DNA from: Candidatus Obscuribacter sp.
Lineage (GTDB): Bacteria; Cyanobacteriota; Vampirovibrionia; Obscuribacterales; Obscuribacteraceae
Assembly: GCA_021772095.1 (NCBI GenBank)
Contig: JADYXR010000133.1
Coordinates: 62,001 to 126,000 of the forward strand
Direction: 5' to 3'
DNA: 64,000 bases
Position 1 is the stretch's first letter. Every line of letters starts with the position of its first letter. The notes under the pieces are model-generated. The model searched no databases. It saw only the letters and a program-made list of their open reading frames with translations, and had not been told where the DNA came from. This document shows, one piece after another, positions 1 through 64,000 of the stretch. Made by a program: the position numbers and the translations under genes.

Positions 1-2
1 TG

Positions 3-1754
3 GTTATGGACTATCTCGAAGGTCCATCGCTGGGCGATTTGCTCGACCGGGCAGGCGCAGTGCCGCCCGATGAGGCCGTGGATATTTTCCGGCAAGTTTT
101 AAAAGGTCTTTCGCACGCTCACCGCAAAGGCGTCGTGCACCGCGATTTAAAACCGCGGAACCTTGTGCTCGCAGTCGATGAGGACGGCACCGTTCAAGTC
201 AAGATCGTAGACTTCGGTATCGCCAAGATGGTCCCGCAAGATGGCGCTGAGTCTCAGCATCTGACGCAGACCGGCGAAGTTTTCGGCAGTCCGATTTACA
301 TGAGTCCTGAACAGTGTTCCGGTCAACCGCTGGATCTGCGCTCAGACATTTATTCCTGGGGCTGCGTCATGTTTGAAACATTGACGGGCTCGCCTCCGTT
401 TCTCGGCAAGAATGCTGTGGAGACAATGTCCATGCACGTCAATGACGATCCGCCCAACTTCAAAGAAATCGCGCCGAATGCAAATATTCCCAGAGAATTG
501 CAAGACGTCGTGATCGGCTGCCTGCGCAAAGATCCAAAAAAACGTTATCAAAATACCGCAGAAATTTTAGAAGCGCTGCCCGTGCCCGGCGGCATTCCGC
601 CCAAACAAAGCCAGACTGGAACAGTGGTTATGCGGCTCGGCGACATGGTGCAAAACACCACGCCTAATCCAATTTCGATAAGAACCAAAACGCCTAGAAA
701 AACGAAAAAGCATCTGGTCAAAATTTCTTCGCGAGGGCTCGCCACCACCTTCGGTATCGCCTTCATGTCGCTATTTTCATTGATCGCCTTTTTCCCATTT
801 ACTGTTGAAGAAGTGCCTGGCACTCCAATGCAGAAAATGTGGTGGCAGACCGAAATGTGGACCGCCGGCAAACTGATGGAGCTCCGTTATCCGGGTGCTG
901 CACTGACGATTTTGAAACACGCTGTTTACGACGTCAGTAATTTTTCCGGTCCCGGCGGCAAGCCGATGAAAAATTACGATTCGGAATTGCTCACCCTGAC
1001 GAAGCAGGCTGAGGCTTACCTGCTTTCTGGACAAACAGCTCTGCAGGACGAAACGATTGAAAAGATCGTCCAGCTCGATCGAGAACGTTATGATAAACGT
1101 GCAATTCGCCTCATCAATGACATGGCGAAATCCCAAAAGCATGTCGAAGAACTGATCGCCAGCGGAGATTCTCTTGAACGACATATCGGCGAGAAAGAAT
1201 TAAATTGGGCAGGACAAGTTCGCCATATCGTGGAAATCGCGCGGAGACTTGACGCCAACTATGCATACGGTCGCGAGTACCAACTGCTGTTTAGCGCATC
1301 AGCATTGATGCGAAGACTCTACGGAGACAACTTCATTGGTCTGGCTGACATATACGAACAAATGGCTGATTGTCTCTTAAATCAGGACCGCGTCGAAGAA
1401 ATTGGCGACAAAGAGTTGTATAGCAAAATAAAAAACATCCGATTGGTTCACGCTAAAGAAGGGGCGAAAAAGCCCGAGGAAGACGAGAATTACATTCGTT
1501 CCGCATTGCACCTCGGGCAGTGGCAACGCGACCGCAGTCAATTCGCCGAAGCTCAAATCAACCTTGAAAATGCAGTTAAAATGGCCGAGAAGTGCAAGAA
1601 GATTAAGCCCGATCAACTGGCTGAATATTATGGCTCACTGGCAGATTTGTACGAACAAACGAAGAATTTCACCGAAGCTCAAAAACACAGACAAAAAGCA
1701 CAAAAGATGTGTTCTCCTGAAGCTATCGAAGCGAGCGTAAGAGGCAAGCATTAG
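3..1754 (+). CDS. Serine/threonine protein kinase with TM segment and C-terminal TPR region (5' truncated by window edge)
   Basis: Frame open to the window start; HRDLKP, DFG (VDFGIAK), GSPIYMSPEQ activation segment; hydrophobic segment ATTFGIAFMSLFSLIAFFPF; TPR-like C-terminus. Confidence 0.9.
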   Translation, partial: VMDYLEGPSLGDLLDRAGAVPPDEAVDIFRQVLKGLSHAHRKGVVHRDLKPRNLVLAVDEDGTVQVKIVDFGIAKMVPQDGAESQHLTQTGEVFGSPIYMSPEQCSGQPLDLRSDIYSWGCVMFETLTGSPPFLGKNAVETMSMHVNDDPPNFKEIAPNANIPRELQDVVIGCLRKDPKKRYQNTAEILEALPVPGGIPPKQSQTGTVVMRLGDMVQNTTPNPISIRTKTPRKTKKHLVKISSRGLATTFGIAFMSLFSLIAFFPFTVEEVPGTPMQKMWWQTEMWTAGKLMELRYPGAALTILKHAVYDVSNFSGPGGKPMKNYDSELLTLTKQAEAYLLSGQTALQDETIEKIVQLDRERYDKRAIRLINDMAKSQKHVEELIASGDSLERHIGEKELNWAGQVRHIVEIARRLDANYAYGREYQLLFSASALMRRLYGDNFIGLADIYEQMADCLLNQDRVEEIGDKELYSKIKNIRLVHAKEGAKKPEEDENYIRSALHLGQWQRDRSQFAEAQINLENAVKMAEKCKKIKPDQLAEYYGSLADLYEQTKNFTEAQKHRQKAQKMCSPEAIEASVRGKH

Positions 1755-1870
1755 CGGCGTTTCTTCAGAACATATTGCGCAACAACGACCGTTTTGCGTT
1801 CACAGTTTGGTTTATAACTCGGCGGTGCATAATATCTGCGGTGTTATTGGCATGGCGAAATAAGTAATAA

Positions 1871-2902
1871 ATGAGTGCTGACTCGCAGTTAGATCCATTG
1901 GCTGGCGTTTTAATAGACAACTCGTTTTTAGGAGTGATCATCACTTCCAAAAACGAGATTGAATTGATCAATCCGCAAGCGTTAAAACTTCTCGGCTACA
2001 CTGATGAAGAGCTCAGATCGCAGGATCTGAAGTCATTGATTACGTTGGCTGATTCTTCCCTCGGAACGATGGAAGAACTGTTCAATACGCCGACGAAAAA
2101 TTTGATTCGCGCCAAAATTCAACACAAAGATTCAAGTCAACTGCCAGTAGACATCAGCATTTCCACATTTCAAGATCAAGGCTCCGACAAATACGTTGTG
2201 CAATTTGCTGATGCGCGCACGTCGGAATTGATTGAAGAACTGAAACGAGAATTCATTACGAAAGTCAGCTCTGATCTGCGTTCGCCACTGACTGCCATCA
2301 GTGGATCTCTGGCAATATTGAGTTCGGAACGTATGGCAAAATTGTCGGACAGTGTCCGCAATGTGGTGACGATTGCAGAGCGTAACTGTAAGCGACTGAT
2401 TTTAATGGTAAATGAAATCATCGATCTCGAAAGTCTGGAGAGCGGCAACATCCGCCTTCAACCGCGCAGACAGGACCTTCGCGATCTGGTTGCCCAGGCG
2501 GTCAAAATGGTCGCTGCGTATTGCGATGAAAATTCGGTGACGGTGTTAAATCGTTCGGTGAGTATGCCGGTTCAATCTGACGACGAACGCATGCCCCAAG
2601 TTATCGCGACGCTGCTACGCAGCGCGATCAAGGCATCCCCGAAAGGCGGCGAGGTTGAGGTCAGTTCGCATCAGGAAAATGGCTGGGCTGAACTCAAGGT
2701 CAAATACAAAACCGGTCCAGACACTGATGGCACAATGATTGACGCCAGTATCGAAGACGCCCTGGCGCAGCGCAGCCTGGAGTTGTGCAAAGAAATTGTC
2801 GCATTGCACAAAGGATTTTTTGGATCCGAAGGCAATGGCGCTGAAGGCGCAGGCGGCTCTGATAAAATTTTTTGGGTGCGTTTACCGTCAGGCACTAAGT
2901 GA
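1871..2902 (+). CDS. PAS domain + HisKA-like protein, probable histidine pseudokinase
   Basis: PAS-like N-term (LIDNSFLGVIITSKNEIELINPQALKLLGYTDEEL); H-box reads SSDLRSPLTAI instead of S-H-E-L-R-T-P-L; N-box and G-boxes degenerate. Confidence 0.8.
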   Translation: MSADSQLDPLAGVLIDNSFLGVIITSKNEIELINPQALKLLGYTDEELRSQDLKSLITLADSSLGTMEELFNTPTKNLIRAKIQHKDSSQLPVDISISTFQDQGSDKYVVQFADARTSELIEELKREFITKVSSDLRSPLTAISGSLAILSSERMAKLSDSVRNVVTIAERNCKRLILMVNEIIDLESLESGNIRLQPRRQDLRDLVAQAVKMVAAYCDENSVTVLNRSVSMPVQSDDERMPQVIATLLRSAIKASPKGGEVEVSSHQENGWAELKVKYKTGPDTDGTMIDASIEDALAQRSLELCKEIVALHKGFFGSEGNGAEGAGGSDKIFWVRLPSGTK

Positions 2903-2985
2903 CGGGGTTTCGAGCGGTAATTGTGCGATTTCGTCCGTTGATCTGAGCACTTCTGTGGTATATAGAATATAGGGACTAAATTCCC

Positions 2986-3585
2986 ATGGCAGAAGGATCG
3001 ACGACAAGCGCAATGCAGCATTCACGTCTCCTATTAAAACATCGCAAGCGCAATCAGGTGGGCTCAGGCGCCAGCACCGCTGAATTCGCGCCTGCTTTAG
3101 TCATCTTTTTTCTCGTCGTTTTGTTTCCGCTGATCAACTTGATCATGTTCACGACCGGATATGCAACTGGTTATCTCTGCGCTAAGCAGTGCGCCAGCCG
3201 CGCTTCCACACAGAATACCTATACCGAAGCACTCACCGTTGTTCAACAAGAAGCCGCGACTTTCGTTGCCTCCGGATTTGGTGCCTTCACAAAACTCGTT
3301 CCTGTCGGTGGAGCCGCCGGTAGTGGCATCGATTTGTATGTTGTTTCAGTCCCTTATGGCGGTGGAACCGCTACCAGTTGGCCGAAGAACACACCAATGC
3401 CTGCGGTCGCCACGCCTGATACCAACACCTATGAATATAAAGTCGAAGCAAATTTCAATGTCGGACCGTTTATGAACATGAGTATGTTGCCTTTCATCGG
3501 CAGCGTGCCCGGACTAGGACCGCCTGCCAGGCTGACGTTCGTCGCCACGGGCAGTGCTGAATTTCCGGAAGGACTAAACCAATAA
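2986..3585 (+). CDS. TadE-like pilus/secretion-associated protein
   Basis: N-terminal TAEFAPALVIFFLVVLFPLINLIMF hydrophobic segment after a short basic leader, typical of TadE/TadG-like proteins. Confidence 0.6.
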   Translation: MAEGSTTSAMQHSRLLLKHRKRNQVGSGASTAEFAPALVIFFLVVLFPLINLIMFTTGYATGYLCAKQCASRASTQNTYTEALTVVQQEAATFVASGFGAFTKLVPVGGAAGSGIDLYVVSVPYGGGTATSWPKNTPMPAVATPDTNTYEYKVEANFNVGPFMNMSMLPFIGSVPGLGPPARLTFVATGSAEFPEGLNQ

Positions 3586-3601
3586 AGCATCCCTGATCCA
3601 A

Positions 3602-3640
3602 ACAAAAACGCGTTACGGAAAACCCGAAACGCGTTTTTGT
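3602..3640. terminator. Rho-independent-type hairpin, possibly bidirectional
   Basis: Perfect 13-bp inverted repeat ACAAAAACGCGTT...AACGCGTTTTTGT with 13-nt loop, directly after the TadE-like stop. Confidence 0.75.
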
Positions 3641-3796
3641 TCTTGTACTTACTTTTTGCGTGATACCACTAGTGGTGGCAAGCAACTTTTGAGTGACGTC
3701 GGACCTACATTCGAGACCCGCCGCCTTCCGTTCAAAACGTTTCCCTACCTTCAGCCGAAACGATGCACGCAGTCTTCAACGGACTGCAAATTTAGA

Positions 3797-4603
3797 CTAG
3801 GCCCGAAGAAGAGTTGCCGCAAAGATATCGTCAGAGCGCGACTGGCTTTCGCCGATCAACTTGTAGTGGTCAGCTTGACGTTGCATGTCCGATGATTCAC
3901 TGTTTTTGTTCTGACCTTTTAGAAATTCGGAATAACGCTGCATGCATTGACCCAGGCGTTTGAAAGAACGTCTCTGTTTAAACCCGGCGATTGCTTCACG
4001 ATAAGCTTTCTCAGCCAGTTCCGGCTTCTTCTCATCATCCTGCAACAGGGCTTCCAGAAAAGCAAATTCTTCGAATGGACCAAGCGGTGATTCCACGTTT
4101 TTCTTGGCCTTCGCGATCACTTTGAGTGCTTCGTCCGGTTTGCCCAATTGACGATGAATGGTGGCAAGTTTATAAACAGCTTCCAGAGCCAGTCTATGCT
4201 CACCCGATAAAGTTTTGCCGAAGATATCTTGTGCCTTCAAACAAACTTCGAGGGCAGCCTCGAACTTTCCTTCCTGGATGTAGCAGGTCGCTTGGTGATT
4301 GTAGACCGGTCCCAGTTTATAGTGACCGGCGTAAAAAGCTTGCTCGTAAATCTTGAGCGCGGTATTGAAGCATTCATGCGCTTCTTCATACTTTCCAAGT
4401 TGAGCTTTTACTTCACCAAGGAGATCGAGCAGATCTGCAACGCCTGGATCTTTGGCTTCCAGAGCCTCTTTACGTTGGTTTATTGCCTGGGAAAGAAGTT
4501 CTTCAACGACATCGAACTTTCCGAGCTTTAGATATTGCTTCGCTTTGTCGACGGTCCATTCGGATTCCGACAGATTTTTCAGGGCACTGGCTTTAAGCGT
4601 CAT
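3797..4603 (-). CDS. TPR repeat protein
   Basis: TPR motifs (LLDLLGEVKAQLGKYEEAHECFNTALKIYEQ...); ATG at 4603 preceded by GAGGA, preferred over the track start at 4678. Confidence 0.8.
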   Translation of the reverse strand: MTLKASALKNLSESEWTVDKAKQYLKLGKFDVVEELLSQAINQRKEALEAKDPGVADLLDLLGEVKAQLGKYEEAHECFNTALKIYEQAFYAGHYKLGPVYNHQATCYIQEGKFEAALEVCLKAQDIFGKTLSGEHRLALEAVYKLATIHRQLGKPDEALKVIAKAKKNVESPLGPFEEFAFLEALLQDDEKKPELAEKAYREAIAGFKQRRSFKRLGQCMQRYSEFLKGQNKNSESSDMQRQADHYKLIGESQSRSDDIFAATLLRA

Positions 4604-4729
4604 TTGCAATAAGTCCTCGACTGATCTCCACAGGGTATCGAAATTAGCACATAAGATAGTCACAAGTCCTATTGACATCTTTTATTTGTAGAACTATGCT
4701 TCCGTAATTACTATCCGAGATCTCCCTAT

Positions 4730-5479
4730 ATGCGACGTATCTACGAGCTCATTGCCTTGGCAAGTTTTGCATTCATATGTACGCAACCTGCCAACGCTCA
4801 AGGTTATGACCCAAACCAGGGTCAATACGCGCAGCAGCAGGGCGGCTACCAGCAACCGCCGGTCTATCAACAATACAACGGGATCCCGCAAACCTCGCCC
4901 AATTCAGGTTATTCGGGCGGGCAGCCGATGCAACAACAGCAATACGGCGGTCAGCCGCAATACGCTCAGCAACCGGCGGATCAGCAGCAATATGGGCAGC
5001 CCCAACTTCAGCAGCAATACGCCCAATACGGGCAGATGCCTCAACCTCAAACTTTTTACGGAAATGCGCAACAGCAAGTTCCTGGCGGCTATCAGCAAAA
5101 CGGCGGTGCTCAGCAAGCCGACAATAGCGCGCCACAAATGCCGGCTGGATCGTTTTTGAACGACTCACCAGGCGAGAATTCATCGACTCCGCCGGAAAAA
5201 TCAATTACTGAAAACCCGAGCGGCGGAGTCAAGGGCGGCGCGGCTATCAAAGCGGCTGGCGGCATGCTCGGAAAATTCGTTGGTGGTGTTGGTCGAATGG
5301 CGACACCTGCAGCCAGTATGTATCTGATGAACCGAGCAGTCGGCGGCAACATGCGTGTTGTCATGCCCGCTCCGATGATTCCGATTCCCGGCATGGGAGG
5401 CGGATATGGCGGGTTTGGCGGTGGATATGGCAACCCGTATATGGGCAACGGAATGCGCAATATGATGGGCGGCTGGTAG
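4730..5479 (+). CDS. Secreted Q/Y/G-rich low-complexity protein
   Basis: Signal peptide MRRIYELIALASFAFICTQPANAQ; then QQ/QYGQ/GGYQQ-rich region and Gly-rich C-term (GGGYGGFGGGYGNPYMGNG). Confidence 0.75.
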   Translation: MRRIYELIALASFAFICTQPANAQGYDPNQGQYAQQQGGYQQPPVYQQYNGIPQTSPNSGYSGGQPMQQQQYGGQPQYAQQPADQQQYGQPQLQQQYAQYGQMPQPQTFYGNAQQQVPGGYQQNGGAQQADNSAPQMPAGSFLNDSPGENSSTPPEKSITENPSGGVKGGAAIKAAGGMLGKFVGGVGRMATPAASMYLMNRAVGGNMRVVMPAPMIPIPGMGGGYGGFGGGYGNPYMGNGMRNMMGGW

Positions 5480-5554
5480 TTTCACAGCGCACTAAGTTTT
5501 GCAGCGTACTAAGTTTCAGAAGAGAACTTTATCGATTCGCAAGAGATCATCATC

Positions 5555-5571
5555 GAACCGCTCAGCGGTTC
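5555..5571. terminator. Candidate hairpin terminator between convergent genes
   Basis: GAACCGC-TCA-GCGGTTC perfect 7-bp stem, with a T-rich run (TTATTTTTTT) further downstream. Confidence 0.45.
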
Positions 5572-5642
5572 TCTGTCGCTTATTTTTTTCGGCGGTCTAA
5601 GTACTTTAATTTCTTCGACACTGGTCTATCGACGGTCGCCTT

Positions 5643-6908
5643 CTATCGGCGATGGCTGGTCGGAATTGGCGTCTGTGTCAAACCGGCAACTACGAAGTTG
5701 GCGGCTAATGCCTGTCTCAAGCTGATCTTAATAACCGGAGCAGGGTCGGGAAGGAAGTTGCCGATAGCGATCTTGGCGTTGTTATCGAAGTGTCCGGTCA
5801 TGTGCATCACATAGCCGCGACCGTATGGATAAACGACCGCGAGTATCCCGGCGCGATCCGGATCATCCGCCGCCAGTTGAGTGCTCGTTGCCAATATCCG
5901 CACAGCATCACGGTTCAGGACTCTTATCAAATGACTGTCTTGATCGAGTTTCCAATACGCATTGGTTACGGTGTTTTTAAACAAAACAGGGTCGGTATCA
6001 TATACGGTGGCATCCACTACGTCCCTTCTGTTTGTGGCTTTGTTCCATTTTATAATTTCGTGTTGCGAACGGTCGACCAGAATTGGTCCGGTGAAGTTAT
6101 CGAGAGCCCAGTCTGTGGAGAGAAGATATCCACCACGCTGAACGAATTCACGCAATTTCTGATGCGACGAGCGCGGTAGGTTTCCGGCGCAATCGACGAT
6201 TACGACTTTGGTTTCGTTGAGCGGGAAGCCTTCAATTTTGCCACTACCCATCTTCACGTGCGGAATTTGAAACTTATCCAGCGTCTTTGCTGAGTTGTCC
6301 CACTGCCCCTTGAGCACAACAACTGAATTATTTGGGTTGCTCGACGCGCTTAGCGCAAACTGCGGATGCGCATTTTCCAACCAGGCGCGAAACGTTTGCG
6401 GCGGAATCGACTCGGACTGCGGCTTTCGCGCTTGCAGTGGAGTGTCGATTAACGACTCGATCTTGCCGGTCAACGGCGCGCGTTGCTGCTGTTGTTGATT
6501 GCCTGCTGATGCGGCGTTTCCGTCAAGTCGAGTGACACCACCTTGCAGTGAAACCGTAGTGGCGCCGCTCGACGCGGGTGAACTCTGGCCGTTTTGATTC
6601 TGTGCGTTTTGATTTTGCGCATTAGTAAACGTTGGATCGGCCGAGAAGTCGTTCGAACCATACTTTGCATCCGGCGGAGCGGCGGAGCCACTGGCGGAGT
6701 TGCCATCGTCGAGTGTTGCAGAGCCCGGTCGCAGCATTCGCAACCGGCGATCCGGCGCAGTTTTCGGCGCAGCCGAAGCGGTGGCTTTGGCGGAACCGCC
6801 GGTGTTGGCCCGAACCTCGAACTGCGGCATCAGAGGCGCCACTGCAATCAGAAGACCGAGTGCCACCAGAATTGTTTTGTTATTGGAATCTGATCGCAGT
6901 TTTTTCAT
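5643..6908 (-). CDS. Secreted protein with GATase1-like/DUF4159-like domain
   Basis: ATG at 6908 with AAGGG upstream; signal/TM segment TILVALGLLIAVAPLM; REFVQRGGYLLSTDWALDNF and YGRGYVMHMTGHFDN resemble a ThuA/glutamine-amidotransferase-like fold. Confidence 0.6.
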   Translation of the reverse strand: MKKLRSDSNNKTILVALGLLIAVAPLMPQFEVRANTGGSAKATASAAPKTAPDRRLRMLRPGSATLDDGNSASGSAAPPDAKYGSNDFSADPTFTNAQNQNAQNQNGQSSPASSGATTVSLQGGVTRLDGNAASAGNQQQQQRAPLTGKIESLIDTPLQARKPQSESIPPQTFRAWLENAHPQFALSASSNPNNSVVVLKGQWDNSAKTLDKFQIPHVKMGSGKIEGFPLNETKVVIVDCAGNLPRSSHQKLREFVQRGGYLLSTDWALDNFTGPILVDRSQHEIIKWNKATNRRDVVDATVYDTDPVLFKNTVTNAYWKLDQDSHLIRVLNRDAVRILATSTQLAADDPDRAGILAVVYPYGRGYVMHMTGHFDNNAKIAIGNFLPDPAPVIKISLRQALAANFVVAGLTQTPIPTSHRR

Positions 6909-7240
6909 CACGACCCTTGAGACGCCGACGGAGCACTTGGGTTCCCCTGCACATGTTATATGTTCGAATCCGTCGATCACATTTATCCAGTACTCTTGAG
7001 TTGATTATTATTCGAATGACAACCCTGGCGCCCAAGGCGGCGCTTTAACAGATGCATTTAACCAAACTCAACCAGATGCATTCAATCGATGCAGACCTCA
7101 AGCAGGAGTCAAATCACGCGAATTTCACGCCTTGTCCCTCACACTTGTTCACGCAGCTCATTTGTCCCCTCTAAGGGCACATTTTTTCACTGGTGCTAAG
7201 CTTTCTGTGTCGGTTAATTAGACCTATAAGTGGAGGGTCC

Positions 7241-8491
7241 GTGGTTAAAGTATTTTTGGCGCTTTTGATGGTCCTGTTTTCGGCAACAGCACCAGCCTTT
7301 GCACAATCACCCGACGCGAATGACGAAGTAGAAAACTCAGTCAGCACCGCTTACGAAGCGACGTCCGAAAGCTCGTCGTCACCTGAGTCGTCATCAGCTG
7401 GCGCGCCATCAGCCGGATCGTTATTACCTCACGCGTCATCAACCAGCACAACTCCTTCTACTTCAACCTCAACTTCTACTCCAACGACTCCCGATACCCC
7501 AGTAACCGCGGCTCCTTCCACACCATCCATCCTTCCAAATACCCCCGACTTGTCCAAGACCACAACAGAATTTCGCGACTCATCGACAACGAAAGCGAAA
7601 GAGTATTTCTTCCTCGTCGTCGAGGGCAAAGGAATGCCAGTCAAAGAAATTTTGGTTAATGGCATTAACGTTCTTGGCGGCTCCTTAATCTCGCTATCCA
7701 TGCCGATCAACGTAACTCCGATGATTAAGCGTGGACTAAACCAAATCAAAGTTCGATGCGTAAGTCACAACGCGGAAGGTTTGGTGACGATCATGGAGAA
7801 GAGAACGTCAGGTCCGAAGAAACTTGAAATCGTGCGAATGGCACTGCCACCTAACGAAAGTGGTGGCAAGGAAATCGTAAAAGATTTGGCCTTCAACGTT
7901 GACCCTGCGCCTGTTCTGCCCGCGAAGATCAATCTCACCGAAAGCGATCGCGAAAAGATTCTTGGTTTAGTTTCCAGCTATTACTCGGCTTTGAAAACGA
8001 AAAATCCGACGAAGCTTCGTTCCTTGTACTCGAGCGCTCTTAAGGAAGAACAGCGTATATTCCCTGAAGGCGCGGACTTCTTCACGAAAGTACTGAACAA
8101 AGAAATTGCTCTGTTGAAACGCAAAGAGATTCAGATGAATAGTTTTACGGTCGACAACATCATGCTCGAGCAAGAAAACGACAAGATTAAAGCGGTGCGC
8201 ACAGATCGCAAAGCGATGATGGAAAGTAATGAAATAGAGGTCTCACTGGAGCCGTTTCTTTCCGAAGTGACTCCTGAGGAAGCGCTTGCTAAGAACGTCA
8301 AAGCTAAAAGCAAGCAAAAGAAAAACATTAAAACTAAGAAAGCACTAACCGCCACCCCGACAACGGAGCAAGAAGAGCATGAGGAGGGTGACCGACTCGA
8401 GAGCAGCGCGAAACAACGCCTGCTGACGACCACATTATTGTTCCGAAAAATTGATGGGCAATGGCACTTGGCCCTGCCGAGAGGCGTCTAA
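7241..8491 (+). CDS. Secreted protein of unknown function with Ser/Thr/Pro-rich linker
   Basis: GTG start at 7241 with GGAGG upstream; signal peptide VFLALLMVLFSATAPAFAQ; low-complexity S/T/P region followed by a globular region. Confidence 0.65.
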   Translation: MVKVFLALLMVLFSATAPAFAQSPDANDEVENSVSTAYEATSESSSSPESSSAGAPSAGSLLPHASSTSTTPSTSTSTSTPTTPDTPVTAAPSTPSILPNTPDLSKTTTEFRDSSTTKAKEYFFLVVEGKGMPVKEILVNGINVLGGSLISLSMPINVTPMIKRGLNQIKVRCVSHNAEGLVTIMEKRTSGPKKLEIVRMALPPNESGGKEIVKDLAFNVDPAPVLPAKINLTESDREKILGLVSSYYSALKTKNPTKLRSLYSSALKEEQRIFPEGADFFTKVLNKEIALLKRKEIQMNSFTVDNIMLEQENDKIKAVRTDRKAMMESNEIEVSLEPFLSEVTPEEALAKNVKAKSKQKKNIKTKKALTATPTTEQEEHEEGDRLESSAKQRLLTTTLLFRKIDGQWHLALPRGV

Positions 8492-8546
8492 ATCTATAAT
8501 GTGCCATACTGCGATCGATTGTAATTTCGGCGACTGACACGGGACC

Positions 8547-9608
8547 ATGCGCGTATTAACCTGGATATTTGTTCTGCTTATTTTTGTTGCCACCGCAGCC
8601 GGTGCAGCAGGATATTGGGTTTGGAACGAACTCAATCAACCGATCATTCATGACAAAACCACGTCATCGGTTACAGTGGCTCGCGGAGCCTCTTCCGAAG
8701 AGATTCTCTCGACTTTGAAAAATAACGGTATTATCAGCAATGAATTGCCACTCAAAGTTTATTTAAAGGTCAAAGGCGGGCACGCCGTCATGAAAGCCGG
8801 CGATTATAGATTTCCGTCGCCCATTTCACCGCTTGCTGTTTTAACCGAACTTGAGAAAGGTGGCGCTCCTCACGACAAGATCACAGTGATTGAAGGATGG
8901 ACTCGATTCGACATTGCCAAAGCATTATGCGCCGTGCCATCGTTGAAGTTAAGAAACGAAGCAGAAGCAATGGCGCTTCTGGACGATGCGACCGCGATTA
9001 AGGACCTCGATCCAGTTGCCAAAAATCTGGAAGGATACTTGTTCCCAGACACATATTTCGTCGAACCTGACAGCACCGCCAGTGGTGTGATACTGCAGAT
9101 GGTGAAACGTTTTCGTGACGTCTACAATGAAAAATTGAAAGAACCGGTCAAAAATTCCGGACTGTCTTTGCACAATGCCGTAACCGTCGCTTCTATAATT
9201 GAAACGGAAGCAAAGCTGGCGGAAGAGCGCCCGATCGTGGCTTCCGTAATCTACAATCGCGTTCGAAAGGGCATGCGATTAAGCATGGACTCGACCATCG
9301 TTTACGCTTCGAAATTAGCCGGCAAATGGCGCGACGACGGCAAAGTCTACATGAGCGATTTGAATCGCGACTCGCCTTACAACAGTCGCATGTACAAAGG
9401 TCTGCCGCCAGGTCCAGTGGGCTCTCCCGGACTTAGCTCACTGGTTGCCGGCGTCACTCCCGCCAACACTAATTACCTCTATTACGTTCGCAATCCCGAT
9501 CGAAATGATGGTGCGCATAACTACTACAGCGATCCCGCGGCCTTCGAGAAGGGCGTGGAAGCGCTCCGGCGCTGGGAAAAGATACAAAAACAAAAAGGTT
9601 TGCGATGA
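8547..9608 (+). CDS. mltG: Endolytic murein transglycosylase MltG (YceG-like)
   Basis: Single TM N-term; LEGYLFPDTYFV, VASIIETEAKLAEERPIVASVIYNR, LPPGPVGSPGLSSL motifs. Confidence 0.95.
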   Translation: MRVLTWIFVLLIFVATAAGAAGYWVWNELNQPIIHDKTTSSVTVARGASSEEILSTLKNNGIISNELPLKVYLKVKGGHAVMKAGDYRFPSPISPLAVLTELEKGGAPHDKITVIEGWTRFDIAKALCAVPSLKLRNEAEAMALLDDATAIKDLDPVAKNLEGYLFPDTYFVEPDSTASGVILQMVKRFRDVYNEKLKEPVKNSGLSLHNAVTVASIIETEAKLAEERPIVASVIYNRVRKGMRLSMDSTIVYASKLAGKWRDDGKVYMSDLNRDSPYNSRMYKGLPPGPVGSPGLSSLVAGVTPANTNYLYYVRNPDRNDGAHNYYSDPAAFEKGVEALRRWEKIQKQKGLR

Positions 9609-12529
9609 CATCTAAAATCGAAAGCACGACTCAGGATTTATCAGAGAGAAACAAACCGCTGCGGGACGATGTTAGACTCCTCGGATTTCTGCTTGGAGAC
9701 ACGATTAAGCGGCTCGAGGGCGAGGAAGTTCTCAACCGCGTGGAAGAATTTCGACACATCTGCAAAGCGTTGCACTTACTAAAAGATTCCGATGACGTCG
9801 AAGAGATCAAACGAGTCAAATCGCAATTAACAACTTTGATCGCCAGTCTGGACCTGGATACAGCGAACAAAGTGATCAAAGCGTTTTTATGCTATTTCGA
9901 TTTGATCAACATCGCAGAACAAAACCATCGTCTAAGGCGCCGGGCGTTGATGGAATGGAATTCAGCGGACGCCATTCAACCTGATTCGCTAAACGAACTA
10001 TTCATCAAGCTTAACGAGCAGGGCGTCGACGACGCATCGCTGTTGGACGCCTTGAATCACCTGGACATCGAAGTTGTTTTCACCGCACACCCTACGGAAA
10101 TTACCAGAAGAACTATCCTGCTAAAACAGCTCGAGATGGCGCACTACCTTTTCGAGAAAGACCACCCACCATTGACTCACGAGGACAGCGAACGAGTCGA
10201 CGAAGGTTTGAAAAGCGTGGTCGAATCACTCTGGCTCACGGACCACATAATCTATTTCAAGCCATCGGTCATGGACGAAGTTCGGTACGGTCTTTATCTA
10301 TTCGAAACAGTTGTCATCGATGCCATCTTGAGCGTTCATCGCCATCTGGACGAAAAACGCTTATCCATGGAACAGCAGTCACGCGAAACTGGTGATACCG
10401 GCAGCAGTACCGGCACGACGGCCGCTCCTGATGCTGATGCCGACGCCGACATCGAGCGTCCAGTAACTTACACCACATTCGGCAGCTGGATCGGCGGAGA
10501 CCGCGATGGCAACCCATTCGTCACGCCGGATGTTACCATCGACGCAATCTCGCACCAGAGAAAAGTGATTTTAAAACGTTACCAGAAGGAACTGGAAACA
10601 CTGTTCAATCAGTTGTCGCACTCCAGCAATGTCGCTCCCGCTGGAAAAGACTTGTCCGAGTCCATCGAGAATGACGGGCAACTGCTTCCGGAGATCGAAG
10701 CACGCTACGCTTCGCGTTATAAATTCGAACCTTATCGTCTGAAATTACTTTTCATCCGTGAAAAATTAGAAAACACAGTCGACGGCGCAGAGTCCGGATA
10801 CGCCACGCCTGCCGAGTTTCTCAACGACATTGTTTTGATGCGTCATTCGCTTGCCGCTGCCGGTTCAAAACTCTCAACCAGAACTTTAGACCAGCTAATC
10901 CGAATGATCAAAATATTCGGCTTCCATCTCGCCAAGCTCGACTTGCGCCAACACAGCGAACGACACACGGCGGCACTGGATGAAGTCACTAAAAAGCTTG
11001 CCATCATAGACGGTGGCTACGCCGCACTCAGCGAGAAGGCAAAAATCGAATGGCTATCCAGCGAGATGCGATCGCTGCGCCCGCTTTTCCCGCAGGAGCT
11101 GAGGTTTAGCGATCAGACCAATGAGACGATTGAGACGTTTCGCACCATGGCGCAACTTCAAGATAAACATGGTGTGTTAGCTCTGGACACATACATCGTC
11201 AGCATGACGCGTTCGGCCAGCGATTTGTTCTGCATCCTGCTTATGGCTAAAGAAGCGGGTTTCCTCGACGCTGAAAACTATCCAACCAGAACGATCAGCA
11301 TCGTCCCTCTCTTTGAAACGATCGGCGATTTGCGCGACGCACCGCAGTTATTAGATCTTCTCTTGTCACTTCCGGCATACAGCAAATATCTCGCCAAGCG
11401 CGGCAACCTGCAAGAAATCATGATCGGCTATTCCGATAGTGGCAAAGACGGCGGCATTGTTACCTCTAACTGGGAACTCTATAAAGCCCAAAAGAAACTG
11501 GTAGAACTAGCCGATTCGAAGGGCGTCCAGTTGCGCCTGTTCCATGGTCGCGGTGGCACCATCGGTAGAGGCGGCGGTCCGACTCACCGCGCCATCCTCG
11601 CTCAGCCACCAGGGACGGTGTCTGGTCGAATTAAGATCACGGAACAAGGCGAAGTAATTAGTTCCAAATATTCCCTGCACGGCATCGCCGTTCGCAACTT
11701 CGAAAGGCTCGCCTGCGCGGTAATTGAGTCCAGCATCACAGAACAGGACAAGCGCGCCCGTGGTATCGACCAACCAGAGTGGCTCGAAACCATGGAAGAA
11801 ATATCCTTTGCTTCGTTTAAAGCCTATCGTGATCTGGTTTTTAATACGCCGGATTTCCTCACCTTCTTCCAGGAAGCCACTCCGATCAATGAAATCGCGA
11901 GACTGCGTCTTGGTTCTCGCCCAACGCGACGGACAAAAGGCAGCACATCAATCGCCGATTTGCGCGCCATTCCCTGGGTTTTCGCGTGGACTCAAAGTCG
12001 TTTTGACCTCCCTGGTTGGTACGGTCTTGGCTCCGCAATCGAGGAGCAGTGCGAGAAGCACGGCGATGAGCGCTTGAAGTTCTTCTCGAAGCTTTATCGC
12101 GAGTGGCCGTTCTTCGCAGGTCTGGTCAATAAAGTCGAGACTTCGCTTGCAATTTCGGATATGGAAATTGCCACGTATTACGCTGAGAATCTGGTGCGGG
12201 ACAAGAAAGTACTGGACAACGTTTTGACCAGAATCAAAAAAGAGCACGCCCTCACCAAGAGTTACGTGCTTAAGATCACAGGTCAATCTGTTTTGCTCGA
12301 GAAGACTGAGTATCTAAGGCGTTCTATCGAACTGCGCAATCCCTATGTCGATCCACTCTCCTATCTCCAAGTGCGCTTCATCCGCGAATTGCGCGACAAG
12401 ATCGAACGTGAGGCGAAGCCGGAAGAACAAGAGGCCACTCCCGGTTTATCCGCCACATTGGATCCGATACTCGATACTGTGCTTATGGCTATCAATGGCG
12501 TCGCCGAAGGGCTACAAAGTACTGGTTAA
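9605..12529 (+). CDS. ppc: Phosphoenolpyruvate carboxylase
   Basis: VFTAHPTEITRRT, GYSDSGKDGG, FHGRGGTIGRGGGPTHRAI; 4-bp overlap (ATGA) with mltG. Confidence 0.97.
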   Translation: MTSKIESTTQDLSERNKPLRDDVRLLGFLLGDTIKRLEGEEVLNRVEEFRHICKALHLLKDSDDVEEIKRVKSQLTTLIASLDLDTANKVIKAFLCYFDLINIAEQNHRLRRRALMEWNSADAIQPDSLNELFIKLNEQGVDDASLLDALNHLDIEVVFTAHPTEITRRTILLKQLEMAHYLFEKDHPPLTHEDSERVDEGLKSVVESLWLTDHIIYFKPSVMDEVRYGLYLFETVVIDAILSVHRHLDEKRLSMEQQSRETGDTGSSTGTTAAPDADADADIERPVTYTTFGSWIGGDRDGNPFVTPDVTIDAISHQRKVILKRYQKELETLFNQLSHSSNVAPAGKDLSESIENDGQLLPEIEARYASRYKFEPYRLKLLFIREKLENTVDGAESGYATPAEFLNDIVLMRHSLAAAGSKLSTRTLDQLIRMIKIFGFHLAKLDLRQHSERHTAALDEVTKKLAIIDGGYAALSEKAKIEWLSSEMRSLRPLFPQELRFSDQTNETIETFRTMAQLQDKHGVLALDTYIVSMTRSASDLFCILLMAKEAGFLDAENYPTRTISIVPLFETIGDLRDAPQLLDLLLSLPAYSKYLAKRGNLQEIMIGYSDSGKDGGIVTSNWELYKAQKKLVELADSKGVQLRLFHGRGGTIGRGGGPTHRAILAQPPGTVSGRIKITEQGEVISSKYSLHGIAVRNFERLACAVIESSITEQDKRARGIDQPEWLETMEEISFASFKAYRDLVFNTPDFLTFFQEATPINEIARLRLGSRPTRRTKGSTSIADLRAIPWVFAWTQSRFDLPGWYGLGSAIEEQCEKHGDERLKFFSKLYREWPFFAGLVNKVETSLAISDMEIATYYAENLVRDKKVLDNVLTRIKKEHALTKSYVLKITGQSVLLEKTEYLRRSIELRNPYVDPLSYLQVRFIRELRDKIEREAKPEEQEATPGLSATLDPILDTVLMAINGVAEGLQSTG

Positions 12530-12680
12530 AAAACTGTTATAGCTGTCCACGCTAGATTCTTCTTTTACTGGGCAGATATATAACATTGGCCTGGCGGTTC
12601 TTATAATCATTGGGGATCTGGGTCAAGACTGTTGCTGCCCGTTTCCATCCACACCAGAAAGGATCCATCGGTAAGTTTCG

Positions 12681-15347
12681 ATGGCGCTTGAGAATCAAGA
12701 AGTAAAAAAAGAAATGCCTCGCCCTACCAAGAGCGAAGCGATTGGAATTGGCGCGATAATTCGCAACCGATACCAGGTGGTGGCATACCTCGGTCGAGGC
12801 GGCATGAGCACGGTTTACAAGGCGCTCGACATGTCGACCGGACGATCGATCGCGCTTAAGATTCTGCATGCAGAGCTGCTTTCGGACAACACTCGGGTTC
12901 AGCGTTTTATGCAGGAAGCGAAGACTTACCGCAACCTGCGCCACGATCACATCGTCAAGACCTACGATTTCTTTGAGGACGACAAAGAAAGGCACTGCCT
13001 GGTGATGGAATATCACGAGGGCAAAAACTTATCCGAGGTGCTCACTGACACTGGACGTTTGAGTATCAGAAGAGCTATAAAAGTTTTTTCCGAAATCTGT
13101 TCTGCACTCGATCATGCTCATGCCCAGGGCATTGTGCACAGAGATCTGAAGCCCAGCAATATTGCTCTGGTCGAAACAGAAAATGACGCTGACTACGTAA
13201 AAGTGCTCGACTTCGGCATCGCCAAGTTGATGCCGACCGATGACAATACTCAATTAGGTCTGACTCAAACTGGAGAGATCGTTGGCAGTCCGCTCTACAT
13301 GAGCCCCGAGCAGTGTATGGCAAAACCAATAGATCATCGCAGCGATATTTATTCTCTCGGTTGTTTGATGTATGAGGCGCTCACAGGCGAACCTCCGTTG
13401 ATGGGCGGTAACGTTTATGAGACGTTCCACATGCAAACGCATGAACGTCCAAAACCGTTAGGCGAGGTCAGACCTGAGTATAAAGGCGGAACGCAGTTCG
13501 AATTCATCATCCTCAAAGCGATGGCGAAACATCCGCGCCATCGTTACCAAACCATGAACGAACTGAAAGACGCGCTCGATCAAGTTGGTTCATTCGACGC
13601 CGGCAGCGGCGTGAAAAAGTTGGTAACCAAATACAATCAAAATAAAATTCGCGAACGCGCAGCAAAAGGGAAAGGCATTCCAGCCCCTCTGGCAGCCGGT
13701 GTAACAGCCGCAGTCGTGATCGCTGGAGCGTTTCTTTTTCAAGATCGGATCAAACAAATTATCGTTCCAGCCGATCAAAGATACCGCAGCAGTATTGTCG
13801 AATACAGAAATGCATTCGACAAAGGCAACTATGAAGTCGCCGAACAAGAAGGTCTGAAAGCCTTGCGAGTGGCGGAGGAAGAACGCCCTCTATGGCTGCC
13901 TATCACGCTGAATAACATGATCGATTTGTACCGCATTCAAGGTGAAATTCCAAAAGCAGATGCGCTCAACGAACGACTTTCCGAATTGACTGCGGTGAAG
14001 GTAAAGAACATCGCGAAAAAGGAACGCAGTTACTACGCCAAGCTCAAGAATGCTGTGTTGACACACTCTGAGGACGTCGAACAAACCGAAGAATTTTGCT
14101 TCCAGTTGATCGATGTGTCACAAGGATACATCGACAACGAACAGTGGAAACAAGCAAAAGAGCTGTTGGAAAAAACTTTAGTGTTAGCCAAGAAAGCGCT
14201 TGGCGACAGGAGTTTGGTAGTTGCCAGTCTGATCGATAACCTGGCACTGCTTGAACTAAAAGATAATCTCAACGAAAAATACGCGCAGCTCGAAAAACAT
14301 CTAAGTGACGCGGTCGCCAACAGGCAAGAAGTAGCCGGGCTTGAAAGCACCGGCTTGATCAAAACCCTGGAAGCTTTATCAGAAGTTCAACGCCGTCGTG
14401 GAGAACTAGGCGACGCGCGCGTCAACGCATCGAAAGCACTGACGATTGCACGCAACGCATTTCGATCCACCAGTTCGCAAGCGGCAGTGACCAAGTGTCA
14501 GCTCGCCGAAATCGACCTCGCGCTCAAACGCCCGGGACAAGCCGAAAGCACTGCCACCACGGCGCTGGAATCGATGGATCGCCTCAAAGAATCCGACGAT
14601 ATCGAACAAGCTCGCTGCCACATTCTGATCGGCGAAGCCAATGCCCAAAGCGATCAATTTTCCGATGCGGCCAAAGAGTTCGATCAAGCTCGTGACCTGC
14701 TCAAAGAAGCGGCCGACAGCCAAGTTATACTTCTGTCCCGCGCACTCAGCGATCTCGGCGACATCCACTTCCAGAAGGCGCAAGAGTCTACAGTAGATGC
14801 CACCGCTGCCACAGGTTATTACAGACGGGCTCTGGCTCTGATGTTCCGTTCGAGAGCTCGTGAAGAGCAAAAGGTTTTGCACATTCTCAAACAGTTGACC
14901 AAACTTTATCAAGACTCGGACAAATCCGATGAAACGCTGAAGTTGTACAAAATGGCCGAGTTGGTCGACAAGAGCACCGGTAAGACTAGAGGCGTAATCG
15001 AGGATCGAAAACTCATCGGATTCCATTATCGCGACGAGCATAAATTTGCAGACGCGGCTGCCAGTATGGAACAGGCGCTGTCACTCAGCGAGACGTTCCA
15101 CGGCGTGACAAGCCCCGAATCATGCGCTTTGCTCGGTTTGCTCGCAGACAATTATTTAAAAGACAAGAAGGAAGACAAGGCTGGTCCTCTGCTTCAGTCA
15201 GCCGTCAAAATTCTGCATTCGGATGCGGCGCCCGATATCCCGCGCAAAGTCAAGGTCCAGGTGCTCTCGACCTATGCCAATTACCTTGAATTGACCAATG
15301 ACAAGCAAAACTTGGAAGAGATCAGAAAAGAACTGAATTCTGTTTGA
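12681..15347 (+). CDS. Serine/threonine protein kinase with C-terminal TPR sensor region
   Basis: LGRGGMSTVYKALD, IALKIL, HRDLKPSN, LDFGIAK, MSPEQC; TM GVTAAVVIAGAFLF; multiple TPRs. Confidence 0.93.
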   Translation: MALENQEVKKEMPRPTKSEAIGIGAIIRNRYQVVAYLGRGGMSTVYKALDMSTGRSIALKILHAELLSDNTRVQRFMQEAKTYRNLRHDHIVKTYDFFEDDKERHCLVMEYHEGKNLSEVLTDTGRLSIRRAIKVFSEICSALDHAHAQGIVHRDLKPSNIALVETENDADYVKVLDFGIAKLMPTDDNTQLGLTQTGEIVGSPLYMSPEQCMAKPIDHRSDIYSLGCLMYEALTGEPPLMGGNVYETFHMQTHERPKPLGEVRPEYKGGTQFEFIILKAMAKHPRHRYQTMNELKDALDQVGSFDAGSGVKKLVTKYNQNKIRERAAKGKGIPAPLAAGVTAAVVIAGAFLFQDRIKQIIVPADQRYRSSIVEYRNAFDKGNYEVAEQEGLKALRVAEEERPLWLPITLNNMIDLYRIQGEIPKADALNERLSELTAVKVKNIAKKERSYYAKLKNAVLTHSEDVEQTEEFCFQLIDVSQGYIDNEQWKQAKELLEKTLVLAKKALGDRSLVVASLIDNLALLELKDNLNEKYAQLEKHLSDAVANRQEVAGLESTGLIKTLEALSEVQRRRGELGDARVNASKALTIARNAFRSTSSQAAVTKCQLAEIDLALKRPGQAESTATTALESMDRLKESDDIEQARCHILIGEANAQSDQFSDAAKEFDQARDLLKEAADSQVILLSRALSDLGDIHFQKAQESTVDATAATGYYRRALALMFRSRAREEQKVLHILKQLTKLYQDSDKSDETLKLYKMAELVDKSTGKTRGVIEDRKLIGFHYRDEHKFADAAASMEQALSLSETFHGVTSPESCALLGLLADNYLKDKKEDKAGPLLQSAVKILHSDAAPDIPRKVKVQVLSTYANYLELTNDKQNLEEIRKELNSV

Positions 15348-15468
15348 TATTTTAGACATATACAGACTATTGGACAGAACTGAGTTATCCTAAGGTGGTC
15401 AAGGCACCCGGCTGCTCGACCCGGCACTCATTCGCCTGTGAAACCCCCTCAACGCTCGCAATTATCCA

Positions 15469-16440
15469 ATGCAATTTTTTCTTGCTTCAGTCGTCCTAAT
15501 CAGTATTTTCCTGCTCACAGGTTGCTCCGCCGGCGGTGGCAGCAGTACCAGCACCACAGGCAGTAGCACCGCGGAGAAGCCCGCAGAGGTGGATCCGGCG
15601 GACGCAGGCAAGCGCTGGGGCTTCATTAACTGGGACGGCGGCACTCTGATTGAACCGAAATTCGAACGGGCGCTCTCTTATTCCGACGGCTTTGCCGCAG
15701 TAAAGCAAGGTGGAAAATGGGGCTTCATTGATAAAACCGCAGAGATGCTTATCCCGGCACAATACACCGAAGTCGGGTCTTTTAAGGACGGTGTCGCAGC
15801 TGTTCGTGCTGAAAATTGGAAATGGGGATACATCGACGCCACCGGTGCCACCATTGTGAAACCGGAATATGACGACGCTAAAGCCTGGGGCGACGGTCTG
15901 GGACCGGTCAAGCTGAACGACAAATGGGGTTTCGTTGATAAGACCGGCAACCTCGTTGTTCAGCCCACGTATGAAGACGCAAAATCTTTTGGCGACGGGT
16001 TCGCACCAGTGCGCGTCAAAGACAAATGGGGCTTCGTCGACAAGTCCGGCGCACTCAAGGTCACACCGGTTTTTGAAAGCGCAGAATCTTATTCCGATGG
16101 TGTTTCCGAAGTGCACAAAGATGGACAATTTGGTTTTGCTGATTCAAACGGCAACTTCCAGCTTCGCGAAGAGTTAGCGTCGAGATCGGCATATTCAGAA
16201 GGTCTCGCCCCTGTCAAAAAAGAAGGCTCCTGGGGCTACGTCGATGACAAAGGCGAAATCGTAATCAAGTATCGCTTCGACGATGCAGAAAAATTCTCCG
16301 AAGGTCGGGCTCGCGTGAAGCTCAACAACAAATACGGATACATCAATAAAAAAGGCAAGCTGGTAATCAAACCTAAATACATTGACGCCCTGCCGTATTC
16401 CGACGGACGCGCAGCAGTCTGCCTCAAAATCGACGAGTAA
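15469..16440 (+). CDS. WG-repeat lipoprotein
   Basis: Lipobox LLTGC; eight WG-type repeats (KWGFIDKTA, KWGYIDATG, KWGFVDKSG, SWGYVDDKG, KYGYINKKG ...). Confidence 0.9.
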   Translation: MQFFLASVVLISIFLLTGCSAGGGSSTSTTGSSTAEKPAEVDPADAGKRWGFINWDGGTLIEPKFERALSYSDGFAAVKQGGKWGFIDKTAEMLIPAQYTEVGSFKDGVAAVRAENWKWGYIDATGATIVKPEYDDAKAWGDGLGPVKLNDKWGFVDKTGNLVVQPTYEDAKSFGDGFAPVRVKDKWGFVDKSGALKVTPVFESAESYSDGVSEVHKDGQFGFADSNGNFQLREELASRSAYSEGLAPVKKEGSWGYVDDKGEIVIKYRFDDAEKFSEGRARVKLNNKYGYINKKGKLVIKPKYIDALPYSDGRAAVCLKIDE

Positions 16441-16454
16441 GAAACAGGATAACC

Positions 16455-17540
16455 ATGAAAAATAAACGTTTGTGCATTGCATCAGCGATTGTTGTATCGA
16501 TGCTACCCGTTGCATTTGGGCAATCAGCCGCAAATGCTCAAACGGCAGCACCGGCAACCACACTGGAACGTCCTTCGGCCCCGGCTGAAGCCATTGAACA
16601 AGAAACTCAGTCAGAATCTATTTCGAACAAAGCAACGAAAGACTCACACGGTTCAGAAGCATCTTCAAATCAAACGGCACCGCCATCGGTGCCCTTAAGT
16701 GAAGAAGACAAAATGCTCCTTCCCTGGAATGAAATGAACTTGAAGTTCCGGGAATCCTACGCCAAAGCGCGCAAGGCAAAAATAGCAGAACTCGGACCAA
16801 TCGTGATTTTCAAAGAAGACAAAATCATTCTGCAATACAAAAATAAAAGAGAGGAATTTCTTGTAATCCCCGCTCGTTATACATTGCTTAAATCAGTTAG
16901 CCACATCGCCCTTGGTACCTTCGTTATTTTGGAGGGTAAGACCGACTCCAAACTTGATCCGGACACAACCCAGTCACTATCAGAATTTCGCGCGTCTGTT
17001 GAGAAAGCCATTAGCAACCTGGAAGCATGGAAACTGTCACCTCAATCTTTGGCGCGTCAAAAGGCAGTGATCTCGGCCAGCACAACCTTGATTGACAACA
17101 CGTTAAAGAACGGCACTGTAAGCGCCGAGACACTCTTGCGTTTCACCCGAGCTATGGCTCCTCTGGTATTGGAAAATGCTTACGATTCGATCTCGATGGA
17201 ATTAGAGATAATCGATTCTCGTTTAAAATTATGGAAGGATAGCATGCCGGCCGACGACTGGAAGCGTATTCGTATAGCCGTACTGCAGCCACACATGCCG
17301 CGAAGCGAAAACAGCATCATGCAGTATTTACTCAAGATGCTCAAACAAAAATACGAAGGTGAAAGCATCGTATATGGTGAAGGTCGCAGCGAGGAAGAAT
17401 ATGCAATCGATCTGATCGGCACGCATACTCTAGACAAAAAAATTGCAATCGAATTCTTTAACGATCCCTGGAGAATGCATCGAGACTTGCTTTCCGACGG
17501 TGCGAAAAGATATCTCAAAAATCACACACCAGTCGAATGA
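16455..17540 (+). CDS. Secreted protein of unknown function
   Basis: Signal peptide MKNKRLCIASAIVVSMLPVAFGQSAANAQ; long single ORF. Confidence 0.6.
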   Translation: MKNKRLCIASAIVVSMLPVAFGQSAANAQTAAPATTLERPSAPAEAIEQETQSESISNKATKDSHGSEASSNQTAPPSVPLSEEDKMLLPWNEMNLKFRESYAKARKAKIAELGPIVIFKEDKIILQYKNKREEFLVIPARYTLLKSVSHIALGTFVILEGKTDSKLDPDTTQSLSEFRASVEKAISNLEAWKLSPQSLARQKAVISASTTLIDNTLKNGTVSAETLLRFTRAMAPLVLENAYDSISMELEIIDSRLKLWKDSMPADDWKRIRIAVLQPHMPRSENSIMQYLLKMLKQKYEGESIVYGEGRSEEEYAIDLIGTHTLDKKIAIEFFNDPWRMHRDLLSDGAKRYLKNHTPVE

Positions 17541-17552
17541 GCAAGGAGTGAC

Positions 17553-18044
17553 ATGGACATCGTAATTCGAAACGCGGTTGATGCTGACGCTGCTGCTATC
17601 ATCAAAGTGCACTATGACGCGGTTCACCAGACTGCGGCAAAAGACTATGAACAAGCCATTCTTGATGATTGGTCGAGTTCCGAAAAAGAGCGCGTCGACC
17701 ACCTGGAAGTTCAAATTCGAATCAATCCGAAAAAAAGGGATTTGCTCATAGCTGAAATTGGCGGACAAATCGTCGGCTTTGGTGAGTTAGACGCTGCCGG
17801 CGGTGAGATTGTGGCGCTCTACGTGTCGCCGACCGTTAATCGAAAAGGCGTTGGACAGGCGCTGCTGGCGGAACTCGAATCAATCGCCCGCAAACAAAAC
17901 GTTTTGAAACTGACGCTGGATTCCTCTCTAACCGCTGAACCGTTTTATTCGGCAAACGACTATCAAAGCGCCGGTCAACACGAGCACCAGCTGAAATCCG
18001 GACGCAAGATGCCTTGCATCAAAATGCACAAAGATCTGAACTGA
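17553..18044 (+). CDS. GNAT family N-acetyltransferase
   Basis: IRNAVDADAAAIIKVH N-term; VALYVSPTVNRKGVGQALLAELE acetyl-CoA binding motif. Confidence 0.88.
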   Translation: MDIVIRNAVDADAAAIIKVHYDAVHQTAAKDYEQAILDDWSSSEKERVDHLEVQIRINPKKRDLLIAEIGGQIVGFGELDAAGGEIVALYVSPTVNRKGVGQALLAELESIARKQNVLKLTLDSSLTAEPFYSANDYQSAGQHEHQLKSGRKMPCIKMHKDLN

Positions 18045-18205
18045 ACCGCACTGACCGAAATGATGCACTGGTCGGAGCTTTAAACAATTTCAAGAACGAA
18101 ACCTCAGCGATATTGGGAAGCCTCACATTATTAAAGCGTAATAACCCCCTTTGCAACCAGGCTCTTTAGAAGTACCTTTAGGCCAGAGCTAACAGGAGCA
18201 GGGTT

Positions 18206-18886
18206 ATGCATCCTTACTGGATTCAAAAAATTGAGGAAAGTCGGAGATCGTCGGTAACCACGTTTTGGACCGTCATTTTCCTGGTTGTGATTCTGCCAAT
18301 CGTCCTTGTGATGAAACTCGATCCATTTTTTGTGATCGCAATCGTCTGTTTCGTTCTGGCAGGTCTGCGAGTCTTTTCACAAGGCAAATCAGAAATGGCC
18401 CAGCGAGCCGAGGCATCGCAGGCGAAATTACAACGCAGCGCGGTCCCTGAAAGCGGCGCGTCAGGACTCTCGCCAGAGGCGGCTGAGGGACCACAATGGC
18501 AGTCCACTCAACCGAACAGTTTTCCAGGCCCACAATACGCAAATGGCGTTCAAACTACGCGTGAATATTTTGGCGGTCAACCAAGTACTGGTGGCGTGCC
18601 GACCGACGCCTTCGGACACGCGACACCAGCAATGGCTCAGACTGCCCCTGTCTCTCTCCAACAAACTGCGCCGGAAGGATTCTTCACCAGGGATCTCGCT
18701 CCCGGTCAACATCTTGCCATTCAGCAAACCCAAAATTTTTCGGCGCAACAAGAAACAGGTCCGATGCCGGCAAGCCCAGAGCCTGGACAGCCTTTGATGA
18801 ATGCAGAAACAAACGATAATTCAGTGCAACCGAACCCAGCGCATCCAAATCGTCCGATGCATTTTCACGATTTAGCTCGGCACTGA
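18206..18886 (+). CDS. Membrane protein with Q/P/G-rich tail, unknown function
   Basis: Two N-terminal hydrophobic segments followed by low-complexity tail. Confidence 0.55.
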   Translation: MHPYWIQKIEESRRSSVTTFWTVIFLVVILPIVLVMKLDPFFVIAIVCFVLAGLRVFSQGKSEMAQRAEASQAKLQRSAVPESGASGLSPEAAEGPQWQSTQPNSFPGPQYANGVQTTREYFGGQPSTGGVPTDAFGHATPAMAQTAPVSLQQTAPEGFFTRDLAPGQHLAIQQTQNFSAQQETGPMPASPEPGQPLMNAETNDNSVQPNPAHPNRPMHFHDLARH

Positions 18887-18920
18887 CGCTCGGCAGGAAT
18901 CCGTCTGTATCGCACTTTTC

Positions 18921-19355
18921 CTATGCGAATTGAGAATTGCCGAAGTTCCAATAGTTGATACCATCCAGCATGAGATTTCGTTTTCCGATGATGGACAGAG
19001 TTTTGTCCGCCCGACAGCGAACATACGCATTCCCATCTTTGGCGAGAATTTTCAATACGCCCAATGGTGTTGCCGGATCCTCTGCAAGACCGTGCCGGAC
19101 GGTTGGGTCCTCGTCCAGGGCGAGGCTATAAACGACATCAATGGGTGTAGAAGCATTGGTTGCGGCCGCTAATCTTACGTCCGCGTCTAAGTCAGCGGCT
19201 AAACGTTCCAAAATTTCTCCAGGTGTTCGCTTGTTTTCCGCGACACGCATTCTAATTTTCGCGTTCTCGCTGACGGACAATTTTGCTAAACGTTCTTTAG
19301 TGGTTTTCTGGCTCCCAGCCTTAACATAGTCGTCAATCCAATTCGTTCCAAACAT
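18921..19355 (-). CDS. LRV (leucine-rich repeat variant)-type repeat protein
   Basis: ATG at 19355 with GGAGGT; repeats such as DADVRLAAATNASTPIDVVYSLALDEDPTVRHGLAEDPATPLGVLKILAKD. Confidence 0.7.
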   Translation of the reverse strand: MFGTNWIDDYVKAGSQKTTKERLAKLSVSENAKIRMRVAENKRTPGEILERLAADLDADVRLAAATNASTPIDVVYSLALDEDPTVRHGLAEDPATPLGVLKILAKDGNAYVRCRADKTLSIIGKRNLMLDGINYWNFGNSQFA

Positions 19356-19706
19356 AAAAAGCACCTCCGCTCCTCAAGGGCGATGACAATGATTTATGAG
19401 TGAATCAGTATTTTTTTTGGTATGAGTAACCGCAAGGGTGCTCATCCAAAAACTTTTTATAACAAACAAGATTTCGCCTGTCAAGAGAGTCCTTAAAATT
19501 TAAACTTCGCTTCTTGGAAGAAGGCAGGACAGACCATCTTGAAACGTTCTCAGATTGACGACCGCCATATTTTTGGCTCCCAAAACGCCTGTTTTAGGGT
19601 TTCAATAATAAGGACCGGACACTGCTGGTGGTGCCGTTTAATCGTCGAAAATGTTTAAAAAAAGATGCAAAAAGTGGGTAGCTGAATAATGCATGGGTAA
19701 ATTTAT

Positions 19707-19728
19707 AGTGTGAGTTGTGAATCACACT
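19707..19728. promoter_or_regulatory. Candidate operator (inverted repeat) upstream of the hsp20 pair
   Basis: AGTGTGA-N8-TCACACT perfect 7-bp inverted repeat, about 107 bp upstream of the first hsp20 ATG; not a CIRCE element. Confidence 0.4.
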
Positions 19729-19834
19729 TTTCAAGTCAGCGGTCCATTGTGACTGCCTTGTGAGAGACAAATTTTTAAAATATCAACGCTTTTCTCTCCA
19801 CAAGAAGACTTGCATCTTATAAGGAGGAATAAAA

Positions 19835-20275
19835 ATGTTGCTGAGACGATTCGCAGAAAACGATTTGTTTAGTTCGCTAAAAGACATGCAGCGGATACAG
19901 AATCAACTAGATCGCCTGCTGTCCGCAAGTGCCTCCAGTGGCAGCCTGGAGTTCCCACCCACCAATGTTTGGACCTCTGAAGAAGGCGCGATCGTTCGCT
20001 CAGAAATCCCCGGCATCGAACCTGAACGCGTCGACATTTCTCTGGTCAATAACACACTAACAATCAGAGGCTCGCGCGGCGAAGAGGTATTAAAAGAAGG
20101 GCAATCTTGCCACCGCCAGGAACGCGAGTCCGGTCACTTCACCCGCACTTTGCAGTTGCCGTTCAACGTAAATTCAGATCGTGTGGAAGCGCGCTTTTGC
20201 AACGGAGTATTAGAGATCACGTTGCCTCGCGCTGAAGCCGAAAAGCCAAGAAAAATTAGCGTTGTCACTGAATAG
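19835..20275 (+). CDS. Hsp20/alpha-crystallin family small heat shock protein
   Basis: RSEIPGIEPERVDISLVNNTLTIRGSR ... FTRTLQLPFNVNSDRVEARFCNGVLEITLPRAE. Confidence 0.93.
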   Translation: MLLRRFAENDLFSSLKDMQRIQNQLDRLLSASASSGSLEFPPTNVWTSEEGAIVRSEIPGIEPERVDISLVNNTLTIRGSRGEEVLKEGQSCHRQERESGHFTRTLQLPFNVNSDRVEARFCNGVLEITLPRAEAEKPRKISVVTE

Positions 20276-20305
20276 TTTAATTAAAAAACAAGGAGGAAGT
20301 CTGTT

Positions 20306-20710
20306 ATGCCAAGTCAACTTATGGATGCGAAGAAGCAAGAAGTCGTCTCAGAAAATGGTTCCGAGCAGACTCGGTCTCGCAAACAATATTCGCCAAGAAC
20401 CGACATCTTCGAGTCGCACGACCAGCTCTTGCTGCTTGCCGATATGCCCGGCGTAAAACAGGAAGGCATCGACATCACGTTGGAACAAAACGTCCTGACG
20501 ATTCGCGGCAAAGTCGAAACTCCGAATTTCCCAGGTTACAGTTTGGCATACACCGAATATGGTGTCGGAGATTTTGAAAGAGTGTTTGCCCTTTCCAACG
20601 AAATCGATCGCGACGGCATTCAAGCGACCGTTAAGAACGGCGTGCTGAAGCTGATTTTGCCAAAGAGCAAAGCGTCTTTGCCGCGGAAGATTAATGTTCA
20701 AACCGAATAG
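20306..20710 (+). CDS. Hsp20/alpha-crystallin family protein (adjacent paralog)
   Basis: LLADMPGVKQEGIDITLEQNVLTIRGK ... GIQATVKNGVLKLILPKSK; AGGAGG ribosome-binding site upstream. Confidence 0.93.
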   Translation: MPSQLMDAKKQEVVSENGSEQTRSRKQYSPRTDIFESHDQLLLLADMPGVKQEGIDITLEQNVLTIRGKVETPNFPGYSLAYTEYGVGDFERVFALSNEIDRDGIQATVKNGVLKLILPKSKASLPRKINVQTE

Positions 20711-20854
20711 GATTTAGAGATCCGAAATTCTACGCGACATATTTAGAACCAAAATCACTTGGACATTTTTGAGCGAAGGAGATTTTTCGAAAAAATTGAC
20801 CACTAGAACGCAATAATCAGACCGCACGCTCTCGTAATTGCTCAGGGTGGAAAC

Positions 20855-20879
20855 CGCTGCCAGCACCAGTATGGCAGCG
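20855..20879 (+). terminator. Candidate Rho-independent terminator
   Basis: CGCTGCCA-N9-TGGCAGCG perfect 8-bp stem followed by ATTTTAAATT. Confidence 0.55.
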
Positions 20880-20933
20880 ATTTTAAATTGAACGGCATTT
20901 AGTTGATCCGTTTCGCTTTAAACTGAAGCCGGG

Positions 20934-22028
20934 TTAAACGACTGCGGCTTCGCACTTTCGTAGCACGTCCTCGTAACCCATCTTGAGCAACCAGTTCGAG
21001 ATTACCGGATCGATTTCGAGCAGTGAACCCAGGATCTGTCTTTCCGGTTTTACCATGAATAAACTTACTCGCTTTCGTTTTCCAAAAGGTTGCGAGAGGT
21101 CGACGAAATCGAAGGCACTGCCAGCGTCTCGGCCTTTGGCTTGTCCGGGAAATTCATGTTCGACAAATCCATCACCAGGACTCTGAGCATTTCCTGCTCC
21201 ATTACCATGCGCGGTGTGATCGCCATTATTGTTGCCGTTCTGCGCGTCATCCAAGAGGCACCAGTTGCCGCTGCCATTTCTGAAACCGCCGACTTCGATA
21301 ATTCGATTGTGCTGGGTGACGTGAGCGATGCCACTACGGGCCGAGTGATCGAAAACGATTTCGAGCAGGCGGGAAACCAGTTGCATCATAGAAGTTGGAC
21401 AGGTATCGACCGAGTTAGGTTCAACCAGTACTGCATAAATCTCTGTGGCACCAAGGCTGATAGCAGCCTGGATAGGCGTGTTGCGCACCAGTCCACCGTC
21501 CATCCAACAGCCTTCGCCGTGCAAACGTCGAGGCGGAAAAAGTAGTGGTATCGCAGATGATGCCATCAAAACATCGATCAAATCATCTTGAGTATCGATC
21601 TCATCGCCAGTGATGACGCGCGTATGCAAACCACAGAGATCGGTTGTAACAAAACCGACTTTAGTTTTTCCGGCCTTAAGCTTATTGATATCAATGCTGC
21701 TGCGCAACAGCTTTTCGAGCGGGTCGGTGTTGAGCAAACCAAGTTGCTGTCCAAAGATCACGCGCCTGAGATGTCCTGGATCAGGAAGTTTGTATACATC
21801 AGATGTGCGAATTTTTCGCCACATCGTTTCCAGCATTTCGAGGTCGTCTTGTCCTACCAGTGCGGCGTTGAGAGCACCGATGCTTGTGCCGACAATCCAG
21901 TCAAAATGGAAATCGCGTTCCGCGCAAGCCTTCGCTACGCCCGCTTCATAGGCACCGCGACCGCCTCCGCCGGATAGGACAAGTGCCCGGACCGGACGGG
22001 ATTCATCCCGATTGTCGCTGGTAGCCAT
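20934..22028 (-). CDS. Patatin-like phospholipase family protein
   Basis: LSGGGGRGAYEAG, GTSIGALNA (GxSxG), MDGGLVRNTP (DGG). Confidence 0.93.
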   Translation of the reverse strand: MATSDNRDESRPVRALVLSGGGGRGAYEAGVAKACAERDFHFDWIVGTSIGALNAALVGQDDLEMLETMWRKIRTSDVYKLPDPGHLRRVIFGQQLGLLNTDPLEKLLRSSIDINKLKAGKTKVGFVTTDLCGLHTRVITGDEIDTQDDLIDVLMASSAIPLLFPPRRLHGEGCWMDGGLVRNTPIQAAISLGATEIYAVLVEPNSVDTCPTSMMQLVSRLLEIVFDHSARSGIAHVTQHNRIIEVGGFRNGSGNWCLLDDAQNGNNNGDHTAHGNGAGNAQSPGDGFVEHEFPGQAKGRDAGSAFDFVDLSQPFGKRKRVSLFMVKPERQILGSLLEIDPVISNWLLKMGYEDVLRKCEAAVV

Positions 22029-22142
22029 TTTGCTGAGAACTCGTATCAAATCGGTAACGGAGCCTAGCCCGGCAATTTCGGCTCCATCTTTACTTTACCG
22101 AATTTCTGGAAAACTGCAAATGAATGCTTGCTTCGGCGCGTT

Positions 22143-24977
22143 TCACTTCGACGCGCTTTCACGCGACTGAAACTCCTTAAGCCAGCCGTCCAGCGACTCT
22201 GCGTTGCGCTCGTTGAGCTTGACGTTTTTGCGGACGCGCTCAATCATTTTTGCGCTTACCCGTCTTCCGGTCTTTATCGGATGTTCAGCCAAGAACTTCT
22301 CCAGGTCGGCGGACTGCTCGGCTGAGACAAAGGACTCGGCACCATTGACGATGCGCGGGAAAAGATGGACAGGGTATTTTGTCTCCATAACTTTCCAATT
22401 TTGCTTCACGAATGACCAGCCGAGATCCCGACCGGCAGTCGTTTTAATCAAGTCACGAACCACATGCGGAGCGTCTTGTGTTTTCACTTTGTCGGTTAAC
22501 ACTAACTCCAAAGTGCGCTTCTGCAGATCAGGTGACCGGAAGTATGCAAGCCCGGAGAGGTTACGCAGTTTGGCTTCCGGGGTGGCCGCGGTCTCGTACA
22601 ATTTCACCATCTCGTCGTAGATTGTAGCGTCGCCGTTGTACGCAACGATGGCTGTCAGCGCATCGTACAGGTTCGGATTAATGTCGCCCGGATTGACTTG
22701 ATAAATGTCCCAGTATTTCCGCGCCTCGGAGATTGTAGCCTGGTCTTGCCCGACGGTACCCATGGCTGTCAAAACATGATTGCGCAGAATCTGGGTGAGC
22801 TCGGACTCGTCTTCTGCGGGTTCCCATCCCATTTTGCGAGTCAACGGGCCAAATCGATCACGAACAAACGCGGCGAATTCGGCTCGGGAACTGTCTTTAA
22901 CGAAATAATCAAGCGTCAGTACCTGACTGGCTAACAACTCGACCACATTTGGATCGGACTCTTCGCGGAAGTGAGCTGTGAAAGATAGATATTGGCCAAC
23001 CGGCATGGTTCCTGCCTCTACAAAGGCCCAGGCGTCGCTCAAGATTTGAAATCGTTCTGCTGGAGTCATGCCGATTTGTGCTTTTTTGCCCAATGATTCC
23101 AAAACGTTCGGAGTGTATTGAGTGCGAAAATAGCCGTCTGCGCGAGCGTTTACGACGACCGGTCCACCCTCGGGAACTTTTGCCAACACGCCTTTCTTAG
23201 CACTCAGCAAAAGACGCACATATGTAGAATCTTTCGACGCTGAATCGACCGTGTCGCTTACAACCCGGCTGGTGACCGGCACTTGCCATAGTTGTGACTT
23301 GCCCGACTTATCGCCGGCTTTTTTGTTTTTGCTGCCTGATGCCGCCGGTGATACCGTGAAATAATCTTGCGCCAGACTAAGATCGCGCCCCTCTTCCATC
23401 GGTTGTGCCGTCACAAGCGGATAGCCGGGTTTATAAACCCAGTCGTGCATAATTTCGCCGACCGGCTTGCCGGATACTTCAGCGAGTGCGTCCCACAATT
23501 GACTCGTCTCAGCGTTGCCGAATTGGTTATCTTTGATGTACTTCTGAATGCCCTTCATGTAAGTCTCTTCGCCGAGAAAACGTTCCAACATGCGGAGAAC
23601 AGACGCACCTTTGTCATACGTGATCTCATCGAACATTTCTTCGGCTTCCGAAGGATCGTTGACGGCGGTGTAGATCGGATGCGTCGAAGCCAGAGAGTCG
23701 GACGCCAGTGCTGCTGCGCGATCTTTGACGAAGATATCCCATGGATGCCATTCAGGCTTATACGATTCGAGTGCTTTGGTAGACATCCAGGTGGCGAAGG
23801 CTTCGTTGAGCCACAGGTCATCCCACCACTTCATCGTGACGATATCACCAAACCACATATGCGCCATTTCGTGCGCAATCACGGAGGCGACAGATTGCTT
23901 AGAGGCGGTCGAGGCGGTCTTCTCGTCGACTAGTAAGCGCGTCTCTCTGAAAGTAACTGCGCCAAGATTTTCCATCGCGCCTGCAGCAAAATCCGGAATG
24001 GCGATCAAATCCAATTTACTTGCCGGGTATTTGACACCGAAATAATTTTCGTAATAGGGCAGCATTTTTTCAGCAGCAGTCCGCGCAAACTCGCACTGTT
24101 CCTCGTGTCCAGGCGTCGCCCAAACTCTAATCTCGACGTTGTTGGAAATCACTGGCTCAGTACTTTCGAACGGACCAACGATCAGTGCCACCAGATATGT
24201 GGACATCTTTGGAGTTTCCGTAAATGTAAATTGCCGTTTTCCGCTGCGTCCTTCCTTCTTATCGAATTGAACAGCGGCGTTAGAAATGGCGGTCAGCTTT
24301 TCGTCTACGGACAGCGTGATCTTGAATGTCGCCTTCATATCAGGTTCGTCAAAGCATGGAAAAACTTTGCGCGCGTCGGTTGGTTCCATTTGCGTGCAGG
24401 CGATTTTGTTTGTCTCGCCTTTGGCGTTCACAAATGTCGAGAGATAGAAACCAGAAAGTTTGTCGTTTAATTTTCCACCAAAGCGCAGCTTTAGCTCATA
24501 CTTACCCGGCTTCAAACTTTGTTGAAATCGAAAACGAATTTGTTGCTTGTCTTTCTCGTCCAACGTCTGCTCTGGCGCAATCCACTTGCCATGCCCATCT
24601 GCAGTGACCTGCGCAATTTCGGTTTCGGCAATTTCCAGATCGACGGAATTGACTACGATATCTTTGGTGGACGAATTCACGGTCAGGAAGATGGTTTCCT
24701 CGCCGCTGAATTGTTTATTGTCCAAATCTGGTTCGATAAAAATTCGATATGTATCCGGCAAAACATTTCGTGGCAAGCGCACTGCGCCTTTGCTTTCAGC
24801 CGCAGCTTCTGGTTCCTTTGAGAACCCGGCTTGCTGGCAAACGACGACCGAGCACAAAATCGCAGTCAGCAGTTTTGCCCTACGCGTGGAGCCTGTGACC
24901 GTTTTAAAATGTCGCCGATCAGTGGTGGCAACTTTTTCACGCAACGCCGAAAATCCAGCCGAAAATCGTTTGAGCAT
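22143..24977 (-). CDS. M1 family metallopeptidase (aminopeptidase N-like)
   Basis: GAMENLGAVTFRE, VIAHEMAHMWFGD...NEAFATW zinc site; N-terminal hydrophobic segment. Confidence 0.95.
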   Translation of the reverse strand: MLKRFSAGFSALREKVATTDRRHFKTVTGSTRRAKLLTAILCSVVVCQQAGFSKEPEAAAESKGAVRLPRNVLPDTYRIFIEPDLDNKQFSGEETIFLTVNSSTKDIVVNSVDLEIAETEIAQVTADGHGKWIAPEQTLDEKDKQQIRFRFQQSLKPGKYELKLRFGGKLNDKLSGFYLSTFVNAKGETNKIACTQMEPTDARKVFPCFDEPDMKATFKITLSVDEKLTAISNAAVQFDKKEGRSGKRQFTFTETPKMSTYLVALIVGPFESTEPVISNNVEIRVWATPGHEEQCEFARTAAEKMLPYYENYFGVKYPASKLDLIAIPDFAAGAMENLGAVTFRETRLLVDEKTASTASKQSVASVIAHEMAHMWFGDIVTMKWWDDLWLNEAFATWMSTKALESYKPEWHPWDIFVKDRAAALASDSLASTHPIYTAVNDPSEAEEMFDEITYDKGASVLRMLERFLGEETYMKGIQKYIKDNQFGNAETSQLWDALAEVSGKPVGEIMHDWVYKPGYPLVTAQPMEEGRDLSLAQDYFTVSPAASGSKNKKAGDKSGKSQLWQVPVTSRVVSDTVDSASKDSTYVRLLLSAKKGVLAKVPEGGPVVVNARADGYFRTQYTPNVLESLGKKAQIGMTPAERFQILSDAWAFVEAGTMPVGQYLSFTAHFREESDPNVVELLASQVLTLDYFVKDSSRAEFAAFVRDRFGPLTRKMGWEPAEDESELTQILRNHVLTAMGTVGQDQATISEARKYWDIYQVNPGDINPNLYDALTAIVAYNGDATIYDEMVKLYETAATPEAKLRNLSGLAYFRSPDLQKRTLELVLTDKVKTQDAPHVVRDLIKTTAGRDLGWSFVKQNWKVMETKYPVHLFPRIVNGAESFVSAEQSADLEKFLAEHPIKTGRRVSAKMIERVRKNVKLNERNAESLDGWLKEFQSRESASK

Positions 24978-25251
24978 TCTCTCCCCCGAGCGAAAGCTGA
25001 TGAATTTGAACGCCGATCATACATTAGTCGCAAGGTTGGCAGGCTATCCAACCGCCCGATTGTGAGTTCTGGTTAACACACCCTACAATTGAGACAGGAA
25101 GAGCGATGCGAGGAACAGAGCGGGCAAGTCAACAGTCGGATTCGCCGAGCCATCCGGGCGCAGATCGATGAATTCCTTAAATGACTATTGGATTTTGCCC
25201 CTTGAGAGCGGGTTCGCGATAGCCTATACAGAACCTTTTGGGGATAAGCAT

Positions 25252-26667
25252 ATGTTTTTCAAACAGTTTTTTCTGGCTTGCCTGGCTCATGCCTCGTACA
25301 TGATCGGCTCAGACGGCGAGGCGTGCGTGGTCGACCCGCAGCGAGATGTCGAGCAATATCTTGAAACCGCTGAGAAAAACGGACTGAAGATCAAATACAT
25401 TATCGAAACCCATCTGCACGCCGATTTCGTCGGTGGACACAGAGAACTCGCGGATCGCACCGGCGCCGAGATTATCTTCAGCAAAGAGGCTGGAGCCGGC
25501 TTTCCTCACCGCGCTGTCGGCGACGGAGAAACCATTGAATTCGGAAAGGTGAAACTAACAGTGCTTGCCACCCCTGGTCATACGCCAGAGAGCATCTGCA
25601 TTTGCGTAACCGACAAAGAGAAGTCCGACAAACCTGAGATGGTTTTGACGGGCGACACACTTTTCATCGGCGACGTTGGCAGACCAGATCTGGTGGGCTC
25701 TATGGGACGCACCAGTGAAGAGATGGCAGGCTTGCTATACGACAGCCTTCATAACAAATTGTTGAAACTCGAAGATGAGGTGATGGTTTATCCAGCTCAT
25801 GGTGCGGGTTCTCTTTGCGGAAAAAACATGTCGACCGAACGTTTTTCGACAATGGGACAACAACGTCAGATGAACTACGCGCTCAAGCCAATGACGAAAG
25901 ACGAGTTCGTATCAATGATGTGCGTGGATCTACCGGAGCAGCCTGCTTACTTTAGCGCTGCAGTCGAAAAAAATAGATCCGGTGCGACGGCGCTCGAGGA
26001 GCTGGCTACGCCAGAGCCCATGGGCGCACAAAAAGTCAAAGAATTGATGGACAAAGGGCATCTCGTGGTCGATGTGCGTTCAAATACTCTCCATGGTGCC
26101 GGTCATGTTCCGGGCTCGATGAATATCGGCTTGGGTGGACAGTTCGCTTCATGGGCGGGCAGTTTGATACCAATTGGAACACCAATCATTCTGATCGTGG
26201 AAGATAAAGATTCCGTAGTAGAAGCGGTCACCAGACTGGCTCGTGCGGGTCACGAATCGGTCGTCGGTTACCTCGACGGTGGCATCTACGCCTGGACAAA
26301 AAGCGGACACGACACAGGCGAAACACCACAGATCACGATCGATCAGTTAAAGGAAAAAATGGGCGACGTTGAAAATCTGCAAATCATTGACGTCAGAAGA
26401 AAGGGTGAATACGACGCGGGGCATGTGCCGACAGCCACCAATATTCCTCTTTCCGAGCTGAGCAGAAACCTCGAGAAGATCGACAAATCTGGCCCGACAG
26501 CGATCATTTGCGCAAGCGGATATAGATCCAGCATCTCAACATACATTTTGAAAGATAGTGGCGTGGCTTATGTATATAACACCGTAGGCGGTACCAACGC
26601 CTGGCGCAACGCCGGCTATGAAATCGAAATGCCTGCCAACGCACCAAGCTGCGCGTCAGCCGGTTAG
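25252..26667 (+). CDS. MBL-fold metallo-hydrolase fused to two rhodanese domains
   Basis: ETHLHADFVGGHREL, TPGHTPESIC; first rhodanese lacks Cys, second has CASGYRS; ATG at 25252 with GGGGA RBS. Confidence 0.9.
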   Translation: MFFKQFFLACLAHASYMIGSDGEACVVDPQRDVEQYLETAEKNGLKIKYIIETHLHADFVGGHRELADRTGAEIIFSKEAGAGFPHRAVGDGETIEFGKVKLTVLATPGHTPESICICVTDKEKSDKPEMVLTGDTLFIGDVGRPDLVGSMGRTSEEMAGLLYDSLHNKLLKLEDEVMVYPAHGAGSLCGKNMSTERFSTMGQQRQMNYALKPMTKDEFVSMMCVDLPEQPAYFSAAVEKNRSGATALEELATPEPMGAQKVKELMDKGHLVVDVRSNTLHGAGHVPGSMNIGLGGQFASWAGSLIPIGTPIILIVEDKDSVVEAVTRLARAGHESVVGYLDGGIYAWTKSGHDTGETPQITIDQLKEKMGDVENLQIIDVRRKGEYDAGHVPTATNIPLSELSRNLEKIDKSGPTAIICASGYRSSISTYILKDSGVAYVYNTVGGTNAWRNAGYEIEMPANAPSCASAG

Positions 26668-26833
26668 ACATCCAGAGTCGCCGTCCAGCGATTTCATCGG
26701 TATTCTCCTGCGGGGTTGTCTTGAGAGTTTTCTTCCGGGTTGGCCGCGACGAAGTTTCTGCGCAGCTCTAGTGCAAGTTCATCATTGCGGATTTCTCTGA
26801 CTTATTTGGCACCACAAAAATACGACCGATAAA

Positions 26834-26865
26834 AAAGCGAGGATGCCTTGTCGCCTCCCCGCTTT
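26834..26865. terminator. Candidate hairpin between convergent genes
   Basis: AAAGCG...CGCTTT plus AGG/CCT inner stem with bulge. Confidence 0.35.
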
Positions 26866-26885
26866 CAATTAAATATTCGTTTAGT

Positions 26886-27305
26886 CTAGATTTTGTGAAC
26901 GCCGTTGTTGGACAAACGGTGCCACCATGGCTGGCGCAATTTTTCCAAGTTAGAGATCGCTTCGTCTAGCTTGTCTTGGAGCTCAATCGCTCTCAGAGCT
27001 TGCTTTTCGAGTTCTGGGATTATCTGTAATTTTTTCTCTTGATCTTCCACGACTCTCTCCATGTGTTGTACTCGGTTGTACGCACTTGTGAGGCGTTGAT
27101 TGGTTTCGTTGAGGAGTTCATGCACTTTGTGCACTTGTCCAAGAAGCTCAAGCAACGTTCTTGTCTCATAGTAAACGGTGGTCTTTTCCAGCTCGACTTC
27201 CGGCTTTGTTACCGGCTCTTCGACGATCACGTGCGGCGTCTCGAGAAAAGCCTCGAACCCTGACAGCGCAACGGGATCAATATTTACTTTTGGATTAGTG
27301 TTCAT
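26886..27305 (-). CDS. Coiled-coil protein of unknown function
   Basis: 139-aa ORF; heptad-like VQHMERVVEDQEKKLQIIPELEKQALRAIELQDKLDEAISNLEKL. Confidence 0.6.
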   Translation of the reverse strand: MNTNPKVNIDPVALSGFEAFLETPHVIVEEPVTKPEVELEKTTVYYETRTLLELLGQVHKVHELLNETNQRLTSAYNRVQHMERVVEDQEKKLQIIPELEKQALRAIELQDKLDEAISNLEKLRQPWWHRLSNNGVHKI

Positions 27306-27620
27306 AATTTTTTGTCTTCTAGCTCGCCACTCGAATGATATTATCTGTGGTGCCTAGAACATTCGCAATACTTGACTACTTTTCGAGGCCGCTCTCTGCT
27401 TTCGGCAGACCGTGATACGACACGCGGTCGTCGACAAAATCGATCAGCGAAACCTTCATGAACAGCCGCTTCGGTTGCATTTCATCGACGCTGCAGAACG
27501 ATAAAAAGAACGCCTGCACGAAATTTGGTGGCAGTCTTTCCGAGAAAAACTATCTGCCACCACATATGAGGTCGTCCTCGTTCTCAACGATCCGGACAAC
27601 CCACTTGCTTGGAACCGAAA

Positions 27621-27878
27621 TCACTCCGGCGTTCTGGTCTTCTGAGCTTTCTTGCTGCTTTTGGACATATAAACAATAGTGACTATAAAAATCGCAAGCA
27701 CCATCGTGACCAAAATGCCAATCGAAATAATCATCAACTGCGCGCCGGCAGGATCTTTATTCGTGGAATCATTAATTTGAACGAAAGCATCCCCAAATTC
27801 CGCTGCGGAAACTTTGGTGAGAGCACCGCATATGATACTGGCGCAAAACGCCAGAATTGCCGGTTTAAACGTTTGCAT
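27621..27878 (-). CDS. Small secreted/membrane protein
   Basis: ATG at 27878: MQTFKPAILAFCASIICGALTKVSAAEF signal peptide plus one TM (MIISIGILVTMVLAIFIVTIVYM). Confidence 0.6.
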   Translation of the reverse strand: MQTFKPAILAFCASIICGALTKVSAAEFGDAFVQINDSTNKDPAGAQLMIISIGILVTMVLAIFIVTIVYMSKSSKKAQKTRTPE

Positions 27879-28251
27879 GTTGTGGTTTTTCCTCAGGATA
27901 CGCCAACTCTCGCCAGCGTCGAATGCCACCATCCATGGAGACCACGTTGGTGTAGCCCATTTTCTGCATGTTGAAAGCGGCAAGGGCCGAGCGAAAACCA
28001 CCACCACAGTACAAAATTACTTCTTCGGATTTGTTTGGAATTATTGTTTCGATGTCGCGCTCTAACACGCCGCGCCCGATGTGTATAGCGCCGTCAGCGT
28101 GACCGGCATCCCACTCGTTGTCTTCGCGAACATCAACGAAATAAAATTTCTCGCCCGCTTTCAATCGCGGCAAAACTTCCTCGGGGATCGTTTCTTTGAT
28201 ATGAGGTTTGACCTCATCGACGAGTTTCACGAATGCTTCTGAGTGTTTCAT
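27865..28251 (-). CDS. Rhodanese-like domain protein
   Basis: FVDVREDNEWDAGHADGAIHIGRG, catalytic loop YCGGGFRS, MDGGIRRWREL. Confidence 0.93.
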   Translation of the reverse strand: MKHSEAFVKLVDEVKPHIKETIPEEVLPRLKAGEKFYFVDVREDNEWDAGHADGAIHIGRGVLERDIETIIPNKSEEVILYCGGGFRSALAAFNMQKMGYTNVVSMDGGIRRWRELAYPEEKPQHANV

Positions 28252-28371
28252 TACCCTGACTCCGCGCCAATTCCAATGCGGGCAGTATATCAGCTCGCCA
28301 TAAATTGCGTATGCGAAAGTTGAACGGCTTGCGCAAAACTTGACTGATGGCGCGGACCAACCACCAAATTT

Positions 28372-28806
28372 CTACAAAATTCCAGCGCGCCTGTAAGCAT
28401 CAGCGATGCGAACCATCATCCGCTCACTGACTACGTCTTCATCACTGAGCGCATTGTAATATTCTTCTGTCAAAACGCGAAACTGTTGACTGTAGTTCGG
28501 TACAGCCATAACGCGAATTCGGCGTTGATCCAGGTCGAGACACCAACCGCCAGGAAGCAGTGACAGCGCACGTTTTAACACACCGACCATTTGCACCGAG
28601 CCAAGCCTTTCCAGCGCACCAACGACGTCAATCGCACGGTCGCCGCACGAGTTACACAGATATCGATCGAATGTTCCATCGTCGATTTCAGCGTTCAGTT
28701 CCCACAGGAAAATATAGTCCAGCTCTTCCGGCAGGAGATTTTGAACGCCTCTTTGACAGCGGTCATTCAGCATCGCGCCGACTTGCAACAGAGTTTCGTG
28801 ATCCAT
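28372..28806 (-). CDS. DUF4375/DMP19-like protein
   Basis: LNAEIDDGTFDRYLCNSCGDRAIDVVGALERLG resembles the DUF4375 (DNA-mimic DMP19) signature. Confidence 0.55.
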   Translation of the reverse strand: MDHETLLQVGAMLNDRCQRGVQNLLPEELDYIFLWELNAEIDDGTFDRYLCNSCGDRAIDVVGALERLGSVQMVGVLKRALSLLPGGWCLDLDQRRIRVMAVPNYSQQFRVLTEEYYNALSDEDVVSERMMVRIADAYRRAGIL

Positions 28807-29008
28807 TTTCTTCGCTCGTGCTTCAGTGTTCTGAACAGTTTATAACAACCGGGTTTGATCCTGCTCCTGTCATCGTAGATTTATAACGGCAATGTTGAGA
28901 ATTTAGAGATCGGCAAATTGAGCTGCGATAATCAGGGCGGCTGTGATACCAGCCGTGTTGAGTTCGCGTGGCGACTCTTGACACCCCAGCGAGAGCGGAG
29001 GCGAAGAC

Positions 29009-29851
29009 ATGCTGTACACATCGAAACCGAATATGGTCGACCTTTTTGGAACCAACGTTCCTGAGCCGCGAGTCCTGATCGACTTCCTGGGCTTCGAGAC
29101 ACACGTCAAGCAGATCCGCGACAAGCGCTTAGCCAGCGTGTGGCCGGGCTGGTACAACCACGCCGCCTATTACATCGTCGATATCAGCGCTGAAAAACTC
29201 TTCGGCTCCGGCGAAGAAGTGAGCATCCCTGAATTCGTCAAAGCACCCGACTACGAATTCGAAATCGGATGCTACGTCACCAAACACGCAGTGTTGAAGA
29301 CGCAGGAAGAAGCGCTCGAATTCTTCAAAGAGAACTGCTATTTGACGATCTTGAACGATTGGTCCGCACGCGACATTCAAAAAATTGACATGCTTGGTCT
29401 GGGACCGGCGAACAGCAAATTCATCATCGGCAACAGCATCGGACCAAAACTCGTTCCTGCCAAAAGCATCAATATGGACGAAAACGGTGTGATGGACATG
29501 GCGATGACATTGCGCATCAATGGCGAAGAACGCACCAAGACAAATTACAACACGCTTTATCACACTAATCCTGAAACGAAGAACAAGTCAGCATGGAGCT
29601 TCCCGCGCTTGATGTCGTTCCTCGGCCAACAGAACATCGCAGTGGAGCCGGGCTACTTGTTAGGTTCTGGCACCGTTGGTAATGGCTGCATCGCTGAGTT
29701 CTCAGCGAAGGTAGATCCTGAAACCAATAAAGAATTGGAACCTGCGAAGTTCGGCTGGCTGAAGGATGGCGACGTCGTGTCTATGGAAGTAGCAGGCATT
29801 GGCACACTCGAAAACAAAGTTCGGCTAAAGCAATTCGCCGCGGTTAAATAA
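29009..29851 (+). CDS. Fumarylacetoacetate hydrolase family protein
   Basis: YEFEIGCYVTK, ILNDWSARDIQ, GPKLVPAKSI, LGSGTVGNGCIAE; GGAGG RBS. Confidence 0.92.
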   Translation: MLYTSKPNMVDLFGTNVPEPRVLIDFLGFETHVKQIRDKRLASVWPGWYNHAAYYIVDISAEKLFGSGEEVSIPEFVKAPDYEFEIGCYVTKHAVLKTQEEALEFFKENCYLTILNDWSARDIQKIDMLGLGPANSKFIIGNSIGPKLVPAKSINMDENGVMDMAMTLRINGEERTKTNYNTLYHTNPETKNKSAWSFPRLMSFLGQQNIAVEPGYLLGSGTVGNGCIAEFSAKVDPETNKELEPAKFGWLKDGDVVSMEVAGIGTLENKVRLKQFAAVK

Positions 29852-29949
29852 CGACTGCGGCAAACCGATGTCAACCGACTTAACCTGCGCGGTGAAGTCG
29901 ACATCTTCTCTGACTGAGCCGCCCGGAAGATTTCTGTTTCGAGGTATCC

Positions 29950-30765
29950 ATGAATTTAAGTTTGACAAACAAACGTGTGGTTTTGAGCATAGTATCGCTC
30001 CTGGTGGCACTCGTTTTCACGTGTTCTGCAGCATATGCGGCGGCGTTGAAAAAAGACGTAGACTTGGAGCCGCTTTTCCAGGGATATGACGGTGCATTTG
30101 TTTTGCTCGATTTAAATACGAACAAATTTGTCCGCTATAACAAAACACGATGCGCCAAACGATTCGCACCTTGTTCGACTTTCAAAATCTTCAACGCGCT
30201 AGCTGGCCTCGACTCCAAAGTGATCTCAGGGCCTGACGATAAGAAGAAATGGGACGGCAAGAAACGAATGGTTGATTCATGGAATCGTGACCATACTTTA
30301 GAGACCGCAATGCAAGAATCCACCATCTGGTACTTCCAGGAAGTCGCCAAAGACGTTGGCGAAGAGCGCATGAAGAAATACATTCAAGCGGTCGGCTACG
30401 GAAACCAAGACATCAGCGGCGGTATCACGAAGTTTTGGTTAGGCGGGTCGTTGGCGATATCGGCTGACGAACAAGTCGCTTTCCTCAAGCGCCTTTATAA
30501 CAATGATTTGCCATTTTCGAAAGAGGCGATGGAAACCGTCAAGAAGATTCTGATTGTCTCTGACGATGGATCCAGCATCATGCGCGGCAAAACCGGCACT
30601 GATATGGTGGACGGAAAGACCGTGTTGGGTTGGTTTGTGGGCTATGTAATCGAAGATGGGAAGCCGTATATCTTCGCGACCAATATTTCCGCGGATGACA
30701 AAGTGAATGGACGTCTGGCAAGAACGATCACGCGTTCTATATTGCACAACCTCGGGCTCCACTAA
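29950..30765 (+). CDS. Class D (OXA-type) beta-lactamase
   Basis: Signal peptide; PCSTFK (SxxK), STIWYFQ at SxV position, YGN, FWLGGSLAIS, KTGT. Confidence 0.9.
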   Translation: MNLSLTNKRVVLSIVSLLVALVFTCSAAYAAALKKDVDLEPLFQGYDGAFVLLDLNTNKFVRYNKTRCAKRFAPCSTFKIFNALAGLDSKVISGPDDKKKWDGKKRMVDSWNRDHTLETAMQESTIWYFQEVAKDVGEERMKKYIQAVGYGNQDISGGITKFWLGGSLAISADEQVAFLKRLYNNDLPFSKEAMETVKKILIVSDDGSSIMRGKTGTDMVDGKTVLGWFVGYVIEDGKPYIFATNISADDKVNGRLARTITRSILHNLGLH

Positions 30766-30871
30766 ATATTTCGATAGTCGAAATGAATCTACAGCGCGTT
30801 TTAGCGCGCAACGAATTGGCGCGTCCAAATAGACAGACCAGAAGCGCCGGATTTATCAAAAATGTCAAGAT

Positions 30872-30955
30872 TGCCCTTGGAGGGAGTCGGACCCTCAATC
30901 CCTTACGGGCACCGCATTTTAAGTGCGGCTCGTATACCAGTTCCGACACAAGGGC
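30872..30955 (-). tRNA. tRNA-Leu (anticodon UAA)
   Basis: Acceptor GCCCTTG/CAAGGGC, anticodon stem-loop CCGCA-CTTAAAA-TGCGG, long variable arm, T-arm GAGGG/CCCTC; no encoded CCA. Confidence 0.93.
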
Positions 30956-31046
30956 GTGCGGAACATAATCATAGCAAATCAATACCGTCTGCAAGACTTC
31001 GCGAGCAAATTTCGAATTCACAGTCGCAATGAAACAACTACCGCGG

Positions 31047-31085
31047 AAGTAGACAGACTATCGCTAAAGTAGAACAGACTATCGC
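31047..31085. repeat. Two-copy direct repeat AAGTAGA(A)CAGACTATCGC
   Basis: 31047-31064 and 31067-31085, differing by one A. Confidence 0.65.
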
Positions 31086-31178
31086 GAGTTCGGATTACAA
31101 GACGGTTGATTGACGAACACGAATTGATGGACAGACCAACACCCGAGTGATGGTTTATCGCGCATTAACTTAAATCGA

Positions 31179-32297
31179 CTAACGTGAGTTGACCTGATCG
31201 AGATTTGCGAGTTGAGCCTCGAGATCTGGAGTGGCAGCAACACCGCGTTTGAGCACATACATCGTCGAGAGGGTCGATGCCAACCAGGCCAAGCCGATGG
31301 CGTGAAGTATATGGCGTTTGATGACTGTTGGTTCGTGCAGGAAGTTACCGGTCACGCTGGAAATCAGTAAGGTGATTGGGTCTGGATTGATCAAACTTCC
31401 GGTCTTCACCCATGTCAGCATCTGTATTCCGACGAGCGTGAACGACACCCATGAGAGCCCCGCAACTAACTTCGTGCTCAGATCGATATTGCGAACATCG
31501 AGATAGCCAGCCTCGTCGAACGAAACTCTGATCGGATAGCGCAGATAAAGTCCTATTAGTGCTGATACTACTGCCGATACCACGAATGAAACTTCATTTG
31601 AGTACCAACCGCAAGCGAGATAAAGTGCAGCCCCGGAGAACCAGGCATAAGACAAGGTAAGACGAGCCTTAGAGATCCATTGACGGGAAGTGAAGAAATA
31701 AACTGCGCAAGAAACCGTAGCCAGCATCACGAACAAAAATCCAGTAATTGTTTCAGTAGCGAGCTTGGCTCGTTCTTCCTGGTAACGCGTCAAGAGGGTT
31801 GCCGCCTCAGGGTCTACGCCGAATAATTCGTAGTAATCGACTCGGAATGATTCGTATGCTTCAGTATTGTGAAATTCATCAATTCTCCAACCTAAGAAGT
31901 GTTTGATACCACGCTCCATCAAGCCCCGTTCAGGTCCGAACAAATTGACTAAGAATGCGGAGAACACTGTGTTCTGGCGCTCATCGTTCTGAACTGAAAC
32001 AGGGTGCAAATATTTGATATCTTCACTAAATCGGCTCTTGGCCCAGGTGCGAAGCGAATCGAGTGCCACCGCATTTTCATCAGAGAAGTCAGAGTGGATA
32101 AGCACCATTGCGATATTTGAGGCAATCAATTTGTCAGCGAATTGCGGATTGGGCTGCGTCTGCAATTCAGGCGCATTCGTCTCGTACCGTGGGTCTACGG
32201 TTGGAGTCAAATCCGGAACGTACTTGGAGAAGTACGACAAGAATGCCGCCACAAGGACGATTAGCAACGCGCCGACAGTAAGTTTCCGTTTAGACAT
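31179..32297 (-). CDS. Multi-pass membrane protein of unknown function
   Basis: N-terminal TM, soluble ~150-aa domain, then several TMs. Confidence 0.65.
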   Translation of the reverse strand: MSKRKLTVGALLIVLVAAFLSYFSKYVPDLTPTVDPRYETNAPELQTQPNPQFADKLIASNIAMVLIHSDFSDENAVALDSLRTWAKSRFSEDIKYLHPVSVQNDERQNTVFSAFLVNLFGPERGLMERGIKHFLGWRIDEFHNTEAYESFRVDYYELFGVDPEAATLLTRYQEERAKLATETITGFLFVMLATVSCAVYFFTSRQWISKARLTLSYAWFSGAALYLACGWYSNEVSFVVSAVVSALIGLYLRYPIRVSFDEAGYLDVRNIDLSTKLVAGLSWVSFTLVGIQMLTWVKTGSLINPDPITLLISSVTGNFLHEPTVIKRHILHAIGLAWLASTLSTMYVLKRGVAATPDLEAQLANLDQVNSR

Positions 32298-32658
32298 CGA
32301 ACGGCTCCATCAACCTGACAAGCTAGAAGTATAGTCTGTTGGCCAGGCTTAACAGCCTCTTTTGAACAAGCCTTATGTTAAAAGGTTTTCGGTTAACTTG
32401 AGGAACAAAGCCTGTCTTCACGTACACGGTGCCGGCTAAGTCAGAGTGACGAATGCCATGTTTACACTGAGAAGGGCATACACACGAGCGTTCAACGCCT
32501 CACGCATTACAGTGTAATGGCGATTAGAAAGTGGTGCCTCCTGGTGTCAGCCAATGGGTCTTGTAATTGAAGTTCATTCAACTCGAATTCCGAATTTTCT
32601 AGAATCCGAATTTTAGAATTGTGAACGATTCCTCTTGTTCTACATTCCACAGTACTTA

Positions 32659-32700
32659 TTGTCGAGTATTCGACTGGTTGTATTGTCGAATACTCAACAA
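32659..32700. repeat. Imperfect 16-bp stem-loop
   Basis: TTGTCGAGTATTCGAC-N10-GTCGAATACTCAACAA, one mismatch. Confidence 0.7.
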
Positions 32701-32798
32701 GCCCAGTAACGATGAAAAACAGCCTCGTTGCCTGGCAATACGATCTAAAGTTCAGACGGGCGCTGCATTTGCCTAAAATTTACCAAAAACGCAAAACA

Positions 32799-32841
32799 AT
32801 TGTCGACAATACGAATGTTCGTATACCTACTACATCGTAGG
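32799..32841. repeat. Run of consecutive short palindromes
   Basis: ATTGTCGACAAT (32799-32810), ATACGAA-TG-TTCGTAT (32809-32824), CCTAC-N6-GTAGG (32826-32841). Confidence 0.65.
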
Positions 32842-34065
32842 ACTGCCACCATCTGCGATACCGGAACCATTAGCCTCCGGCTGACGCAATTTTTCGATGC
32901 AAATCTTGTCTTGATAGATCACATCCACAACCGCGTCTACGAGACGCTGCCCGCCGACTGAGTTCATATGGACGGTGTCGTAAAACAGACTGGATGGAAA
33001 CTTAGTGTCATCGTTCAAGTTGGCAAAAACAAACCCGCGCTTTTCCGTCGAGGTCCGCACAGCCTCGAGGTATTCGTCGTAAATACCTGGTGGCATCATT
33101 CTGACGTTGAGCGATGTCAGCGGCATATTCACCACAACTACTCGCACGTCGTTCTTTTTGGCAGTGTCCAAAAGTTTGTCGAAGAACTGTTTTTCGACTT
33201 TGAACAGCGAGTCGTGGCGCGACTTATAGCGTTCTGAATACTCTTTTGTATTGTCGCTGAATTGACGTTCGCGGTCCGGCGGTTCTACTAGCATGCCGCG
33301 TTCCAATTCGGAAGCCATGTCCGCGGTCAACAACTTATCCAGCTGCTCGGGAGTAAATCCGTTACCCCCGGCTGCGCCGGAAGAGCCGCCTGCAATGCGC
33401 CTGGCGACATCGCTCAGCAGTCCTTGCACGACTGGTTTTGCTTGCCACAGGTAGGCAACTTTTCCGATCAAATAATCGGTTCTATCCATGATGTTCGGAA
33501 GCGCAAGATCGACGATCGGATCGATATTAATCAACTTGCTCAAATACTTGAACGTCGGAGTCACGCCCGGGCAGCGCACTTTGTTATCCATGAAGTCGCG
33601 AGCGCACAGACCAAGAACGATAACTTTGGGTTTTCGCTTTCCAGTTAAAACAGACTCAACAATCATCCAGTCATCGGAAATCATTCCGCCCGGCATTGCG
33701 AAGTTAAAGCAAGAGGCGCTCGGTATGCCAACCTTGGCGGCAATGCGTTCTTCAGTATAAACACTGCGATGATGGTCGGCGTAATCCATGGGCTTCTTCA
33801 AATGGTGGGCATCCAACATCGTCAGCGGATGGAGAAGCAGTGACGAGCCTACGTAAACGACATCCGGAGCCTTTGTTTGCGATGCATAGTCATGCACCGA
33901 CCAGGAAATCCAGCTGTGATCTTTCGGCAGCTCCTCTATGGAAGTTTTGGCAAAAGGGTTCGTCAATGAAAGCGCGAGATTGACTGCGAGCACAAGGCCA
34001 ATTACAGCCAGGGCACGGCTTTTCGTGACCACGGTCTTGAATTGGTTTTTGTCGGTTTTGCTCAT
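32830..34065 (-). CDS. SGNH-hydrolase-like protein (cassette A partner of MBOAT)
   Basis: N-terminal TM; DVVYVGSSLLLHP block I, FNFAMPGG, YDTVHMNSVGGQRLVD (DxxH). Confidence 0.75.
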   Translation of the reverse strand: MSKTDKNQFKTVVTKSRALAVIGLVLAVNLALSLTNPFAKTSIEELPKDHSWISWSVHDYASQTKAPDVVYVGSSLLLHPLTMLDAHHLKKPMDYADHHRSVYTEERIAAKVGIPSASCFNFAMPGGMISDDWMIVESVLTGKRKPKVIVLGLCARDFMDNKVRCPGVTPTFKYLSKLINIDPIVDLALPNIMDRTDYLIGKVAYLWQAKPVVQGLLSDVARRIAGGSSGAAGGNGFTPEQLDKLLTADMASELERGMLVEPPDRERQFSDNTKEYSERYKSRHDSLFKVEKQFFDKLLDTAKKNDVRVVVVNMPLTSLNVRMMPPGIYDEYLEAVRTSTEKRGFVFANLNDDTKFPSSLFYDTVHMNSVGGQRLVDAVVDVIYQDKICIEKLRQPEANGSGIADGGSPTM

Positions 34066-34096
34066 AGCGTAATTTGGGTTCGCGTTCCTTTAGATT

Positions 34097-35545
34097 TTAG
34101 AATTGGAAGTAGATAAATTTCGGTGATGTATCCGGTGAAAAAACAAGCAGTAAAAGCACCATGGCAGCGACATACGCAACATCCAGGAATGGTGGCATTA
34201 CGATCGTTTTCTTATTCGTTAAACCGGCAATGATTTGTCCGGCGAACAATAATCCCACCACCAGCGGCAACAACATGAAGATGGAAGGATCTGTGATAGT
34301 CGGCAGTGTGAGCGCGAAAGCGTTGGCTGGCGAGGATACCATTTGTGGTACCAGTAGTAGTTTCCAGATGATCTGGCATGCGGATTCGAATGTATCGGCT
34401 CTGAAAAACACCCAGCCGATACAAACGAAGTGAAAAGTCACAACGATGGAAACGAGCTTCCCAAGCTGACTATCAAGAGCGCTTCGAATCGACGGAATCG
34501 GAGCGACGAATTTGCGGAATTCTTTGTGCGCGATTAACAGCACTCCCTGATACGCGCCCCAAACTAAATAATGCATGGCAGCGCCATGCCACAGTCCGCC
34601 CAAAAGCATTGTCAGAAACAGGTTTCGGTAGGTCAGCCATTTGCCGCCCTTGCTACCGCCCAGCGGAATATAGAGGTAATCGCGAAGCCAGGTCGACAGA
34701 GAAATATGCCAGCGGTGCCAAAATTCTGAGATGCTGCCGGCAAGATAAGGCAGCGAAAAGTTAATAGGCACCTTGAAGCCGAATAGCTGTGCGGAGCCTC
34801 TAGCGATGTCCGTATAACCCGAGAAATCGAAGTAGATCTGGAAAGCAAATGCATACACGGCAAGCCACAAGTCAGGACCGCTCAGCAATTCAGGATGCGC
34901 AAACGCACTTGCCACCACGACTGACAGGTTATCTGCAAAAATCACTTTCTTGAACAAACCGAAAATGATGAGTTTAAATCCCTCATCCATGTCCTTCAGT
35001 TTGAATTGTTTTTCTTCTTCGAGCTGAGGAATAAAATCCTGATAACGCTTGATGGGTCCAGCGATTTGCGTCGGAAAGAAACTCGGGAAAAGCGCGAATT
35101 GCCAGAACGATTTGATCGGCTTATCACCACGATAGATGTCGCTTATGTAGTGAATAAATTCGAACACGAAAAACGAAATGCCGAGAGGCAAAATGATCTG
35201 CCACGTGATAGGCGACAATTGCGCGCCTGTCGGGGTCAGTGCCTGATTGATAACGTCGTGGCTGAAATAGGCATACTTGAAGATGCCCAGCACAACTAAA
35301 TTAGCGATGACCGTGCCGGCCAGAATGAGCTTGCGGTGTTTCGTACTGCGATGAAGAAGCAGTCCCAGACCGTAATTTAGTAAAGTCAACGCAAAAATCA
35401 GCAAACCGTAAATTGGTTTCCAGCTCATGTAGAAGACATAACTGGCGACAAGAAGCAGCATCGTGCGCCATTTTGTGGGCACGAGCCAATACAATCCGAA
35501 GACGACTGGCAAAAATAAAAGATAGGATACCGAGTTAAAAAGCAA
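34097..35545 (-). CDS. MBOAT family O-acyltransferase (AlgI/DltB-like)
   Basis: SEFWHRWHISLSTWLRDYLYIPLGGSKGG, LLGGLWHGAAMHYLVWG; TTG start (LLFNSVSYLLFLP) inferred by alignment with cassette B. Confidence 0.93.
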   Translation of the reverse strand: MLFNSVSYLLFLPVVFGLYWLVPTKWRTMLLLVASYVFYMSWKPIYGLLIFALTLLNYGLGLLLHRSTKHRKLILAGTVIANLVVLGIFKYAYFSHDVINQALTPTGAQLSPITWQIILPLGISFFVFEFIHYISDIYRGDKPIKSFWQFALFPSFFPTQIAGPIKRYQDFIPQLEEEKQFKLKDMDEGFKLIIFGLFKKVIFADNLSVVVASAFAHPELLSGPDLWLAVYAFAFQIYFDFSGYTDIARGSAQLFGFKVPINFSLPYLAGSISEFWHRWHISLSTWLRDYLYIPLGGSKGGKWLTYRNLFLTMLLGGLWHGAAMHYLVWGAYQGVLLIAHKEFRKFVAPIPSIRSALDSQLGKLVSIVVTFHFVCIGWVFFRADTFESACQIIWKLLLVPQMVSSPANAFALTLPTITDPSIFMLLPLVVGLLFAGQIIAGLTNKKTIVMPPFLDVAYVAAMVLLLLVFSPDTSPKFIYFQF

Positions 35546-35831
35546 ATCGGCTCTCGCGTGAGAAAACCACCTGTGTATGTTATGCGAAGTAGACAAGAGT
35601 TCGGTGGCTCTAAACTACTTTTTATCTATTTAGGCTGTCGTCAGCAACCCGCGTACGTGTTAATGTGTGGGCGTTGTAAGTCAAAAACACCGATATTGAA
35701 GCTTCATACGGTGTTGCATTCGAATCGTTCGCGACGCCAAAATTTCCGGGCAGTTATATGTTCAGGATTACTAAACGATATTCCGACGATCGATGCGCGA
35801 AGTTTATTCACTGTTGTGGGCGGTTGCGTTG

Positions 35832-36701
35832 ATGCTGTTTAGCAAGAAATTGGTTTCGCTACTGATACCGTTTGTGACTCTACTGTCCACGCTTTTTTTC
35901 ATGACTTCGTGCGGCAAGAAACAAGCGACTACCGACTGCGAACAGCTTCAAGCAGTGCGTGGCGACCGCAGCCTAACAGTCGGCTACATCGCGCCAAGCA
36001 AAGGAATTTTAGGACTCGGCGACGACAGCGTTCTTGTTGTTTATCTGCATGGATTGAGTGCCAACTGGCAGCAACCATTTCAATTTCCGTGGAAACATAC
36101 TTATGCGGACACAGTCACACACTTCCGTCCAGGCATCACATTCATGTCGATGCAATACGGCGACAGCGGCAAATGGGTCGGACAAAACGGATTCGACGAT
36201 ATCACAACTGGTATCAGAACAATTTTAGAAAAATATCCCAGCGAGAAAATCGTATTGGCGGGATGCTCGATGGGCGCGTCCTCCGCGTTGAGTTATACAG
36301 CCAACGCACCGGATGATTTGAAGAAAAAGATCGTCGGCGTGGTGGCAATGTATCCAGCCGGCGACTTTGCCGAACTCCACGAGAAGACCACGACACCAGT
36401 CGTCAAATCCGCTCTGGAAGCCTGCTTCGGCGGCAAGCCCGAAAACGCGGAAGCGAAGAAACGCTACCTCGCGATGAGCCCGATTACCAACATCGATAAG
36501 TTTCCCAAGACCACAAGAGTCTACGTAATCTCCGCATCCGAGGATGTCACCATCCCTCCCAAACTTCAGGAAACCCTCACAGAAGAGCTCAAGAAGGGCG
36601 GTATCGACACGCGTTTTGAATCCGTCAAATGCTCACACGAACTGCCACCGCCGCACAAAAGTTTTTACGATGCACTGAAGTTTGCGCTCGACGGCAAATA
36701 G
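35832..36701 (+). CDS. Lipoprotein-like alpha/beta hydrolase
   Basis: Lipobox-like FMTSC; VYLHGLSANW; nucleophile elbow GCSMGA. Confidence 0.8.
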   Translation: MLFSKKLVSLLIPFVTLLSTLFFMTSCGKKQATTDCEQLQAVRGDRSLTVGYIAPSKGILGLGDDSVLVVYLHGLSANWQQPFQFPWKHTYADTVTHFRPGITFMSMQYGDSGKWVGQNGFDDITTGIRTILEKYPSEKIVLAGCSMGASSALSYTANAPDDLKKKIVGVVAMYPAGDFAELHEKTTTPVVKSALEACFGGKPENAEAKKRYLAMSPITNIDKFPKTTRVYVISASEDVTIPPKLQETLTEELKKGGIDTRFESVKCSHELPPPHKSFYDALKFALDGK

Positions 36702-36745
36702 ATCGTTCATTCAAACATAATCACATCACGGACGAAATTCAAAAC

Positions 36746-37180
36746 ATGGACAATAACCTGCTGACCCAACGCTCTCAACTGACTGAGACTGTGTATTTCG
36801 AGTTTCTTCCAGGCAAATATAGAGGACAAACATTCACTGACGAATCGGTCTTTATCGAGGACGAAACGTTTGGATTATTGGAACCGATCGTCCAAAAGCA
36901 TGTGTCCGAATGGAATCGCAGCGCTTTCACTGCAATAACCAAAGAGACTTGGGAGACAATCATTTCCGACTTCGAGGTCTTCAAGCAAAAGCTCGCTGAA
37001 GCATCGAGCGTAAGCGATATCAAATCCGACATCCGCCTGATCAACAATTGGACGGAAGAAACACTCGACAAAGATTTTGCGAAAAACAAAACGGAATTGA
37101 TCGGCATGATCGATAACCTCACCGAGTGGCTTCGCACCAATTTGCAGAGCCAGGAGATTGTCTCAATTCTCGGCGTCTGA
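36746..37180 (+). CDS. Hypothetical protein
   Basis: 144-aa ORF from ATG at 36746 (MDNNLLTQRSQLTETVYFEFLPGK); the upstream part of the track ORF overlaps the hydrolase gene. Confidence 0.55.
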   Translation: MDNNLLTQRSQLTETVYFEFLPGKYRGQTFTDESVFIEDETFGLLEPIVQKHVSEWNRSAFTAITKETWETIISDFEVFKQKLAEASSVSDIKSDIRLINNWTEETLDKDFAKNKTELIGMIDNLTEWLRTNLQSQEIVSILGV

Positions 37181-37324
37181 CGCTCCCTTGCAGGGGCTTT
37201 CTGATAATGGAAAAAAGTCCCTTGAATCAGCTCAAATTGCGATTTTTCGCCTATTATGGATCTGGGCACATCATTTCGTTCGCGAAGTGCTGAGCGCTAA
37301 ACTGGCACTCTGGATCGTTTTACT

Positions 37325-38392
37325 ATGTCGGTTGTTATCTCTGGAATCTGTGGCTTTGTGGGCAGCTCGCTTGCGCGTTGGCTAAAAGAATCGCAGCCGG
37401 ATTTGGAGATCTTCGGCTTCGATAATTTCAGCCGTCCGGGCAGTCACCTCAACCGCGCCGTGCTCGACGGGATGGGCATCAAGGTGTTTCATGCCGACGT
37501 GCGCCAGGCCAGTGACGTCGACAATATGCCGAAAGCGAAATGGGTCATCGACGCCGCCGCCAACCCGTCAGTGCTGGCAGGAGTCGACGGTATATCGTCT
37601 TCGAAACAAGTTATCGAATCGAATTTATACGGAAGCGTCAATCTGCTCGAGTACGCCAAGCGTCATCAAGCGGGCTTCATCCTGATAAGTTCGAGTCGCG
37701 TTTATTCAATCGCTGAACTTCAAAAGATTCCATTGGCACCAGGGGCGGAGTCATACGTTTTTGATGAAAAACAACAGTCACCACAGGGAGTATCAGCGAA
37801 TGGAATCGCCGAGAGCTTCTCGACAGCCGCGCCGATATCGCTTTATGGTGGCACAAAACTGGCTTCCGAGGTTTTAGCCCTCGAATACGCGGCGATGTCT
37901 AACATTCCTGTTTGGATCAATCGCTGCGGTGTGCTCGCTGGTGCGGGTCAATTTGGTCGCCCCGATCAAGGCATTTTTTCGTATTGGATTCACTCGTATC
38001 TCGCTCGTCAGCCGTTGCGCTACGTCGGTTTCGGCGGCTCCGGTTTACAAGTTCGCGATTGTCTCCATCCATCTGATTTGTCTTTGTTGATCAAACAACA
38101 GATGGACACCGCCAATGATGGCAGACCACAAATATGCAACATCGGCGGCGGCAAAAACAGTGCCATGTCGTTGAAACAACTTTCAAACTGGTGCTCGGAG
38201 AAATTCGCCGAGCACACCGTTTCGACCTCGTCGGATACAAGAATGTTCGACACGCCATGGATCGTCATGGATAACGGTTTGGCAAAGAACACCTGGAAAT
38301 TTGAGCCAAAAGTTTCCTTGAATGATATTCTCGAAGAGATCGCGGTTCACGCAAAAGAGCATCCAGAGTGGCTGAAGGTGTCGGCGATATGA
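37325..38392 (+). CDS. NAD-dependent epimerase/dehydratase (extended SDR)
   Basis: ISGICGFVGSSLA Rossmann motif, SLYGGTKLASE (YxxxK). Confidence 0.9.
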   Translation: MSVVISGICGFVGSSLARWLKESQPDLEIFGFDNFSRPGSHLNRAVLDGMGIKVFHADVRQASDVDNMPKAKWVIDAAANPSVLAGVDGISSSKQVIESNLYGSVNLLEYAKRHQAGFILISSSRVYSIAELQKIPLAPGAESYVFDEKQQSPQGVSANGIAESFSTAAPISLYGGTKLASEVLALEYAAMSNIPVWINRCGVLAGAGQFGRPDQGIFSYWIHSYLARQPLRYVGFGGSGLQVRDCLHPSDLSLLIKQQMDTANDGRPQICNIGGGKNSAMSLKQLSNWCSEKFAEHTVSTSSDTRMFDTPWIVMDNGLAKNTWKFEPKVSLNDILEEIAVHAKEHPEWLKVSAI

Positions 38393-39150
38393 AATCACAA
38401 CCACCGACCTCCGGAGAATGCACCAAACTATCTATCATCGTCCCTGCTCGAAACGAGGAGGGCTGTATCGTTTCCACACTCCAGCATCTCGATCTCGAAC
38501 TCGGACTAAACAAAATTCCGCACGAAATCGTCGTCGTCGATGATGGCAGTACTGACTCCACATGGACCATTCTGACTGATTTAGCGCAGACCATGACGAC
38601 GTTGAAACCGACTCAGAATCCGGGACCAGCCGGTTTCGGGCGAGCCGTTGCCTGGGGTTTGAGTCAGGCGGAAGGCGATGCGATGGTCATCATGATGGCT
38701 GACGAATCAGACGATTGCAGAGATGTCGTCCGCTATTGGGATAAGCTCAACGAAGGCTACGACTGCGTGTTCGGCAGCCGCTTCATCAAAGGCGGCGGTG
38801 TGATCGATTACCCCGCACACAAATTGCTGCTGAACAGAATGGCGAACATGTTTATAAAAGTCTTGTTTGGCATCCCGCACAATGACTTTACCAACGCCTT
38901 CAAAGCTTACAGACGCACCGCCATTCAGGGCTGCTCACCACTGATTGCAGCGCACTTCAATCTGACTATCGAGATTCCTTTGAAAGCGATCGTAAGAGGT
39001 TATACTTGGGCGACAATTCCAATCACCTGGAGAAACAGACGAACTGGTTTGAGCAAACTGCACATACACGAGATGGGCAGCCGGTATCTGTTCATTTGTT
39101 TATACGTTTGGTTAGAAAAAAATCTGACCACTGACTATCGCAAAATATAG
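38389..39150 (+). CDS. Family 2 glycosyltransferase (dolichyl-phosphate mannosyltransferase-like)
   Basis: [47 protein letters not shown] overlap with the preceding epimerase. Confidence 0.93.
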
Positions 39151-39211
39151 ATCGTGTCGTAAACGACTGACATTGTATCGAATTTTGCGAAGAACTCATG
39201 GAGGCTCGAGG

Positions 39212-40297
39212 TTGGGAACCATTATAGTCACGGGCTCTGCAGGGTTGATCGGTTCAGAGGCTTCGGAATATTTCGCCTCAATCGGATATCAAATCGAAGG
39301 CATCGACAACGACCTGCGTCGATCATTTTTTGGTGACGAGGCGTCGACCGACAGAAATCGCCGACGGCTGGAAAAGAAGCTGGGCGCGGCTTACCGGCAC
39401 CACTCCTGCGACATCCGCGACACTGAAGCGATAATGAAACTATTCCAGGAGCATGGCGGTTCTGTCACTGCGATTATCCACACAGCCGCGCAACCATCGC
39501 ATGATTGGGCAGCGACAAATCCGATCGAAGACTTCACAGTCAACGCAAACGGAACGCTCATCCTGCTAGAAGCGATGCGAAAGCACTGTCCCGACGCCGT
39601 GTTTATAAACATGTCGACTAACAAAGTGTACGGAGACACTCCCAATCGCTTGCCTCTGGTCGAACTCGACAAACGATGGGAAATCTCTCCTACACACGAG
39701 TTTCAGAACGGCATTCCTGAATCTATGTCCGTCGACAACTGTTTGCATAGTTTGTTCGGTGTTTCGAAACTGGCGGCGGATGCCGCTGCGCAGGAGTACG
39801 GCCGCTACTTCGGTTTAAAAACAGCATCTTTCCGCGGTGGTTGCTTGACCGGTCCCAATCACTCGGGAACCGAACTGCACGGCTTCCTCGCGTATCTGAT
39901 GAAGTGCGTCGTCACCAGACGCCCATACAAAATTTACGGATACAAAGGCAAACAAGTCAGAGACAACATTCACAGCACAGACCTGGTGCGCGCCTTCGAC
40001 CATGTTCTTAAAGCACCGCGCATGGGCGAGGCATACAACATTGGTGGCGGCCGCACGAGCAATTGTTCAATGCTGGAAGCAATCGATCTGTGCCAGGAGA
40101 TCGCCGGCGAAAAGCTCGACTGGACTTACGTCGACGAAAATCGAGTCGGCGATCACATCTGGTGGATCAGTGACAACTCTAAGTTTATGGAACACTACCC
40201 CGGCTGGCGCGTAGAGAAAACGATTCAAGATATTCTCGTCGACATCTACGAACAAAACAAAGAACAGTGGCTAGCTACCAGCGCTGAAGCCCGATAG
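39212..40297 (+). CDS. NAD-dependent epimerase/dehydratase (CDP-paratose 2-epimerase-like)
   Basis: TTG start after [64 protein letters not shown]. Confidence 0.88.
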
Positions 40298-40322
40298 TGT
40301 TTGGAGAGCGTGGTTGCAGTAA

Positions 40323-42134
40323 CTATTTGACCGGTCTGGTAGTTTCGGAACTGGTTGTTTCCTGGCCGGTTGTTCCCTGACTGGTTGTTCCCTGACTGGT
40401 TGTTCCCTGACTGGTTGTTCCCTGACTGGTTGTTGCCGGGCTGGACGTTTCTTGATTGGTGGCTCCAGAAGCCTGTTTCTTTTTCAACAGATAGATCGTT
40501 TCTTTTCCAGGCACCAGCCAGCGTTCAAACGGATAAGTCTGCACCACATCATAAGTCGGAAGAGGTTCCGGACTGACAAGCCACTCGTTGTTGTTGTACG
40601 GGTACGGATTCTGACTGAGCGGTGGAATCGGTTTGCCTGACGTATAAACCTGCCAGAAGTTAAACTCCATCCCGCCATCCAGCGATTCTGCCTTGACACC
40701 GCGTGCGGTGGCTGCTTCAATCGCCTGCCACCGCGCGCGGTTCCAGGTGAAGTAATCGTGAGTGCCGGCAAAACTGTACCAGGCGAAAAATAATATACTG
40801 AGCCCGGACAGAAACTGAAACAGGCGCGGCACAATCGCGGTCTGGAGCGGGTATTGAAATGCCATTCGAATAAAGACCATGGCAAGAAACGGAAGACAAA
40901 AAACCAGATAACGGTCATAGAAGCTGTGTACAACCAGCGTGACAAAATAAATCACCATCAGCAGAAATGCGACCGAGGCAAACTTGTCTTCCTGAGCCAT
41001 ATTGCCCGATCTAAACGCTTTGATAATCCGAAAAAAGAAAAGGACAAAGTAAGTCCAGAAAAATGCGCTGCCAGCACCGCAGAGAAGCGTTATCGCTTTC
41101 CATACCGCAGGTGGTGCCTGAGTCCAGGCGGCAAGATTCGCATCCGTCAAAGTCATCGGTCCTAGACCAGTGTTGATGATAAGGTTCTCGGACAACGGCA
41201 TGGTTTGCCCGTTCCACCACAAGCCGCCGACGATCATCACTATCAGTTCAGTCAACAACATAATCAAGAATACTCGCGTTTTCTTTTCGACTGAGCCCAA
41301 GATGCATGGTGTCACGATAAGCAGCAGTGGCAGCAACATCCCGCCAAGATAGAGCGACAAACGCACCACACTACCAAGCGTGACGATGGCAATCATCAAC
41401 GGTCCCTGCGCCACCAGTGTCATCAAGTATGTGTGCTCTACGGTCTCGCACCACAGATGACCAAAGGCTTGCACAGTGAACATCTTGTAGATGCCGACGA
41501 TCACCGCCGCAATAACAAAAGGCAAGACCGCATATAGAAATGTTTTGACTGACCGTTTATTCAACAACACATAGCCGACAGCAAAACTCAATGGAGTAAC
41601 AAGAGTGGCTTGTCGACTCAAACCAGCCAGCACAGCGGCGAGCACGCACAAGACAAAAATCATCATTTGCCCGCTGCCCCAGTATTGGACAAACGCCAGT
41701 GTTGATACCACTGACAGTGCAAGCGATGTGATGTCCGTCATGAATGAATGTGTCAGCGAATAGAACAATGGATTAGTTCCAACAAAGACGACCGCAAACA
41801 CGCGAAACCAGAACGAGGCGCCAATCTTCTTAACCAGATACCACGTCGCAACCAGCGTCACGAGGCTCCAGAACAGCGTGACAAATCGCAAAACGTCGAA
41901 CGAAAAGCCAAACAACAGGCTCGGCAACGCGCCGACAAAAATGTGCGTAGGACAAGTATTGAGCGTCCAACCGGTCAAAACATATTCGCCGGCGAGCAAC
42001 GAACGCACCATGTAGCCATAAATCCAATCATCATTGGTCGGAAAGTTGCCGTGAAACTGCCCAGCAATTTCCGCAATAACCAGGACGAGCAGCAAGACGC
42101 CGACGACTATGGGTTCACGATGATTTGGTTTCAT
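40323..42134 (-). CDS. GT39/ArnT-like multi-pass membrane glycosyltransferase candidate with repetitive C-terminal tail
   Basis: Many TMs, early loop with acidic residues (NFPTNDDWIYGYMVRSLLAGEY); C-term TTSQGTTSQGTTSQG. Confidence 0.7.
   Translation of the reverse strand: MKPNHREPIVVGVLLLVLVIAEIAGQFHGNFPTNDDWIYGYMVRSLLAGEYVLTGWTLNTCPTHIFVGALPSLLFGFSFDVLRFVTLFWSLVTLVATWYLVKKIGASFWFRVFAVVFVGTNPLFYSLTHSFMTDITSLALSVVSTLAFVQYWGSGQMMIFVLCVLAAVLAGLSRQATLVTPLSFAVGYVLLNKRSVKTFLYAVLPFVIAAVIVGIYKMFTVQAFGHLWCETVEHTYLMTLVAQGPLMIAIVTLGSVVRLSLYLGGMLLPLLLIVTPCILGSVEKKTRVFLIMLLTELIVMIVGGLWWNGQTMPLSENLIINTGLGPMTLTDANLAAWTQAPPAVWKAITLLCGAGSAFFWTYFVLFFFRIIKAFRSGNMAQEDKFASVAFLLMVIYFVTLVVHSFYDRYLVFCLPFLAMVFIRMAFQYPLQTAIVPRLFQFLSGLSILFFAWYSFAGTHDYFTWNRARWQAIEAATARGVKAESLDGGMEFNFWQVYTSGKPIPPLSQNPYPYNNNEWLVSPEPLPTYDVVQTYPFERWLVPGKETIYLLKKKQASGATNQETSSPATTSQGTTSQGTTSQGTTSQGTTGQETTSSETTRPVK
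40351..40440. repeat. 15-bp in-frame tandem repeat (about 6 units, 3 identical)
   Basis: CTGGTTGTTCCCTGA at 40381-40425 in three perfect copies, flanked by degenerate units; encodes (TSQGT)n. Confidence 0.92.
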
Positions 42135-42168
42135 AGCTTGCTAGGCAGCCGCCAAGCGGCGCTTGCGA

Positions 42169-43371
42169 CTACTTCTGCTGCACATTGCTTGACTGCGCGA
42201 GTGACCGTTTCGACATCGCTCCAGCGACGTATGTGAGGAATTTCTCGCCGCCCTTGCCGTTTAAGTGGACGCTGTCCGAGAAGTCGTCATGTTCGAACAG
42301 ACCCGGCAAATTCAAATCGACGAAGATTCCGCCGTTTGAGCGCACCGTAGACGATACCTGGTCAAGATATAACTTGTAAGTGTCTTTAGTTACCATGGCA
42401 AGGTTCTCAGCTGTCAATGGCGAGTTGCCTACGACCAGATCGATGCCCTCGGCTTTGCATAACTCGCAGAGCTTTTCGAAAAATCCGAACTGCTCTTTCC
42501 AGATCTTCATGCTGAACTGGCTATAGCGAACCCGGTATTCTTGCATGTTGTCGGCGAAGACGTTGTGCTTCGGATCGAATGGTGCCTGACCGACTTCGTC
42601 CGGCGCAAAATCTTCAGGAAGGTCCATCATAGCGAGCTTACGAAGCTCAATTGACGTTTTGACCGTATCAAAATTCGCGTTATCAGGTCGAACAATTCCT
42701 TGAACCACATGGTGCTGCCAGCTGGTCAGCTCCTGCTTGTGCCCATAAACAGACGATGCGCGACTGAGCAAGTGATCGAAGATCGAAAACACATCTTTCT
42801 TGCGGCAGATAATTTCGTATTCGCCAGTGCCACCAAGCTTACTGGTCGTCTTAAAAACGTCACTGCTGGCAGGCGATTTGAAAGTCGCATCGAAGAAATT
42901 TCTTGGCACCATCGTGCAATAAAGCGCTTTTGGTTTGGCACCATTCTCGACTAACGTGCGGGCCATGAAATATTGATCGGATGGCATCTGCCCAGGAATA
43001 GCCAGGCAGAATGTGGATTTATAAGGAGCGGCTGCTTTCTCTAATTGTGATTCCAAGTAAGTGCTGCGGTGATTTGTCAGCTGACTGATCGATTTTTTCT
43101 GATACGTGGCTTCGGCACCATAGAGCGCGCAAGTCATGTCTGACGCGCCCAGCAGAACGAGATCCGGTGTTGAAGGTTGCTTGGAATAATCGTTCAGCGC
43201 ATACCAGCTGCGACTACGAAAAGGCACGTCATAACCAAATTGCATTGGTTTATGATTCACGGCATAAGCAATGCCGACGCCGATATCCAATAGAGCAAAG
43301 CACAGCAACGCAATCGCAATGTCGCTTTTGGAAGCGGCTTTGATGGATTTACCGATACTGTTGAAATTCAC
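42169..43371 (-). CDS. SGNH-hydrolase-like protein (cassette B partner of MBOAT)
   Basis: TM N-term; DLVLLGASDM, FCLAIPGQMPSD, FSDSVHLNGKGGEKF (DxxH). Confidence 0.75.
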   Translation of the reverse strand: MNFNSIGKSIKAASKSDIAIALLCFALLDIGVGIAYAVNHKPMQFGYDVPFRSRSWYALNDYSKQPSTPDLVLLGASDMTCALYGAEATYQKKSISQLTNHRSTYLESQLEKAAAPYKSTFCLAIPGQMPSDQYFMARTLVENGAKPKALYCTMVPRNFFDATFKSPASSDVFKTTSKLGGTGEYEIICRKKDVFSIFDHLLSRASSVYGHKQELTSWQHHVVQGIVRPDNANFDTVKTSIELRKLAMMDLPEDFAPDEVGQAPFDPKHNVFADNMQEYRVRYSQFSMKIWKEQFGFFEKLCELCKAEGIDLVVGNSPLTAENLAMVTKDTYKLYLDQVSSTVRSNGGIFVDLNLPGLFEHDDFSDSVHLNGKGGEKFLTYVAGAMSKRSLAQSSNVQQK

Positions 43372-43386
43372 TCTTTATGGGGCTCT

Positions 43387-44835
43387 TTAGAATTGGTAGT
43401 AGATAAACCGTGGGGAAGAATCAGGAGCAAAAGCGACGATCATAAATATGAGTGCAGTGGCGTAAGCAATGCGATAAGCGCGCGGCACTTCTCTATTTGC
43501 CAGCTTCTTGATTGTTTCGCTCAGTATCACTTGACTGAACCAGAACACTGGCAACAACAATAAAATGCTCGAGAAGATCAGCGGATAATTGATCGCCGTG
43601 ACACTGCTCAGGCTGTGTTGAGCGTTAAACACACCTTGAAGGAAGAACATCTTCTGCACCATCTGCAGTCCCACAAGAATGTTGTCTGATCTGAAAATTA
43701 CGATACCAACGCAGAAAGAAGCGAAGGTGAGGGCAACCGAGAACATATGCCCAGGGCGGGTATCCAGGATCGATAAAAATCCGGGATGTTTTTCACGGAA
43801 GTGCGCAAACTCGCGATGCAACACAAGCAACACACCGTGATAAAAACCCCAGACCACCAAATGCCAACCGGCACCATGCCAGAGTCCGCACAGAGTCATG
43901 GTCGCGAGCAAATTGAATGCGGCCATGCCACGGCCTTTTTTCGATCCACCCATCGGGAAATAAAGATAATCACGCAGCCAACTACCGAGCGTGATGTGCC
44001 AACGCCGCCAGAAATCAGTGATGCTGCCGGAGAGATAGGGGAACTTGAAGTTGATTGGAACCTTGTATCCGAATAATTGCGCGGAACCACGGGCGATATC
44101 GGCGTATCCACTGAAATCGAAGTACACCTGAAACGAAAACGCAGCCGCCATAATCCATACATCAATAGACGTGAACTGCGCCTGATTGGCGAATCCGCCA
44201 GTGACGAACAAAGCCAGATTGTCAGCCAGAAGGACTTTCTTGAACAGTCCGTTCAAAATCAGGAAGCAACCTTGATCGAAATTCTCGCGAGTAAACTTGC
44301 TTTCCACCTTAAGTTGCGGCAGAAAATCTTGAACTCGTTTAATCGGACCAGCAATCTGCGTAGGAAAGAACGCAGGAAACAGCGCGAAAGACAGTGGATC
44401 CTTTACTGGTTCTGACTTACCTTTATAGACGTCAACCAGATAGTGAATAAATTCAAAGACGAAAAACGAGATGGCGAGCGGCAGAATGATTTTGATATCG
44501 AGTTTTTCGATGTGGACAAGCGGACTGGCCGCGAAGATTACCGTTTCTTCCAACAGATAGAAATACTTATAGAACGCCAGTGTCAGCAGGTTTCCAACGA
44601 CTCCGAAGATCATCCAGGCCTTCTTGTGCTCTGTGGATGCTCCAATTCGCAGTCCCAGCCAGTAGTTGACCGCGGTCAGCCCCAGGATAAGCAGGAGGTA
44701 AATCGGGCGCCAGGAGGCATAGAAGATGTAACTCGCCACGAGCAGTATCGGAACGCGCCATCTGAAGGGGCACATCCAGAAAAGGATTAGCACCGCCGGC
44801 AGAAAGAGTAAGTACTGTAGGGAGTTGAAGACCAA
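43387..44835 (-). CDS. MBOAT family O-acyltransferase (AlgI/DltB-like)
   Basis: TDFWRRWHITLGSWLRDYLYFPMGGSKKG, TLCGLWHGAGWHLVVWG; TTG start. Confidence 0.93.
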   Translation of the reverse strand: MVFNSLQYLLFLPAVLILFWMCPFRWRVPILLVASYIFYASWRPIYLLLILGLTAVNYWLGLRIGASTEHKKAWMIFGVVGNLLTLAFYKYFYLLEETVIFAASPLVHIEKLDIKIILPLAISFFVFEFIHYLVDVYKGKSEPVKDPLSFALFPAFFPTQIAGPIKRVQDFLPQLKVESKFTRENFDQGCFLILNGLFKKVLLADNLALFVTGGFANQAQFTSIDVWIMAAAFSFQVYFDFSGYADIARGSAQLFGYKVPINFKFPYLSGSITDFWRRWHITLGSWLRDYLYFPMGGSKKGRGMAAFNLLATMTLCGLWHGAGWHLVVWGFYHGVLLVLHREFAHFREKHPGFLSILDTRPGHMFSVALTFASFCVGIVIFRSDNILVGLQMVQKMFFLQGVFNAQHSLSSVTAINYPLIFSSILLLLPVFWFSQVILSETIKKLANREVPRAYRIAYATALIFMIVAFAPDSSPRFIYYQF

Positions 44836-45019
44836 AAAATACCGCGCCTATTTGCTTTTCGAGCAACTTGACTATCATAGGCGTGTGATCGGTCAAAGGT
44901 CTTTAAGTGCTTTTCAGATGTCATATATCCGTATAGAAGCTTCACGCTGTTACGTGTGGTAATGTGTTTGTCTAACATTATGTTCTACTCAAGATCGACC
45001 TTTTGAAAGGCTAGTTGAG

Positions 45020-45613
45020 ATGTACAGTCCGTATTTGGTGCTCGACCTCCAGGAAGGCGCCAGCGATTCCGATGTCGAGAAATCTTACGCGTCTCTGACT
45101 GAGAGGCTGGCTCCTGGTTCCTTCAAAACCGACGCGGCTGAAGAGCAGGCTGTCAGGTGCTTGAAGGCTGCGACGGACGCATATAATGCTCTAAAAAATC
45201 GCGATAGCGTTCAGAAACGAAAAGAGCAGCCCGGCACCAGTGCTAACGAATCAACGCATCCGCGGCTCGGTCAAATGTGCGTGGCGACTGGAATTATTTC
45301 CATGCAACAGTTGGAAGAGGCCGTCCAGGAGCAGCTTAAGAATGGGTTGCCGCTTGGTGAAGTCTTAGAGAATAAACAATTCTTGTCCAGGGCAGAACTG
45401 GAAGGATTGCTGCTGGGTCAGGGTTTGATCGATGTTGACGGAGAGCGAAACGATCCGCTTGCTCAACGACTGATCGCGCTGAACCTAGCTACGTTAGACA
45501 TGGTTCTCATCGCCCAGATGGAATTGAAGTGGCAGGAAGTCACTCTGACGGAAGTGTTCGTTCGGCATGGTTGGCTGTCTGAGGAAGTTGCAGAGGCTTT
45601 GTTCCGCGCCTAG
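45020..45613 (+). CDS. Degenerate J-like domain fused to GspE-N/MshEN-like repeat
   Basis: YLVLDLQEGASDSDVEKSYASLTERLAPGSF...AEEQAVRCLKAATDAYNAL (J-like, no HPD); RLGQMCVATGIISMQQLEEAVQEQLKNGLPLGEVLENKQFLSRAELEGLL. Confidence 0.65.
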   Translation: MYSPYLVLDLQEGASDSDVEKSYASLTERLAPGSFKTDAAEEQAVRCLKAATDAYNALKNRDSVQKRKEQPGTSANESTHPRLGQMCVATGIISMQQLEEAVQEQLKNGLPLGEVLENKQFLSRAELEGLLLGQGLIDVDGERNDPLAQRLIALNLATLDMVLIAQMELKWQEVTLTEVFVRHGWLSEEVAEALFRA

Positions 45614-45742
45614 TCGCGGCGAGAGGAACGCATCACACCTATTGATCAGGGCAGACTGCATTTTGATTTTTCACAGTCGTCCACCGAAATGTATCCGAGA
45701 TGCAGTTATACAAGCATCATCACACAAACGCGCATTGAAACA

Positions 45743-46216
45743 TCACTTGCGCTTTTTGCCTTTCTCCGCAGTTCCAATCTCATTACCAAGCAAGCCGCGA
45801 AGGTCTGAGCATCCTCCGCACCGTTGTTTGGGGTTCAGCCTCAAGACAGTCCTGAACTCATTCTTCGCTTCTTCCACTTGACCTTTGGAAAAATAAATCG
45901 CACCCATTACGTTGTGCGCCATTGGGATTTTGTTGTCGATCTGCAAGGACTTCTTCGCGAGCTCTTCCGCGCGATCTCGTTCGCCCTGCGTGTAGAAGGT
46001 CCACGCCAGTCCAGCGATCGCCTCAGCACTTTTGGGATTTTTCTGAATGACCTGCTCGAACACAAGCCGCGCATCCATGTTTTTCTTCTTGTCGATCAGA
46101 GTGCGTGCCTTCTTTAAAAGAGCAGCCTCGGATTCACGCGCGCTCGCAACGGAACCGAAGCCAAGCGCGGTCACGAAAATAAGAATGATTGGAAGCAGGA
46201 TCTTCATCCTATTCAT
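45743..46216 (-). CDS. Secreted TPR protein
   Basis: Signal peptide MNRMKILLPIILIFVTALGFGSVASA; TPRs (AEAIAGLAWTFYTQGERDRAEELAKKSLQID). Confidence 0.75.
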   Translation of the reverse strand: MNRMKILLPIILIFVTALGFGSVASARESEAALLKKARTLIDKKKNMDARLVFEQVIQKNPKSAEAIAGLAWTFYTQGERDRAEELAKKSLQIDNKIPMAHNVMGAIYFSKGQVEEAKNEFRTVLRLNPKQRCGGCSDLRGLLGNEIGTAEKGKKRK

Positions 46217-46586
46217 CTTAACTTCAAAACAAAACGAAATTGCTTGCAAGGTCATCGACCTCACCGGCCACGAACACGACATCTAAGATCTGAATTCGCC
46301 GCGTGAAACCTTCCAATTTCAATTTCACGATGTGGGCGATGGTCCGAAGTGAAAAACGCGCTTAAAACGCCTCTAAAATCGCTCTCCCGAAAACGGTCAA
46401 CAGCCCGACTCTCCAGCCTTTTTTGAGGGCGATGAAACATAATATACATTATCGGACTGGGAAGACCCGACTCTTCGCCCGTTAAAATCGCCCTTGCCGA
46501 GACGTTTTCACGATACCGATCACTTCGAACGTTCAGCCCAAATATTCAGCCCAAATTTTTTGACGCTCTGCGCGGACAGCTTTTCG

Positions 46587-47300
46587 TTAAAGCTGCTGGA
46601 AGATTTTTGCAGAGATCTCTGCCATCTTCTTAAGCGCGCCTGGAAAGTCATGATTGTCTTTCGTTCGTTCGCCGCAGAAATTGCTTATCACTCGGATGTC
46701 TGCAAACGGAACTTTCAGGATCGAACAGGTCTGAGCGATAGCGCCGCTCTCCATGGTTTCGATTCTAACCTTGAAACGTTTTTGATACTCGGCCGATAAA
46801 TCATTGGTACCAGATATGGTGGACACCGTTCCGACGTCACCGACGTTGTCTACCAGCGTGCGGAAGAAATTCATTAGAACGCCATGATCCGGCTTCACGC
46901 TTACAGTCGCCCACCCGGCGTCTTCGATCGACATCCAGCCGGTCTCAGATTTGACAACGGCGCCTTTCGGATTGACGATGGCGCCCTCATCCAACATGTA
47001 GTGGTTTATTCCGAGGAAGGAGGTGCAGAGGCTAACCTTCTGGTCAAAGCTTCCTGCCAACCCGATGCTCAACACGCCGCCATAAGCCTGCCGAGTCAGT
47101 TCTCGAGCGACCGCACCTGCCGCGTTGGCTTTGCCAACGCCTGTATGCAAAATGGAAATTGAGTCTAATTCGCGCGTTTCCCAAAGTGGTGGCACTTCAT
47201 CGTCGACCACACCGGCGCCTTGCAGCACGGCTTTGAATTCGACAGGTGATGCGACGGCGAGCAGCAGGCGCGTGGAATCGGCGAGAAGATTGGAAACCAT
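46587..47300 (-). CDS. mqnB: Nucleoside phosphorylase-like protein, probable futalosine hydrolase
   Basis: LLLAVASPVEFKAVL, TGVGKANAAGAVAREL, SIGLAGSF, IETMESGAIAQTC, RVISNFCGERTKDN. Confidence 0.8.
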   Translation of the reverse strand: MVSNLLADSTRLLLAVASPVEFKAVLQGAGVVDDEVPPLWETRELDSISILHTGVGKANAAGAVARELTRQAYGGVLSIGLAGSFDQKVSLCTSFLGINHYMLDEGAIVNPKGAVVKSETGWMSIEDAGWATVSVKPDHGVLMNFFRTLVDNVGDVGTVSTISGTNDLSAEYQKRFKVRIETMESGAIAQTCSILKVPFADIRVISNFCGERTKDNHDFPGALKKMAEISAKIFQQL

Positions 47301-47478
47301 AATGATGGACTCGACGGCAGGAACGTCGGCATCATATCAAGAGATGCAATTTCAAAAATGAACTAGTCCGCATGAAACCTGGATTGGCTTACTCGGACCT
47401 TTTAAGTTTCGGAGCGAACGCGAACGAACATGAGCATTCGAGTTGAATGTTTCCAACCTGACGACTGAAACGAACTTG

Positions 47479-48264
47479 TTATGCCGCTTCTGCGGTCATA
47501 GGAGTGGCAGGACCGATTAGCCGATCAAGAATTTCTTTTGCTTCTTTGTGACTCTGTCGATCGACGGTCATTTCCGAATACAACTTTGAAACAGTGGTTG
47601 TCTTTTCGTGAGACGAGCCAAAGATGTGAGCACGAATTTTAAAAGCGCGCTGATAGTACATCTCAGCTTCCGAGAACGCACCACGAGAGTGGTAGATCAA
47701 AGCCATGTTGTAACAAGCCGTGGCGATCTTGGCGTGCACCGGATCTAGAATTGATTCATAGATGAATAACGCACACTTCACGTGCGCAGTCGCCTCATCG
47801 ATTTTGAGAAGACTGAAACAAATCGATCCGACGAACATCTCACACTCAGCCGTTTTCAGATGCTCGTCACCATATGCGGTTCTAGTCGCTTCGAGCGCGC
47901 GTATTGCGAACACTTCCGCTTCATCGTAACGCCCCTGCGCATAACACAGCCCGGCGAGACTATCGAAGGAAAAGCCACGTCTCCAATCAGAATCTTGAAA
48001 CAAGTGCGATTCAGCGATCGCTTTAAGCCACATGCCTTCAGCGTGGGCAAAATTGCCTGAACGCTGGGAGCGCTCTGCCATCGTTCTATATTCGTTCCAG
48101 GCATCCGCGCGTTCCAATCTCGGAACAGGCGGAACTAGAGCCCGATGACGACCGGAGTTTGATTGCACGATTCGTTGCACCAGCTGCCCAAATCCTGCCT
48201 TTGGTTCAGGAAGAATGGCGTGTTCGCCGGTTATAAACGTGGGTGAGGTGGGCGATATCGGCAT
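47479..48264 (-). CDS. TPR repeat protein
   Basis: TPR_12-like repeats (GLCYAQGRYDEAEVFAIRALEATRTAYGDEH; YNMALIYHSRGAFSEAEMYYQRAFKI). Confidence 0.85.
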   Translation of the reverse strand: MPISPTSPTFITGEHAILPEPKAGFGQLVQRIVQSNSGRHRALVPPVPRLERADAWNEYRTMAERSQRSGNFAHAEGMWLKAIAESHLFQDSDWRRGFSFDSLAGLCYAQGRYDEAEVFAIRALEATRTAYGDEHLKTAECEMFVGSICFSLLKIDEATAHVKCALFIYESILDPVHAKIATACYNMALIYHSRGAFSEAEMYYQRAFKIRAHIFGSSHEKTTTVSKLYSEMTVDRQSHKEAKEILDRLIGPATPMTAEAA

Positions 48265-48661
48265 CAATTAGTGTCCAATTAAATGGACTTCCTCCAAGCT
48301 GTTTTGAGTATAGGGACGATTTGTGAAAATATCGTGACTCTGTGAAGGATTCCATCGAGTCAATCCCAACGCTCGCAAATGAGTGTTCATGCAGTTTTGG
48401 TAGCACATCACTTCAAAACGGATGAAAACTTCCTGAATGAATATTTTAAAATTTGAACTCGCGCCGGGATTGTTGAATTGTTGACCAGTCGACAAACTTT
48501 CGCAGGCGTCCACGTTTCGCCTTTTATCAATGATTATAAGCAGTCTGAACCTGTCATATTGTTGAATTGTCCACCTGTCGTGTGGTCGAACTGTCGTCTT
48601 CTTGAATTGTTGTAGGGTAGGACAGTTGTCTTTTCATATTTTCGTATAGTCGTTTTGCTGT

Positions 48662-48681
48662 ATTGTTGATATTCCAACAAT
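48662..48681. repeat. Short stem-loop
   Basis: ATTGTTG-N6-CAACAAT perfect 7-bp inverted repeat. Confidence 0.55.
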
Positions 48682-48892
48682 CCATCATGTCGACAGGTTT
48701 AGCTTTCCAATCATCTTTATCAAAAATACTCTTACATCTAAATCCGTTCGCCGCCTATAATCCTCCAGGGTTTTACAATCCTGTTTATGTGCACAATGAA
48801 TATGTGTAGCCAGGCCATTACTAGTTCACGACAAAATACCTGCGCACACCTTCTCGAACGCGCCTCGGCGACCTGGATTACCGAAACACTGA

Positions 48893-50929
48893 ATGTTCAG
48901 TCATCAACACAATATCCCCAAACAGCACTACAGAGTGGAGACTTATCCGCACCTGGCGGAGTTGGTCAAGTGCATCCAGCAAACCCAGAAGATCAAAGGC
49001 GTCAAACATTGCTTCTATTGGGTCGATGACAAAGCCGTCCAGTACACGCTCAGCATGCATCAAAAGAAAGCCAACGAGGAAATCGAATGGTGGATGCATG
49101 AGTCATCAGACGCTGGTCAGCGGATGATTTGGTTCTACAGAACCAACGATCTCGGAGTTATTTTTCCGCAAATACTCTCTGCTGTGGGCGCGCCGCCGCC
49201 GCTTCATGTTGATGAGCCACCCGAGGAAACGACTACACTTCTCGAGTCTTTGGGCGGCATAAAATACTCTACGCCTGGAACTAAATACAACACTCCTGGG
49301 GCAACGCTCGCCGCGCAGCAAGCAGCGAATCGTCCGCCGCTCAATAAGCTGATAAGCGGCACGTTAGAGATACTCCCGCTCTCGTCAATATTGTTAATCG
49401 CAACCAAAGAAGATGCGACTGGCAGATTAGGTGTCGAATGCCCTGAAGGCGAAGGCGTCGTCATCTTTTTGCACGGTCGTCCGGTTCATGCGACTACACC
49501 GATGCAAACAGGTCTTGAAGCGCTTCTTGAACTGTGCACCTGGATGCAAGGAAAAATTTCCTTCACACAGGGCACCAAAGCTGATACCGCTACAATCAAC
49601 CAGTCAGTCGAACAGATTACCTACCTGGCCGCGCAACTCATAGAAAACATCGGCTTCTTACAAGAACATCAGATTGATGATATGGCTGTTCTAACAAGAA
49701 CTACCAATGCGATTTCAGAACAAGCTTTTGAGAAAAGAATTTTAGACGGTCCGCCCCTCGGATTAGATTTGCAGAAGAGATTTTTTCAGAATCTTGACGG
49801 CAATCGCAGTCTCAAAGACATATCGAATTTGCTTTCACTCAATCCAAGTCAATGGATCGCGATTGCAACAAACCTGTTGAAGCTGGGACTCGTTCTCACT
49901 CCCGATGGCCGCTGCGTTCTAGAGGATCCGTATGCAGAACCGCTCATTCAATCGCCCCAAGCGATTAGTGGCACACACAGCGCCAACCCGCAGGAGAAGG
50001 CGCTTGAGCAGCAGCGCCAGGCAACTACCAATCAGTTTCCAGAATCACAACAACAGCCGCAGATTTCGTTGAGTTCCGGCACCAGGTTTCCACAGGCGAC
50101 CAGCGGAACGTTTCCGCTCCCACCGCAGAATCAAGCAACAAGCGGCCAGTTTCCGACAAATCCACAAGCGATAAGTGGACAATTCAAAGCTGGATCTCAA
50201 CCGCGTCAGGAAGGAAACTGGGGAAATCAAACACCGACGCAGCCAGGTCCAGCGCCGTTGTTACCACCGTCCGCTGCATTTGGTGCCGGCGCCGGCGGTA
50301 CGACCGAAGGCAAGTTGCCATCACCCTCGGTGCAGGCCTTTATGTCCGCCACCTCGACGATTCAGGAATTGGACACGGTCCATATTGGCCTGGAAACCAC
50401 AGAACAGGTATTCAATAAAACATCACCAAAGCGGGTAAGCGCGCTGCTCACCGATCCTGCGACGAACATCTACACGTTCGAGACTATGCAGTATTTTCTG
50501 GATCGGGAGTTCGCCAGATCGTTTCGATTCGCGGGCACATTTTCACTTATGGTTTTCTGCATGAAGTTACGTCCAGTGGAAAAACCGACAATTCCCGCTT
50601 CGAAAATTGTCGATCTCACAAGCCAGGCAATCACGAAAATAAAACACGACGTCGACATATTCGGGCACTTCGGCGACCGCGGCTATGCCTTAATCTTGCC
50701 TAATCAAAACGCTGGACTCGCTGCAACACTAGTCGACAAAATCACAACGAATTTGACCAAGTTTTCTCCGGAACTCGCACAGGTCAGACCGACTTTCTTC
50801 TTCGGAATCGCGAGTGTCCCAACAGATGCTAAAGACATTGAAAGCGTAGTTGCCAACGCCCAGAAAGCCATGCACGAAGCCATTAAGCGAAACGTTACGC
50901 GCGTGATGTTCTCCGACATTGGCCGCTGA
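48893..50929 (+). CDS. DUF4388 domain protein with C-terminal degenerate GGDEF-like domain
   Basis: ISGTLEILPLSSILLIATKEDATGRLGVE...IFLHGRPVHATTPMQTGLEALLEL (DUF4388); C-term DREFARSFRFAGTFSLMVF...DIFGHFGDRGYALILPN. Confidence 0.75.
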   Translation: MFSHQHNIPKQHYRVETYPHLAELVKCIQQTQKIKGVKHCFYWVDDKAVQYTLSMHQKKANEEIEWWMHESSDAGQRMIWFYRTNDLGVIFPQILSAVGAPPPLHVDEPPEETTTLLESLGGIKYSTPGTKYNTPGATLAAQQAANRPPLNKLISGTLEILPLSSILLIATKEDATGRLGVECPEGEGVVIFLHGRPVHATTPMQTGLEALLELCTWMQGKISFTQGTKADTATINQSVEQITYLAAQLIENIGFLQEHQIDDMAVLTRTTNAISEQAFEKRILDGPPLGLDLQKRFFQNLDGNRSLKDISNLLSLNPSQWIAIATNLLKLGLVLTPDGRCVLEDPYAEPLIQSPQAISGTHSANPQEKALEQQRQATTNQFPESQQQPQISLSSGTRFPQATSGTFPLPPQNQATSGQFPTNPQAISGQFKAGSQPRQEGNWGNQTPTQPGPAPLLPPSAAFGAGAGGTTEGKLPSPSVQAFMSATSTIQELDTVHIGLETTEQVFNKTSPKRVSALLTDPATNIYTFETMQYFLDREFARSFRFAGTFSLMVFCMKLRPVEKPTIPASKIVDLTSQAITKIKHDVDIFGHFGDRGYALILPNQNAGLAATLVDKITTNLTKFSPELAQVRPTFFFGIASVPTDAKDIESVVANAQKAMHEAIKRNVTRVMFSDIGR

Positions 50930-50987
50930 TTAACGGACTATTAAGTCATCACGTTGGATACGGTTTGCGTCAAGATTGTTTCAGCGT

Positions 50988-52931
50988 CTATTGTGAATCT
51001 GTTTTCGATTCTGATTTCGAATCCGGCGGTGCAGGTTTCGGCGTCGCCTTCGGATCAACATTCGAATCTGCTTTGAGATTTTCTTTCGTCAAGGATTTCG
51101 AGTCTACTTTAGATTCTACTGAAGAATCTGCCTTTGCATCTGCTTTCTGATCCGCCTTAGCACCTAGCTTCGCGTCGGAATTCGCAACCGGCGTCGAGTC
51201 CGATTTTTCTTTAGGCTCAGCTGAAGGAATCGGCTCGAGTTTCGCCAGCGGTTTCAAAGGTCTAGAATCTTTCTTAGTATCAGATGGTTTGTCAGTTTTA
51301 GGATCTTTGTTGACTGGCGCCGTGGTTTTCTTCGAAGATTTTGCTGCGGCGTCACCAGGTTTCGGCGCGCCTTTGAAAAGTGCAGTTGAGCTGGACTGGC
51401 TCGCAGTAGGCTCCGGAATGGCCGACAACTTAAGTGTCGGTTCTTCAGAATGACCGTCGCGAAAATCGAAACTTGCCGCGATCACTGCGTATTGTTCAAA
51501 TTGCGCCGTGTCGGATTGTTCTTCTTTCTCTGGCATTCGCGTGGTCGGAACCGGACATGGAGCCTTCTTACCATGATCGCCAGTGACATACTGTTCACTA
51601 ACTTCGCCGAGCAAACGTTGTTCGCTCAGAACGGCAACCAGCGGACCATACACGATGCCGGGCACGCGAAATATAGAAGCAGATTCGCTGCCGACGCTAA
51701 TGGTGACCGTGCCACCAGATGCAGTGCCTTCAGTTTTCACTGAACTGATCTGGTCGCGTTGAATACTTACGCGTGTCGCACCGAACCATCTCGAGACAAT
51801 TTCTGGAACGAATACGAGACGTTTGTCTGTGATAACAAATCGGCCTGGCCGTTCTTTATAAAAGACCATGACAAACTGGTTGAGGATTGACTCTCCAGGA
51901 ACCGGATTGAATCGCGATCCCATGAACATGGCACCGAAGACGGTGCCGAAAACCAGGAATATCCCTGCCCAAACCGCGACAAACATTCCCATGAATTTGC
52001 CCCAGTATTGACCCAACCGAATCGAATTCGCGGTCATTCCCTGGCGCATCGCTCCGGCATAATCGCCGGACTGCGATAAAGCGAATCCCAGGTGTCCTCG
52101 AGCAGTTGCGTCTTGCGGGGCGAGATCTACAGCGCGTTTATAAGCCGCCATTGCTTCTTTTGGATGACCGAGTTTGCGGAAACAATCACCGAGACCAACA
52201 AATGCACTTGCAGTCGACGAATCAAGTTTCAAACTCTTCTGGTACATCGGCAGCGCTTTTTCATAATCGCCACCACCGGCGATCACATCCGCGAGATAAA
52301 GATGCGCTGTTGGATTGTTTGGATCTAGTTCGATCGCGCGCTTGAGCATTTCAGTTGCTTGTTGTTTTTTTCCTAGACAGCCAAGCGAAAATCCCATCAC
52401 GACATATGGATACGCTTTATTCGGATCTCGACTGAGCGCCTGTTTCGAATAGGTTACCGCTTCGCGATATTTGCCTGAAATCGAATACAACCAGGCAACA
52501 TCCGAGTAGTAATCGAATACATTCGGATCGATTGAAATCGCCATCAACAATTCCGAGATCGCATCGTCAATCGAACCATTCATGTAGAAAACTTTGGACA
52601 GACGCTCATGAAGATGCGGATTTTGTCCGTGCTCTTTCAAGCCGGCTCGAAGCACTTCGATCGCTGCGGGAAATTTCCCAGCACTGACGAGTTTGTCGCT
52701 ATTTGCTATGACTGACGCCACTTCTGCGAGATCTTCGTCTGCTCCGGTTTCGCCGCCCGTGCTCGCAGTTACATCGACAGCAGAATTTGCGTCGGCACCA
52801 CCCTCGGTGCTAGCTTTTGCGGACGATGCATGACTGGAACCGGTGCCTTTCTTTGCATAACAGGCTGGAGCAGCACCGGCGATTGTGATCGCGATACCAA
52901 TGCTGATGGCAAGGAATTTTCTAGAAAACAT
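50988..52931 (-). CDS. Secreted/membrane TPR protein with PH-like region and K/S/D-rich tail
   Basis: Signal peptide MFSRKFLAISIGIAITIAGAAPACYA; TPRs; TM; YKERPGRFVITDKRLVFVPEIVSRWFG (PH/GRAM-like); low-complexity C-term. Confidence 0.75.
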   Translation of the reverse strand: MFSRKFLAISIGIAITIAGAAPACYAKKGTGSSHASSAKASTEGGADANSAVDVTASTGGETGADEDLAEVASVIANSDKLVSAGKFPAAIEVLRAGLKEHGQNPHLHERLSKVFYMNGSIDDAISELLMAISIDPNVFDYYSDVAWLYSISGKYREAVTYSKQALSRDPNKAYPYVVMGFSLGCLGKKQQATEMLKRAIELDPNNPTAHLYLADVIAGGGDYEKALPMYQKSLKLDSSTASAFVGLGDCFRKLGHPKEAMAAYKRAVDLAPQDATARGHLGFALSQSGDYAGAMRQGMTANSIRLGQYWGKFMGMFVAVWAGIFLVFGTVFGAMFMGSRFNPVPGESILNQFVMVFYKERPGRFVITDKRLVFVPEIVSRWFGATRVSIQRDQISSVKTEGTASGGTVTISVGSESASIFRVPGIVYGPLVAVLSEQRLLGEVSEQYVTGDHGKKAPCPVPTTRMPEKEEQSDTAQFEQYAVIAASFDFRDGHSEEPTLKLSAIPEPTASQSSSTALFKGAPKPGDAAAKSSKKTTAPVNKDPKTDKPSDTKKDSRPLKPLAKLEPIPSAEPKEKSDSTPVANSDAKLGAKADQKADAKADSSVESKVDSKSLTKENLKADSNVDPKATPKPAPPDSKSESKTDSQ

Positions 52932-53099
52932 GCTCAACCCAAGACACACGAATCGAAAACTAAATTGATTATGCCGGTCAATTTTGATCGACAACAGCAA
53001 TTGCTACTATATGTCATATCACGGCTTTAGACAACGTGCATAACCCCAGGGTGCTGTGCTAAAATGCCGCGTTCAACAAAGCGGAGACGACGCTGACCA

Positions 53100-54122
53100 A
53101 TGCCGACCAATAAGGACCAGGCGCCTGGTTTCGATGCTATAAATCAAGCGCTGACAAGTTTTTACGGACACCCGCCCGACCGGACATTCACAGACAACGA
53201 ACTGACCGGCACAGGATCTCCAGCACTTGATTCGATTTCGGTTTATCGGTCTCAGTCAGAAGCGCCGCACTGGCATTACACCACCCTTGGTTTCAGCGAA
53301 CTTTTCGACAAAGAGTCAGAAAACGCCGACTTGAGCGGGCTGGGTTTCGAGCTCACGTTTCGATTGACCGCGCCGATAACCGACAACCAGCCTCCACAAT
53401 GGCCTTGCGAGCTGCTTAATAGTGTGGCCTTCGTGATTTTCGAAAGTGGAACACATCTGCAACAGGGCAATCATATCGATTTAGAAAACGTGTTCAATGG
53501 TGGTGCTCAAGCCCGAATAGCAGCGATGATATTCACACGCGATTCAGAGCTTGAAAGTATCAAAACCAAAAATGGAAACGTTGAATTTTTTCAAGCCGTG
53601 GCAATCACCGGCGACGAATTGAATGCGGTGAAACGCTGGCGTGGAGAGAAGTTCCTCGAACTGGCAAAAGTGCAGTTAGGCAGTTTATTAATCGCTCAAC
53701 CTGGAAGAGAATCAATCACAAAAGATCCGGTAATTGCCTCCAAAGTCGAGCACGGTATCACCGCGGATGGTGCCGCGGATATAACGTTTGATTGCCCCGT
53801 TGCGGAATGGATTTTTACATACAAACCATCGATTACACTCGGTGTCGATGTGATTTCAAAACTTCAAGCCGCTCTCGTGGATGGCTTTTCCAGCAACAAA
53901 GGGATCATCATTCGCGGAGCGGAAAGCACAATTGTTTTTCGCAAAGGTAAGACCGCGAATTTTGAAATCGAAAACGACGTGCTTGTAATTGAAGGCACCG
54001 TGTCGGATGCACAAAGTTTTGTCGCTCAATTGAAACCAGAACCATCATCCTGCTGCTTTGCGAATTTACCAGTGGGGATTGAGGTAGTCGATGGACGTGG
54101 AGGCTCTACACATAGGCAATGA
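53100..54122 (+). CDS. Suppressor-of-fused (SUFU)-like domain protein
   Basis: DSISVYRSQSEAPHWHYTTLGFSELFD...FELTFRLTAP...WPCELLNSVAFVIFESGTHLQQGNHIDLEN; FFQAVAITGDELNAVKRW. Confidence 0.75.
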   Translation: MPTNKDQAPGFDAINQALTSFYGHPPDRTFTDNELTGTGSPALDSISVYRSQSEAPHWHYTTLGFSELFDKESENADLSGLGFELTFRLTAPITDNQPPQWPCELLNSVAFVIFESGTHLQQGNHIDLENVFNGGAQARIAAMIFTRDSELESIKTKNGNVEFFQAVAITGDELNAVKRWRGEKFLELAKVQLGSLLIAQPGRESITKDPVIASKVEHGITADGAADITFDCPVAEWIFTYKPSITLGVDVISKLQAALVDGFSSNKGIIIRGAESTIVFRKGKTANFEIENDVLVIEGTVSDAQSFVAQLKPEPSSCCFANLPVGIEVVDGRGGSTHRQ

Positions 54123-54252
54123 GCCTCGATTCGTTCACTACACCTAAAAGCAAATCCAATACAAAAAAGTCGCAAAAATAATTGCTTCAAACTGTGCCAA
54201 ATTTTTCCAGTTTAGTTTTTCAAACAAAAAATCAGAACAATCAGGACGACTC

Positions 54253-55461
54253 ATGCCACCACTCTCAGGAATCAAAGTACTCGACTTCACGCATTTGCTG
54301 CCGGGTGAGCTATGCGCCGCAGCCTTGAGTGACATGGGCGCCGATGTTTTGCGGATTGAATCGCACATTCCGGGACTCGCGCACAAACTGCCACCAATCG
54401 TCGAAGGCGAAAGTCTTTTTTACTGGAGTATGCAACGAGATAAATCCAGACTGAAAGTCGATCTGAAAACGACCGAGGGCGTCGAGCTAATCAAGCGCAT
54501 TGTGCCTGAGTGCGACGTGGTTATTGAGAACTTCAGAACGGGCGTGATGGATCGACTGGGACTCGGCTATGAAACGATGAGCGCTTTGAATCCCTCGATT
54601 ATTTTTCTGTCTATCACCGGTCATGGTGCCGATTCGGATCGTAAAGACACACCTGTTCACGACTTGAATCTAGTCGCCGAAACCGGCTTGCTGAGCTTGA
54701 ATTCCAGAGACAACGAACGTCCCGTTATTCCGGCGATTCCAGTTTCTGATTACATGTCCGGGCTGCTCGGTGCGCTATCGATCGTCGCGTCGCTTTATGA
54801 ACGGAAGCCTGGCGAAAAAGGGAAAGCGCTTGATATCAGCATGCTTGATGCCACACTTTCGTCTCTAAACGTTTTGGGATCAATGGTGCTTTATACCGGA
54901 AAGACGCCGGCGGAAGGCGGCTTTGCCTATCCAAAAGAGTTTCCCAATTACAACGTCTATGAATGTCAGGATGGTCGATTTCTCGCCGTCGCCTGCCTGG
55001 AACGCCCGTTCTGGCAAACGTTTTGCCGAATCATCGAGCGCCCCGATCTGGAACCTGTAATCGCCGATCTGAGCAGAGAAACCGAGCTGAAAGAAACTAT
55101 CGCTGACGTTATCAAGCACAAAAATCTGAGCGAGTGGACGCGGCTTTTCGAAGGCAGTAAATGCTGCGTATCGCCCGTCAATACTATCAACGAGGCATTT
55201 GAATCCTATCCGCTGAAGGAGCGCGGAATGGTCGCCAATCTGATTCATCCTGTGCTCGGAAATATCCCGCAAATCCTCTTCCCGGTTGACAAACAGCTGC
55301 GCAAAGTTCGTTCTCCGGAAAACGGTGACAACCGCCTGACGGAGCTTCTGAGCCTGCTTAACAAAGCCGGCTACACGAACGCGGAAATCGACAAGCTAAT
55401 CGACGAAAAAATTATCTCTTTGCCTGGCGAAATAAAAACATCGAGCACGCCTACCAGGTAA
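54253..55461 (+). CDS. CaiB/BaiF family (class III) CoA-transferase
   Basis: GIKVLDFTHLLPGELCAAALSDMGADVLRIE; VVIENFRTGVMDRLGLGYETM; ISMLDATLSSL. Confidence 0.94.
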   Translation: MPPLSGIKVLDFTHLLPGELCAAALSDMGADVLRIESHIPGLAHKLPPIVEGESLFYWSMQRDKSRLKVDLKTTEGVELIKRIVPECDVVIENFRTGVMDRLGLGYETMSALNPSIIFLSITGHGADSDRKDTPVHDLNLVAETGLLSLNSRDNERPVIPAIPVSDYMSGLLGALSIVASLYERKPGEKGKALDISMLDATLSSLNVLGSMVLYTGKTPAEGGFAYPKEFPNYNVYECQDGRFLAVACLERPFWQTFCRIIERPDLEPVIADLSRETELKETIADVIKHKNLSEWTRLFEGSKCCVSPVNTINEAFESYPLKERGMVANLIHPVLGNIPQILFPVDKQLRKVRSPENGDNRLTELLSLLNKAGYTNAEIDKLIDEKIISLPGEIKTSSTPTR

Positions 55462-55497
55462 AATCGATTCAATAAAAGTGTCTTGCAGGAAACTAAA

Positions 55498-56706
55498 ATG
55501 TCGCCGTCCGAAAATGTGCCGTTAGAGCAAACAGATGCCAGAGCAGACTTGCGATTGGGGCAGGTTCTCGTGGATATCGGCATGATTTCGACGAAAGATC
55601 TGGCTCATGCCCTCAATCTTGCCCGCGAGGTCGGGTTGCCGGTTGGGCGGGTTCTGGTGATGTCGTCATTCGTTAGCGAAGAAAATCTGCAATCCGCCGT
55701 TCAAATTCAATCGCTATTGAAAGACCAGCTGATCGATTTGGATTCAGCTAAAAAAGCGGCGGCTGTAGTTCTAAACACAAAGCTGACTCTGGAGCAGGCC
55801 CTGGAACAGATGGGCTGGAACCATCCAGGCGAAGTCAGCACCAACAAGCTCGGAGAGCTGCTTATCGAAGCCAGCTATGTGACGCAAGAACAATTGCAAG
55901 ACGCACTTGTAAAAAGTCGCGCTTCCGGTGTTCCATTCGGCCGACTACTGGTATTGAATCTGGTGCTCTCCGAAGCGCTTCTTTCTTCAGCACTAAACGC
56001 ACAAATTTTGATTCGCGATGGCAAAGTAACGAAGGTCCAGGCGATTCAAGGCTTGAAGGCCGCTAAAGTTCGACAAGTAGCAGTGGAACTTCCGTTGATG
56101 GAACGCGGCTATTACCGCTTACCTGCTCGCCACACAATCAGACTCGGGGAACTGCTGGTTCTCGCAGGTCTGATGAGTGAATCTGATTTGATGTACTCCA
56201 TCGAAATCGGATTGCTGAATAAGAAACCAATCGGTCAAGTTCTTGTCGAACTTCAATACATCTCGAAAGAAGTTTTGGATGCTGCACTAGGTTTCCAATC
56301 TGAAGTTTCCAAAGGCGAAATCACGCCATTGTGGGCCGCACACCGTTTGACGGAAATCTATCATTACGGTTCGACGACGGATCGCAAAACGGTCGACTCG
56401 AACATGAAACTACCGGCGGTATCAGTTTCTCTCAGCCAATTTTTAACTCTGGTTGGAGTCGTGACTGATGAAGATATCAAACGCGCCGTCGAAACCAGCG
56501 TCAACAACCCACAAATTTTAGGTCGCATGCTTCTGGTCGCAGGCTGCATTGATGAAACAACTTTGAAATCTGCACTGCGCTGTTACTCACTTGTGCGTGA
56601 AGGAATTCTTGAAACCGAACAAGCATTTATTGCTTTCAATTACAGCCACCAGAGCGGTATCAGCGTCGATGATGCGCTGCAGGAACTCGGGGTTGTTCGA
56701 GGTTAA
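55498..56706 (+). CDS. Tandem GspE-N/MshEN-like repeat protein
   Basis: Repeated RLGQVLVDIGMISTKDLAHALNLAREVGLPVGRVLVMSSFVSEENLQSAVQIQ-type units (about four). Confidence 0.75.
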   Translation: MSPSENVPLEQTDARADLRLGQVLVDIGMISTKDLAHALNLAREVGLPVGRVLVMSSFVSEENLQSAVQIQSLLKDQLIDLDSAKKAAAVVLNTKLTLEQALEQMGWNHPGEVSTNKLGELLIEASYVTQEQLQDALVKSRASGVPFGRLLVLNLVLSEALLSSALNAQILIRDGKVTKVQAIQGLKAAKVRQVAVELPLMERGYYRLPARHTIRLGELLVLAGLMSESDLMYSIEIGLLNKKPIGQVLVELQYISKEVLDAALGFQSEVSKGEITPLWAAHRLTEIYHYGSTTDRKTVDSNMKLPAVSVSLSQFLTLVGVVTDEDIKRAVETSVNNPQILGRMLLVAGCIDETTLKSALRCYSLVREGILETEQAFIAFNYSHQSGISVDDALQELGVVRG

Positions 56707-56817
56707 GCGCTCGACAGCTGTGACTCGTGGTAGATGAGATGGACGTGCCGCGCTCACCGCCTGCGCGTTAAATAAGTGCTGATGTGGAATAATTTCTCAT
56801 AGATCATTGCTGGAACG

Positions 56818-58197
56818 ATGAAGAGAATTCACTTACACACAGCCTTTCTAATCACTTGCCTCTGGTTTTCGACAGCGGCTGCCAATGCACAGTCCGCCAT
56901 GTTGCCGGAAGTTATCAAAGAGTACAAAGCCGGCAACTACGAGAAAGCTGTCGCACTGCTTACCGAAGACTTGAAAAACAATCCGGACGACGGAGTGACA
57001 CATTACTACTTGGGCATGGTCAAGAAAAAGATGGGCGACGACGCTTATGCCCTGGACGAGTTGGAATGGGCAGCGCGACTTTGCCCACCGGAGATGATTC
57101 AAGGTCTAGCGAGCCAGGCACTCAACGACAAAAGTGACGCGCTGCCAAAAGTTCCAAAAATAATCAGGCCCGGCAGTGATTGGTTTAGCATGTTCGGAAA
57201 CAGTGTGTCTCAAGTTTTTGGTGCGCCCAAAGCGCAACCGCAAGTCACCGCCGAAGGTGACATTATGATGCCACCACCGGTGATGTTTAGTTCCATGGAT
57301 GATTTGCTCAAGAATGGAAAGAAATTAGTCAAAGGCGGCTTCGACAAAGCGAAGAAAGCGCACGCCGGCGGTCAGTACTACAAGAGTTGGGCCGCGACGA
57401 CCATTCCGATGGACGACGTCATGGATCTGGTCGACAAAAGCAAATCGCTCAATGCATCGAAATGGGGAAGCCATTCCGATGGTTTGAGTAAATTTCGTCA
57501 GTCACCAGAAAGTACATCCGATTGGGATTATTGGATTCAACGCTTCACTCGCGCGTTTCAGCATGTTCTCACTTCCCACCTTTATCAGGATGCCAAAAAC
57601 CAGGTCACAGGCAGAGCCGCGTGCGTCTTTAGTATAGACAGGCGTGGAAATTTGCGAGGGCACATTTACGCGAGCACCGGGGATGGTGTACTCAACTCAG
57701 CGCTAATGAAAACAATTCAAAGCATGAATCACTCTCGGATATTGGAGTTTCCACCGACTTCAAAAATCGCCGGTTTCAATTTCACCATGCGCTGGGACTA
57801 CGGAAAAATTCTCAAATACATCGCGGCATACAAGCAATACCAGGCTGCTCGCGAGAAAAAAGCGCTTGAAGAAATTATTGCAAAGCAGACTGAAGCGCTG
57901 CTTTTGAAGGCCAAAGAAGTCGCCGCAGATAAAGCGAAAGCCGAAAAACTAAAAGCCTTGAGAGAAAAACAATTAGCGCGCGCCAAGGCCAAACTGCTGC
58001 AGCTCAATCAAGTTAAAACCGACGTTGTCGGGCAGGTGTTGATTCCGGCTCGCCCGGCGGAACTACAGGCGGTGGCACTTTCAATCGGCGATCCGAATAT
58101 CAAAAAGATGCCTAGCCCCAAAGCGGGACAGGAAATCGACCCGTTTAAAAACTTCAGTGACGAGCAGATTATGAGCTGGCCCGATCTCAGTCGCTAA
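56818..58197 (+). CDS. Secreted TPR protein with TonB-C-like domain
   Basis: Signal peptide; YKAGNYEKAVALLTEDLKNNPDDGVTHYYLGMV TPR; CVFSIDRRGNLRGHIYASTGDGVLNSALMKTIQSM TonB-C-like. Confidence 0.7.
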   Translation: MKRIHLHTAFLITCLWFSTAAANAQSAMLPEVIKEYKAGNYEKAVALLTEDLKNNPDDGVTHYYLGMVKKKMGDDAYALDELEWAARLCPPEMIQGLASQALNDKSDALPKVPKIIRPGSDWFSMFGNSVSQVFGAPKAQPQVTAEGDIMMPPPVMFSSMDDLLKNGKKLVKGGFDKAKKAHAGGQYYKSWAATTIPMDDVMDLVDKSKSLNASKWGSHSDGLSKFRQSPESTSDWDYWIQRFTRAFQHVLTSHLYQDAKNQVTGRAACVFSIDRRGNLRGHIYASTGDGVLNSALMKTIQSMNHSRILEFPPTSKIAGFNFTMRWDYGKILKYIAAYKQYQAAREKKALEEIIAKQTEALLLKAKEVAADKAKAEKLKALREKQLARAKAKLLQLNQVKTDVVGQVLIPARPAELQAVALSIGDPNIKKMPSPKAGQEIDPFKNFSDEQIMSWPDLSR

Positions 58198-58315
58198 GTT
58201 GTCGCACTTGTAAGAATCTTAGCATTATTGCTCTGGTATATAATTTCGGAGAAAAAATGAAAAAAACAAAAGGACGGTATCAGTCGGAGAACGGCATTGG
58301 ATCTGAGATGCAAGT

Positions 58316-58906
58316 TTATATCGGTTCGTATATTCGGGCAGTCAAGGCGCGGACTCTCGTGTTCTCGGGATGACTCACAACGGCTTGTTCTATTGCTTGA
58401 TTTACAGTATCAGGTGTTTCCGCCAGTGAGCTGAGTTCGAAGCAATCGAAGTCGTTTCCATCCCTGACCTTTAACACCATCAGCGATTCGCCTGCTGCGA
58501 ATCGAATCTCGAATAGACTAGAGTTTGCATTCCCATCGATAAAACATTTGTCGTTTCGATCAAAAGCAATAAACAGATGGTATTTCGCTGACATATAGTC
58601 GAATGAACGGTTCACGAGAACGGCAATAAAAAACAGACAAAAGAAGCCGAGATAAAACCCCGTAAGCTCGAGCATACCTCTTAGGAACAGATTCCAATTT
58701 CTGAAAACTATTCCGAAGTCGCCGCTCTTATATGCGATCAAGATATTGATGTCTTGAAACCATGGATTGCTACTGATGCTTGGGACCGAAATACAAAGCA
58801 ACGCGGTCGCTACAGCAAAAACAAGCAGACAGAGCAAGAATTGGCGAATTTGCAGCTTTCCGCAAATTCGTACGACTTTTAGTGCCAGCGCTGGATTGAA
58901 ATTCAT
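58316..58906 (-). CDS. Membrane protein of unknown function
   Basis: ATG at 58906; two TM segments (QFLLCLLVFAVATALLCI; LTGFYLGFFCLFFIAVLV). Confidence 0.55.
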   Translation of the reverse strand: MNFNPALALKVVRICGKLQIRQFLLCLLVFAVATALLCISVPSISSNPWFQDINILIAYKSGDFGIVFRNWNLFLRGMLELTGFYLGFFCLFFIAVLVNRSFDYMSAKYHLFIAFDRNDKCFIDGNANSSLFEIRFAAGESLMVLKVRDGNDFDCFELSSLAETPDTVNQAIEQAVVSHPENTRVRALTARIYEPI

Positions 58907-59136
58907 TTTGTAGTATCTATATGCCCGCTTGCAGCCATGTAAATTCAATTGCGTGACCGTTAGTGTCGATGAAGCATTCAGGCTCAATTGACAGGCGATA
59001 AAGAAACTCAATGACATACCGAAGGAACGAGACGTCGGTCTCGTGCCTTAACCGATTCATGCAAAATAATCCGACAAGTCACAACGATCGACCCGATTCG
59101 CGCTATTCAATTAATGCGGTGATAACGGAGCTCTCC

Positions 59137-60396
59137 ATGAATCGAAGCGTTTTAGTGATGTTGGTTGCGTTGCTTGCTGGTTGCGCGTCAAACAACAACC
59201 CTGACCAGTTATCTTCGCAAGCAGGCACTCTTATCGCTGGCGGAAAATACAAGAAGTCGCTGAAATTATACGATGCCGCAATTTTGCAAAGCGACAAAGA
59301 TTCCGCACTGTATGCCAAACGCGGCACAGTCAAGTCACTATTGATGGACTACGACGGCGCGCTCAACGATCTCAATCGAGCAATCGAGTTGCGTTCCGAC
59401 GTCGGTTGGTACCACAGCAAGCGCTCGATGCTTCTCGGCGAACTAAAACAAGCTGACGCTGCTATCGACAGCGCAAACAAGGCAGTACAACTGGATCCTG
59501 CCGATGAACAGACACTGGCATACCGCGCTAAGGCATACGCGCTCAATGGGCAATATGAGAAAGCGCTGCAAGATGCACTCCAATCCGCAAAGCACGGAGG
59601 CGATCTGGTCTATACATACAAGGTTTTGGCGACCTGTTATATCCATCTTGGAAAACCTGATGAAGCGCTCGATTCCATCCGAAAAGCAATCACTTTGAAT
59701 GAATCTGATCCGACTTTGATTTGTTTGAAATCCGAAGCGGAGATGCAGAAGCTCGATTTGAAGCAGGCGATAAAAACGGCGCAAACCGCACAAAAGAAGA
59801 ATCCGGAAGCAATCGAACCTTACTCATGTTTAGCCAGAGCATACCTGCTTCTCGGCGATAACGAAAAAGCAAAACAAAACATAGATATCGTTAGCGAGAA
59901 ATCTCCGACAGATGGGCAGGCACTACTGGCGGTATATTATATAAGCACTCGTCAAGCCGAAAAAGCTTTAGAAACCGCTTCCGTAGTGGCGAAGAATCAT
60001 CCCTCACCGGATGCTCAAATGACTCTAGCCGAAGCTTATACAATTTCGGGGCGCGGCACAGAGGCGTTAAAAATCGCAGATACGCTCAGCAAAGAATATC
60101 CCGATCTTGCTGCAGTTCATCGGACTCGAGCGCTCGCACTGATCGGTTTAGGCAAATATGATGAAGCCGCATCTGCTGCATCCGAGTCTATTCGAATTCT
60201 GAAATACAACCCGTTTGCGTATCGACTCCGGTCCGAAGCACTCGCTTGCAACGGCGATGCCGACGGGGCTCGGCGTGATCGAGTCGAATCCCAAAAGCTG
60301 GGCTATCTCGATTCCCTCCCTCAGGAAGGCATGCTCTTAACTCTGAAACAACAGCTTGCCAAAGAACAAACGCCTGTTGCCGCGAAGCCGATGTAG
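59137..60396 (+). CDS. TPR lipoprotein
   Basis: MNRSVLVMLVALLAGC lipobox with GGAG RBS; many TPRs. Confidence 0.88.
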   Translation: MNRSVLVMLVALLAGCASNNNPDQLSSQAGTLIAGGKYKKSLKLYDAAILQSDKDSALYAKRGTVKSLLMDYDGALNDLNRAIELRSDVGWYHSKRSMLLGELKQADAAIDSANKAVQLDPADEQTLAYRAKAYALNGQYEKALQDALQSAKHGGDLVYTYKVLATCYIHLGKPDEALDSIRKAITLNESDPTLICLKSEAEMQKLDLKQAIKTAQTAQKKNPEAIEPYSCLARAYLLLGDNEKAKQNIDIVSEKSPTDGQALLAVYYISTRQAEKALETASVVAKNHPSPDAQMTLAEAYTISGRGTEALKIADTLSKEYPDLAAVHRTRALALIGLGKYDEAASAASESIRILKYNPFAYRLRSEALACNGDADGARRDRVESQKLGYLDSLPQEGMLLTLKQQLAKEQTPVAAKPM

Positions 60397-60436
60397 ATCT
60401 GCTAACGCGAAGCAAACAAGGAAATCACTATAGGAA

Positions 60437-60462
60437 AAGGGACGACTTCTCAGCCGTCCCTT
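60437..60462. terminator. Candidate bidirectional terminator between convergent genes
   Basis: AAGGGACG-N10-CGTCCCTT perfect 8-bp stem. Confidence 0.55.
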
Positions 60463-60493
60463 CTCAATTACACGAACGTTCTAACCGTTCGAA

Positions 60494-61756
60494 TTAACCC
60501 ATATTCTCAATGATATGTTTGGCGAATTCGCTGGTTTTGACTTTGGTGGCGCCGGTCATGAGGCGCTCCATGTCATAAGTTACTTTCTTCTGTTGGATGG
60601 TTGTAGCCAGAGCCTTCAGAATGAGCTGAGCAGCTTCGTTCCAGCCCAGGAATTCGAGCATCATGACGCCGGACAGGATGACCGAACCTGGGTTGATAAC
60701 GTCTTTGTCGGCGTACTTAGGAGCGGTACCGTGGGTTGCTTCGAAGATCGCGCAGTTGTCGCCGATGTTGGCTCCAGGAGCGATTCCGAGTCCGCCTACT
60801 TGGGCTGCGCATGCATCTGAGAGATAGTCGCCGTTCAAGTTGGTGGTTGCGATAACCGAGTATTCATCTGGTCTCAACAAGATTTGTTGGAACATTGAAT
60901 CAGCAATACGATCCTTGATCAGGATTTTGCCGGCAGGCATTTTGCCATCATGATCGGCCCAAAGTTTTTCTTCGGTGATGATATGTTCGGCGAATTCTTT
61001 CTCAGCTACTTCGTAGCCCCAATCTTTGAAGGCACCTTCGGTGAACTTCATGATGTTGCCTTTGTGCATCAAAGTCACTGATGGCAACTTGTGTTCGATT
61101 GCGTGTTCGATGGCGCGGCGAACAAGACGTTGCGAGCCGGTTTTTGAAATCGGTTTGATGCCGATCCCGGAATCAGGACGGATGGTTTTGTCAGGGCTGA
61201 CACTATGGATAGCGTCGATGATTTTCTTGGCTTCAGGAGAACCTGCTGGATACTCGATACCGGCGTATACGTCTTCAGTGTTCTCTCTGAAGATGACGAC
61301 GTTGAGTTTTTCTGGAGACACCACTGGTGATGGCACGCCGGAGAAATACTTAACTGGTCTTACGCAGCAATAAAGATCGAATATTTGACGGAGCGAAACG
61401 TTGAGACTGCGTATACCACCGCCAACTGGCGTGGTGAGTGGTCCTTTGATTGCAACGCCGAATTCTTTGAGGGCTTCGATAGTATCTTTCGGAAGCCAAT
61501 CTTTGGTTTGATCGAATGCTTTTTCGCCGGCGAGAACTTCAAACCAGGCGATTTCTTTTTTGTCGCCGTATGCTTTTTTGACAGCAGCGTCGATAACCAG
61601 TTTGGAAGCTTTCCAAATGTCGCGGCCGGTGCCGTCGCCTTCGATGAACGGAATAATTGGTTTTGACGGAGTAACGGGTTTGCCGTTTTCGAATTTAACT
61701 ACTTCGCCTTCTGGAACCTTGATTCCGTTGTACATTTTTTCTTTTACTTGACCCAT
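60494..61756 (-). CDS. icd: Isocitrate dehydrogenase (NADP-type)
   Basis: [72 protein letters not shown] at 61756. Confidence 0.96.
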
Positions 61757-62007
61757 GTCGAACACCTTCTTAGCTAAGCCAATTGCCGGATTACTAATCG
61801 AGCAGATGTCACGCAAAACACTGCAAGATCCGCGCCCTCCGCTCCGAGGAGCCTGAATGGCGGTTTTGCATAGGATATCAGCTCGTTTGGAAACTTGAGA
61901 CAATGATCATTAAATACTAATGACTTTATTCAAACCGCAAACAAATGGCACGGCTAGAGACTAAAATGCTCAATCCTCCGATACTTTCACAAGGACATTG
62001 ACAACCA

Positions 62008-63586
62008 ATGCACCTCAATCAGTCGTTGCTCAGAGCGCTTTCACTGTTTCCAACCAAAGAAGCGATTGCCGACGGGCAAAAGAAGATGACATATGAGGAA
62101 CTCGGCAAGCGCATCGCCGCACTGATAGCCGCGCTCAAGGATGCCGGCGTGGAGAAAGGCGACGTCGTCGCTTGCATGTCGCTCAACTGTCATGAGTATC
62201 TTGAACTCTATTATGCAACCGCGTTTATGGGAGCTGTCCTCAATCCTCTCAACTACCGCCTGCACGCCGAGGAAGTCCGAGTCATATTGCAGGATTCCAA
62301 CGCCAAGATTTTTGTCGGCCACACCGAATTTTCAGAAGTGATTGAAAAGATTTTCAAGAACAAAACGTCAGTGAAACAGCTTCTGTGGCTCGGTCCAGGA
62401 GCGCCGCAAAAAAACGATATCAACTCGACCAATTACGAACCGTTCTTAATGAACCACTGGGGCGTGGCGCTCCCTGAGCCAAACGCCACTTCCGACGATC
62501 TAGCGCAGCTCTATTACACCAGCGGAACAACTGGCCAAGCCAAAGGTGTGATGCTCACTCACGGCAACGCCGCGTTCAACGCACTTGCTGCTGTTTCAGA
62601 ACTAAACATCAAAGATTCTGATGTCTGGCTGCACGTAGCGCCAATTTTTCACCTGGTCGATGCCTGGGCGATCTGGTCGGTGACCTGGGCCGGCGGCAAA
62701 CACGTGTTCTTGCCTCAATTTAAAGCGACGCCTGTAATGCAAGTAATCGAACGCGAAGGCGTGACCCTGACGGCCTTAGTGCCAACCATGCTGGGGACAT
62801 TGCTCGACTCGCACAATATTTGGGAGTACACCTACAATACGTTGCGTTTCATTCTTACCGCCGGCTCGCCGATAGCACCAGATATGGTGCGGCAGGTGGC
62901 GGAAGTTTTCCGCTGCGATTACGCCCAATTTTATGGAATGACAGAAACCAGTCCATTTCTGACGATCTCGTTGCCTCTGGCTGTTCATGCCAATCTTCCC
63001 GCGCACAAATTGCTGGAAGTGAAAGCAAAAACGGGTCGCCCAATTATTGGCGTTGACGTGAAGGTGGTCAAAGAAGACGGCAGCGAAGTGGCGCACAACG
63101 CGGAAGAAGTGGGCGAAATCATTGCACGCGGTCCTAATGTCACCAAAGGATATTGGAATAAACCCGACATCACGGCTGCCACGATTATTAACGGATGGCT
63201 GCACACAGGCGATCTCGCGACGGTCGATCAAGATGGATTTTTGAACATCGTCGATCGCAAGAAGGACATGATTGTCACAGGAGGAGAAAACGTTTTCTCA
63301 ACCGAGGTCGAGCATATAATATACGAACACGGAGCAGTATTCGAATGCGCTGTGTTTGGAGTGCCTGATGAGAAGTGGGGCGAGGCGGTCAAAGCAGTTA
63401 TTGTTTGCCACGGCACGATGGAGCTCAGAAGCTGAAATCATCGAGTTCGTGAAACAACGCCTGGCCAGCTATAAAGCGCCTAAGTCGATCGACTTCGTAA
63501 AAGAACTTCCTAAGACCGGAAGCGGAAAGATTTTCAAAAAAGGTCTTCGCGATAAGTACTGGGAAACCCACGCTAAGCGAGTTTAG
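62008..63586 (+). pseudogene. AMP-binding acyl-CoA ligase, reading frame disrupted by a +1 shift near 63420
   Basis: YYTSGTTGQAKGVMLTHGN, YGMTETSP, GWLHTGDLATVDQDGFLNIVDRKKDMIVTGGENV; C-terminal SSEAEIIEFVKQRLASYKAPKSIDFVKELPKTGSGKIFKK lies in the +1 frame (track ORF 63356..63586). Confidence 0.88.
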
Positions 63587-63616
63587 CGAAAGGACGATTT
63601 CGTCAAGGCAGGAAAC

Positions 63617-64000
63617 ATGAGTAAATACGATGCGCTGTTAATAGTCTCTTTCGGCGGACCTGAAGCACCCGACGATGTTATTCCATTTTTGGAAAACGTA
63701 TTGCGCGGCCGAAACGTTCCACCCGAAAGAATGGTCGAGGTGGCAAAACACTACGAGCAGTTCGGTGGTGTCAGTCCAATCAACGAACAAAATCGCGCGT
63801 TGATGCACGAGCTCAAAATTCTATTTGCCGAGAAGGGTCCCCACATTCCAATTTACTGGGGCAACCGAAATTGGCATCCCATGCTGGATGAAACGATCAA
63901 GAAGATGGCAGAAGACGGCGTAAGAAATGCTCTTGCATTTGTGACTTCCGCTTACAGCTCTTACAGTGGCTGCCGGCAGTATCGCGAAAACATCGAAGCC
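63617..64000 (+). CDS. hemH: Ferrochelatase (3' truncated by window edge)
   Basis: Manual translation [32 protein letters not shown]...[15 protein letters not shown]...[18 protein letters not shown]; absent from the ORF track because it is open-ended. Confidence 0.92.

Follow-up and report, generated by a model that had tools for sequence, protein, structure and literature searches.

Gene content of the locus

The locus occupies positions 31179-44835 of a 64,000-nt window, the whole stretch of DNA analysed here, from Candidatus Obscuribacter sp. (GCA_021772095.1, contig JADYXR010000133.1). The host is a non-photosynthetic relative of cyanobacteria, and its genome is represented by a fragmented assembly. 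All open reading frames named in a preliminary description of this DNA were recovered at their positions, and no RNA families were found within the 64-kb window.

The left part of the locus is encoded on the minus strand. It comprises a membrane protein that belongs to no known family (31179-32297) and whose gene borders cassette A in G000, G001 and G002, and the two genes of cassette A itself, SGNH-A (32830-34065), a DUF1574/DltD-like putative extracytoplasmic acyltransferase partner, and MBOAT-A (34097-35545). For the latter, alignment with MBOAT-B favoured the start at 35545 over a TTG codon at 35596 that would give a longer protein. Cassette B, consisting of SGNH-B (42169-43371) and MBOAT-B (43387-44835), lies at the right end, also on the minus strand.

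Between the cassettes, the plus strand encodes an alpha/beta hydrolase (35793-36701), a probable lipoprotein esterase with a lipobox (MTSC) recognised by eye, followed by an open reading frame that was listed from 36629 and probably starts at 36746 (36746-37180). No family and no relative were detected for this orphan. It is followed by SDR1 (37325-38392) and SDR2 (39173-40297), both TyvE-like extended SDRs, and, between them, by GT2 (38368-39150), which resembles polyprenyl-phosphate sugar synthases (DPMS/GtrB/ArnC-like) and has no TM segments. A GT-C-like PMT_2 (GT39-like) glycosyltransferase with about 12 TM segments and a repetitive TTSQG C-terminal tail returns to the minus strand (40323-42134).

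Layered organisation

Comparison with relatives resolved three layers. The first, MBOAT-A/SGNH-A, is common to G001, G002 and G009 and is bounded on one side by a DnaJ-like gene and on the other, in G001 and G002, by the gene at 31179; the congener G001 and G009, from another genus, carry cassette A alone at this site. The second layer, MBOAT-B/SGNH-B with the alpha/beta hydrolase, is shared by the host and G002. The third is a 5.5-kb block (36702-42168) with the orphan as its first gene, SDR1-GT2-SDR2 and the GT-C gene, present in the host only among the three congeners compared. The syntenic locus of G002 (L016) matches the host locus gene by gene to either side of the block and lacks the block itself, the stop codons of SGNH-B and of the hydrolase being just 3 bp apart.

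Two genes consequently changed their assignment. The hydrolase, formerly counted within the central block, has cassette B on one side and cassette A on the other in G002 and was for that reason assigned to the cassettes; it also adjoins an SGNH-B relative in G022. The GT39-like gene had been grouped with cassette B, but no such gene is found beside cassette B in G002, and it is therefore regarded as part of the inserted block, although it is co-directional with the cassette.

Taken at the level of sequence, the locus is probably a composite of three layers, in which PatA/PatB-like cassettes were later joined by a Gtr-like sugar block. Loss of the block from the other congeners, with three compared, would be a possible, less parsimonious history than its gain here. 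Composition was dropped as evidence of transfer, since neither GC nor GC3 shows a break at the insert (GC3 of the block genes is 0.58-0.60, the same as in their neighbours), and it gives no sign of foreign origin. The locus shows predicted envelope-modification genes accreting at one chromosomal site.

A recurrent SDR1-SDR2-GT2 module

SDR1, SDR2 and GT2 recur jointly in many phyla, as a rule with an exchangeable multi-TM (GT-C-like) protein in the vicinity and no MBOAT-SGNH pairs. All three are clustered in 16 genomes, window included, and their distances across these genomes are correlated (Spearman 0.78-0.83, Mantel p 0.0005). Among 291 sampled genomes of the phylum (the window's left out), SDR2 is present in 35, including 20/20 of those with SDR1, even when the two genes are unlinked (hypergeometric ~8e-22, genomes treated as unrelated). 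A large multi-TM protein lies nearby at 9/10 SDR1+GT2 loci vs 17/35 others (p 0.03). The GT-C genes vary between loci while the SDR and GT2 genes stay conserved; such a varying GT-C partner beside conserved genes is also seen in Gtr systems (PMC11127046). SDR2 occurs in two mutually exclusive contexts, with a WecG-type transferase or with SDR1+GT2, and no SDR1 was found near SDR2 at the 22 loci of the WecG context. Of 60 relatives, G025 and G034 alone have orthologues of SDR1 and GT2 (61-68% identity). Judged by these sequence comparisons, the central block is a module independent of the cassettes, and its wider significance is that of a sugar module that is conserved across many phyla yet uncharacterised. 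In the open-access literature, no account was found of the two SDRs together with GtrA or TagA; an epimerase is listed for the Anabaena heterocyst polysaccharide island, with no sequence link to the SDR module given.

Sugar-nucleotide modification and lipid-linked transfer had been proposed for the central genes, and this part of the preliminary description holds. The closest relatives of GT2 are dolichol-phosphate-mannose synthases (closest solved structure, Pyrococcus DPMS 5MLZ, 5.9e-19), a Nostoc homologue is fused to a GtrA/DPMS TM domain, and the GT39-like protein scores 29.2 against PMT_2 (cut-off 26.1). By analogy with Gtr systems, the block most probably produces an unusual sugar that is first attached to polyprenyl phosphate and then transferred outside the cell. 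SDR2 first and SDR1 second would modify a nucleotide sugar, GT2 would transfer the product onto polyprenyl phosphate, a flippase encoded outside the block would bring the lipid-linked sugar across, and the GT-C enzyme would hand it to an acceptor. The pairing of a polyprenyl-phosphate sugar synthase with an exchangeable GT-C transferase is shared with GtrA/GtrB/Gtr* O-antigen glucosylation and with the GT136 pentofuranose three-component systems, the latter also having auxiliary epimerase genes. Unlike these systems, the block has two donor-dedicated TyvE-like SDRs and no flippase gene, a single GtrA being encoded elsewhere in the genome (C243); we therefore file it as working like Gtr systems and not as a member of them.

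SDR2 lacks the catalytic tyrosine

Both SDRs have CDP-tyvelose 2-epimerase (RfbE/TyvE, TaTyvE; 1ORR, 9RL0) as their best sequence match, and the best fold match of SDR2 is 1ORR (TM 0.92). They depart from this enzyme in that the CDP-binding aromatics (Trp207/Trp210/Phe211 of CDP-tyvelose 2-epimerase) are changed in both. SDR1 keeps Yx3K (23/23 sequences) and has SSR in place of the TNK segment, which is kept in SDR2 only. SDR2 in turn has Phe195 at the position of the catalytic Tyr, where 83/84 homologues have Phe and one Leu; it retains the Lys, TNK and the NAD-binding Gly residues, and its homologues are characterised by Fx3K, an invariant Pro-Ser-His-Asp-Trp and TNK. No description of a Phe-substituted SDR epimerase was found in the open-access literature.

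As SDR2 lacks the catalytic Tyr, its activity cannot be presumed. SDRs without this residue can nevertheless be active, as are the UDP-GlcNAc 4,6-dehydratases PglF/WbpM with Mx3K (PMC8987622); SDR2 differs from them in having Fx3K and TNK instead of TDK, and in not being of the membrane-anchored dehydratase kind. We tentatively suggest, as a possibility below even chances, that SDR1-SDR2-GT2 make up a route, not described before and shared across phyla, by which an unusual polyprenyl-linked sugar is formed, with SDR2 founding a family of catalytic, Tyr-less nucleotide-sugar SDRs (Fx3K), whose product would go either to a WecG-type transferase or to SDR1 and then a lipid-linked GT-C system. It is unlikely that the pair forms a heteromer in which SDR2 assists SDR1 as a binding or regulatory subunit: the missing Tyr and the presence of SDR2 in every sampled SDR1-bearing genome, linked or not, would fit such a role, but SDR1 is missing from 15/36 genomes with SDR2 and from the vicinity of all WecG-context SDR2 genes, and the retained residues of SDR2 and the activity of PglF/WbpM also speak against it. 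SDR2 has thus lost the residue held to be the catalytic base of its epimerase family, which makes it a concrete target for enzymology.

Relationship of the block to the cassettes

The preliminary description had read the locus as one pathway, with two O-acylations serving the central genes. Block and cassettes do adjoin, the GT39-like gene runs in the direction of cassette B at a gap of 34 bp, and the module of G025 has an Acyl_transf_3 gene nearby, acylation of its product being plausible in principle. Relatives, however, carry cassettes without central genes (congeners G001 and G002, and G009) and central genes without cassettes (G025, G034, G008), and at 80 SDR2 loci from many phyla SGNH relatives were found at none and MBOAT matches at two. 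The synteny comparison proposed earlier as a check thus found the cassettes not conserved with the central genes, and a single pathway argued from synteny was rejected on this separate occurrence. That sugar block and both cassettes build a single doubly O-acylated surface glycan is accordingly quite improbable. The analysis splits two things that had looked like one pathway; a functional link between them may have been gained recently in the host lineage.

It is very improbable that the inserted block is degenerate or mis-assembled and functionless. Its absence from congeners and the orphan at 36746-37180 would agree with this, but every frame is open with GC3 like that of the neighbours, catalytic positions are conserved and the block sits well inside a 128-kb contig.

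The MBOAT-SGNH cassettes

In a profile search both MBOATs matched PF03062 (MBOAT-A, 1.3e-33; MBOAT-B, 9e-26). Alignment of 16 homologues revealed invariant His280 and His320, and the C-termini carry the acyl-shuttle motif FXYXXF, whose definition and mechanism were described in PMC12148441, as FIYFQF (A) and FIYYQF (B). In the SGNH proteins, Ser75 of block I and Asp363 and His366 of block V (Asp-x-x-His) are invariant in 16 sequences. SGNH-A scores 36.8 against DUF1574 (PF07611), above the Pfam gathering cut-off of 29.1, and matches the DltD model weakly; SGNH-B, a homologue of SGNH-A in which the G-x-S and D-x-x-H motifs are retained, stays under this cut-off (21.3). The cassettes were rightly described as paralogous and equally oriented. 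Since the SGNHs are only 24% and the MBOATs 49% identical, they are old paralogues, and a recent duplication was ruled out by the SGNH value.

With catalytic residues and FXYXXF kept in both cassettes, the acylation chemistry proposed for them is upheld, and two-step O-acylation is likely. As in PatA/PatB, the MBOAT would draw an acyl group from acyl-CoA, charging the Tyr of FXYXXF, and pass it to the SGNH serine; the SGNH would then acylate an envelope polymer, from which the alpha/beta hydrolase may take the acyl group off again. The cassettes connect DUF1574-like SGNH proteins, a family listed without known activity (PMC9487903), to MBOAT acylation.

The PatA/PatB/Ape1 system of peptidoglycan O-acetylation likewise combines an MBOAT, with its invariant His and FXYXXF at the C-terminus, with a neighbouring SGNH protein that carries Ser and Asp-His and with an esterase-like hydrolase close by; in contrast to it, the SGNHs here are DUF1574/DltD-like and not of the PatB family, and the hydrolase has an alpha/beta and not an SGNH fold. 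The MBOAT and SGNH logic is also that of alginate O-acetylation (AlgI/AlgJ/AlgX), though no alginate genes were seen around the cassettes and no AlgX-family Pfam match was obtained. Dlt-type D-alanylation, suggested by the shared fold families and by matches of the MBOATs to the DltB model and of SGNH-A to DltD, is scarcely credible and was rejected, as the DltB scores (187 and 166) are far below the equivalog cut-off of 375, the host genome has no DltA above its cut-off, and FXYXXF is fused to the MBOAT instead of residing on a separate DltX microprotein.

The MBOAT-SGNH cassettes are a family-wide expansion: genomes of the host's family have 2-10 MBOATs each, and the host has 10, a copy number that again sets it apart from PatA/PatB/Ape1, with FXYXXF present in 10/10.

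Structure and history of the locus

The window comes from contig C50 (bases 62001-126000) of a draft genome of 8.1 Mb, and all open reading frames (ORFs) that the preliminary description had listed for the island at about 31179-44835 were present. These gene calls are real and the accompanying guess at the chemistry was largely good, but the idea that the island and its two cassettes form one pathway was unsupported; the MBOAT-SGNH pairs (cassettes A and B, putatively O-acylating) are not conserved with the central genes. The congeners G001 and G002 and G009, from another genus, carry one or both cassettes without the central block, and the loci of the SDR1-SDR2-GT2 module in G025, G034 and G008 contain no cassettes.

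In G002 (L016), the order DnaJ-like gene, MBOAT-B, SGNH-B, alpha/beta hydrolase, MBOAT-A, SGNH-A and the membrane protein gene at 31179 is kept, and 3 bp separate the SGNH-B stop codon from that of the hydrolase, so that ORF 36746, SDR1, GT2, SDR2 and the GT39-like gene are absent there. The corresponding site in G001 and G009 has the DnaJ-like gene, MBOAT-A and SGNH-A, with no cassette B, hydrolase or block. Since the hydrolase also adjoins an SGNH-B relative in G022, it travels with the cassettes. By parsimony, this gene content points to three additions to the locus; to explain the absences in relatives by loss, rather than by gain here, would be less parsimonious.

SDR1-SDR2-GT2 as a separate module

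Close orthologues of SDR1 and GT2 (61-68%) were found only in G025 and G034 among 60 relatives, and distant SDR1 and SDR2 in G008. Scanning of genome contigs returned more than 570 SDR2 relatives, the best 80 of which span many phyla. Neighbourhoods were counted in the 45 of these 80 loci that had 5 kb of flanking sequence on each side: SDR1 was present in 15, GT2 in 14 and both in 10, nine of the latter also having a large multi-TM protein. Pairwise identities of the three proteins were correlated across the 16 genomes possessing all of them. In the phylum sample (292 genomes) SDR2 was present in 36 genomes and SDR1 in 21, all of the latter also having SDR2, even with the genes on different contigs; the nominal hypergeometric probability (about 8e-22, over the 291 genomes other than the window's) is too small, as the sampled genomes are related, the nesting nonetheless being complete. 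The nearest named SDR2 derives from a Candidatus Melainabacteria bin, and a match is located on plasmid NZ_CP117772.1 of Nostoc sp. UHCC 0926 (46811-47845). A relative with 53% identity was also seen in a 635-kb uncultured phage genome (LR745206.1, 436850-437956).

A WecG/TagA/CpsF transferase gene adjoins SDR2 in 22 of the 80 loci (L026, L068 and L036 among them), SDR2 lying mostly directly upstream; in this context neither SDR1 (p 4e-4) nor GT2 (p 9e-4) was ever nearby. In the simplest reading, SDR2 would make a sugar nucleotide with two uses, being either taken directly by a WecG-type enzyme or passed to GT2 after SDR1. The module and the Tyr-less SDR2 family merit follow-up.

SDR2 and the missing tyrosine

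CDP-tyvelose 2-epimerase was the best match of SDR1 and SDR2 among solved structures, and the predicted SDR2 structure (mean pLDDT 87) matched 1ORR best (TM 0.92 by target length). TaTyvE has the catalytic triad Tyr164-Thr124-Lys168, and Asn125 of its TNK is essential. SDR2 likewise retains Thr149, Asn150, Lys151 and Lys199, but the catalytic Tyr position (195) is Phe in 83 of 84 sequences and Leu in one. The peptides HTAAQPSH and STNKVYG served as selection criteria in the contig scan, so part of the conservation of their residues is imposed; neither peptide includes position 195. An independent full-length search revealed Fx3K by motif in 25 of 29 SDR2 loci examined, two being left unassigned by the motif script; L142 was read by eye as Fx3K with TNN, and L141 was the sole Tyr case. 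The rare natural variants L085 (Leu) and L141 (Tyr) are suited to probing the role of this residue. PglF and WbpM are SDRs functional with Met at the catalytic-Tyr place (PMC8987622). Yx3K was intact in all 23 SDR1 sequences. The aromatic CDP-binding residues of TaTyvE are altered in both SDR1 and SDR2, and the nucleotide therefore need not be CDP.

Glycosyltransferases

GT2 was closest to dolichol-phosphate-mannose synthase and ArnC, and a homologue from Nostoc carries a fused GtrA/DPMS membrane domain. SDR1, SDR2 and GT2 are well conserved, in contrast to their GT-C genes: the window's GT39 gene belongs to the same Pfam family as its PMT_2 counterparts in G025 and G034, with no detectable pairwise similarity. 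This pairing resembles Gtr systems, where donor machinery is conserved and the terminal transferase exchangeable (PMC11127046), although the block, unlike those, has no flippase gene; one GtrA is encoded elsewhere in the genome. The C-terminus of the GT39-like protein (40323-40484) is a Thr/Ser-rich tail of tandem TTSQG pentapeptide repeats.

Acylation cassettes and neighbouring genes

Identity between the cassettes is 49% for the MBOATs and 24% for the SGNHs, so they are old paralogues. The SGNH motifs G-x-S and D-x-x-H were invariant across 16 homologues, as were MBOAT His280 and His320 across 16 MBOAT homologues, and F-x-Y-[FY]-Q-F forms the C-terminus of all 10 MBOATs in the genome, fitting the acyl-shuttle hexapeptide FXYXXF demonstrated for PatA and DltX (PMC12148441). 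Judged by these residues and termini, both cassettes are probably active. Each of 22 genomes from the family carries 2-10 MBOAT relatives; SGNH-B relatives number 4-21 in each of 36 sampled family genomes, and none were found in 24 genomes outside the family at the threshold used. On contig C77 of the same genome, three tandem SGNH genes follow one MBOAT (L108, 8803-13018), and hence a single MBOAT may serve several SGNH partners.

Elsewhere in the window, a class D beta-lactamase-like protein (29950-30765, + strand; NF012161, 263.7 bits against a cut-off of 250) is also similar to the BlaR1 sensor domain, and a futalosine hydrolase-like protein (46587-47300, - strand) scored 119.4, just under the cut-off of 124.7.
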